The translations under genes and the position numbers were made by a program. From a virus, in the IMG/VR virus record IMGVR_UViG_3300020401_000048, positions 1 through 34,290 of that record: DNA of 34,290 bases; one strand, given 5' to 3'. The notes under the pieces are model-generated. The model had not been told where the DNA came from. It made no database searches and saw only the letters and a list, made by a program, of their open reading frames with translations. This document shows positions 1 through 34,290 of the stretch, in pieces. The number at the start of each line of letters is the position of its first letter. The stretch's first letter is position 1.

Positions 1-36
1 AATACAGAGTTTCGCATCAAGTGGCCTCGTGGAGAG

Positions 37-231
37 ATGGGAAGTTTGCCAGCAGATAGTGAACAATTCATGTTGATAGAACATTTGGCAGTTGAGTTAG
101 AAAAATTACAGAATGAAATAGAAGGTGGCATGGCCCCTTATGATCAACAACAAAAACTAACATTAGAGTTTTATGAGAAGCGTATTAGTAATCTCGAAGA
201 AAATTTAGAAAAGATGCGGAACGGTGGTTGA
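37..231 (+). CDS. Small coiled-coil protein of unknown function, end of late operon
   Basis: This encodes a 64-residue acidic, Glu/Leu-rich protein. Its second half (about residues 35-62) looks like a helical or coiled-coil segment. I do not recognise a family. The start is uncertain. The ATG at 37 follows GGAGAG with almost no spacing, and the same frame is open to the left edge, so the gene could begin outside the window. An internal ATG at 70 would give 53 residues and would overlap the end of a reading frame entering from the right edge if the molecule is circular (see findings). The stop overlaps the GTG start of the next gene by 8 bp. Its position just before the holin suggests a lysis or late accessory role, but that is inference only. 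Confidence 0.55.
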   Translation: MGSLPADSEQFMLIEHLAVELEKLQNEIEGGMAPYDQQQKLTLEFYEKRISNLEENLEKMRNGG

Positions 232-430
232 GCTTACTTTTGTGTTATTATTGGTAATGAATGGTGAAAAGATGGAGTACACACCGTACAAGTCTTTAGC
301 TGAGTGCTTATCAGTTAGACGTAAGATTAAGCGCAACGTAGGTCATACCAATAACTTTGACCAGAAATGGTCATGCAAAGAGCATAAAGTTATGGTTCTT
401 AACGGTGAAATCTTGGAGTTTATTGAATGA
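224..430 (+). CDS. Small protein with hydrophobic N-terminus, unknown function
   Basis: This encodes a 68-residue protein. The GTG start is chosen because it keeps the hydrophobic N-terminal stretch (about residues 2-12) and because it overlaps the preceding stop. The next in-frame ATG lies at residue 12. The N-terminus looks like a signal or membrane anchor. It is followed by a short basic region with two cysteines (residues 28 and 51) that could form a disulfide if exported. Proteins of this shape (hydrophobic start, YTPYKS-like motif, paired Cys) sit near lysis genes in marine phages as far as I recall. The end overlaps the holin start by 4 bp (ATGA), indicating translational coupling. Confidence 0.6.
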   Translation: MVELTFVLLLVMNGEKMEYTPYKSLAECLSVRRKIKRNVGHTNNFDQKWSCKEHKVMVLNGEILEFIE

Positions 431-771
431 TACAACTATTAGGAATAGCTGGTAGTCTTGCCAAAACTTTTTTGGAAGGCAAGGTAGAAAAGGAAAAAGC
501 CAAAGCTGAGGTACTGAAGACTGCGGCACAGCATGATAGTAAGTGGGAACTAATCATGGCTGAGTCTACAAAGGGAAGCTGGAAAGACGAGGCAGTTACG
601 ATTGTTGTACTAGTGCCTGTGATAATGTGCTTCATTCCTGGCACTGAAGAACTTGTAAAGTCTGGATTTGACAGGCTTAATGAGTTGCCTGACTGGTATC
701 AATATCTACTTTACCTTGTTTGCAGTGCTGCGCTTGGCATTAAAGGTTTGGATAGACTTCTTCGCAAGTGA
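427..771 (+). CDS. Holin of the GTA/3TM type
   Basis: This encodes a 114-residue protein matching the phage and gene-transfer-agent 3TM holin pattern. It has an amphipathic helical N-terminus, then a SWKDE motif (about residues 51-55), a hydrophobic segment ending in CFIPG (about 57-74), a Gly-Phe linker, a LPDWY motif, and a second hydrophobic segment (about 92-107). Holins of this family accumulate in the inner membrane and set lysis timing. The ATG overlaps the previous stop (ATGA). The last 66 bp overlap, tail to tail, the end of a - strand ORF (706-915). No terminator-like hairpin separates the two convergent units. Family assignment is by motif recall. Confidence 0.8.
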   Translation: MIQLLGIAGSLAKTFLEGKVEKEKAKAEVLKTAAQHDSKWELIMAESTKGSWKDEAVTIVVLVPVIMCFIPGTEELVKSGFDRLNELPDWYQYLLYLVCSAALGIKGLDRLLRK

Positions 772-915
772 CCTCATCATGAGCGTAGAACGTGTTTGTT
801 TAGTTGCTACGGCTGCTGCTCTGTTAAATAGTTTCTCACGTTTTTCAGCTAGATATTCAGCAAATTCATCTGTGGTCATTGACAAAATGTCGTGATTATC
901 ATTAATCTGTGTCAT
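706..915 (-). CDS. Hypothetical small protein, last gene of the early arm
   Basis: This encodes a 69-residue basic protein with an acidic helical start (TTDEFAEYLAEKRE) and an Ala/Lys/Arg-rich rest. No family is recognised. The ATG at 915 is preferred over upstream in-frame starts because it follows a GAGGG-like ribosome site and overlaps the preceding gene's stop by 14 bp. A later ATG (residue 13) is possible. Its 3' 66 bp lie antisense to the holin gene, so one of the two termini could be spurious. The holin assignment is the firmer of the two. Confidence 0.5.
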   Translation of the reverse strand: MTQINDNHDILSMTTDEFAEYLAEKREKLFNRAAAVATKQTRSTLMMRSLAKKSIQTFNAKRSTANKVK

Positions 916-1291
916 GGCTGCCCTCATCGGCGGTTGTATGGGAAGAGGAGAAGGGGTGTGCTTCAAACACTTCTTCTCCGCCCCCTGTTAAAATATCTTC
1001 TATAATAAAAATAAGCATCTGCGCTACAGAAGACTTGTTCTCTTTATCCCCATATCCCCAAATAAGGAAGTTAGTGTGTCCTCTGTCGTCATTTACAATG
1101 GTGACAGATATCTTTACTGCATCTTTAGTTACCTGTCTTACGTTAATAAACATCTGACGGTAAGATGTGAAGACACCGCCACCAGTAATCCAGAGGCAGT
1201 TGTCTTCAGCTATGCATTGTGGTGAGAATATCTGTGCCTTTTTTGCAAGAAGACTTTGCAGACCCCTATCGTGTAGGCATTCATTTGTCAT
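902..1291 (-). CDS. Hypothetical protein, distal to the recombination cassette
   Basis: This encodes about 129 residues of unknown function. A central stretch with alternating beta-like segments (ITGGGVFTSYRQMF, VKISVTIVNDD, NFLIWGYG) is followed by a C-terminal acidic and Ser/His-rich tail. The start at 1291 was chosen because ATG there overlaps the preceding stop by 11 bp, in keeping with its neighbours. An upstream ATG at 1339 would add 16 basic residues but would overlap the zinc-ribbon gene more deeply. Neither has a strong ribosome-binding site. It is co-directional with the annealase and exonuclease genes, so a DNA-metabolism link is possible but unproven. Confidence 0.6.
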   Translation of the reverse strand: MTNECLHDRGLQSLLAKKAQIFSPQCIAEDNCLWITGGGVFTSYRQMFINVRQVTKDAVKISVTIVNDDRGHTNFLIWGYGDKENKSSVAQMLIFIIEDILTGGGEEVFEAHPFSSSHTTADEGSHDTD

Positions 1292-1517
1292 CTCGGTAAC
1301 GGACTTTCTGGATTTCTCGTCCTTCTGAGTAATTTTCATAAGGCTTCTTGAGGTTCTGCCAACCGACATCATAATAACATCGGTCGCAGAATCTGTCCCC
1401 TGCGGCTGTTACAGTAAAACTATCTAGCTGACAGTTAAACATCTTACCGCACTCACGGCAACGTGCAAATATATGGTTACGCTGCTTTGAGTTTGTTCTT
1501 TGCCTTTTTGAACTCAT
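1281..1517 (-). CDS. Small zinc-ribbon protein
   Basis: This encodes a 78-residue basic protein with two CxxC pairs, CREC (about residues 20-23) and CDRC (about 44-47), spaced like a zinc ribbon or treble clef. The first 14 residues are strongly basic, as in nucleic-acid-binding tails. It overlaps the 3' end of the annealase gene by 41 bp, which fits the tight packing of this operon. A role as an accessory DNA-binding factor in recombination is inferred from position. The family is not recognised. Confidence 0.65.
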   Translation of the reverse strand: MSSKRQRTNSKQRNHIFARCRECGKMFNCQLDSFTVTAAGDRFCDRCYYDVGWQNLKKPYENYSEGREIQKVRYRDDK

Positions 1518-2049
1518 CAGTTACCTGACCCTTTACAACCTTGCCCAGTGTAGAGATAGCTGCTGAATGCTTACGCCATGCTTTGTCAATCTCTTCAACT
1601 GACTTAGCTTTGTTAAAGTCTTCGATGATAATAGAGCCATCCTCTTCATCCAAGTCCATAGGCAAGTCCTCACCAGCATAGACATTGAGTCCAAGACCGT
1701 GAAATGCAATAGCTTTGACCAAGCAACGCTGTAGAGCTTTGTTGACTTGTGCGCCATCTGGATGCTGAACAGATTCGTTCTTGTTGCCCATGACATAATG
1801 AATCTCTGTATGAGTCTGATCTTCAATAGTAACAGATACAGCTACATAGGTATGACCTTTAGTGTCACGCATAAATGGTAGTGGATTGTCCTGATTGTCA
1901 CGAAAGATATGCTTCTCGAACGTGGCACTAGGATACTTCTCTTTGACGTAAGCCCAAGCCCAAGCCCATGAAAGGTAGTCAAACTTACCCTTCTTTTCTA
2001 CCTGTGGTGATACATCAAACTTAGATAGTGTTGACCATACATTACTCAT
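1477..2049 (-). CDS. Sak3-like (DUF1071-type) single-strand annealing protein
   Basis: This encodes a 190-residue protein. Hallmarks visible in order are FDYLSWAWAWAYVKEKYP near the N-terminus (about residues 20-37), a middle beta region with DTKGHTYVAVSVTI, and the block KALQRCLVKAIAFHGLGLNVYAGEDLP (key residues Q, R, C, K, G, L, Y, E, D, P; about 115-141) typical of the Sak3/DUF1071 annealases. Such proteins anneal complementary ssDNA during phage recombination and pair with a 5'-3' exonuclease. Here the upstream gene is a YqaJ-type exonuclease, and the two overlap by 8 bp. The start at 2049 has GGAG seven bases upstream. An ATG directly before it (2052) is an alternative. Confidence 0.85.
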   Translation of the reverse strand: MSNVWSTLSKFDVSPQVEKKGKFDYLSWAWAWAYVKEKYPSATFEKHIFRDNQDNPLPFMRDTKGHTYVAVSVTIEDQTHTEIHYVMGNKNESVQHPDGAQVNKALQRCLVKAIAFHGLGLNVYAGEDLPMDLDEEDGSIIIEDFNKAKSVEEIDKAWRKHSAAISTLGKVVKGQVTDEFKKAKNKLKAA

Positions 2050-2905
2050 CATTCTTCTCCTTTGGTGCAATGTGTGAACACGTCAGTGTGCCAGCACGAG
2101 AACGTGTGACACGAATCTTGTGGCCTGATAAGTTGCCGCCAATGTCGTAGTCCATACGCCGGCATTTCTCAGGCATCTTAGACTTGAATGCATCTTTGGC
2201 TTCATCACTTAGCTTGACAGCATCCTTGGCATCGATGATGGCTTGAGACACCATACGCATAGTGGAGTCTACTTCTTCAGACCAATCAGGTAGGTCACGC
2301 ATATTCATAACAAACATATCTGAATAGTCTACAGGAGGCAGTGCAAGTGGATTTTGTTCAGTTCGATTCTGATACATATCCCAGAATTTTTTGCATTGCT
2401 CAACATAATCATCTTGCCAAGCATGGTCAGCTTTGATGAGACGCCACTCTAGGCGGCAGCGTACACCGAATAGAGCCACAAGATAGCAGAGGTTGCTGCC
2501 AGCCACGAGCATATGGTGCTGACATTGTGGCGCATATAACTCACATAGTTCGTCCATGTCTTTGAAACCAAAATGAGTTTTAACTTCCACAGGAATAAGA
2601 GAACCAGCAATACAAGCATCAAAGGTAGAATGCAGAGGGATAGTGCCAACAAGAGTAGTTTTCCCAGCTCCTTCCATGCAAACATTTGTGGCCTCCTGTT
2701 CTTCCCATTTCTTTAGAATAAAACTTTCCATGTGAGAACCAGCGTCCATCATAAGCTGAACTTGTTTGCTGGGCTTGAATGTTTCTTCACCACGTTTTTG
2801 TGCAGCTAGCGTTTGCCACTGTTCAATATCGCCAGAGGCAATAGCTTTAGCATCCGATGAGCCGATGTAGGTGGCTCGTTCCTTTAGCTGCGCTTCTGTC
2901 AACAT
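2042..2905 (-). CDS. YqaJ-type viral recombinase exonuclease
   Basis: This encodes a 287-residue nuclease of the YqaJ/lambda Exo (PD-(D/E)XK) class. Visible motifs are GSSD (residues 15-18), HME (58-60), the catalytic pattern D96 followed by IPVEVK with E107 and K109, and the QCQHHM motif (127-132), which matches the family's QxQHYM. It resects dsDNA ends 5'-3' to produce 3' overhangs for the annealase encoded immediately downstream (8 bp overlap). The ATG at 2905 overlaps the preceding gene's stop by 7 bp, with GAGG upstream. The C-terminal about 70 residues are helical and variable. Length is normal for phage members. Confidence 0.9.
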   Translation of the reverse strand: MLTEAQLKERATYIGSSDAKAIASGDIEQWQTLAAQKRGEETFKPSKQVQLMMDAGSHMESFILKKWEEQEATNVCMEGAGKTTLVGTIPLHSTFDACIAGSLIPVEVKTHFGFKDMDELCELYAPQCQHHMLVAGSNLCYLVALFGVRCRLEWRLIKADHAWQDDYVEQCKKFWDMYQNRTEQNPLALPPVDYSDMFVMNMRDLPDWSEEVDSTMRMVSQAIIDAKDAVKLSDEAKDAFKSKMPEKCRRMDYDIGGNLSGHKIRVTRSRAGTLTCSHIAPKEKNDE

Positions 2906-3036
2906 GGTGATTGATCCTCATACTCTTCCATCTTACGGTTGTAGCATTCGCATTCACCGTTTTTGATTTCAATGTATCCACACTCATGTTCACAATCTGG
3001 TATTGGTATATCTTTTGTATCTTTTTCTTCAGACAT
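2899..3036 (-). CDS. Very small acidic Cys-rich protein
   Basis: This encodes a 45-residue acidic peptide with five cysteines (CEHEC, CEC and a terminal C), suggesting metal binding. The start at 3036 is supported by AGGAG spaced well upstream on the - strand. The upstream extension of this reading frame lacks a ribosome site. It lies between another small ORF and the exonuclease, whose start it overlaps by 7 bp. Function is unknown. Confidence 0.6.
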   Translation of the reverse strand: MSEEKDTKDIPIPDCEHECGYIEIKNGECECYNRKMEEYEDQSPC

Positions 3037-3037
3037 A

Positions 3038-3253
3038 TTAGTCTCCTCTGTAATCGGCCTGCTTATATAAGTCAGGCCCGCATTCTTCGGCTTGTTTATC
3101 CGCCCATGCATCTTCCATTGCATCACGGAATTTGTAGGAATTGAAGTTTGTGCCAGCGTGTCTCCTTACTGTAATGAAAAATAATTCCTTGTTTTGCACA
3201 AGGGGTGATACTTCGGCGGCAAGCCACCGATAGTCTTTGCGGGTAAGTGCCAT
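3038..3253 (-). CDS. Hypothetical protein, first gene of the recombination operon
   Basis: This encodes a 71-residue protein of unknown function. It is predicted helical at the N-terminus (LTRKDYRWLAAEVSPLV) and then contains FRDAMEDAWADKQAEECG. The start at 3253 follows an excellent AAGGAGGAG site; the longer ORF start at 3280 overlaps the promoter region. It begins the leftward unit that continues through the exonuclease and annealase. It is divergent from the XRE-type regulator at 3318, with about 64 bp between the start codons. Confidence 0.65.
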   Translation of the reverse strand: MALTRKDYRWLAAEVSPLVQNKELFFITVRRHAGTNFNSYKFRDAMEDAWADKQAEECGPDLYKQADYRGD

Positions 3254-3264
3254 GTGTCTCCTCC

Positions 3265-3293
3265 TTGCATGACAATTCACATTAACATATTAT
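3265..3293 (+). promoter_or_regulatory. Candidate sigma70-like promoter for the regulator/resolvase island
   Basis: TTGCAT (3265-3270) and TATTAT (3288-3293) are separated by exactly 17 bp, a good bacterial -35/-10 arrangement pointing right. Transcription would start near 3300 and reach the XRE-type gene at 3318. The element also overlaps the ribosome site and leader of the divergent gene at 3253, so factors binding here could control both directions. Activity is inferred from sequence only. Confidence 0.5.
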
Positions 3294-3317
3294 TGGCTTG
3301 AATAACAGGTGAAGTGA

Positions 3318-3545
3318 ATGAACGAATCAGAATTTACCTCTGACTTAATCAAGCAGTTTCAGTTGAGGCGTTACCAGCTTGGCTTGACCCAACCCGATGT
3401 TGACCAGAAGATTGGAGTCGCAACGGGACTCTGTGCTAAATGGGAAATGGGTAATAGAAAGCCAACATTGTTTAATGCATATTGCTGGGCAGAAGCCCTT
3501 GGATGCGAGATTAAGTTGGAGGCGAAACATGATATGCGGGATTGA
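3318..3545 (+). CDS. XRE/Cro-type helix-turn-helix regulator
   Basis: This encodes a 75-residue DNA-binding protein with a Cro/C1-type HTH. An IKQFQLRRYQLGLTQPDVDQ helix pair (about residues 11-30) is followed by a recognition helix region (IGVATGLCAKWEMGNRKP, 32-49). It is small enough to be an HTH alone with a short C-terminal helix. GGTGAAG lies before the ATG. It sits on the + strand facing away from the recombination operon, and it overlaps the RuvC-like gene by 17 bp. It may autoregulate the shared 64 bp divergent intergenic region and so control both the resolvase and the recombination genes (inference). Confidence 0.8.
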   Translation: MNESEFTSDLIKQFQLRRYQLGLTQPDVDQKIGVATGLCAKWEMGNRKPTLFNAYCWAEALGCEIKLEAKHDMRD

Positions 3546-4011
3546 CCCTGGCCTTACAGGAGGCATAGCGTTTCTACACGATGATGTTGTATTAGCGATA
3601 CGAACACCTGTTATTAAAGTTCAGAAAAAAAATTATCTCAACGTAGGTGAAATTGTGTCACTGCTGATGAAGCATGACCCAGACCATATTTATATTGAGA
3701 AACAACAAGCAATGCCGAGGCAAGGCGTAGCTAGTACATTTCGTACTGGTTTTGGCTACGGTGTTTACCTTGGCTTGATTATTGCATTAGGCATCAAGCA
3801 TACAGAGGTCACTGCTCGCCAATGGAAGAAAGACCTCTGTGTGCCTGCTGATAAAAATATGGCAAGAGACATAGCAACAAAACTATATCCTTATGCCTCA
3901 AGCCAATGGAAGTTAAAGTGTGAGGATGGAGTAGCTGAGTCTACTCTGATTGCTCACTGGGGGGCCAAGTTCCAAACGGATCAAAACGTCCTTCAGAAAG
4001 GGCTTCAGTAA
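3529..4011 (+). CDS. RuvC-like Holliday junction resolvase
   Basis: This encodes a 160-residue RNase H-fold nuclease. Catalytic-type acidic residues are in place: D6 in CGIDPGLTGG, E57 in IYIEKQQAMPRQG, and D133/E137 in the C-terminal DGVAES motif. Length is close to bacterial RuvC (about 170). The start at 3529 is preferred to the longer reading frame because the protein then begins directly with the first RuvC motif and GGAGG lies 8 bases upstream. It probably resolves branched recombination or replication intermediates before packaging. Its last 71 bp overlap the 3' end of the ParB-like gene on the opposite strand. Confidence 0.85.
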   Translation: MICGIDPGLTGGIAFLHDDVVLAIRTPVIKVQKKNYLNVGEIVSLLMKHDPDHIYIEKQQAMPRQGVASTFRTGFGYGVYLGLIIALGIKHTEVTARQWKKDLCVPADKNMARDIATKLYPYASSQWKLKCEDGVAESTLIAHWGAKFQTDQNVLQKGLQ

Positions 4012-5545
4012 TCTTCTGAACACGAGATGACTTAGTGCCGCTTTTGACATTACCAAAAAGCCACTCTTCCATCTGGTCTAGCTGGTTGACTTTCCACTTG
4101 TTGACCCACGTTGTGTCTGGCTTGAACCAGTTTTGTAGGTTAAGCTTTTCGTTGAACCCTTCCATCGATTCAGACCTGAAGTCATAGATTGATAAGCCAC
4201 GCAGACAACACGCCACAAATAACTCGTCAAGCTCTTTAGCTGGGAGATTGTAGCAGTACATAAGTGGAGTAATATTGTTAGCTTCATAAGCAGCTTCACA
4301 AGCTGCGATGTGCTTACCGATAACATCTTCATTAGGTAAATTAGTCCAGCCATTTGGCTCTCCTTCTGATGGGAAGATTCTTTGTGAGTCACAATACACA
4401 TGACCAATACGATTGACATGATTGTATGTGTAGCCAAGTTTGCGATGACATAGCAAAGCTTTGAAGAACTTTACTTTGTCTACCTTGTTTGTTGACCACA
4501 TCTCACGAAGAGTTGCGTCAGCAAAGTAAGAGTAAACCAAGTCCTTTTGTGGATTGGAGAATGTAAGAGGCGTAATGGTTTCTTCTGCTTCTTCCATTTC
4601 TTTCTTGGCTTCAGTATCTTCCTTGATGTCTTTGAGTACCATGAGGTGTGTATCAAGTGCGTAACGCATAGTGTTGTACGTTACGACTATAATCATCTCT
4701 GATATGTCATAGTCTTCTTCATTGTAGACAGTGAGGCATCCTCTGAGTTCGGGCATATCCCAGTGATACTGGTCTTTGGCATAGACAACATCATAGTAGC
4801 CTTGCTGACGATAATCTTGACACACATTGAAGATATGTTCTTCTTGTAGTTTGTCGAATACTTCACGATTGGTAATGAACTCTTCATCACCGAATAAGTC
4901 AGCTTCGATACCGAGGCTACTGCGATGTCTTTCAGTATCGAACAGCGCAGCACTCATAGGAATCTTAGCTGATAGCATAGCCCTTCTGACTGACTCTGGA
5001 TGAAAATGTGTATTGTCTGCCAGAAACTCGTCTTGTTTTTCCTTTGTACCAAGCGTCAGAGCTTGTGCAGCACCCATGCTGAAGTCACCATTACGGAACA
5101 TAGCCTTGGCGTTGTCGGACAAGTCAGAGAGGCTTATGCGCTGTTCTACCCACCTTTTGGTTTGACCAAAGCGTGCAGCAACAGTGTCAAAGTCCTCTTG
5201 GCCGTCACCAACAAGAGCGTTGATAACATCACACTCATCAAGTGGATGCATATCTTCACGAATCATATTGGCATGAAGGCCGACCTCTGCGCTGTCTTCA
5301 TCAAGAACAATACAGTTGACAGGTGTTGTACCCTTTCCTTTGTAGATAGTCTTGAGAGCATCGAGGCGTCTGTTGCCATCGATAACTACATAACCCTTGC
5401 CGTTGGGTGTTACGACAAGGTTGTGCAGCAGACCACAAGATTGGATTGAGGCGCATAAGGCTTTGAACCCAGAGTCACTGGGCTTAACCTTACGCACATT
5501 GTTTGGGGAGTGCTTTAGCTCCTTTAGTTCAATTTGCGTCTGCAT
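3941..5545 (-). CDS. Long ParB/Spo0J-like protein
   Basis: This encodes a 534-residue protein. The N-terminal about 180 residues are ParB-like: a SIQSCGLLHNLVV segment, the VIDGNRRLDAL box (variant of GERR), then NMIREDMHPLDE, then a helix-turn-helix region around VAARFGQTKRWVEQRI. The C-terminal about 350 residues match nothing I recognise, contain an acidic stretch (KEDTEAKKEMEEAEE), and are far longer than in chromosomal ParB (about 300 in total). No ParA is present. Phage ParB-like proteins can act as CTPase clamps, nucleases or transcription regulators, and which applies here is unknown. The start at 5545 has GGAGAAAG upstream and overlaps the preceding gene by 17 bp. Confidence 0.85.
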   Translation of the reverse strand: MQTQIELKELKHSPNNVRKVKPSDSGFKALCASIQSCGLLHNLVVTPNGKGYVVIDGNRRLDALKTIYKGKGTTPVNCIVLDEDSAEVGLHANMIREDMHPLDECDVINALVGDGQEDFDTVAARFGQTKRWVEQRISLSDLSDNAKAMFRNGDFSMGAAQALTLGTKEKQDEFLADNTHFHPESVRRAMLSAKIPMSAALFDTERHRSSLGIEADLFGDEEFITNREVFDKLQEEHIFNVCQDYRQQGYYDVVYAKDQYHWDMPELRGCLTVYNEEDYDISEMIIVVTYNTMRYALDTHLMVLKDIKEDTEAKKEMEEAEETITPLTFSNPQKDLVYSYFADATLREMWSTNKVDKVKFFKALLCHRKLGYTYNHVNRIGHVYCDSQRIFPSEGEPNGWTNLPNEDVIGKHIAACEAAYEANNITPLMYCYNLPAKELDELFVACCLRGLSIYDFRSESMEGFNEKLNLQNWFKPDTTWVNKWKVNQLDQMEEWLFGNVKSGTKSSRVQKITEALSEGRFDPFGTWPPSEQSE

Positions 5546-5774
5546 CTTCTTTCTCCGTTTGTTTTTCTACTTGCTCCATAAGGATAGTTTCATCTTTGAA
5601 CTCTATACCACTGAACAGCTCAAATTTTTTACCTACTTGTGGGTAAAGATAAACTGTGTGGTAGATATTTCCTCCTTGCCAACATTGGATAAGGATTTGG
5701 TCTTCCTCTCCAGCATCCAATGTTACCTTGGTTACCTCCATTGAGACTTGAGACCTATGATACATTTTTGTCAC
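5529..5774 (-). CDS. Hypothetical small protein upstream of the ParB-like gene
   Basis: This encodes an 81-residue acidic protein with beta-strand-like alternation (ILIQCWQGGNIYHTVYLYP) and a C-terminal Glu/Lys-rich tail. The GTG at 5774 is chosen because it forms a GTGA overlap with the preceding stop and has GGAGGAA just upstream. An ATG three codons later is possible. No family is recognised. Tight coupling to the ParB-like gene suggests co-expression. Confidence 0.6.
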   Translation of the reverse strand: MTKMYHRSQVSMEVTKVTLDAGEEDQILIQCWQGGNIYHTVYLYPQVGKKFELFSGIEFKDETILMEQVEKQTEKEDADAN

Positions 5775-5995
5775 TTATTCCTCCATACACGATACAGGTC
5801 ATCACTTAGCTTACGCATAGTAGCAGAACCGCTGCCATGTCTTCTGCGAATGGCCTGACACATACTAATTACTCTATACTTATCAACCTCTACACAATCC
5901 CCTGGCTTCATCTTATCTGCGATTGCTCCAAGTTCAGTGTGTGAGTGTCTAGCTGGTAGCGGAATACCGCTACGAATTTTAATCTTATCGATCAT
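5771..5995 (-). CDS. Small conserved-looking phage protein
   Basis: This encodes 74 residues with an SGIPLPARH start, a MKPGDCVEVD segment and a C-terminal RRRHGSGSATMRKLSDDLYR helix rich in Arg. The arrangement of a short beta motif followed by a basic helix resembles small phage proteins that occur widely near replication genes, but I cannot name the family securely. The Arg-rich helix suggests nucleic-acid contact. The neighbouring genes overlap or abut it on both sides. Confidence 0.65.
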   Translation of the reverse strand: MIDKIKIRSGIPLPARHSHTELGAIADKMKPGDCVEVDKYRVISMCQAIRRRHGSGSATMRKLSDDLYRVWRNK

Positions 5996-6214
5996 TTAGT
6001 CCTCCATGATTTTGTCAGTCAGTGTCTTTGAGGCGAACGCAACGCCAATCCACAGGGGCGCACCAATCACTGAAACCAAAAGGGTCGGATTGATGCCCAT
6101 GCCTATCATCAATAACAGGATGGTAAACGACAATGTTAGGTGAACAGTGACGAACCACCCAATCCATCTCGTCTTGATGTTGACGAATCCTATTTGTCTT
6201 AGTCTGTTGATCAT
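5996..6214 (-). CDS. Small two-TM membrane protein
   Basis: This encodes 72 residues with two hydrophobic segments, roughly residues 18-40 and 43-62, separated by a Gly/Asn/Pro turn and flanked by basic N-terminal residues. It is likely an inner-membrane protein. The function is unknown; superinfection exclusion or host membrane modulation are options common for early phage membrane peptides, but nothing in the sequence decides. It starts 2 bp after the stop of the preceding CxxC gene. Confidence 0.6.
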   Translation of the reverse strand: MINRLRQIGFVNIKTRWIGWFVTVHLTLSFTILLLMIGMGINPTLLVSVIGAPLWIGVAFASKTLTDKIMED

Positions 6215-6216
6215 GT

Positions 6217-6378
6217 TTACTCCTCATTCTTTTGTACTTCACCCAGACCATGACACTCATCGCACTCACCCCATTCTCCTTTGAGGTATCCTCCACGTTC
6301 ATAGTCAATGACTGGGACTTCATATTCGAGGCGGCCTTCACCGCCACACTTTGAGCATTCTACAAATATATCAAGCAT
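6217..6378 (-). CDS. DnaJ-like zinc-finger mini-protein
   Basis: This encodes 53 residues containing two CxxCxGxG-type repeats: CSKCGGEG (about residues 9-16) and CDECHGLG (about 39-46). This is the half-site pair that in DnaJ's cysteine-rich domain binds one zinc ion. The spacer is acidic. Many phages encode such stand-alone zinc fingers in early operons; partners are unknown. The ATG at 6378 overlaps the preceding stop by 8 bp. Confidence 0.65.
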   Translation of the reverse strand: MLDIFVECSKCGGEGRLEYEVPVIDYERGGYLKGEWGECDECHGLGEVQKNEE

Positions 6379-6574
6379 CGAGTATGCCCTCTCTTATCAT
6401 GTCTTGTATGCGTCTGCCGAACCAACCTTGGAGGCGTAGGTACATACCTGAGTCGTACAGGTATTGCCACGCAGCTATAAACTCTTCTTGGCTTTTGGCT
6501 TGCTCAACGCCCTCTGCAATAAATACAGCAATGCCGGGCTGATCATTGAAAGAATATTGGTCTGTAGTCCTCAT
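6371..6574 (-). CDS. Small phage protein with W-LQG-GR signature
   Basis: This encodes 67 residues. The central and C-terminal pattern (FIAAWQYLYDSG, LQGWFGRRIQDMIREG) matches a small helical protein family common in cyanophages and other marine phages, whose members share a W-x-LQG-x-[FY]GR motif followed by a helix ending in Gly. No function is known to me. The start at 6574 has GGAGA with 6-base spacing and lies inside the 3' end of the preceding gene. The longer start at 6592 has no spacing for a ribosome site. Confidence 0.6.
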   Translation of the reverse strand: MRTTDQYSFNDQPGIAVFIAEGVEQAKSQEEFIAAWQYLYDSGMYLRLQGWFGRRIQDMIREGILDA

Positions 6575-6962
6575 AACCATTCTCCGTATCAATTAGATGA
6601 CCATGTACTCTTGTTGCTAGCGCAACTTGATATCTTGAACCAATAAATCGTACATCTTTTTTAAGCTGCGGGTAAGGTGTTTGAGGCACAACTGTTTCAC
6701 CTTCTGAGTCTGTACCAATAAAAACACCAATGTTTACAAGTGGTTGCGGGTAATTTCTGTGCATCCAGAAGTGCTGATTCTCAGCATACAAACCTTCATC
6801 ATCCAAATATACACCATCTCCATTTTCATAGAGGCGTACAAATGTAAGTATTTGTGCTTCAATAATTTTTCTGTAGTCACTGAAGTCACCATTGAAATAG
6901 TCATACTTCACGACTTCGACTGTTTCTTTTTTAGGGTCGATTACTGTTTCCATTGTTGCCAT
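6543..6962 (-). CDS. DUF3846-like phage protein
   Basis: This encodes 139 residues. A VYLDDEGLYAEN segment followed by PQPLVNIGVFIGTDSEGE resembles the conserved core of DUF3846, a small beta-rich family common in phages and mobile elements and of unknown biochemical role. The start at 6962 is preceded by a strong AGGAGG; the longer frame start has none. It is the first gene downstream of a 230 bp structured non-coding segment (see repeats at 6991-7205), so its translation may depend on RNA folding there. Confidence 0.6.
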   Translation of the reverse strand: MATMETVIDPKKETVEVVKYDYFNGDFSDYRKIIEAQILTFVRLYENGDGVYLDDEGLYAENQHFWMHRNYPQPLVNIGVFIGTDSEGETVVPQTPYPQLKKDVRFIGSRYQVALATRVHGHLIDTENGYEDYRPIFFQ

Positions 6963-6990
6963 GTGAACCTCCTGTGAATCTTTCACAAAA

Positions 6991-7052
6991 ATAGCCCCAC
7001 CACTTACCCGTAACTTTAGCAGAAGTCATAAACGGTTAAGCGATGAGGCTAT
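6991..7052. repeat. Nested inverted repeat A (between SSB and DUF3846-like genes)
   Basis: The outer arms ATAGCC (6991-6996) and GGCTAT (7047-7052) pair perfectly. The inner arms CTTACCCG (7003-7010) and CGGTTAAG (7033-7040) pair with one mismatch, and ACTT/AAGT pair innermost. Read on the - strand the outer arm is followed by TTTTT, so it could act as a terminator-like structure just before the next gene. Confidence 0.5.
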
Positions 7053-7053
7053 C

Positions 7054-7100
7054 TACCACCCACACCCACGTGATGAAAGGTAATCACAAAGTGGGTGGTA
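7054..7100. repeat. Perfect 10-bp inverted repeat B with nested stem
   Basis: TACCACCCAC (7054-7063) and GTGGGTGGTA (7091-7100) are perfect complements. Inside them GTGAT (7070-7074) and ATCAC (7083-7087) form a second stem. Confidence 0.65.
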
Positions 7101-7105
7101 ATGTT

Positions 7106-7155
7106 TGTGGCTAACCCTGCGAACCAAACAACACAGGACGATACCGTTAGCCACA
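7106..7155. repeat. Perfect 10-bp inverted repeat C with nested stem
   Basis: TGTGGCTAAC (7106-7115) pairs with GTTAGCCACA (7146-7155). Inside, CCTG (7116-7119) can pair with CAGG (7134-7137). Confidence 0.65.
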
Positions 7156-7160
7156 GTACC

Positions 7161-7205
7161 CCAATCTAGGCAGTAGAGGTGTCTACTGTTGGAGACCTAG
7201 ATTGG
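7161..7205. repeat. Nested hairpin D spanning the SSB stop codon
   Basis: CCAATCTAGG (7161-7170) pairs perfectly with CCTAGATTGG (7196-7205). Directly stacked inside are CAGTAGA (7171-7177) and TCTACTG (7182-7188) with a GGTG loop, and a 7-nt bulge lies on one side. The outer arm contains the ssb stop codon. There is no T-run after it, so it is not a classical intrinsic terminator. mRNA 3'-end protection or processing is possible. Confidence 0.75.
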
Positions 7206-7607
7206 AATGTCGTCAAATGGTATATCATTTTTTGGTGCAGAGCCACCCTCAGCCGAAGCCTTGCCAGCAAGACGGAAGGTAGACCCTGCGCCTGCAAGTT
7301 TAACTTTGAATGAGCGGTGTGTCACGCCATCTTTTTCGTACTCCTCAATGATTGGGAAGCCTTGAGCAAAGACGGTAATGCCCTTCTTCACATACGGCTC
7401 AATGACAGACGACACGAGGCCTTTGCCATTGCTACCGTCCCAAGCTTCGAGGCGATACCAGTGGGTCTTCTCCACCTTCTCACCCTGCTTGTTGGTGTAT
7501 CCTTCGTTTACAGCAACAGACAGGTTAGCAACCTTAGTACCGTTGACATCACGAATCTCTGGGTCTGCACCCACGTTACCTGATACTGTGATTTGTGCAA
7601 TATTCAT
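7197..7607 (-). CDS. ssb: Single-stranded DNA-binding protein
   Basis: This encodes a 136-residue SSB. The OB-fold N-terminus shows ITVSGNVGADPEIR, then VANLSVAVNEGY, then THWYRLEAWDG and KGITVFAQGFP, in bacterial SSB order. The C-terminus carries a Gly/Ser linker and an acidic tip NDIPFDDIPI, close to the DDDIPF tip through which SSB recruits partner proteins. It binds ssDNA during phage replication and annealing, alongside the exonuclease and Sak3-like protein encoded downstream. The ATG at 7607 follows AAGGAGA. The stop lies inside a strong nested hairpin. Confidence 0.93.
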   Translation of the reverse strand: MNIAQITVSGNVGADPEIRDVNGTKVANLSVAVNEGYTNKQGEKVEKTHWYRLEAWDGSNGKGLVSSVIEPYVKKGITVFAQGFPIIEEYEKDGVTHRSFKVKLAGAGSTFRLAGKASAEGGSAPKNDIPFDDIPI

Positions 7608-7645
7608 AGCTGTATTCTCCTTACGTTTGCTATGTTGAGGTTGGT

Positions 7646-7670
7646 GAGGGTATCACGTTACCTGACCCTC
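7646..7670. repeat. Short inverted repeat upstream of ssb
   Basis: GAGGGT (7646-7651) and ACCCTC (7665-7670) can form a 6-bp stem in the 106-bp gap between ssb and the small basic gene. The same gap also holds the self-complementary GCTCGAGC near 7690. This is possibly a leader structure for ssb. Confidence 0.35.
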
Positions 7671-7713
7671 TGTGGCACTACTGACGACCTTGCTCGAGCT
7701 GACGGTGAGTACC

Positions 7714-7830
7714 TCAATCTCCTTTGTTAAGATCAAACTTGGCTTTTCTTCTTGCCAGTCTGTTCTCACGGTTAGATGACTTTGTTTTACGCAAGTGTTT
7801 TGCACGTTCTTTTGTAATACGTTTAGCCAT
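7714..7830 (-). CDS. Small highly basic peptide
   Basis: This encodes 38 residues, of which more than a third are Lys or Arg (MAKRITKERAKHLRKTKSSN start). The ATG at 7830 follows GGAG with 6-base spacing. Composition suggests nucleic-acid binding. It lies immediately upstream of ssb in the same direction. No family is recognised. It is too short for certainty, but the ribosome site and placement support it. Confidence 0.55.
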   Translation of the reverse strand: MAKRITKERAKHLRKTKSSNRENRLARRKAKFDLNKGD

Positions 7831-7846
7831 CGTAATCTCCATGTTG

Positions 7847-8125
7847 TTATCTCTGATTAACCCATTGATATCGTAAACCTTTTCTTATTGGCTTCTTATA
7901 TCCTTTGAGTTTTTTGACAGTGTAAAGTGTGACTGAAATTATGCACCCCCCTATCACTGCCGCCATCATGCCAGCAAATGTGCCAGCAAACATGGCGACC
8001 AGTAAGACAGTTGAGGCTATGTCAATCGGGATGTCAAGCCAAAGAACTTTTTTGAAATCGAACTTGGCTAACAAAAATAGGATAGCCAGTGCTGAAAATA
8101 TACCAGCGATGATGTAGAATATCAT
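7847..8125 (-). CDS. Small membrane protein
   Basis: This encodes 92 residues. A hydrophobic N-terminal helix (about 2-20) and two further hydrophobic stretches (about 29-50 and 52-68; Ala/Gly-rich, GTFAGMMAAVIGG) are followed by a strongly basic tail. It is probably an inner-membrane protein with a cytoplasmic basic C-terminus. It is translationally coupled to the upstream gene through an ATGA overlap. Function is unknown. Confidence 0.6.
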   Translation of the reverse strand: MIFYIIAGIFSALAILFLLAKFDFKKVLWLDIPIDIASTVLLVAMFAGTFAGMMAAVIGGCIISVTLYTVKKLKGYKKPIRKGLRYQWVNQR

Positions 8126-8412
8126 AAGACACCCTCCGTTCTGAGTCTGGAAAATCTAGCCAATACATCTTTTAACATCTGTTGGCTTTCACATTCTGAA
8201 CGCAAAATTCTTGCTTTTCTTTTTACGTCACGGTCTGTGTAGTCTGACTTCATTAGATTGTCAGAGTATGTTTTGATTTGCTCAAGACGTTTGATTGATG
8301 GGTTGAGATATACAATCTCTGCTGCACCAGCAAACATACGAAATCTTTCGTAGTTGCTGTAGCCAGCGATTGCACCACGCTTGATGTGTTTCTTGAAGTT
8401 AGTTTTAAACAT
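8122..8412 (-). CDS. Hypothetical basic helical protein
   Basis: This encodes 96 residues, Lys/Arg-rich and almost entirely helix-compatible, with no recognised family. A CGGAGG ribosome site precedes the ATG at 8412. The stop overlaps the start of the membrane-protein gene, so the two are coupled. The upstream 111-bp gap holds two hairpins (8435-8513) that may modulate readthrough from the preceding gene. Confidence 0.6.
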   Translation of the reverse strand: MFKTNFKKHIKRGAIAGYSNYERFRMFAGAAEIVYLNPSIKRLEQIKTYSDNLMKSDYTDRDVKRKARILRSECESQQMLKDVLARFSRLRTEGVL

Positions 8413-8434
8413 GAGTTCCTCCGAGTCTGAGGCG

Positions 8435-8459
8435 TCAACAAGCCCATGTGGGTAGTTGA
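8435..8459. repeat. Hairpin in leader of the 8122-8412 gene
   Basis: TCAAC (8435-8439) pairs with GTTGA (8455-8459). Inside, CCCA and TGGG form a second stem around a TG loop. The structure is just upstream (in - strand sense) of the ribosome site at about 8420. Confidence 0.45.
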
Positions 8460-8477
8460 ACGCTGTGTGTAGGATAT

Positions 8478-8513
8478 GATGGAAGCCAGGACGAGAAGTC
8501 CATAGCTTCCATC
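8478..8513. repeat. Nested hairpin after the 222-aa gene
   Basis: GATGGAAGC (8478-8486) pairs perfectly with GCTTCCATC (8505-8513). The inner arms GGAC (8489-8492) and GTCC (8498-8501) close a 5-nt loop. It lies 11 bp beyond the stop at 8524 (- strand). It is terminator-like in position but lacks a following T-run. Confidence 0.55.
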
Positions 8514-8523
8514 GTGTGATGTG

Positions 8524-9192
8524 TTAGAGTTGAGTGCAATGTTGCTTGACGTATGCGTCCTGCTCGGACTTGGACATCAGCAACCATGTGTCCATGTTGA
8601 CACGCTTGTTCTTCGGCCGCCACTTCTTGGCTTTGGCCTCTGACTCAAGGTGCTTGCGTGATTTGTAAGCACCCATAGTGTAACCAGTGCGCTTCTCAAT
8701 CTCAGGACGTACACGATGCAATAGTACATAGTGCATATTGTAGTAGTTTATCCACTGACTGCGAAGCTGCTTCTGTTTGTCAGTGAGGTCATCGTATGCA
8801 AGCTGTGAAATCTCCTCAAGGATAACAGCTTCCTTGATAGAGTGACCAACCCTGTCACCATATTCGACAAGCTGCTCCATCTCATACTCGAAGTTGCGAA
8901 GCTGACTGTCGCACATCTTCTGTGGGATAGTCAGGTCATGTTCGCCAGCGAACATCAACCGTGACACCTCGAGTTGATGGTAGTGATCCTGCCATGCATC
9001 GTGAAATGTCTTGGCAGTCTCCTCAAAAGTGTCTGTGCGTAGACGCTTGGCTATCGTGTCAAGATAGTCAGTTGTGATGTCCTCAAGCCGAGGAAGGTCT
9101 GGCTTGTCGCCAGCCAACTCCTTGGCCTGTTGAACCTTGAGAACTGCCAGTTGGTCTGACAATGATTTGATTTGTGTAGCTGTATCTGTCAT
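8524..9192 (-). CDS. Hypothetical 222-aa helical protein
   Basis: This encodes 222 residues, largely helical and charged. The start is coiled-coil-like (IKSLSDQLAVLKVQQAKEL), and the C-terminus is basic with aromatic residues (AKAKKWRPKNKRVNMDTWLL). No motif identifies a known enzyme. It is the largest protein of the early-early block next to the structured intergenic region, so it is probably expressed first after infection. A host-takeover or replication-initiation role is possible but is inference from position only. A strong AAGGAGA site precedes the ATG. Confidence 0.7.
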   Translation of the reverse strand: MTDTATQIKSLSDQLAVLKVQQAKELAGDKPDLPRLEDITTDYLDTIAKRLRTDTFEETAKTFHDAWQDHYHQLEVSRLMFAGEHDLTIPQKMCDSQLRNFEYEMEQLVEYGDRVGHSIKEAVILEEISQLAYDDLTDKQKQLRSQWINYYNMHYVLLHRVRPEIEKRTGYTMGAYKSRKHLESEAKAKKWRPKNKRVNMDTWLLMSKSEQDAYVKQHCTQL

Positions 9193-9198
9193 GTCTAC

Positions 9199-9213
9199 TT
9201 CTCCTTGACGTTA
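9199..9213 (-). promoter_or_regulatory. Extended Shine-Dalgarno repeat, copy 1
   Basis: On the - strand this reads TAACGTCAAGGAGAA, identical over 15 bp to 9359-9373. It supplies the ribosome site of the 222-aa gene, and its TAA is the stop of the 47-aa gene. Related forms (ACGTAAGGAGAA, CGTAAAGGAGAA) precede ssb and the first early gene. Confidence 0.55.
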
Positions 9214-9354
9214 AGCGTGATTGTTAAGCTCTTGTGTGAGCTTCATGATTTCATCGAAATGCTTACCAGCAGTGACGTTATCTCCAGCCATAGCAGCTTC
9301 CGCTAAAAGTTTAAGATGGGTCTGAATATTGACCTTGATTTCGATAATAGTCAT
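9211..9354 (-). CDS. Small hypothetical protein (47 aa)
   Basis: This encodes 47 residues starting MTIIEIKVNIQTHLKLLAEA, predicted as two short helices with mixed charge. AAGGAGAA precedes the ATG at 9354 within a 15-bp sequence repeated before the next gene. No family is recognised. Codon-level compactness and a canonical ribosome site make it likely to be real. Confidence 0.55.
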   Translation of the reverse strand: MTIIEIKVNIQTHLKLLAEAAMAGDNVTAGKHFDEIMKLTQELNNHA

Positions 9355-9358
9355 TTGT

Positions 9359-9373
9359 TTCTCCTTGACGTTA
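9359..9373 (-). promoter_or_regulatory. Extended Shine-Dalgarno repeat, copy 2
   Basis: This is identical to 9199-9213 (TAACGTCAAGGAGAA on the - strand) and is placed 4 bases before the ATG of the 47-aa gene. Confidence 0.55.
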
Positions 9374-9408
9374 TGGGGTAGATGACAATCACCTACCCCT
9401 AAGTTGGC

Positions 9409-9615
9409 TTAATCAACCACTTCGGTATTGTACCATTCTAGTAAATGATACCCTGCATTAAGCAAGTTGTTCATGCAATCCATAAGCTCCTCTATTAAGT
9501 AAGGACGATGAATGCTGTCTTCACCATGCTCCTTAAGCATAAGCTTGACGTAATCGTAGTTAGTGAGTTCGACACGAATTGCCATGTCCATATCAAAGTC
9601 TTTAGTCAAAGTCAT
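9409..9615 (-). CDS. Small hypothetical acidic protein (68 aa)
   Basis: This encodes 68 residues, acidic and helical, with alternating hydrophobics (YDYVKLMLKEHG, YLIEELMDCMNNLL). TAGGAGG precedes the ATG at 9615. It is the second gene of the early arm. Such acidic mini-proteins at the start of phage early regions often bind host enzymes or mimic DNA, but nothing here specifies a target. Confidence 0.6.
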   Translation of the reverse strand: MTLTKDFDMDMAIRVELTNYDYVKLMLKEHGEDSIHRPYLIEELMDCMNNLLNAGYHLLEWYNTEVVD

Positions 9616-9624
9616 ATCAGCCTC

Positions 9625-9792
9625 CTACTGAATTGTAATGTCGATAAGTGAAGCAAGTTGTCTTGCTCTGTCCCAATCACCAGATTGGATAGCCTCCTGT
9701 ATCTCGCAACGAACAATGTCATGTTCGTCAAAATGTGATGGATAGATGTCATCAATGTACTCAACAGTCTCAATGTTATCTTTGATAGTCAT
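9625..9792 (-). CDS. First early gene, small acidic protein (55 aa)
   Basis: This encodes 55 residues, strongly acidic (ETVEYIDDIYPSHFDEHD). The second half resembles a short helical repeat unit (EAIQSGDWDRARQLASL) of the kind found in TPR-like helices. The start at 9792 follows AAAGGAGAA; the longer frame begins inside the structured non-coding region and is not supported. It is the most promoter-proximal gene of the leftward arm. Confidence 0.6.
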   Translation of the reverse strand: MTIKDNIETVEYIDDIYPSHFDEHDIVRCEIQEAIQSGDWDRARQLASLIDITIQ

Positions 9793-9892
9793 GTCAATTT
9801 CTCCTTTACGAATGACAATTAAAAGAACACACACGTTTGTTTTTGCGTGATTGCGAACCACCCAAACTGCTCTCGAACAGGTGCAAGCGCAA

Positions 9893-9910
9893 AAGGGGTT
9901 TCACCCCCTT
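9893..9910. repeat. GC hairpin with alternative pairing
   Basis: AAGGGG (9893-9898) pairs with CCCCTT (9905-9910). The loop's TTTCA can instead pair with TGAAA just downstream, giving two mutually exclusive folds, as in attenuator-like switches. Confidence 0.5.
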
Positions 9911-9929
9911 GAAAGGAAGTAGTACAACT

Positions 9930-9980
9930 CATCTCTTTTTTTCCCTTCTTAAAGACGAGACTTACGGAAAAAAAGAGATG
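9930..9980. repeat. Perfect 15-bp inverted repeat with T7/A7 tracts
   Basis: CATCTCTTTTTTTCC (9930-9944) is the exact reverse complement of GGAAAAAAAGAGATG (9966-9980), with a 21-nt loop. The A/T tract is inside the stem, so a T-run occurs in either transcript. It may act as a bidirectional transcription barrier or a protein-binding cruciform. Confidence 0.7.
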
Positions 9981-9984
9981 CCAT

Positions 9985-10002
9985 GTCGAGCTACGTCTCG
10001 AC
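9985..10002. repeat. Short hairpin GTCGAG/CTCGAC
   Basis: A 6-bp perfect stem (9985-9990 with 9997-10002) closes a 6-nt loop, 4 bp after the previous repeat. Confidence 0.5.
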
Positions 10003-10045
10003 TCAATTAAATAAACTTGCTTTTTTTGTGCTTGAGATTAAGGTT

Positions 10046-10072
10046 CTTGCTACTCATACCTGCAGTAGCAAG
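10046..10072. repeat. Perfect 9-bp hairpin CTTGCTACT/AGTAGCAAG
   Basis: Arms 10046-10054 and 10064-10072 flank a 9-nt loop. The flanks also carry an AAGGTTCTT direct repeat (10040-10048 and 10070-10078). Confidence 0.6.
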
Positions 10073-10095
10073 GTTCTTTAGCGGACGCCTGTTGG

Positions 10096-10144
10096 CCTCT
10101 TACGTGAGACACCAGCTTGCGAGCTGGATGTCGCAACTTAGAGG
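10096..10144. repeat. Nested hairpin with TGCG tetraloop
   Basis: CCAGCT (10112-10117) and AGCTGG (10122-10127) close a TGCG loop. GACA (10108-10111) and TGTC (10129-10132) extend the stem past a one-base bulge. CCTCT (10096-10100) and AGAGG (10140-10144) close the outside. Confidence 0.6.
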
Positions 10145-10198
10145 TGAGAGTAGTTTAAAACCGCAGGTATAATCTCGCAAAAATAAATGTGTGTGTGG

Positions 10199-10235
10199 GT
10201 CGGCCCCGCCGACACTCGGGCATTCCTTGCCCGAG
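10199..10235. repeat. Two adjacent GC-rich hairpins
   Basis: GTCGGC (10199-10204) pairs with GCCGAC (10208-10213) around CCC. One base later CTCGGGCA (10215-10222) pairs with TGCCCGAG (10228-10235) around a 5-nt loop. All pairs are Watson-Crick. Confidence 0.7.
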
Positions 10236-10268
10236 ACAACTAGACCGTCTGTTAAGACAAATTCCAAG

Positions 10269-10313
10269 CAACGGCTCGATGCCGTTGTGCGGAAGAGGAA
10301 CCTACGCAACGGC
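10269..10313. repeat. CAACGGC hairpin with a second copy of one arm
   Basis: CAACGGC (10269-10275) pairs with GCCGTTG (10281-10287) around a TCGAT loop. CAACGGC recurs at 10307-10313 and could compete for the same partner, giving two alternative folds. Confidence 0.6.
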
Positions 10314-10321
10314 TTTTTGCC

Positions 10322-10367
10322 CACTAGCAACATGGAAAATTAACGTCGAGCTTAAGGTAAGCTAGTG
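10322..10367. repeat. CACTAGC/GCTAGTG stem with inner hairpin
   Basis: CACTAGC (10322-10328) pairs with GCTAGTG (10361-10367). AGCTTA (10349-10354) pairs with TAAGCT (10358-10363) and shares bases with the outer arm, so the two compete. TTGCTAGTG at 10454-10462 is a further complement of the first arm. Confidence 0.55.
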
Positions 10368-10389
10368 ATAGTCTGGAGTGTGAGTGGCA

Positions 10390-10408
10390 GGCGACCTACT
10401 GGATCGCC
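10390..10408. repeat. Short hairpin GGCGA/TCGCC
   Basis: GGCGA (10390-10394) pairs with TCGCC (10404-10408). An inner CC/GG pair closes TACT with a single-base bulge. Confidence 0.45.
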
Positions 10409-10422
10409 AACGAAACGGAAGA

Positions 10423-10489
10423 CAATCACCCAACCGAACTTAATTTTGTATACTTGCTAGTGACGCAAAAAACGGCCGTTAGGTGATTG
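10423..10489. repeat. CAATCACC/GGTGATTG stem enclosing a palindrome
   Basis: CAATCACC (10423-10430) pairs with GGTGATTG (10482-10489), extended inward by AAC/GTT. AACGGCCGTT (10471-10480) inside is a perfect 10-bp palindrome. The right arm shares TTG with the next hairpin. Confidence 0.55.
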
Positions 10490-10522
10490 ACTTACGAACC
10501 CCTCGATGGGGTCGAAAGTCAA
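10487..10522. repeat. Strong hairpin TTGACTT...AAGTCAA with CCCC/GGGG
   Basis: TTGACTT (10487-10493) pairs with AAGTCAA (10516-10522). Inside, CCCC (10499-10502) pairs with GGGG (10508-10511) around a TCGAT loop, the same loop sequence as the hairpin at 10269-10287. Confidence 0.65.
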
Positions 10523-10523
10523 C

Positions 10524-10566
10524 GTCCTCATCATACAAAAAGCCAAAAGCAAACTATGATGAGGAC
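10524..10566. repeat. Perfect 12-bp inverted repeat
   Basis: GTCCTCATCATA (10524-10535) is the exact reverse complement of TATGATGAGGAC (10555-10566). The 19-nt purine-rich loop is A-rich (CAAAAAGCCAAAAGC). Confidence 0.7.
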
Positions 10567-10567
10567 A

Positions 10568-10607
10568 TTCGCTGTAAAGCGAACGGACGGCAAAGCCCCG
10601 ATTTTGC
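10568..10607. repeat. Two last small hairpins before the late promoter
   Basis: TTCGCT (10568-10573) pairs with AGCGAA (10578-10583) around GTAA. GCAAA (10590-10594) pairs with TTTGC (10603-10607). The promoter begins 11 bp further on. Confidence 0.55.
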
Positions 10608-10617
10608 AGAATGTGTC

Positions 10618-10648
10618 TTGACAGCTAGTTAAGATTGGTATGTATAAT
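10618..10648 (+). promoter_or_regulatory. Candidate late promoter upstream of terS
   Basis: TTGACA (10618-10623) and TATAAT (10643-10648) are both perfect consensus hexamers. The spacer is 19 bp, two longer than ideal. TG directly precedes the -10 box. The predicted start near 10655 gives a roughly 25-nt leader to the terS ATG. The long spacer could make it activator-dependent, which is inference. Confidence 0.6.
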
Positions 10649-10679
10649 CGTCCGTAGACGCAGTGATTGGCCCACGGAT

Positions 10680-11114
10680 ATGACAAAAGCAAATACAGCA
10701 CAACAAGAGAAATACAAAGCAGGGATTGTTCCGATGGAAGACATCGAGAAACACGCCCCTGCTGCACAAGTTGGGAACGAGAAACTGACGGAAAGCCAAG
10801 CAGAGTTGGTTCATGCAATCTTGCATAACGGTTGCAACCCCAGTGAAGCAGCACAGCAGTTGGGTAGGAATAAAGCTTGGGCGTACAATACACTGAAGAA
10901 ACAACACGTTATCGAATACCGACAGCAGTTGGCTATGATGACTTTGGGATGGGACGCCACACAAGCAATGGCAACTATGCGTGAGTTGCTGGGCAGCAAG
11001 TCTCAGTACGTCAGGCTCGAAGCCGCCAAGGACCTGATGGACAGGGCAGGATTCAGACAGGACGTTGTGCGGACTCCGTCCACCGCTGTACAGATAAACT
11101 TCAACGTAGACTAG
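10680..11114 (+). CDS. Terminase small subunit
   Basis: This encodes a 144-residue protein. The middle contains a helix-turn-helix-like segment (LTESQAELVHAILHNG, PSEAAQQLGRNKAWAYNTL) of the type that recognises the packaging site. Further helices follow (ATQAMATMRELLGSK, YVRLEAAKDLMDRAG) as in phage TerS oligomerisation domains. Position before terL supports the call. The ATG at 10680 is chosen; the longer frame starts with TTG inside the promoter. The ribosome site is weak (GGA only), so initiation may be inefficient or structure-dependent. The adjacent hairpin array is a candidate binding region for this protein. Confidence 0.8.
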   Translation: MTKANTAQQEKYKAGIVPMEDIEKHAPAAQVGNEKLTESQAELVHAILHNGCNPSEAAQQLGRNKAWAYNTLKKQHVIEYRQQLAMMTLGWDATQAMATMRELLGSKSQYVRLEAAKDLMDRAGFRQDVVRTPSTAVQINFNVD

Positions 11115-11255
11115 TATGGGTCCCAATGCTCGTATAGGCCATGATGAACACCGACCTTAAAAAACTCGCACTGATCCATAAGAAGGTGAATTGCACACGC
11201 AATAGACTTTAATAAGCTAACAAAGCCAAAATATTTTTTATCATAGGAGGTAATT

Positions 11256-11810
11256 ATGGGCGGTGAGTCACCAAGCGGTGGTGGAGGTTCGAGAGGACCA
11301 GTTGGAGTAACGTATAGCGGAAACAAGATTTCGAAAAAAACTAGGAAGGGCAGACAGGCACAAGGCGGTAGGGAAGTTGATGCTTTATCTCAGCCAATGG
11401 CTGGTTCTGGATCATCTAACCCTTTTTCTGTAGGCCCAAGTACAAATTATACTAGCTCAGAGCGGGAAAGTGGAGTTGGTTTTAGAACAGACGAGACAGG
11501 TGACAGATACGCTGTAAGGATTGACAGAGATACTGGAAAGACACCTTCATACGCTAACACTGGTACTCCAAGCACAGGAGATAGGGTTAATTACCAAAAA
11601 GCTTTAGAAGTTGAGCGTAGATTTAAAGCTGGTCAAACAATGACTGATTTTGAGTTAGATACTTTATTTGGTCCAGAAGATGGCGATTCAAATCAAACTT
11701 CTAAAAGAAAGAGAGATTCTAGAAGACAGGCAGGCAGTGGTCCGAGTGCTGCTGCGAGACGTTTATTAGCACAAGGTCAAATGGGACAAAAGACACGACA
11801 GTTCTATTGA
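11256..11810 (+). CDS. Gly/Ser-rich hypothetical protein between the terminase genes
   Basis: This encodes 184 residues, low-complexity at both ends. The Gly/Ser-rich N-terminus (GGESPSGGGGSRGP) is followed by a basic patch and a hydrophilic middle. A C-terminal half with one probable helix (YQKALEVERRFKAGQTMTDF) precedes a Lys/Arg/Gln/Ala-rich end. It is likely mostly disordered. No family is recognised. TAGGAGG precedes the ATG. It ends 1 bp before terL, so co-translation is likely. A disordered protein between terS and terL could be a packaging accessory or a minor virion protein, both inferred. Confidence 0.65.
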   Translation: MGGESPSGGGGSRGPVGVTYSGNKISKKTRKGRQAQGGREVDALSQPMAGSGSSNPFSVGPSTNYTSSERESGVGFRTDETGDRYAVRIDRDTGKTPSYANTGTPSTGDRVNYQKALEVERRFKAGQTMTDFELDTLFGPEDGDSNQTSKRKRDSRRQAGSGPSAAARRLLAQGQMGQKTRQFY

Positions 11811-11811
11811 T

Positions 11812-13356
11812 ATGAATCTAGACTATAAACCCCCTGGCCCTATAGCCAAGGCATTTATGAAGGATGAATCGTTTGTCCGTGGAATACGAGGCCCAGTTGG
11901 CTCTGGGAAGTCTGTAACGTGTTGCATGGAAATAATGCGGAGGGCTGTCAATCAAGCCCCTAATTCTGCTGGGGTACGCAGAACACGATGGGCAGTTATT
12001 CGTAATACCAATCCCCAACTGAAAACCACGACTATTAAGACGTGGCGGGATTGGTTCGGGGATGAAGTTGGCAAGTTTGTGTGGTCTCCTCCGTATACAC
12101 ATCTTGTCAACTTCTCTCTTGCCGATAAAACATCTGTTGAATGTGAAGTCATATTTTTGGCTTTAGACAAGCAAGAAGATGTTAAAAAGCTATTGTCTCT
12201 TGAATTAACTGGTGTTTGGCTTAATGAAGCAAGAGAGCTTCCAAAGTCTATAGTTGACGCTTGCACCATGCGCTGTGGTCGTTTTCCGTCTATGAGAGAT
12301 GGTGGGCCTAGCTGGTATGGGGTAATTATGGACACAAACTCCCCAGATGAGACACATTGGTGGGGAATTATGGCTGGTGAAGTGCCAGCACCCGAATATA
12401 TGGCCTCAGAAGAAAAACTTTTGCTTGTAAAGCCCGATGATTGGACATTTTTTGCTCAAGAAGGGGCTATGAAAGAGAAAAAAGACGAAAATGGTCAGCT
12501 TTTAGGCTACGAAAAGAACAAAAAGGCTGAAAATACGCCAAATTTACAGTCAGATTACTATGAGAAAATAATTCTAGGCAAAACGCCCCAATGGATTAAG
12601 GTTTATGTGCTAAATCAGTACCAAGCTCTTATGGACGGTAAAGCTGTCTACCAATCTTTTAGAAAGGAGAGCCACGTTGCTGCATCGCCAATCGAACCGA
12701 TTGATGGGATTGAAGTTATTGTCGGCATCGACTTTGGCCGCACGCCATCGGCAATCTTTACACAACAGTTGCACTCAGGACGCTGGACAGTCTTTCACGA
12801 AGTCATCGGGCAAGATATGGGGGCTGGACGATTCGCAGAAGTTCTCAAACGAGAAATCAGCAGAAACGACTGGGAAAAACACACACTGAAGTTTATAGGT
12901 GATCCTGCTGGTAATCAGATGGCACAAACATCAGAGCAAACGCCCTTTATGATACTCAGGGCGGCAGGCATAAATGCCTATCCAGCACCAAGTAATGATG
13001 CTGTTATGCGTGTTGAAGCGGTTGAGGGTGTTCTTAATCGAATGACAGATGGCTACCCATCAATGAAAATTAGCCCAAGCTGCACAGTTCTGATTGCTGG
13101 CTTTGAGGGTGGATACCAATACAAGCGCACTTACAATATGGGCAGTGAAAGATATGATGAACGGCCTAGCAAGAATCGGTTCTCACATATACATGACGCC
13201 TTACAATATGCGTTATTAGGTGGTGGTGAAGGACGGAGAGTGGTGTACGGTTTAGGGAAGTCCGCTTCCCATACAACCGTTGAAAGGGTTGGCTCACCTT
13301 TGTCCAGACAGAGAAAAGCCAGATTAGCTAGAGGAAGAAGAGTTGCTGGTTTATGA
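11812..13356 (+). CDS. terL: Terminase large subunit (packaging ATPase/nuclease)
   Basis: This encodes a 514-residue packaging motor. The ATPase domain has a Walker A GPVGSGKS (residues 27-34) and a Walker B-like ELTGVWLNEAR with E139 as the likely catalytic carboxylate. The RNase H-like nuclease domain has GIDFGR with D307, GDPAG with D364, and a C-terminal HD with D462, the three-acid pattern of TerL nucleases. It translocates DNA into the prohead through the portal and cuts it. Length matches podovirus-type TerL. The last bases overlap the next gene by 4 bp (ATGA). Confidence 0.93.
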   Translation: MNLDYKPPGPIAKAFMKDESFVRGIRGPVGSGKSVTCCMEIMRRAVNQAPNSAGVRRTRWAVIRNTNPQLKTTTIKTWRDWFGDEVGKFVWSPPYTHLVNFSLADKTSVECEVIFLALDKQEDVKKLLSLELTGVWLNEARELPKSIVDACTMRCGRFPSMRDGGPSWYGVIMDTNSPDETHWWGIMAGEVPAPEYMASEEKLLLVKPDDWTFFAQEGAMKEKKDENGQLLGYEKNKKAENTPNLQSDYYEKIILGKTPQWIKVYVLNQYQALMDGKAVYQSFRKESHVAASPIEPIDGIEVIVGIDFGRTPSAIFTQQLHSGRWTVFHEVIGQDMGAGRFAEVLKREISRNDWEKHTLKFIGDPAGNQMAQTSEQTPFMILRAAGINAYPAPSNDAVMRVEAVEGVLNRMTDGYPSMKISPSCTVLIAGFEGGYQYKRTYNMGSERYDERPSKNRFSHIHDALQYALLGGGEGRRVVYGLGKSASHTTVERVGSPLSRQRKARLARGRRVAGL

Positions 13357-13772
13357 TTGTTTGCTTTTGTGAAAGCCAGAATTATGGCACATGGAGGTTA
13401 TTTACATTCTGGCGTAAGGGTTTTAATCATTGTTACATAGTAGATTATGACCCCAAAGCCAAAGTTTGGTTAAAAGCTGAGTGCGCTAGCACAAGTATGG
13501 TTTTTGATGTTTACAAAGAGGGTGATTCAGACTTTCTTATAGGTTCTCTAATTGAATATGCTACTTGTGTTGACGCAACAGGAACTAAATCTGCCATATA
13601 TTTCCCACGTTGGCTTTACTGTGTTTCTTTTGTAAAACACTTTCTTGGAATAAATAAATGGTGGATTATTACACCTTATCAACTCTATTGTGAATTGCGT
13701 AGACAAGGACATCAGCACATCTTCGAGAAAGAACAAGGAGACTCAAATGGGTTCGATATTCTCAAAACCTAA
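13353..13772 (+). CDS. Possible papain-like (permuted NlpC/P60-type) protein
   Basis: This encodes 139 residues. A His in FNHCYIVDYD (H26), an acidic KAEC (E43), and a later Cys at the start of a helix (C90 in LYCVSFVKHFLGI) followed by ITPYQLYCEL are arranged as in permuted papain-like proteins that sit near head genes in alphaproteobacterial phages, as far as I recall. If the catalytic pair is H26/C90 it could be a peptidase or amidase, perhaps cutting peptidoglycan. If not, it is a structural relic. It overlaps terL by 4 bp and the next gene by 26 bp. Function is not established. Confidence 0.5.
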   Translation: MIVCFCESQNYGTWRLFTFWRKGFNHCYIVDYDPKAKVWLKAECASTSMVFDVYKEGDSDFLIGSLIEYATCVDATGTKSAIYFPRWLYCVSFVKHFLGINKWWIITPYQLYCELRRQGHQHIFEKEQGDSNGFDILKT

Positions 13773-13998
13773 AATGCCACAAAAATCCGCAGAACAAATT
13801 GCCGCAGAAAAAGCTGCTAAAGAGCAAGCTGAAAGAGATAAGCTTGAAGCAGAGCGTAGGAAAAAAGACCAAGAAAGAAAAAAGCGTAGCAATCTTCTTG
13901 GAACTAGGTCTTTGCAAGACGAAAACTTGGAAGGATTTACAGGATTTAGAAGAAATATGGGAAGCTCTCCCTCCAAAGGTAAATCAATAAGGTATTAA
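13747..13998 (+). CDS. Small charged coiled-coil protein upstream of the portal gene
   Basis: This encodes 83 residues: MGSIFSKPKMP followed by a long Ala/Lys/Glu helix (about residues 13-50) and a Gly/Arg-rich tail. The start at 13747 has AAGGAGA upstream, whereas the longer frame lacks a site. Proteins beginning MGxxFSKPKMP precede or follow portal genes in many alphaproteobacterial podoviruses and may be minor head proteins; the family has no known function to me. It ends 1 bp before the portal ATG. Confidence 0.65.
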   Translation: MGSIFSKPKMPQKSAEQIAAEKAAKEQAERDKLEAERRKKDQERKKRSNLLGTRSLQDENLEGFTGFRRNMGSSPSKGKSIRY

Positions 13999-13999
13999 T

Positions 14000-15571
14000 A
14001 TGTACACTGACTCAAGTTTTGCCCCAGCAGTATCTGGCTCTAATGAAGAGCAAGAATTAAAAAGGGTCATGGACCGATACAAAAAGGCAAAGTCTCGCTG
14101 GATGTCTTGGTCAGATTTATGGGAAGAGATATATGATTACGTTCTTCCTCATCGTGAGTCTTTCTATCAGGAATCTCAAGCATCTCGTAGAACAGAAAAT
14201 ATCTATGACGAAACTGCTGTGGTGGGTTTGCCTAAGTTTGCTAGTCGTTTACAACTTGGTTTCTTTCCTCCAAATGGTCGTGCTTTCAGATTACAACCCG
14301 GCCCCGAGTTTCCCAAGGAAATGATGGGTTCTGGTTTACAAGAAGAATTAGATAAGATAACAGATTTGCTGCATGAGGGTTTACGCAACTCAAACTTTAA
14401 TGCTGAGATGCATGAGGGATTGCAAGACCTTGGCATTGGTACAATGAACCTATTGTGTGAAGAAGGTCGTTTTCAAGGTGACTTACACTTCTCATCTGTT
14501 CCCCCTACTAATTTGGCTTTGCTTCCGGGCCGTATGGACGGTGTGTCAGACTGGTTTCGCTGGAATGACTATATGGATATTACTGAGGTTAAGCATCGCT
14601 ATCCAAAAGCTAAGTATACTGAAAAAATGGCTAGTGAGCAAAAGCGTAATCCTAAACGCAAAACAAAAATTGTTGAAGCAACTGTTTATGATGAACAGGA
14701 TAGATTTAAGGATGAGTATACTTACTACCTTATTTCAGAAACAGATAACTGTATTCTGATTAAAGAAAGACTCAAGGGTCGTGGTTCTCAGCCTTGGATT
14801 ACAACTCGCTGGTCTAAGTCAGGCTTTGAAGTATGGGGTCGTGGTCCTGTGCTGCAAGCAATGCCAGCAATCAAAACATTAAATTTAACAGTACAGTTGA
14901 TTCTTGAAAATGCTGAAATGGCTATTGCTGGTTCTTATGTCTACGATGATGATGGCGTTTTTAACCCTGATAACATTACGATACAGCCCGGCACTTTTAT
15001 ACCTAGAAGCCCTGGCTCTTCCATAGAGAGTTTGCAAAGTGCTGGTCGCTTTGACGTAGCACAACTTGTCATCGATGATATGAGACGTAATGTAAGAAAG
15101 GCATTATTCATTGATGAACTTGATACTCGCCCGAATGCTCGAACCCCACTATCGGCCACCGAAGTTTCCGAAAGGCTTGCTGATGTTGCTCGTGATATGG
15201 GTGCTGTTGCTGGTCGAATGCAAAAAGAGTTCCTTCAGCCTCTGGTAGAACGCCTGATCTATATCTACACAAAGCAGGGACTGTTGGACATCCCGAAGGT
15301 GGATGGTCGTGAATTGCGTATTGTGCCAGTCTCTCCCCTGCTCAGAGCGCAAGACCAGCAAGACGTTTCTGATTTTGTAAGATTCCAACAAACTGTTGCA
15401 TCCACTTTCGGGCCTGAGATTACTCCTGTTCTATATAATCAAGAAATGGTTATACGTTTCTTAGCACAAAAGTTTGGTATTAAAGAAGAACTTCTAGCGG
15501 AACAAAGCCAAGTACAAGATAATGTTCAAATGTTGCAGCAGTTAATGCAGCAGGGACAAATGCCGCAATGA
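14000..15571 (+). CDS. T7-type portal (head-to-tail connector) protein
   Basis: This encodes 523 residues, about the size of T7 gp8 (536). Its features are those of the podovirus connector family. An N-terminal helical clip (WMSWSDLWEEIYDYVLP, about residues 33-49) is followed by a wing region with conserved RLQLGFFPPNGRAF. A central beta part is followed by a stem region (NARTPLSATEVSERL, about 378-392) and a C-terminal Gln-rich tail. The portal forms the dodecameric ring through which DNA is packaged by TerL and later ejected. It overlaps the next gene by 4 bp. Confidence 0.92.
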   Translation: MYTDSSFAPAVSGSNEEQELKRVMDRYKKAKSRWMSWSDLWEEIYDYVLPHRESFYQESQASRRTENIYDETAVVGLPKFASRLQLGFFPPNGRAFRLQPGPEFPKEMMGSGLQEELDKITDLLHEGLRNSNFNAEMHEGLQDLGIGTMNLLCEEGRFQGDLHFSSVPPTNLALLPGRMDGVSDWFRWNDYMDITEVKHRYPKAKYTEKMASEQKRNPKRKTKIVEATVYDEQDRFKDEYTYYLISETDNCILIKERLKGRGSQPWITTRWSKSGFEVWGRGPVLQAMPAIKTLNLTVQLILENAEMAIAGSYVYDDDGVFNPDNITIQPGTFIPRSPGSSIESLQSAGRFDVAQLVIDDMRRNVRKALFIDELDTRPNARTPLSATEVSERLADVARDMGAVAGRMQKEFLQPLVERLIYIYTKQGLLDIPKVDGRELRIVPVSPLLRAQDQQDVSDFVRFQQTVASTFGPEITPVLYNQEMVIRFLAQKFGIKEELLAEQSQVQDNVQMLQQLMQQGQMPQ

Positions 15572-15825
15572 AGGAGAAAATAAATGTCTCAATCGATGGT
15601 CGTGGGTATCGCAAAGAAGTTGACGAAGACCTTAATAGTAAAGCCTATGGTTTGTTCGGCAGCGGTATCGGAAAAGATTTTTTACAATACTTGGAGTCGA
15701 TCACAACGAATAACATATATCCTGCGGGAACTGGAATCGAAACTCTAGCTCATGCCGAAGGTGCTAGATGGGTAGTTGCAGTTATGAAAGCTAGGTGTGA
15801 GAAGGGTAGAAAGCAGCATGACTAA
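15568..15825 (+). CDS. Small protein, Bbp19-like pattern
   Basis: This encodes 85 residues. A short N-terminal beta part is followed by YGLFGSGIGKDFLQYLE, a variable stretch (TTNNIYPAGTG) and AHAEGARWVVAVMKARCE. The order of an F/G-rich GK-VL-L helix, a gap and a GxRxVV helix resembles the small Bbp19-type proteins encoded next to portals in many podoviruses. Function is unknown; it is possibly an internal or connector accessory. It is coupled to the portal by an ATGA overlap and to the next gene by 8 bp. Confidence 0.55.
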   Translation: MKEKINVSIDGRGYRKEVDEDLNSKAYGLFGSGIGKDFLQYLESITTNNIYPAGTGIETLAHAEGARWVVAVMKARCEKGRKQHD

Positions 15826-15973
15826 AGAACTGACAAAAAGACAAAAAGCTACGATGAAGCGTCACTCTGAACATCATACCAAAAAGCACATGGATTTTAT
15901 GACAAAGAAAATGATGGATGGTAGTACATTCACACAGGCACATAAGTTGGCTATGAAGAAGGTAGGTAAGTAA
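15818..15973 (+). CDS. Lysine/histidine-rich mini-protein (51 aa)
   Basis: This encodes 51 residues, very basic, starting MTKELTKRQKATMKRHSEHH and ending THxAxKKVGK-like (QAHKLAMKKVGK). Similar mini-proteins are frequent in marine phages and metagenomes. It is probably nucleic-acid-binding. It overlaps the next gene as TAATG. Confidence 0.65.
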   Translation: MTKELTKRQKATMKRHSEHHTKKHMDFMTKKMMDGSTFTQAHKLAMKKVGK

Positions 15974-16113
15974 TGTCTGGTAAACCAACGAATCCAAAGT
16001 TATATGCAAAAGCAAAAGCTATAGTAAAGGCAAGAGTAAAGAAATGGCCGAGTGCATATGCATCAGGTCAGCTTGTTCAGCAGTATAAAAAAATGGGCGG
16101 CAGATACGCATGA
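15973..16113 (+). CDS. Lysine-rich mini-protein with WPSAYASG motif (46 aa)
   Basis: This encodes 46 residues. The pattern KPTNPKLYAKAKAIVKARV followed by WPSAYASGQLVQQYKKMGG is a recognisable small family in marine phages and large viruses, of unknown function. The fold is likely a helix-turn-helix-like hairpin with a basic surface. Both ends overlap neighbours (TAATG, ATGA). Confidence 0.7.
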   Translation: MSGKPTNPKLYAKAKAIVKARVKKWPSAYASGQLVQQYKKMGGRYA

Positions 16114-16343
16114 GTCTAACCAAGTGGTTTAATGAAGATTGGCGTGATATATCTACTAAGAATAAGGATGGAAGTCATCCAAAGTGCGGTAGAAAAATGG
16201 GTGATGGCAGAAAATACCCAAAATGTGTACCAGCATCTAAAGCTGCATCTATGACCAAAGCACAGAAGACAGCAGCGGTTAGACGTAAACGTGCTACTAA
16301 TCCTAGCGGTGGTGGCAAGAAACCTACTTATGCGAGGACGTAG
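16110..16343 (+). CDS. Lysine-rich protein with CGRK/YPKC motifs (77 aa)
   Basis: This encodes 77 residues: SLTKWFNEDWRDIST, then PKCGRKMGDGRKYPKCVP with two Cys that could bind metal, then SKAASMTKAQKTAAVRRKRA and a Gly/Lys tail. This layout recurs in small viral proteins from marine samples. Function is unknown; DNA or RNA binding is the likely theme from charge. Confidence 0.7.
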   Translation: MSLTKWFNEDWRDISTKNKDGSHPKCGRKMGDGRKYPKCVPASKAASMTKAQKTAAVRRKRATNPSGGGKKPTYART

Positions 16344-16613
16344 ATGGCTAAATCACCAGCATGGCAACGCAAAGAAGGCAAAGACCCAAAAGGAGGTCTT
16401 AATGCTAAAGGCAGAGCAAGCCTTCGTAGGCAGGGGAAGAACATCAAGAGACCTGTATCTGCTAAAGAAGCAAAGCGTTCGCCAAAAGCCGCAGCTAGAC
16501 GTAAAAGCTTTTGTAAGCGTATGATGGGTATGAAAAAGAAGCTTACATCTAAAAAGACGGCTAATGACCCTAACAGCCGTATCAACAAAGCACTAAGGAA
16601 GTGGGATTGTTAA
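16344..16613 (+). CDS. DUF6321-like basic protein
   Basis: This encodes 89 residues beginning MAKSPAWQRKEGKDPKGGLN, a start I associate with DUF6321 proteins of cyanophages and other marine phages. A Ser/Lys/Ala-rich middle and a SFCKRMMGMKKK helix follow, ending in RKWDC. It is strongly basic. It is fourth in a run of basic mini-genes placed between portal and scaffold. Function is unknown. Confidence 0.7.
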   Translation: MAKSPAWQRKEGKDPKGGLNAKGRASLRRQGKNIKRPVSAKEAKRSPKAAARRKSFCKRMMGMKKKLTSKKTANDPNSRINKALRKWDC

Positions 16614-17368
16614 TGTCAGAAGAACTACAAGAAAACGCAGAAGTACAAACTGAAGAGGTTCAGGCTGGAGAGTCGGAGCAACCTCAAGAAGTTACTCAAG
16701 AAAGACCAGATTGGCTTCCAGAAAAATTTGAGCGTCCAGAAGAACTAGCGAACAGCTATCACGAATTAGAACGTGAATTTTACAAACGCAAAGAAGAACT
16801 ACGCAATCAAATTGTTGGTGAACTCAATGAGGAAGCTACCAGCAGTGCGCCTATTAGCCCTGCTGATTATGAATTAAACTTTAATGCACCAGAAGGTGTA
16901 GAGTATTCTGTGGCAGATGATGACCCTATGGTAGATTGGTTTCGTGCTACAGCACATTCTTATGGTTTATCCCAAGAAGAATTTGATGGGCTTATGAATG
17001 AATACATACAAGTAGATGCTACTCGTGGACCTGATTGGAATGTAGAGTCAGAAGCTCTTGGCGAGTATGCTGACAAGCGTTTAGAAAGAGCAGATTCATG
17101 GGCGCATCAGAATCTTAGTGAAGATGCATACGAGGTATTTGCTAATATCCCAGCTTCTGCTGGTATGGTTAAACTATTTGAAGAACTGATGGAATTGAAT
17201 GGTCAGCCTCAGTTTAACATGACTTCCGACACAGAATTTCAGGAAGTTCTTAGTAAAGATGATCTAAGAGCAATGCAGAATGACCCGAAATACTGGAAGG
17301 AAAAAGACCCTGCGTTTATTCAAAAAGTACGTCAGGGTTTTCATCAGTACAGCAGACGCAATGGATAA
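16613..17368 (+). CDS. Scaffolding (capsid assembly) protein
   Basis: This encodes 251 residues, strongly acidic, with a Glu/Gln-rich disordered N-terminus (EELQENAEVQTEEVQAGES). An RPDWLPEKF motif (about residues 33-41) is common to T7-like scaffolds, and a helical C-terminus follows. It sits directly before the major capsid gene, as expected. Scaffolds direct prohead assembly and leave before DNA entry. The ATG at 16613 overlaps the preceding stop (TAATG); the upstream alternative adds four residues without a ribosome site. Confidence 0.88.
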   Translation: MSEELQENAEVQTEEVQAGESEQPQEVTQERPDWLPEKFERPEELANSYHELEREFYKRKEELRNQIVGELNEEATSSAPISPADYELNFNAPEGVEYSVADDDPMVDWFRATAHSYGLSQEEFDGLMNEYIQVDATRGPDWNVESEALGEYADKRLERADSWAHQNLSEDAYEVFANIPASAGMVKLFEELMELNGQPQFNMTSDTEFQEVLSKDDLRAMQNDPKYWKEKDPAFIQKVRQGFHQYSRRNG

Positions 17369-17373
17369 TGTGA

Positions 17374-17401
17374 ATTTTCTAAAGCGTTTAGTTGTGAAAA
17401 T
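17374..17401. repeat. Hairpin between scaffold and capsid genes
   Basis: CTAAA (17379-17383) pairs with TTTAG (17387-17391) around GCG. ATTTTC (17374-17379) and GAAAAT (17396-17401) can form an outer stem. It lies 6 bp after the scaffold stop, in a 137-bp gap before the capsid gene. It could be a processing or attenuation element that adjusts capsid expression. I see no clear promoter in the gap. Confidence 0.45.
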
Positions 17402-17505
17402 GTAATGTTACTAGAAGGCCCAAAGGCAATGGACAATCTTCGGACCCTGCGTTGATGGATAACCAGATAGAACAAATGTAGTGTAACTTGTAAAAGGAGG
17501 GTGTT

Positions 17506-18345
17506 ATGGCAACACCAACTATTTCTACCTCCTTTATCGAGGAGTTTGAATCTGGCGTCCACATGGCGTACCAACGCATGGGGTCAAAGCTTCGTAATAC
17601 TGTTCGCACAGTGAACGGTGTTAAGAACAAAACCACGTTTCAAAAAATCGGTAAGGGTTTTGCAACGTCCAAGGCGAGACATGGTAATGTCGCTCCTATG
17701 AACATTGCACACACAAATGTTTCCGTAACCGTTGAGGACTTTTTCGCAGGTGAATGGATAGATGATTTAGATCAGCTACGCATTAACCATGACGAAATGC
17801 TTGTTGCTCAACAGTCAGGTGCTTATGCACTTGGTCGTAAGACAGATGACTTGATTCTTGCGGCTATGGATACAACAACCTCAACACATAATGAAACATC
17901 TAATGGCATTACATTGGCTTGGGCTTTCGGTCTTATGGAGCTTTTTGGCAATAACAGTGTTCCTGATGATGGTCAGCGTTATGTTGTTGTCGGCTGGGAA
18001 CAGTGGTCACAGCTATTAGACATTGATGAGTTCTCAAGAACAAACTATGTCGGAGAAGCTGAACTGCCATTCAAGAATGCCATGACAGCTAAAAACTGGC
18101 TTGGCTTTATGTGGATGCCGTTCTCAGGATTAACTGCCACAAATGGATCAGGTGTTGCTGGCACAACACATAGAAAGTGTTTTGCTTATCATTCTGGTTC
18201 TGTTGGTCACGCTATTGGCGCAGACGTAAGTTCTAATATGCAATATCACAACGATAAGGATTCATACTTTGTATTGAACAAAATGCAAATGAATGCGACC
18301 TTAATCGATGCTGAAGGTTGTTTTGAACTTGAGCTGAAGAATTAG
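17506..18345 (+). CDS. Major capsid protein
   Basis: This encodes 279 residues, shorter than T7 gp10A (345). Early motifs include TSFIEEFESGVHMAYQRMGS, KARHGNVAPMN and FFAGEWIDDLDQLR, typical of the alphaproteobacterial podovirus capsid family (HK97 fold by relation). A central AYALGRKTDDLILAAMD helix and the beta-rich C-terminal A-domain follow. A strong AAGGAGG site and its place after the scaffold support the call. It forms the icosahedral shell. Confidence 0.85.
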   Translation: MATPTISTSFIEEFESGVHMAYQRMGSKLRNTVRTVNGVKNKTTFQKIGKGFATSKARHGNVAPMNIAHTNVSVTVEDFFAGEWIDDLDQLRINHDEMLVAQQSGAYALGRKTDDLILAAMDTTTSTHNETSNGITLAWAFGLMELFGNNSVPDDGQRYVVVGWEQWSQLLDIDEFSRTNYVGEAELPFKNAMTAKNWLGFMWMPFSGLTATNGSGVAGTTHRKCFAYHSGSVGHAIGADVSSNMQYHNDKDSYFVLNKMQMNATLIDAEGCFELELKN

Positions 18346-18354
18346 GAGAGAATC

Positions 18355-18615
18355 ATGGCATTCGCAAAAGCAAATCTTTCTCTTGTCAATTACAGCGGTA
18401 ACGGCTTTCATATCTGGCACTATGTCTCAACAGCAGACAATAGTGATGCTATTGATGGTGCTGGTTACTTCAATGATGCTGCATCAGAGATGAACGTAGG
18501 AGATGTTATCTTCGTAAATTCATCAAATGGTTTTGGTATAGCAATGGTAATTGAAAATGCTAGCGGAACTGTTGATACGGGTAATATTACCAGCTTGGCA
18601 ACAGATAACCGATAA
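18355..18615 (+). CDS. Conserved small protein after the capsid gene
   Basis: This encodes 86 residues, beta-rich and Asn/Gly/Ser-rich. It starts MAFAKANLSLVNYSGNGFHI and has a middle AGYFNDAASEMNVGDVIFV. Proteins of this form directly follow capsid genes in many podoviruses and jumbo metagenomic phages; a decoration or minor virion role is plausible but not established. AGGAGAG precedes the ATG. It ends as TAATG with the next gene. Confidence 0.7.
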   Translation: MAFAKANLSLVNYSGNGFHIWHYVSTADNSDAIDGAGYFNDAASEMNVGDVIFVNSSNGFGIAMVIENASGTVDTGNITSLATDNR

Positions 18616-18743
18616 TGGCTAAAAAACCTACAAAGAAGGAGGCAGTGAAAGCTGCCCCTTCACCCAAGCTAAAAACGAAAATGGTCAAAGGCCATAAAGT
18701 AACTTTTGGTAAGGGTGTCACTCTTGGGAAGGGCGTAACATGA
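18615..18743 (+). CDS. Lysine-rich mini-protein (42 aa)
   Basis: This encodes 42 residues, basic, with an internal VTFGKGVTLGKGVT near-repeat at the C-terminus. TAATG and ATGA overlaps on both sides support translation. Function is unknown. Confidence 0.55.
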   Translation: MAKKPTKKEAVKAAPSPKLKTKMVKGHKVTFGKGVTLGKGVT

Positions 18744-18871
18744 AACATATGGGTAAAAATGGTGGTAATGGTTTAACTAAAAAACAAAAGACTCTCCCAC
18801 CAGCACTTCAAAAGAAAATCCTAGCTGCTAAGAAAGGAAAGAAAAATGAAGACAAAGAAAAAAGGGCGTAA
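18740..18871 (+). CDS. Lysine-rich mini-protein with LPPALQKKIL motif (43 aa)
   Basis: This encodes 43 residues. LPPALQKKILAAKKGKK is a motif I have seen in several phage mini-proteins near capsid genes. It is very basic. Overlaps by ATGA with the preceding gene support it. Function is unknown. Confidence 0.55.
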   Translation: MKHMGKNGGNGLTKKQKTLPPALQKKILAAKKGKKNEDKEKRA

Positions 18872-18890
18872 GGGCGGTAGAGGTTACTAA
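18846..18890 (+). CDS. Possible 14-residue basic peptide
   Basis: This encodes MKTKKKGRKGGRGY, overlapping the 43-aa gene in another frame and ending as TAATG with the tail tubular A gene. AAGGAAAG lies before the ATG. It may be a translated peptide or simply a device that couples translation into the next gene. It is too short to be sure. Confidence 0.3.
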   Translation: MKTKKKGRKGGRGY

Positions 18891-19510
18891 TGCCGACAAC
18901 TCCATCTACAGATATTGAGGTTGCACAAAAGGCTATGGTCATGATTGGACTAGAGCCTTTGACTTCATTTACAGATAATACTGATGAAGCACTTGTTGCT
19001 AACACAATATTTGAAGATGTTGTTAGTGATTGCCTTGGTCAGCACACATGGAATTTTGCAACAGGTCAAAAAACATTATCTAGGCTTTCAGATGTTCCTG
19101 TAGATAGATGGGATGCTGCGTATGCATTACCTACTAATCCTGATGTTATACAAGTTCAAACTGTAACCATTGATGACGTTCCTCAGTCTTATGATATTTA
19201 CGAAAGGTATGTTTATATCAATGCAGAGGAAGATGATGATGTTGTTCTGAACTATGTGTTTAGACCAGAAACGCAGTATTGGCCTCCTACATTTACTATG
19301 TGGGTTATATTTAGATTGGCTTCTGTTTTTGCATTGTCTGTTACTCGTAAGGGGGACATTGCTCAGTCTTATACACAGCTTGCAGAAGGTCAGTTTAGAA
19401 GAGCCAAAGCCAGGGATTCACAACAGGTAACTAATCAAAATCTAAGATTAAGCAGATACCATCGTGCCAGACTTGGTAACGGTATTTATCAAAACATAGA
19501 AGGCACATAA
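18890..19510 (+). CDS. Tail tubular protein A (T7 gp11-like adaptor)
   Basis: This encodes 206 residues, near the size of T7 gp11 (196). The N-terminal helices (EVAQKAMVMIGLEPLTSF) are followed by FEDVVSDCLGQHTWNFA and RWDAAYALPTNPDVIQV, which are hallmarks of the podovirus tail adaptor. The C-terminal helices are Arg-rich. It binds below the portal and connects to the nozzle protein encoded next. Confidence 0.88.
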   Translation: MPTTPSTDIEVAQKAMVMIGLEPLTSFTDNTDEALVANTIFEDVVSDCLGQHTWNFATGQKTLSRLSDVPVDRWDAAYALPTNPDVIQVQTVTIDDVPQSYDIYERYVYINAEEDDDVVLNYVFRPETQYWPPTFTMWVIFRLASVFALSVTRKGDIAQSYTQLAEGQFRRAKARDSQQVTNQNLRLSRYHRARLGNGIYQNIEGT

Positions 19511-19513
19511 TGA

Positions 19514-21442
19514 ATGGCACTGCTTCGTCAGTTCTACACAAACTTTACCTCAGGAGAGCTAACGCCCTTACTGTCCTCAAGGGTTGATGCTAACGCTTAT
19601 AAAAACGGAACTAAAAAGCTCCGTAACTTTCGTATGCTATCTCAGGGTGGCATAAGGCGCAGAGGTGGTTTCCGTTTTCTTCAAACATTGACCAACACAA
19701 CTTATCAGTCTGAAGCTTATATCTTTGATGAAGATGAAGCTTACATACTGCTTTTTTCAAATACAAAGCTGGAAGTTATAGATGTTACTGCACCAACAGT
19801 AATTACTCAAACAATAACAGGATGTCCTTGGACAACTGCTATGATTGGTGAGTTAAGAGTATCTCAGTCTGGGGATACAATGATTGTTGTTCATAAAGAC
19901 ATGGCTATGCAAAAGCTTACTCGTACAGCAGTGGATACGTTTGATAGAACTGATTATGCTTTTGATGTTTCTGATAATAAAACATTTCAGCCATTTTTTA
20001 GGTTTTCTGCTCCATCAATTACTATAACCCCTGCTGCAACGACTACTGCTTCACAAAACTTTCAAGCAAGTGCAGATTTATTTAGCAGCAATATGGTTGG
20101 TGAAAAGATAGAGTTTACAGATTCTGCTGGAACTATTGTTCAGATATCAATTACTGCTTTTACAGATGCTCAGAATGTTACTGGAACATTAAGTGCTGCA
20201 ATAGCCAATACGAATGCAAGAGATACATTTAAAGAACAGGTTTTCTCTACAAGAAAAGGGTTTGCTCGTTCTGTTACATTTCATGATCAAAGACTAATAT
20301 TTGGTGGTTCGAGAGATTTACCTAATCACTTATTTATGTCTAAAGCTGGAGAGTTTTTTAACTTTGATGTTGGCACTGGATTAGATGACGAATCGATACA
20401 AGTGCAGATAGCTGAAAATCAAATATCAGAAATCAAGTCTTTGGCTTCATTTAGACATTTAGTCATATTTACATCGGAGCAAGAATTATATGTTCCTACC
20501 TCAGAAAACAGACCGCTTACTCCATCCACTATATCAGTTAAAAAACAAACTTCTTACGGCAGCGGAGAGGTTGTTGCTTCTGATTTTGATGGTGCTTTGG
20601 TTTTTCTTACTAAATCTAAAGGCGCAGTTAGAGAATTTGTCTATTCTGACATAAGCCAAGCTTATAATGCTGACGCACTTACTTTGTTGTCTCCTCACAT
20701 AATAGGTGTGCCTTCTCAAATGATTTCTCAGCGTGAAGCGCAAGACCAAGTAGAAGCATATTTATATCTTGTAAATAGTGATGGCAAAATGCCTGTTTTT
20801 ATGTCTATTCGCAAAGAGCAGCTACAAGGTTGGTGTGAATGGTCAACACAAGGTAATTTTAAGAATTTAGTCAACGTAAACCGACAAGTTTATTCTATTG
20901 TTGAGAGAACTATAAATAACTCAACAGTTACTAACTTGGAGCTTCTAGACAATACATACCATACAGATTGTGCATCTAAACAAACTGCTTCAGCGACAAA
21001 AAACTGGACAGTTGCTCATTTGCCCAACACTCAAGTTGTTGTCAAGTCTGGTAACTATTCTATGGGAACTTACACAACAAATGGAAGTGGTCAGCTTACG
21101 CTAACAGATGCTGTTACTAGCGTTGAGATAGGGCTTAATTTTACACCAGAACTTACAACACTTCCTCCTGAGTTTCAGTTAAGTGACGGTATATCTGTTG
21201 GTCAAAAGCGTAGAGTTGTTCGTGCTGTTCTTGATTTAAATGAAACTCTTGATGTTAAAACAAAAGGTACAAACATTCTTATTAGACGAGTTACAGATGA
21301 CTTCTCTCTCGAACCAACCCCAATAACAGAACGTAAGGAAGTGTATTTACTGGGTTGGGGTAAAGAAGGTACAGTGACAATAACACAAGACCAGCCATTG
21401 CCACTCACAATCAATGGCCTATTGCTAGAGGTAGAAGTGTAA
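19514..21442 (+). CDS. Tail tubular protein B (T7 gp12-like nozzle)
   Basis: This encodes 642 residues, against 794 in T7 gp12. The N-terminal motif (FTSGELTPLLSSRVDANAY, then KLRNFRMLSQGGIRRRGG) is the signature of podovirus nozzle proteins. Beta-propeller-like repeats follow. It forms the tail tip through which DNA exits. It starts 3 bp after the adaptor's stop and overlaps the next ATG by 1 bp. Confidence 0.9.
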   Translation: MALLRQFYTNFTSGELTPLLSSRVDANAYKNGTKKLRNFRMLSQGGIRRRGGFRFLQTLTNTTYQSEAYIFDEDEAYILLFSNTKLEVIDVTAPTVITQTITGCPWTTAMIGELRVSQSGDTMIVVHKDMAMQKLTRTAVDTFDRTDYAFDVSDNKTFQPFFRFSAPSITITPAATTTASQNFQASADLFSSNMVGEKIEFTDSAGTIVQISITAFTDAQNVTGTLSAAIANTNARDTFKEQVFSTRKGFARSVTFHDQRLIFGGSRDLPNHLFMSKAGEFFNFDVGTGLDDESIQVQIAENQISEIKSLASFRHLVIFTSEQELYVPTSENRPLTPSTISVKKQTSYGSGEVVASDFDGALVFLTKSKGAVREFVYSDISQAYNADALTLLSPHIIGVPSQMISQREAQDQVEAYLYLVNSDGKMPVFMSIRKEQLQGWCEWSTQGNFKNLVNVNRQVYSIVERTINNSTVTNLELLDNTYHTDCASKQTASATKNWTVAHLPNTQVVVKSGNYSMGTYTTNGSGQLTLTDAVTSVEIGLNFTPELTTLPPEFQLSDGISVGQKRRVVRAVLDLNETLDVKTKGTNILIRRVTDDFSLEPTPITERKEVYLLGWGKEGTVTITQDQPLPLTINGLLLEVEV

Positions 21443-21876
21443 TGGGCGTACAAATGCAAATTGCTAGTGTATTCCTTGGTTTAGCGGCAGCTAATAAAGC
21501 AGCTGGTGCTGCCAAAATGGAAGAGCAAGCTTATAAAGAACAAGCTGAGATGGCATCCATTCAAGCTGATCAACAAGCATTAGAGCGTGATACTCAACTT
21601 AGAAAGCAGTTGGCTTCATTAGGTTCTTCTATGGCTAGCCAAGGTGTAGCATTAGGAACATCTCAAACAATTACTGCACTAAGAAATGATGAAGAAAGAT
21701 TAGCCAAGAAAGATATAAATGCGATTAAACTTATGGGTATGAGCAATAGGCGTAAGTATGAGTTAAGTGCATCAGGTGCTAGAGAAAAAGGCAAGGCTAT
21801 ACGTCTTGGTGCTTATGCCAAAACAGCAGCTAGTATTTATGACATTCAAACAGGTGGTGGGGTGAAAACAGGCTGA
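21442..21876 (+). CDS. Internal virion protein (gp14-like)
   Basis: This encodes 144 residues. An Ala-rich hydrophobic N-terminus (ASVFLGLAAANKAAGAA) is followed by long helices and SMASQGVALGTSQTITAL, typical of the small T7-like internal core protein (T7 gp14, 196 residues). In T7 the homologue inserts into the outer membrane at DNA ejection. Position after the nozzle gene fits. Confidence 0.75.
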   Translation: MGVQMQIASVFLGLAAANKAAGAAKMEEQAYKEQAEMASIQADQQALERDTQLRKQLASLGSSMASQGVALGTSQTITALRNDEERLAKKDINAIKLMGMSNRRKYELSASGAREKGKAIRLGAYAKTAASIYDIQTGGGVKTG

Positions 21877-24800
21877 TGGCTTTCCAAAAAACAAAAGGAA
21901 GAGGTGTTTTCGTTCAGCCTACTGGTATGCCTAACCTTTCTGGGTTTTCTCAGGCTGCTGCTGAGTATGCCAACATTGCAAAACTTGGTATGTCTATTGG
22001 TACTAATGAGCGTCAAAGAGAGTTTAATGACGCTATAAGAGAAGCTGAAATACAAGGTAAAACATCTGGTGTAAAAAGAGATGCTGACGGTAATCTTGAA
22101 CCTCTTGTTAATTTTGAATATGCCAAAGCTGCGGAAATGTATTCTGATAAAGAAAAGGACGCAGTTCTAAAAGCTTATAAGACTGCTGCTATAGGTGCTT
22201 ATACATCACAAGCAGTGAGTGGTATTTATTCTGCTGCTAATGAATCCTATTTAGCAAATCCAAATGACCCTGATGCTATAGAAGCTAGTATGCAAGGATA
22301 TATGTCTTCCTTATCTAAAATGGATCAGGATATATATCTTAAACTTGCTCCAAAAGCAGAAGCAGCTTTTCTTGAGGTTAAGAATAGAGCTGCTGCAAAA
22401 CAGCAAGATGAAGCAGAGGCAACAAGCAGAGTATTTTTTGGTGAGCATTTTGACCAAAATATGCGTCAATTAGGCAATCTTGTTGCTGTTGGCTCAAGTG
22501 GAACAGAAGATGAGAATGCTGCATTTGCTGACCGCTTTTCCGAGCTTCAAGAAGAACAAGAACAAATATTAGAAAATCTTGCTACTTTTGGGGCAACACC
22601 AACACAAATACAAAAACTTAGGGAACTTCAAGGAGACCATTTAGCTATAAGAGCTGGTCAATCTCATATTGATAGGGTTTTTACAGCAACTCAAAGTTAT
22701 GAAAAAACTCTAACAGCTATAAGCAAAATAGTTGCTGAAGCTCCTGATGACGTAAATGTAGATGTTCTAAGACAATCTTTAGATGCTCATGCTGCTGATT
22801 TAGTAAACATACAAAACCAACGCAAAAAAGAAGAAGGTGAAAATAGAGAAAATATATATCAAGCTATTTCAAGGGAGATTTATCTAAGGGAAGTTGGAAG
22901 TGAGGGAAAGAAGTCTGTAGCAGAAATGCTTGCTAACCCACAACATCCTATTCATCAATTAGAGGGAACTCAGATAGGTAGTTTATTATCTATAGATGAT
23001 GCAGACAGAAAAGAATATGCAAACAATATTTATAATGAAGAGTTTGCCTTTCTTCAAAACTGGAAGACAATAAAAGGAACTGAATTTGAGCAAAACCTTT
23101 TATCAAGATTTTTTTCTATAAGAGACCTGTATGAAAAAGGTTTAGTAGATTTTGGTAAGTATGAGGCTGCTAGAGTTGCGTATTTAGAATATGAAGATGA
23201 TAAGTTTGTTAAGCCAGAAAGAGATACGCTTACTGGTTATGTTTCTAAAGAGTTAAGCAAGGCAAGTAGTTATTTAAGACCGCCAGAATTTTGGGAGTCT
23301 AAAATTCCTGATCTTATTGCGTCAGGTGTTATTGGTCCAAAAAGTTTAAAATATAAAAATGAGCAATCATTTAAAGATGCTTTATTTGTATATGCTGTTG
23401 ATTATCGAAAACAGGAAAATGAGAGAATAGAAGGTTCTGCTGCTTTAAGAAAGGCTCAAGCTGGTTTGAAATTAGGCAAAACAGAAATAGATGCCCTGAA
23501 TAAATTTACACCAAACTATAAAGCAATTATGCCAGATAACAGTGTAAGACCTATTGATTTCTTTCCTGTTTTAGAAAACGGTGAAGAAGATATAGAACAT
23601 TTTTTGGCTTCTGTAGACGCTGTAGATAGATATGCTAATGAAACAGGTGGTCAGCTGCATCCATCAGCCAAAGAAATTGTAGATAATTTAGTAAACACTC
23701 CTGAGCTTGCAGACAAAGCCAAAAGAATTGTTGGTCAAATTGTAACAGGAATATCTGCAACTGAAAGCATTACTCAAGAAGAAGCTTTGTATGATCTTAT
23801 AGCTATAAATGATTTAGATAACAAAACAACTTCAGCATTAATGATGGCTACAAAATTAAGTCCAGAACTTGCTGTTGATGCTATCAGAGCATTAGATAGC
23901 GTTGATACAAACCGTGGTTTAAATGCTCTTCTACCAACAAGAGCTGATGGTGTTAGCTTAGACCAAGCAACAGATGAGCTTTTTGACACCACATTTAGAG
24001 AGGCCATGACTGGTCATAATTGGTGGAAGCTTTTAAATCCTAAAGTATCTTCCATGCGTCAGCAGCAATTAATAGAGTTTGCTAATTCTGCTGATATCAG
24101 TCTTAACGATTTAGGTCAGACAGTTATTTTAGACCCAGATGTACGAAGTGCTGTAAAAGGGATTTTTCTCGAAAGAGTTGCACATGTTAAAGGTCAAGGA
24201 AATAAAGAAGAAATTATGCGTCAGGCTTTAATAAAGGTTGGCAAAAGATTTGGTTATGAAGAAAACAAAGCGACTGGTGAAATATATTTAGTTGAACGCC
24301 CTATTATGGATTTTGGTCAAGCAACTATACCAAGCATGAGAATAGGTGGTCGAAATCAACCTATGTTTACATTAACTCGTGAAATGATTGATGCTGACTT
24401 TGTTGAAAAGTGGTTTGCTCGTGGGACTCCTGGCTTAAGGAACCCGAGGTTAGATGAAGCAATGCGCTCAGTTTCTGACTATGGTAATCTATATCGTTCT
24501 GACCTTACATTTCATGCCAACATAAATTTTGGAAGTCAGCAAACATACACAGTTATTTTAACAGACCATTACGGAAATCCTACTGTAGTAGATACAGACT
24601 ACAAATGGGAATTTGCTAGTTCAATACAAGCTCCTCACTATGAAGAAGTAATGAACAGAATGAAGACTGAAAGAGGCAAGGAATTTTGGTCTATGATGGG
24701 TTTGTTCGATAGAAGTCTTCTTCAAAATAATATGGAGCAATACTCAAAAAGAGCTTCTGATAGAAGTCTTATGGGCATTGTAAAGAAATTAGACGAGCTT

Positions 24801-24926
24801 AGGATACTTACACATGAAGGTGCGCCACAATCATTTATAGATGGTATGGGGCAACCTTTTAATAAAGAAGAAATTGAAGATGTTATGGAAGCTTATCAAT
24901 CGTGGGTGTCACTGGGGTATTACTAA
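21876..24926 (+). CDS. Internal virion protein (gp15-like), long
   Basis: This encodes 1016 residues, against 747 in T7 gp15. It is almost entirely helical with alternating charged and Ala/Leu segments. The N-terminus contains MPNLSGFSQAAAEYANIAKL, and no enzymatic motif is seen. By position (between gp14-like and gp16-like genes) it forms the middle ring of the ejectosome that guides DNA through the periplasm. Sequence similarity to T7 gp15 is not obvious by eye, so the call rests on order and length. It ends by TAATG overlap. Confidence 0.72.
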   Translation: MAFQKTKGRGVFVQPTGMPNLSGFSQAAAEYANIAKLGMSIGTNERQREFNDAIREAEIQGKTSGVKRDADGNLEPLVNFEYAKAAEMYSDKEKDAVLKAYKTAAIGAYTSQAVSGIYSAANESYLANPNDPDAIEASMQGYMSSLSKMDQDIYLKLAPKAEAAFLEVKNRAAAKQQDEAEATSRVFFGEHFDQNMRQLGNLVAVGSSGTEDENAAFADRFSELQEEQEQILENLATFGATPTQIQKLRELQGDHLAIRAGQSHIDRVFTATQSYEKTLTAISKIVAEAPDDVNVDVLRQSLDAHAADLVNIQNQRKKEEGENRENIYQAISREIYLREVGSEGKKSVAEMLANPQHPIHQLEGTQIGSLLSIDDADRKEYANNIYNEEFAFLQNWKTIKGTEFEQNLLSRFFSIRDLYEKGLVDFGKYEAARVAYLEYEDDKFVKPERDTLTGYVSKELSKASSYLRPPEFWESKIPDLIASGVIGPKSLKYKNEQSFKDALFVYAVDYRKQENERIEGSAALRKAQAGLKLGKTEIDALNKFTPNYKAIMPDNSVRPIDFFPVLENGEEDIEHFLASVDAVDRYANETGGQLHPSAKEIVDNLVNTPELADKAKRIVGQIVTGISATESITQEEALYDLIAINDLDNKTTSALMMATKLSPELAVDAIRALDSVDTNRGLNALLPTRADGVSLDQATDELFDTTFREAMTGHNWWKLLNPKVSSMRQQQLIEFANSADISLNDLGQTVILDPDVRSAVKGIFLERVAHVKGQGNKEEIMRQALIKVGKRFGYEENKATGEIYLVERPIMDFGQATIPSMRIGGRNQPMFTLTREMIDADFVEKWFARGTPGLRNPRLDEAMRSVSDYGNLYRSDLTFHANINFGSQQTYTVILTDHYGNPTVVDTDYKWEFASSIQAPHYEEVMNRMKTERGKEFWSMMGLFDRSLLQNNMEQYSKRASDRSLMGIVKKLDELRILTHEGAPQSFIDGMGQPFNKEEIEDVMEAYQSWVSLGYY

Positions 24927-27900
24927 TGAGCTGGATAGATGAATATATGAAGATACTTGCCAAGCACGAGGGAACTCGTCCAGCTAAGGCAACAGAGGGT
25001 GGTGGTTATACGAGAGGTTATGGAATAACCAGCCTTGCTGATAATTTTGTAAGCACTCTTTTGAGAAATAAGGGTCTTAATGCAAGTGAAATGGAAGATA
25101 AAGAACTTGCTAGAGAATATGTTATTTGGAATGCAGAACAGATAAGTAAGCAGTTTGATAACTATGATGAGTGGCCTGACAGCGTAAAGATGGCTGCTGT
25201 AGACCTTGCATATAATGGTGGTAATATCACTCGATTTAAAGGATTTACCACTGCTTTAAGAGAAGGTCGTTACCAAGATGCTATGAGTGAAACATTAGAT
25301 GTAGTTGCTGCTAATGATCCAGAAACAGGTAAACGTGGTGCTTTGCGTGGTCTTGGAAACAGGCGTTTCGATATATATAACTATGTTGCAAGAGAGTTAG
25401 AGTTTCCACAAATAACTGGCCTGAAGGTAGTTAAAAGAGGTACAGGAAGTCTGTTTTCCTATACAACCGCTGATGGGGCTACAATAGATAAAGCTATTGG
25501 CTCACCTATTCACTCTGCTTCTGGCAAATATGACACCTTAAAAAAAAAGACTAGACCTGTAGATGATATAACTTCTCCAGATGATGCAATGCTGGATGAG
25601 GTTGTTAAGCCACAAAAACCAGCTTTAGATTCTGCTGAACCTATAGCTCGAACTCCTGTTGAAGAAACTGTATCATCTACAGTTCCTCCTGATGTTGAAG
25701 CCAGAAAAGGTAGAGTAGCAAAACTTACAGAAGCAATGTTTCCTGAAAGAGATAAGGAAGTTATACAAGAAGATTTAGTCTCCCCTGATGACATGATGCT
25801 TGAGCCTGTGACCTTACCAAAAGGTCCAGAGCCTCAGTTGCCAGAAGGTGTTCCTCCTCCACAGGAGGGTTCTTTTGAAGCAATGTTTGGCATTACAAGT
25901 TTTGGAATGGAAAAAGCAGAAGATAGTTTTGTTACGCCTGACGGCTATATACCACCACAAGAAATTCAAAATAAAATAACAAACTTTCGTGAAGTAGAGT
26001 CTAATGCACAAAAGCTTGTAGAAGAAAGCCAAGCACAGCCTTCACTTATAGAAAACACAAATCCAAAATATGCAGAAAGACTTCCAGAACCAAAAGAACT
26101 AAATGAGTTTCAATTTTTAGGTTCAAGGCGTTACGGTACAGTGATGCAATCTACACTAGGCGATGATAGCTTTGACTATCATATGTTTACGCCAACAGAA
26201 GGTCAGGCTTTTGGTGCTGCATTTAGGCAATATAACATAATACCATCTATGGCTCGTATGTTTGACAAAAGCATAGCCAACAGAGCTAAGTATAAAAAAA
26301 CTCCAGGTTATAGTGCTTATAACGATGACATCTTAAAAAGAATGGTGGGTGAAGATGGTCTATACTTCTTTAGACATTCTGGAAGCCATGAAGAATCAAT
26401 GCTGAAATACAGAAGGATGGCTCAAGATAGAAAAGATATGGAAACTGTTAAATTAAGCTCATCTGGAACAGGATACTCTGTTTTGGCTGCATTAACAGAC
26501 CCAACAATTTTGGCTCCTTTTTTCCCTTCTAAGATATTTAAAGGTGGTAACTACCGTGTAGGCAGAGCTATGGAAGGGTTCGGCTTTGGTGTTCTTACAA
26601 CTGCCCCTCAACAAGCGGTTATTGAATCTCAGAATGAATCAAGAGATGCAACAAACGCTTTTCTGGGTGTTTTTGCTGCTGGGGTATTAGGCGGCACTAT
26701 TCACACAGCGTTAGGTCAATCAATAGCTCCGTCAAGAATAGCTCAAATGCGTTTACAAGAAGATGCATTTAGAACTCAAATGTTAGGCAAAGAATCAAAA
26801 TATACAGCAGAACAAATAAAAGAACTTAAACAGGTATATGCAGCAGGGGCGCAAGTTAGTCCTGAAATAGCTAGAACAAATATGTACAGACAGCTAGAAG
26901 CAGAGGGTTTAGCTGAGACAGGAATAGGAATAGAAAAGTTGGGTTGGAATCCAACAATACGTTTATTTAAAAGCGAAATGCCTTTGTCAAGAAACATTGT
27001 TCCAGCAATGGTTGATGTTGGTGGTTTAATACAAAAGAAAGTTCTTAGAGGTGTTGAGATGGAGCAGTCTGTTGAAACTACTTTTAGAACAACTTATTAC
27101 CCTCTTGTGTTGGATGCTGTTAGAGCATCAGATAGTGCATATCTCCGCTATAGGGGGAAAGCAGTTCCTCAAGGAGAAATAGGCAGAGCTGGTGCAATGA
27201 TGAAAGCCAGAATGGAAGATATTTTTTCTAAAGGAGATGGTCATTTAACAGAAGTTCAATTTAGAAATAGAGTTGGTCAAGCAATGGCTAGAGGAGATGT
27301 TGATAGCATTGGAGATGCTGCCTCTCCTTTTGTAACTGAAGCAGCAAAAGCTTATCGAAAAGTATTTGATAAAATTAAGGATGAAGCCACCAAAGTAAGA
27401 TTATTCGAGTCTGAGCTTGCAAGTGATATAGCAGCAGCAACTGCCAGAGGGGATGCTGCGGCAGTAACAAGACTACAAGAACAGCTTGTTAAGCTTAGAG
27501 AACAAGGAGTAACCGTTAATACTGCTGCATCGTATGTTCCCAGAATTTATAGAATAGATAAAATAGAACAAAATATTCCTCGTTTTCTAAATATAATTAA
27601 AGAATGGGCTATAAGAACAAGAAGAGTAAACCCATCCAATGCTGATAGCTTTGCAGCACAAGTTCTTGATACAGTTACAAGAAGACGTCCATTTATTGAT
27701 TATGAATCTGCTACTGATGCTTTGGATTTTGTAAAGTTGCCAAGTGGTGTTCAAGCCAGATCATTAGAAATACCTGATGAACTTATAGAGGAGTTTCTAG
27801 AAAGAGACATTGAGTCACTTATGAGAACTCATGTTAAGACAATGGGAATGGATATTGAGCTTACACGCAAATTTGGAAGCTCATCTATGGACGATGTAAT

Positions 27901-29278
27901 AAAACAAATAACTGATGAGTATCAAAGACTTATAGGTGAAACTAAAGATTTTACAAGAAGAGGAAAACTTGCTGAAGGTTTAGAAAATGACCTTCGTGAT
28001 ATTCGTGGATTGCGTGATAGATTAAGAGGAACTTATGGTGCGTCTAAAGACCCTCATCAATTATCCAGTCGTTTTGTGAGGGTTATGAAATCATTTAACG
28101 TGCTTACTGGAATGGGCAGTGCTATGGTTTCCTCTGTTCCTGATATTGCTCGTATTGCTATGGTAGAGGGATTTAGCAATGCTTATTCTCGTGGGTTTGC
28201 TACTTTGTTTAACGAACAAGCTGCAATCATAAGAACAATGAGCAAGCCAGAACTAAACAAAGCTGCTATTGGTGTTGATGCTGCGCTTGGTTTAAGAGCG
28301 CACGCTATGTCAGATATGGGAGATTTGTTTGGCAATAGATACACTATTGAACGAACCTTAAATGATGCCACTGGAATGTTTTTCTTAATGAATGGATTAA
28401 ATATATGGAATCAAGTTCTTAAGGAAATAGCTGGCAATGTCACCATGCTAAGAATGACAGAATCTATTATGGCAAAAAATGGTTGGCAATCTTTGACTGA
28501 TGCACAGCGTCAAAAGCTTTTGAAAAATGGCATAAGCAGACAAGACTATGGCATTATGCGTATGAATATAGAAACACATGGGCAAAAAGTAGGAAATGAA
28601 TGGCTTCCTAACACAGACGCTTGGACAGATGTAACTCAAAGACTAAGATTTAGAAATGCTCTTAATCAAAATGTTGAAAGAATAATTATAACACCTGGGG
28701 CTGGTGATAGAGCTTTGTGGACATCTACTGAGTTTGGCTCATTACTTACACAGTTTAAATCTTATGGTCAGGGAGCAATGCAAAGAATGTTTACTTCTGG
28801 CCTACAAGAAAAAGACGGTGCTTTTTGGCAAGGTGCTTTTCTTATTGTTGGCTTGGCCGCTATGGTTAATGAGATTAAAAGAGCGCAATATGGTTTAACC
28901 AGCAACGAAAGTTTTGATCAAAAGCTTATAAATGCAGTAGACCGTTCTGGGTTACTTGGCTGGTTTACAGATGTAAATAACGGCATCGAAAAGTTAAGTG
29001 ACTATCAACTTGGCATGAGACCTTTGCTAACTGACCAACAGCAATATCCTGTTCATACAACTGCAAAAGCCAGTGCTGTTACAGGTCCAACATCAAGTGC
29101 AATACTTAATGCCCTTTCTGTTGCTGGGGATACAATTACAGGAAATGTTAGTAATCAAACAGCTCAAGATTTAAGGTTTATTTTCCCTTCGGGAAATCTT
29201 TTTTATCTTGACCCTATATATGATGGGGTTTTTGGTGAAGGTAATGTGAATAGACAACCAGAGGCTAACAGGAGATAG
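24926..29278 (+). CDS. Giant internal virion protein (gp16-like) with N-terminal GH24-like muramidase domain
   Basis: This encodes 1450 residues. The N-terminal about 165 residues are lysozyme-like: E15 in ILAKHEGTRP, then GGYTRGYGIT (28-35 match the TxGYGxT motif), AAVDLAYNGG, and RGLGNRRFDIY, in the order of GH24 phage lysozymes. A Pro/Glu-rich linker (about 210-360) follows, then long helical segments as in T7 gp16 (1318 residues), whose own N-terminus carries a transglycosylase. It would cut peptidoglycan during genome entry and complete the ejection tube. The start at 24926 overlaps the preceding stop (TAATG). Confidence 0.85.
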   Translation: MSWIDEYMKILAKHEGTRPAKATEGGGYTRGYGITSLADNFVSTLLRNKGLNASEMEDKELAREYVIWNAEQISKQFDNYDEWPDSVKMAAVDLAYNGGNITRFKGFTTALREGRYQDAMSETLDVVAANDPETGKRGALRGLGNRRFDIYNYVARELEFPQITGLKVVKRGTGSLFSYTTADGATIDKAIGSPIHSASGKYDTLKKKTRPVDDITSPDDAMLDEVVKPQKPALDSAEPIARTPVEETVSSTVPPDVEARKGRVAKLTEAMFPERDKEVIQEDLVSPDDMMLEPVTLPKGPEPQLPEGVPPPQEGSFEAMFGITSFGMEKAEDSFVTPDGYIPPQEIQNKITNFREVESNAQKLVEESQAQPSLIENTNPKYAERLPEPKELNEFQFLGSRRYGTVMQSTLGDDSFDYHMFTPTEGQAFGAAFRQYNIIPSMARMFDKSIANRAKYKKTPGYSAYNDDILKRMVGEDGLYFFRHSGSHEESMLKYRRMAQDRKDMETVKLSSSGTGYSVLAALTDPTILAPFFPSKIFKGGNYRVGRAMEGFGFGVLTTAPQQAVIESQNESRDATNAFLGVFAAGVLGGTIHTALGQSIAPSRIAQMRLQEDAFRTQMLGKESKYTAEQIKELKQVYAAGAQVSPEIARTNMYRQLEAEGLAETGIGIEKLGWNPTIRLFKSEMPLSRNIVPAMVDVGGLIQKKVLRGVEMEQSVETTFRTTYYPLVLDAVRASDSAYLRYRGKAVPQGEIGRAGAMMKARMEDIFSKGDGHLTEVQFRNRVGQAMARGDVDSIGDAASPFVTEAAKAYRKVFDKIKDEATKVRLFESELASDIAAATARGDAAAVTRLQEQLVKLREQGVTVNTAASYVPRIYRIDKIEQNIPRFLNIIKEWAIRTRRVNPSNADSFAAQVLDTVTRRRPFIDYESATDALDFVKLPSGVQARSLEIPDELIEEFLERDIESLMRTHVKTMGMDIELTRKFGSSSMDDVIKQITDEYQRLIGETKDFTRRGKLAEGLENDLRDIRGLRDRLRGTYGASKDPHQLSSRFVRVMKSFNVLTGMGSAMVSSVPDIARIAMVEGFSNAYSRGFATLFNEQAAIIRTMSKPELNKAAIGVDAALGLRAHAMSDMGDLFGNRYTIERTLNDATGMFFLMNGLNIWNQVLKEIAGNVTMLRMTESIMAKNGWQSLTDAQRQKLLKNGISRQDYGIMRMNIETHGQKVGNEWLPNTDAWTDVTQRLRFRNALNQNVERIIITPGAGDRALWTSTEFGSLLTQFKSYGQGAMQRMFTSGLQEKDGAFWQGAFLIVGLAAMVNEIKRAQYGLTSNESFDQKLINAVDRSGLLGWFTDVNNGIEKLSDYQLGMRPLLTDQQQYPVHTTAKASAVTGPTSSAILNALSVAGDTITGNVSNQTAQDLRFIFPSGNLFYLDPIYDGVFGEGNVNRQPEANRR

Positions 29279-29286
29279 AATAGGCT

Positions 29287-31500
29287 ATGGCTACTATATC
29301 GATAGCAGATAATGATGCGAGAAAGCAATATACGCAAGCTGTTACTGCAAATAGCACACAGCTTACTATAGACTTTCCCTTTTTTAGCTTAGATGACATA
29401 AATGTTATTGTTACCAATACATCAGGTGTGGATACTACGCTTAGCCGAGGAACTGGCACAGGAACTTTTGCTGTTACAGGAGCTGCTGTTGATGATGGTT
29501 TCTCTGGTGGTGACATTACTCTTGGTGATACTTATCCTAGTGGCACTAAATTCACTATATTCCGTGACATTACAATAGAAAGAACAACAGACTTTCCAAC
29601 GTCTGGGCCTTTTAATGTAAGTGCTTTAAATACTGAATTAGACAAGATTTTTGCTATTGAGCAAGAACTTGAAACAAAAGTTAGCAGAACCATGAAGTTG
29701 GCTGATTCTGACACAGCAGCTTCTCTTACGTTGCCTAATCTTGATACAAGAAAAGGAACAACATTAGCATTTAATGAAACAAGTGGTTTACCAGAAGCTG
29801 GCCCTTCAATAGCCAGTGTTGGCACAGTCAGCCAAAATGTAGCAAATATCAATACTGTTGCTGGAGTTGCTAGTGATATTACTACTGTAGCTGGTCAAAT
29901 ATCTCCAACCAATAATATCAATACTGTTGCAGGAGTAGCGGGTAATGTTACTACTGTTGCGGGTGTAGCTTCGAGCATTCCCACAGTAGCAAATATAGCT
30001 TCTAATGTTACTACAGTAGCTGGCATTGATACAGCAGTGTCAACTGTAGCAGGGATACAAGCAAATGTTACTACCGTTGCTGGAATTAATACCACTCATT
30101 TGGCTAATGTTTCTGGTGTTGCAAGTAATGTTGCATTGTTAGGAACAGCAGACGCTGTATCAGACTTAAATACACTTGCTGCTATATCTACAGATATTAC
30201 ATCTTTAGCTGATTCTCTTGAAAAAACATATACGGTAACTGTTGCGAATCCCGGCAGTGGAAATGTATTTGTTCTTGATGGTGTAAATAATCCAGCAATC
30301 GAAATGTTTAGAGGTAACACATATATATTTGATGTGTCGGACTCTAGTGTATCTGGACATCCCTTGGCATTTAAAGATGGTTCTGGCAACTCATGGACTA
30401 CAGGTGTAACAACAACAGGCACTGCTGGTCAGGCTGGTGCAAAGGTTACATTTGAAGTTCCGTCTACTGCCCCATCTTCTATGAGATATTATTGTACTGT
30501 TCATGGTAATGGCATGGGCAATACCATTACAGTCAAGGATAGCAACATATCTCTTGTTGCTGGCAGTATTGCTAACATCAACACAGTTGCTGGTATTCAA
30601 GGTAATGTAACCACTGTTGCTGGAATACAAGCCAATGTAACTACAGTAGCTGGCATAGATACTGAAGTGCAAGCAGTCGCAAACAATCAAACCAATGTAA
30701 ATAATGTTGGTGGCTCTATATCTAACGTCAATCTTGTTGGCGGTTCTATAGCAAGTGTAAATACGGCAGCAAACAACTTGTCGGCAATCAATGCTTTTGC
30801 AAATATTTACTTAGGCCCAAGTGCTTCAGCACCGACGGCAGACCCAGATGGCAGTGCGTTAGATATTGGCGATCTCTATTTTGATACAAACACAAACACA
30901 CTAAAGGTATATGCGGCTACAGGTTGGGTGTCTGCTGGATCATCTGTCAACGGCACATCAAATCGCTCAGACTTTGTGGTCGGCACTGCCTCTGGCGGTT
31001 ACAATGGTTCAACAACTGTTTTCCCGATTACTTATGATGCAGGATTTGTAGACGTTTATCTTAATGGTATTAAACTGCAACCAGCAGATTTTACAGCAAC
31101 AAATGGTACAAGCGTAACTCTTCTCTCTGCTGCTCAAACAAATGATACAGTGTCTCTAGTTGCATTTGGCACATTCAATGTTGCTAACTTTAGCATTAAT
31201 GATGCAAATGATGTGACTACAAGCGGTGTGTCAAACGGTCAGGTGTTGGCATTTAATAGTTCAACATCAGACTTTGAGCCAACAACAATATCTAGTGATT
31301 TAGTAAGCGATACGAGTCCCCAGCTTGGAGGTACGCTGGACACCAATGGACAGGCGATTCAGTTTGGTTCGAGCAAGTGGACAATAGAACTGAGCGGCGA
31401 CAATCTCTTATTTAAATATAACGGTACTGCAAAAATTAAATTTGCATCCGATGGCGAGATTGTATCTGTTGATGATGTAACTGCATTTGGAACAATCTAA
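29287..31500 (+). CDS. Tail fibre with T7 gp17-type anchor, AGI/VTTV repeats and an inserted cupredoxin-like domain
   Basis: This encodes 737 residues. Residues 1-140 match the T7 tail-fibre anchor (RKQYTQAVTANSTQLTIDF, FPTSGPFN, LDKIFAIEQELE). Residues 181-290 and 421-500 hold repeats of the form N(I/V)xTVAGI, probably a triple beta-helix. Between them, about residues 314-417, is a cupredoxin-like domain with H358, C403, H406 and M410 in the HP...YYCTVHGNGM arrangement. The C-terminal part (530-737) has YFDTNTNTLKVY and YLNGIKLQPADFTA motifs common in phage fibres. It is attached to the tail and probably carries the next gene's product as tip. Confidence 0.88.
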   Translation: MATISIADNDARKQYTQAVTANSTQLTIDFPFFSLDDINVIVTNTSGVDTTLSRGTGTGTFAVTGAAVDDGFSGGDITLGDTYPSGTKFTIFRDITIERTTDFPTSGPFNVSALNTELDKIFAIEQELETKVSRTMKLADSDTAASLTLPNLDTRKGTTLAFNETSGLPEAGPSIASVGTVSQNVANINTVAGVASDITTVAGQISPTNNINTVAGVAGNVTTVAGVASSIPTVANIASNVTTVAGIDTAVSTVAGIQANVTTVAGINTTHLANVSGVASNVALLGTADAVSDLNTLAAISTDITSLADSLEKTYTVTVANPGSGNVFVLDGVNNPAIEMFRGNTYIFDVSDSSVSGHPLAFKDGSGNSWTTGVTTTGTAGQAGAKVTFEVPSTAPSSMRYYCTVHGNGMGNTITVKDSNISLVAGSIANINTVAGIQGNVTTVAGIQANVTTVAGIDTEVQAVANNQTNVNNVGGSISNVNLVGGSIASVNTAANNLSAINAFANIYLGPSASAPTADPDGSALDIGDLYFDTNTNTLKVYAATGWVSAGSSVNGTSNRSDFVVGTASGGYNGSTTVFPITYDAGFVDVYLNGIKLQPADFTATNGTSVTLLSAAQTNDTVSLVAFGTFNVANFSINDANDVTTSGVSNGQVLAFNSSTSDFEPTTISSDLVSDTSPQLGGTLDTNGQAIQFGSSKWTIELSGDNLLFKYNGTAKIKFASDGEIVSVDDVTAFGTI
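29827..30156 (+). repeat. Tandem degenerate coding repeat, block 1 (VAGI/VTTV)
   Basis: The DNA encodes repeated NVTTVAGI/NINTVAGV units of 7-14 residues. At base level GTTACTAC and GTAGCTGG-like words recur. Such repeats favour slippage and recombination and so fibre-length variation. Confidence 0.7.
30226..30537 (+). other. Cupredoxin-like domain within the tail fibre
   Basis: This corresponds to residues 314-417: YTVTVANPGSGNVFVLDG, then an ENTY-like RGNTYIFDVSD, SGHPLAF (H358), a TTGTAGQAGAKVTFEVP strand and RYYCTVHGNGM (C403, H406, M410). This is the ligand order of type 1 copper proteins (His, Cys-x2-His-xn-Met). Similar domains occur in marine phage structural proteins from memory. 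Copper binding is untested. Confidence 0.7.
30547..30786 (+). repeat. Tandem degenerate coding repeat, block 2
   Basis: The second run of NINTVAGI/NVTTVAGI units and NVNLVGGS variants resumes directly after the cupredoxin-like domain. The domain therefore interrupts a once-continuous repeat. Confidence 0.65.
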
Positions 31501-32504
31501 TGGCTATAGCAGCATCAGGCGCAGTTAGTTTTTCTGATCTACGGACTGAGTTCGTAGGTGGCTCTGCTGCTATATCTTATTCGGATTTGTATCGTGGTGG
31601 CTCGAACATAAGAAGTAAAGCAGCTAATAATACTGGTGTAAATCTTGCTGCATCTGTGCCAACAAGCGGCACAATTAATATTGCTAATTTTAGAAGTCAA
31701 GCTAAAGGGTTTAGATTTACTTTTACAGCAGGTGCAACCAATCAGAATGCATCCGCACTCTTTGGTGACGATTATGCTGTAGATTATCCCAAAGAGATTG
31801 TTATCAACAGTGGTGTGGAACTAGGTGCAACAAGCGTTTCAGAAGAAGCATTGCAAATAGACTCTGGTGCATCAGGTACAATTACTGTAACCAACAATGG
31901 CACTTTGTCAGGAGCTGGTGCAGCATTTTTAGGTAGCATAGGTGGTGACGCTTTTGAAGCAAACAGAGCTGTCACTCTAATCAACAATGGAACAATTCGC
32001 TCTGGTGGCGGCACTGGTGGGTCAGGCGGTCAGGGCAGTTATACCAGTCAATCTACGGCAGGGCCATATGGTTCTCTCTCTCATAATTACTGGCGTACAT
32101 GGAGTCAGGGTGTGCAAATCAAATATGGAGGTAGTTTGATTTATTGGGGTACTTCGGCTGGAACGGCTAATGCTGCTGGGTATAGTAAAGGCAGTCTGTT
32201 TTATAATGGCGGTGAAAACGGTCTTTATTACCGAATATATAAAACCACAACCTCCACATCATACACAAACGGTGGATATGGTGGAGCTGGCGAAGGCTAC
32301 AATCAGTCGGCTGGCTCAGGCACTTCTGGCGGCCAAAACGCTGGTCAAGGAGGCACAGGTGGTTCTTTCGGGCAAACTGGTGCAACTGGAGCCAATGGTA
32401 ATTATGGTCAAGGTACAGCAGGAAATGCCGCTGGCAAATCTATTAAGGGAATAAGTTTTGTGACACTTACAGATAATGGAACGCTTTTAGGGGGTACAGC
32501 ATAA
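31500..32504 (+). CDS. Glycine-rich fibre tip/adhesin-like protein
   Basis: This encodes 334 residues. The N-terminal fibre motif (ASGAVSFSDLRTEFVGG, ISYSDLYRGG, GTINIANFRSQ) is followed by a beta-helix-like middle with TITVTNNGTLSGAG and a Gly-rich C-terminal half (polyGly-turn segments GGGTGGSGGQG, GGYGGAGEG, GGTGGSFGQTGATG). This composition resembles T4-like gp38 receptor-recognising adhesins with Gly-rich loops at the tip. Receptor binding is inferred. It overlaps the preceding gene by 1 bp. Confidence 0.7.
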   Translation: MAIAASGAVSFSDLRTEFVGGSAAISYSDLYRGGSNIRSKAANNTGVNLAASVPTSGTINIANFRSQAKGFRFTFTAGATNQNASALFGDDYAVDYPKEIVINSGVELGATSVSEEALQIDSGASGTITVTNNGTLSGAGAAFLGSIGGDAFEANRAVTLINNGTIRSGGGTGGSGGQGSYTSQSTAGPYGSLSHNYWRTWSQGVQIKYGGSLIYWGTSAGTANAAGYSKGSLFYNGGENGLYYRIYKTTTSTSYTNGGYGGAGEGYNQSAGSGTSGGQNAGQGGTGGSFGQTGATGANGNYGQGTAGNAAGKSIKGISFVTLTDNGTLLGGTA

Positions 32505-32734
32505 TGCAGTACACAGTACAAGAAATTAATAACAATGTGGCTAAGATTGTATTTAGCGATGGTTCATGGACATTTTTAGAGCTTAATTCGGACATGACTG
32601 AGGCAGAACTAGATGACATAGTGTTCAATATAGTACCGCCTCATTTAAAAACTGGCAGTGGAACTCCATCGTTTTTGTCTGCTGGGCAGACTAGAACAGC
32701 AGCAGCAAAGCCAGTAGAAGAAGGGGGTGAGTGA
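32504..32734 (+). CDS. Small protein between fibre genes
   Basis: This encodes 76 residues: beta-rich (QYTVQEINNNVAKIVFSDGSW) then acidic helix (MTEAELDDIVFNI) and a flexible tail. Similar short proteins lie between fibre genes of marine podoviruses, and an assembly-helper role is possible. TAATG and TGATG overlaps indicate coupled translation. Confidence 0.6.
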   Translation: MQYTVQEINNNVAKIVFSDGSWTFLELNSDMTEAELDDIVFNIVPPHLKTGSGTPSFLSAGQTRTAAAKPVEEGGE

Positions 32735-33552
32735 TGACTAGAGCAAGAGATTTTGCAAGCGTAATATCTGGTAACTTTGCTATACCAGCTGGTTCGCTAG
32801 GCAATGCTGTCCCTGCTGACGGTAGTATTACAACAGCTAAACTTGCAGATGATGCCATTACTTCAGCTAAAATTGCAGATGATGCAGTAACATCCGCAGC
32901 TATCGCTACAAATGCTGTAGCTTCAGATGCTCTCAATATTACTAGTGCTGACTTGCCATCTGGAACTGTATTACAATGTAAGACAACAAACTATCCAAAT
33001 GATTTTTTATTTAGTTTGAATGCTTCTGGCGTTCCAGCAGACAATGGTAAAATGGAAGTTGTAACAGGCTTGAATTGCTCTATTACACCTACTTCAACAA
33101 ATAGCAAAATACTCTACCAAGCTACTGTTTATATGGGTTGTAACCATGCATATGATATTGGTTTTCATGTTATAAAAAATGCCACTTCAACAACCTCAAC
33201 AAGTCCAACATCACAATTAAATTATAATGACACATCTCCCTGTGGCGGTTCTTATCTCACCGATGCAAGTGGTAATGCTATAAGAGGTCAAACATCAGGT
33301 TCTACACCTAGAGGTACTGGGGTTTGGAATGATTACAATACGACTTATGCTCCCTTATACCAAATATACACAAGCAGCATGAGTTTGCTAGACCACCCAA
33401 ATACGACATCTCAAGTTACTTATAACTTTGCAGTAAGTTTTTACCTTTGGCAAAGTTATGGCATTAGTTTGAACAGGTCATGGGGCAATCAACAGTCAAA
33501 CACTTATGAAACAAATCCAGTAAGCACTGTTACACTTTTGGAGATTGCCTAA
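32734..33552 (+). CDS. Second tail-fibre-like protein (MTRARDFA type)
   Basis: This encodes 272 residues. MTRARDFASVISGNF and the degenerate repeat ITTAKLADDAITSAKIADDAVTSAAI (key words TAKLADDAI) are the N-terminal features of a fibre family frequent in marine phages. A beta-rich C-terminal domain (about 95-272), possibly the receptor-binding head, follows. The ATG at 32734 overlaps the preceding stop (TGATG) and has AGGGGG upstream. Confidence 0.7.
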   Translation: MTRARDFASVISGNFAIPAGSLGNAVPADGSITTAKLADDAITSAKIADDAVTSAAIATNAVASDALNITSADLPSGTVLQCKTTNYPNDFLFSLNASGVPADNGKMEVVTGLNCSITPTSTNSKILYQATVYMGCNHAYDIGFHVIKNATSTTSTSPTSQLNYNDTSPCGGSYLTDASGNAIRGQTSGSTPRGTGVWNDYNTTYAPLYQIYTSSMSLLDHPNTTSQVTYNFAVSFYLWQSYGISLNRSWGNQQSNTYETNPVSTVTLLEIA

Positions 33553-33788
33553 TGACAGATTTAACAACTCGAATTTTAGCTGCGCCTAATGCACAAGCAG
33601 CGGCTGAGTTGGCTTTATTGGCTACAGATTGGACACAACTTCCAAACAGCAGTCTAACTAGCGATTGCGTTACTGCATTTTCAACATACAGGAATGCGGT
33701 TCGTGTAATTAGACGTGATAATGATGCGATAAATAACCAGCCTTCTGATTATACTTGGCCTACATTGCCTGATGAAGTTTGGTCATAA
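33552..33788 (+). CDS. Tail-fibre assembly chaperone-like protein
   Basis: This encodes 78 residues. LATDWTQLPNSSLTSDCVTAF, then TYRNAVRVIR, and a final YTWPTLPDEVWS follow the phage tail-assembly-chaperone pattern (sDWtqLpDap ... YRqaLR ... WP.kP). It follows the fibre gene with a 1 bp overlap (TAATG). It probably aids fibre folding or attachment. Confidence 0.7.
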   Translation: MTDLTTRILAAPNAQAAAELALLATDWTQLPNSSLTSDCVTAFSTYRNAVRVIRRDNDAINNQPSDYTWPTLPDEVWS

Positions 33789-33794
33789 AACAAT

Positions 33795-34262
33795 ATGGCT
33801 ATAGACCCTGTATCCGCCATAGCTGTAGCTACTACCGCATACAGGAGCATAGTCTCAGCCTATAGGGCTGGCAAACAAGTAGAGGCCATGTCTAAAGACA
33901 TAGGCAAGTGGATGGGGGCTATTGCCGATGTAAAGCAAGCCCACCAAGAAAAGAAACAATCTCGATTTAAGAACGTAGAAGAACAAGCTCTTGATACTTA
34001 TGCAGCTTTGAAAAAGGCTGAGAAGATGGAGATGGACCTTAAGAACTTTTTGATAGCCAACTATGGCTTTAATGCTTGGAATGATTTGATGCGTATTCAA
34101 CGTGGCTTGCGTCAAGAACGATTAGAAGAAAAGCGCAGAAAGGCTAGACGAGTACAGAGAATCATGGATATGCTTGGGCTAGGTTTTGCAAGTTTACTTA
34201 TAGCTTCTATGGTGGCTGGGCTTGTGGCTTGGGTAGTATGGTTAAAGGGAGGCTTTAAATGA
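33795..34262 (+). CDS. Coiled-coil protein with C-terminal membrane anchor
   Basis: This encodes 155 residues. SAIAVATTAYRSIVSAY, KWMGAIADVKQAHQE and IANYGFNAWNDLM are conserved features of a marine-phage family of unknown function. A basic helix (about residues 103-125) precedes one hydrophobic segment (about 127-150, GLGFASLLIASMVAGLVAWVVW) near the C-terminus. Its place at the tail/lysis border and its membrane anchor suggest a spanin- or lysis-related role, unproven. Its stop overlaps the next start (ATGA). Confidence 0.65.
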   Translation: MAIDPVSAIAVATTAYRSIVSAYRAGKQVEAMSKDIGKWMGAIADVKQAHQEKKQSRFKNVEEQALDTYAALKKAEKMEMDLKNFLIANYGFNAWNDLMRIQRGLRQERLEEKRRKARRVQRIMDMLGLGFASLLIASMVAGLVAWVVWLKGGFK

Positions 34263-34290
34263 GCGCAGAAGAAGTAGCAAGAAAACTATT
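34259..34290 (+). CDS. Start of a gene cut by the window edge
   Basis: The ATG of ATGAGCGCAGAAG overlaps the preceding stop by 4 bp, and ten codons (MSAEEVARKL) are visible. If base 34290 joins base 1, the frame stays open to a TGA at 74-76, giving 35 residues, and that stop would overlap an ATG at 70. No function can be assigned. Confidence 0.5.
   Translation, partial: MSAEEVARKL

Follow-up and report, generated by a model that had tools for sequence, protein, structure and literature searches.

A polymorphic non-coding locus upstream of terS in marine podoviruses and the large structured RNAs it probably encodes

In an uncultured marine podovirus, about 800 bases of the non-coding DNA that separates the two divergent operons very probably specify, on the + strand, a large multibranched RNA (9824–10197) followed by further structured modules (10198–10607). 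The window analysed here is the whole 34.3 kb record IMGVR_UViG_3300020401_000048. It is well supported that RNAs of several types share a terminal stem, P1 (5' strand ACACACAC-like, 3' strand GUGUGUGU), and that the window RNA is one divergent type among them. Our conclusion is that this non-coding locus is polymorphic and that the large, structured P1-clamped RNAs specified there constitute a new phage RNA family. For the locus as a whole we tentatively favour a polymorphic RNA locus transcribed from the + strand whose product acts in trans as a decoy or takeover RNA.

The structured island lies in the gap that separates the early (−) operon from terS and the late (+) operon. Since the first − strand gene starts at the ATG at 9783, the non-coding stretch is 9784–10679. 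The late genes form a single long + operon, and besides the terminase subunits the + strand encodes a T7-like head-tail adaptor, capsid and tail proteins. The − strand encodes a YqaJ exonuclease, a Sak annealing protein, SSB and a ParB-like protein. A gene for a RuvC-like Holliday junction resolvase (3397–4011) stands on the + strand within this otherwise − strand operon. No polymerase, primase, helicase, initiator or RNA polymerase was recognised among the phage's predicted proteins, and ARAGORN found no tRNA or tmRNA in the window. The first − strand genes beside the island (9409–9783) are highly variable among close relatives, so the variable zone reaches left beyond the RNA. By TerL, the nearest named phages are Pelagibacter phage EXVC031P Hodr (56%) and Methylophilales phage MEP301 (40%), and at least 80 IMG/VR relatives have TerL identities of 75–100%. 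The sole match in a MAG (TMED123, Flavobacteriales, TerL 55%) was too weak for naming a host.

The + strand of 9880–10640 folds at −289.8 kcal/mol, compared with −213.3 kcal/mol for dinucleotide shuffles (z −12.0), and the − strand at −280.3 kcal/mol (z −8.0, same control). Half by half, z is −10.7 for 9824–10197 and −10.0 for 10198–10616, and the two most stable 120-nt + strand segments of the entire window start at 10471 and 10201. An earlier note on this DNA had described about fifteen consecutive stem-loops here, at a density far above that of a terminator pair. Every inverted repeat it listed is present: three are perfect, with 15 of 15 bp (9930–9944/9966–9980), 9 of 9 bp (10046–10054/10064–10072) and 8 of 8 bp (10215–10222/10228–10235); the CAACGGC/GCCGTTG repeat lies at 10269–10275/10281–10287; and a 15-nt repeat at 10521–10535/10555–10569 is 93% paired and contains 12 perfect pairs. 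The competing arms are equally real (two copies of CAACGGC for a single GCCGTTG; CACTAGC with two partners), and the z values of both strands place the density beyond chance. The shuffled sequences fold far worse than the natural one, and compensatory changes are present in relatives (see below), so both checks that the note had proposed leave its reading of a structured region standing. The arrangement is nevertheless not a row of hairpins: two multibranched folds contain most of the arms in nested form. For the left half at least, an array of independent stem-loops is wrong, as this half is a single structure closed by P1.

Nor is the island the sole structured gap. A second strongly structured non-coding element of 210 nt (6987–7196, − strand, z −7.5) lies between the SSB gene and the next early gene; it is homologous in two related loci (L005 and L006, 78%), and a third (L003) has pieces of it with the middle missing.

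The predicted architecture of the island and its neighbours is given in Table 1. In P1, ACACACAC pairs with GTGTGTGT, and the duplex of 9828–9850 with 10173–10197 has a predicted energy of −38.9 kcal/mol, compared with −19.1 kcal/mol for the control. A possible pseudoknot, ATACCTGC/GCAGGTAT (10056/10160), is present in the window and absent from the two other RNAs of the window type (L093 and L094); because these do not keep it, we treat it as chance. A − strand open reading frame (10100–10333, 77 aa) was set aside as unlikely to code for a protein, since it is crossed by compensatory changes and by modules that are replaced in relatives.

Table 1. Predicted features of the island and flanking genes (positions in the window)
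Feature	Positions	Strand	Remarks
First gene of the divergent − operon	9625–9783	−	ATG at 9783, RBS AAAGGAG; differs between close relatives
Left RNA, window type	9824–10197	+	One multibranched structure closed by P1; z −10.7, covariation, B-type HMM end to end
P1 5' strand (CACACACG...TTTTTGCG)	9828–9850	+	Partner 10173–10197
Long-range helix 9877–9883/10086–10092	9877–10092	+	Encloses the 5' domain; 6/7 pairs doubly changed
Helix CAAGCGCAAA/TTTGTGCTTG, with helix 9911–9920/10015–10024 stacked within	9884–10034	+	From the window-type covariation alignment
Perfect 15-bp stem (listed in the earlier note)	9930–9980	+	7/15 pairs doubly changed
Hairpin module CATGTCGAG..CTCGACTCAATTAAATAA	9985–10002	+	Also in B-type RNAs, on different stems
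Long hairpin 10036–10054/10064–10082	10036–10082	+	6/17 pairs doubly changed
3' domain, 10095–10100/10140–10145 and 10108–10117/10122–10132	10095–10145	+	Longer branched arm instead in L093, L094
P1 3' strand (TCTCGCAAAAATAAATGTGTGTGTG)	10173–10197	+	Contains the (GT)4+ run
Right structured region	10198–10607	+	Second set of nested helices; modular, variable in relatives
Right-region hairpins	10199–10213, 10215–10235, 10268–10288, 10487–10522, 10524–10566, 10569–10582	+	
Right-region nested helices	10300–10484	+	
Recurring module GGAGnG..GGCAGGCGACCTACTGGATCGCCAACGAA..GGAA	10378–10424	+	
TCGAT-loop hairpin	10499–10513	+	Loop recurs on four different stems
Promoter-like TTGACA-N19-TATAAT	10618–10648	+	Just upstream of terS
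terS (small terminase)	10680–11114	+	PHROG 2538, E 2e-8; first late gene beyond the island
TerL	11812–13356	+	

For comparison we took the DNA upstream of 124 TerS-bearing loci, which gave 57 non-redundant loci with the window included, and scanned the folding of all relatives with a composition regression. A (GT)4+ run, the 3' strand of P1, occurs in 55 of the 57 loci at 154–628 nt upstream of TerS; the remaining two (L086 and L096) have only GTGTGT and no long GT run. The 5' strand of P1 lies approximately 220–460 nt upstream of the run. P1 is clearly more stable than its shuffled control in 52 of the 57 loci. The five exceptions are L086 (negligible margin), L096, L103 and L130 (truncated contigs), and L049, which is yet found by the covariance model of the A1 type (E 1e-6). 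The inner part of P1 varies by type with complementarity kept (CGCAAAAATAAAT, AACCATTTTT and GGGCCAATCA, each with its partner). The features by which we propose to define the family, a (GT)n 3' strand, a paired AC-rich 5' strand and a position upstream of terS, are all found in the window. Motif scans that were independent of TerS returned 58 checkable matches, all 58 of which have TerS downstream on the same strand within 800 nt.

Covariation argues for the predicted helices. Within the window type (the window, L093 and L094), 96.7% of alignment cells pair, a percentage inflated by the derivation of the structures from the same alignments. Both sides have changed in at least one sequence at 40 of the 137 pairs of the window type, compared with 15.3 after column shuffling (0 of 500 shuffles reach 40) and at most 6 with slid partners. 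The sister A1 type, represented by ten sequences, has 62 cells in which both sides have changed, compared with 23.7 after shuffling (0 of 500) and at most 19 when slid. As the sequences share ancestry, these shuffle counts are not probabilities.

The strand of the folded molecule can be read from its wobble pairs and loops. If structures are predicted from Watson–Crick pairs alone, the wobbles seen in them suit the + strand at 37 pairs and the − strand at 8 (p 3e-5), and prediction on the reverse complement agrees. In P1, the changes on the AC-rich strand are from A to G and from C to T, which keeps G.U or U.G opposite a constant GUGUGU. GNRA tetraloops number 17 on the + strand and 5 on the − strand (p 0.017), or 11 and 2 on stems of at least 6 bp. 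In these predicted structures the wobble and GNRA bias favours a + strand RNA. Among its proposals, which included a family of small RNAs, the earlier note had named an element of folded single-stranded DNA or RNA; the RNA part of that proposal is supported, and a folded + single-strand DNA, which would give some of the same strand bias, is less likely. The same asymmetry bears on the idea that the structure serves at the DNA level only, as a cruciform or palindromic recombination substrate in which (GT)n/(AC)n is a hotspot for the annealing protein and the hairpins are by-products. Cassette breakpoints are indeed sharp (see below), the phage has a Sak/YqaJ recombination module, and (GT)n tracts favour RecA-type pairing. 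A double-stranded cruciform, however, predicts symmetry between the strands, and the compensatory changes lie deep within the RNA, distant from the breakpoints. We consider a DNA-only structure very improbable.

Homology searches connect the RNA types through intermediates. A covariance model built from A1 found the A2, A3 and L043-like types at full length (E 4e-23 to 3e-4) and matched one B type at E 9e-4; it gave no credible match in the window, including with filters off. A nucleotide HMM of the B types, built without the window types and without the chimera L090, matched L094 (5e-6), L093 (1e-5) and the window (9828–10197, E 0.006) over essentially their full lengths. Chimeras exist in nature: L112 and L117 join A3 ends to B-type interiors, and L090 joins window-type ends to a B interior. 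Taken together, the HMM matches and the chimeras place the window RNA in the family as a divergent type that B types and chimeras connect to the A types.

Known families did not account for these RNAs. Neither in the window nor in ten relatives did any Rfam 15 family reach its gathering score, and at E up to 5 there were two chance-level matches alone (mir-3613 and L2-Alphaproteobacteria). A blastn search of 50,697 phage records returned nothing for the window island or for the RNAs of two relatives, and nothing relevant was found in the part of the literature on pelagiphage non-coding RNA and RNA structure that was covered. The divergent gap of Hodr (L082:5588–5924) holds a very long hairpin (z −5.0) without the (GT)n landmark, and the Hodr record lists no RNA feature there. 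The corresponding gap of MEP301 was not structured when its folding was tested.

The right region is a mosaic. Pieces that recur in it are GGAGCG..GAAGTGGAA, the TCGAT-loop hairpin, GACCAA-loop hairpins (on five different stems) and GGAGGGTGCTAATAGCGTG; the two hairpins with TCGAT loops that had been pointed out earlier were confirmed. In the module at 10378–10424, GCGA/TCGC is replaced by GCAA/TTGC in L088 and L092. Downstream of the modules, the TTGACA-N19-TATAAT site before terS has a mean best score of 12.7 across relatives, compared with 8.4 for shuffles, and is the only strong σ70-like site in the divergent region, present in essentially all relatives. Across relatives, σ70-like promoters gave no signal over shuffles, whether for the − operon or for transcription of the island from the + strand. 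The two arms of an inverted repeat, ACGGACG/CGTCCGT (10583–10589 and 10649–10655), stand on either side of the terS promoter; several relatives keep this repeat, which is a possible operator. A terminator scan found no + strand terminator in the island, and none separates the island from terS. An intrinsic terminator pair was likewise rejected: three were found where shuffles gave 1.9, no clear excess, and because the flanking genes diverge, no gene ends at the island.

The position of all 58 checkable motif matches upstream of terS is also compatible with a role in cis. The island RNA could be a leader of the late operon that modifies RNA polymerase or gates terS and the structural genes by antitermination or attenuation, as in HK022 put. 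Its place immediately upstream of terS on the same strand and the single long late operon would suit such a leader, and as no RNA polymerase was identifiable, the phage would need control of the host enzyme. Against this, the near-perfect promoter sits between island and terS, so transcription of the late genes does not depend on the island. Leaders that act by antitermination also tend to be short and conserved, unlike this large island that is swapped wholesale, and a leader function seems unlikely.

The exchange is seen in pairwise identities computed in 60-nt bins. Between the window and L090, identity is 97–100% in the P1 ends and the right region and 12–63% in the RNA interior. Compared with L086, L088, L089 and L092, the window is 83–98% identical in terS and its promoter and mostly 22–60% in the island, with a sharp break at approximately 10580. 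In L087 the island is 97–100% identical and terS 88–95% in most bins, and the gene on the left is unalignable. L087 (from the same contig as L002) also has a 137-nt insert at window position 10584, with further hairpins that resemble modules of other relatives. The island thus travels as a cassette between near-identical phages, and inner modules travel too.

The same pattern weighs against a packaging element, whether as a pac site for TerS or as an RNA comparable to phi29 pRNA that works with the adjacent terminase. The island does adjoin terS and terL and always lies upstream of terS. However, phages with islands of unrelated sequence have TerS proteins that are 97–99% identical, and a recognition site of a nearly constant TerS is unlikely to be the part that is swapped. 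phi29 pRNA is an Rfam family without a match in the window or the ten relatives; in addition, the phage here carries TerS, which phi29-type motors are not known to have. A role in packaging is thus quite unlikely.

Transcription diverges only at the island, where cumulative GC skew also has a local minimum, and this raises the question of an origin element. Such an element could be a structured pre-primer RNA from the + strand, on the model of ColE1 RNA II, or a folded DNA strand to which host primase or polymerase is recruited. ColE1-like RNA-primed origins have a structured primer RNA, an antisense regulator and an RNase H site, and by analogy a large structured + strand RNA would be compatible with one, though only compatible. 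Cassette swapping would then alter the copy-control or incompatibility type. With YqaJ, Sak, SSB, the resolvase and the ParB-like protein as the only such proteins recognised, the phage would have to use a host-driven origin; the related phage MEP301 is also without polymerases (PMC8024684). The skew minimum, however, is equally expected from divergent gene orientation alone. DnaA boxes are not really enriched or clustered (4 in 32.0 kb of islands from the 57 loci, compared with 7 in 130.7 kb of background), and the islands share no sequence core of the kind that origins normally keep. An origin is improbable, and neither this proposal of the earlier note nor its TerS packaging site gained positive evidence here.

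We return to the reading of a polymorphic locus for a trans-acting RNA. Phages of the marine podovirus family swap whole islands and inner modules by recombination at one fixed site between early and late genes. The + strand RNA would be transcribed during infection and act in trans: its helices, which vary, and its recurring loops would bind factors of the host or of competing phages as a decoy, in counter-defence or in host takeover. Cassette swapping would alter the target specificity. The production of the island RNA is the weakest link of this reading, and the missing promoter signal for an island transcript and the lack of a terminator before terS count against it. That the RNA is a trans-acting decoy for host factors or defences is a tentative assignment made by analogy; the earlier suggestion of an element that titrates host factors fits the exchange pattern. 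We favour a decoy because wholesale exchange of alleles at a fixed site in near-identical phages usually signals selection of an arms-race or immunity type, and because phage RNA decoys exist, the pseudo-ToxI repeats of phage TE being a precedent (PMC5086642). Swapping of this kind is diversifying exchange, which leaves the target itself unspecified. Fixed-site variable loci of pelagiphages have so far been described for proteins and read as driven by an arms race (PMC10504331). A hypervariable locus with RNA alleles, in which modules on a P1-clamped scaffold are shuffled between phages and thereby change target specificity, is possible but doubtful. If true, it would parallel, in RNA, the anti-defence or tail-fibre loci that other phages swap, and would suggest that hypervariable phage loci need not encode proteins. 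The locus adds an RNA family in dozens of marine podovirus contigs, with a (GU)n-clamped P1 as landmark and a fixed genomic address; together with natural chimeras that mark the interchangeable modules, these make function testable by cassette swaps. Annotation of genes alone overlooks such islands, as the Hodr record exemplifies.

There are few phage RNAs as large and structured as GOLLD and ROOL, which assemble into homo-oligomeric cages. Like the island RNA, they are large, multibranched, phage-encoded non-coding RNAs defined by covariation, and GOLLD, among these ornate phage and prophage RNAs, has one conserved and one variable part (PMC12286853). The island RNA has no Rfam 15 match and so is a member of neither; it is shorter (about 225–460 nt per P1-closed unit), and no tRNA lies in the window, whereas GOLLD and ROOL are often, though not always, near phage tRNA genes. 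It also differs in its fixed place between divergent operons upstream of terS, its (GU)n-clamped P1 and its allelic cassette exchange. phi29 pRNA works with the packaging motor, bound to the portal and packaging ATPase. It too is a phage RNA gene whose structure is more conserved than its sequence, and the island adjoins terminase genes; phi29, however, is without TerS, the island has no match to the pRNA family, and islands are swapped while TerS is nearly unchanged. HK022 put consists of structured RNA elements at the start of a phage operon, two short hairpins of approximately 70 nt, in contrast to an island of hundreds of nucleotides that is mosaic and has a promoter between it and the late genes. 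The pseudo-ToxI RNA of phage TE, likewise non-coding, counteracts a defence ribonuclease of the host, and a phage can gain it through recombination (PMC5086642). ToxI repeats a single small pseudoknot in tandem; the island is without a comparable tandem repeat, and no toxin target is assigned to it. HTVC010P-type pelagiphages likewise have a fixed locus that is variable among otherwise similar marine podoviruses, but their hypervariable regions code for proteins (virion core, tail and lectin genes; PMC10504331), whereas the island is non-coding and structured.
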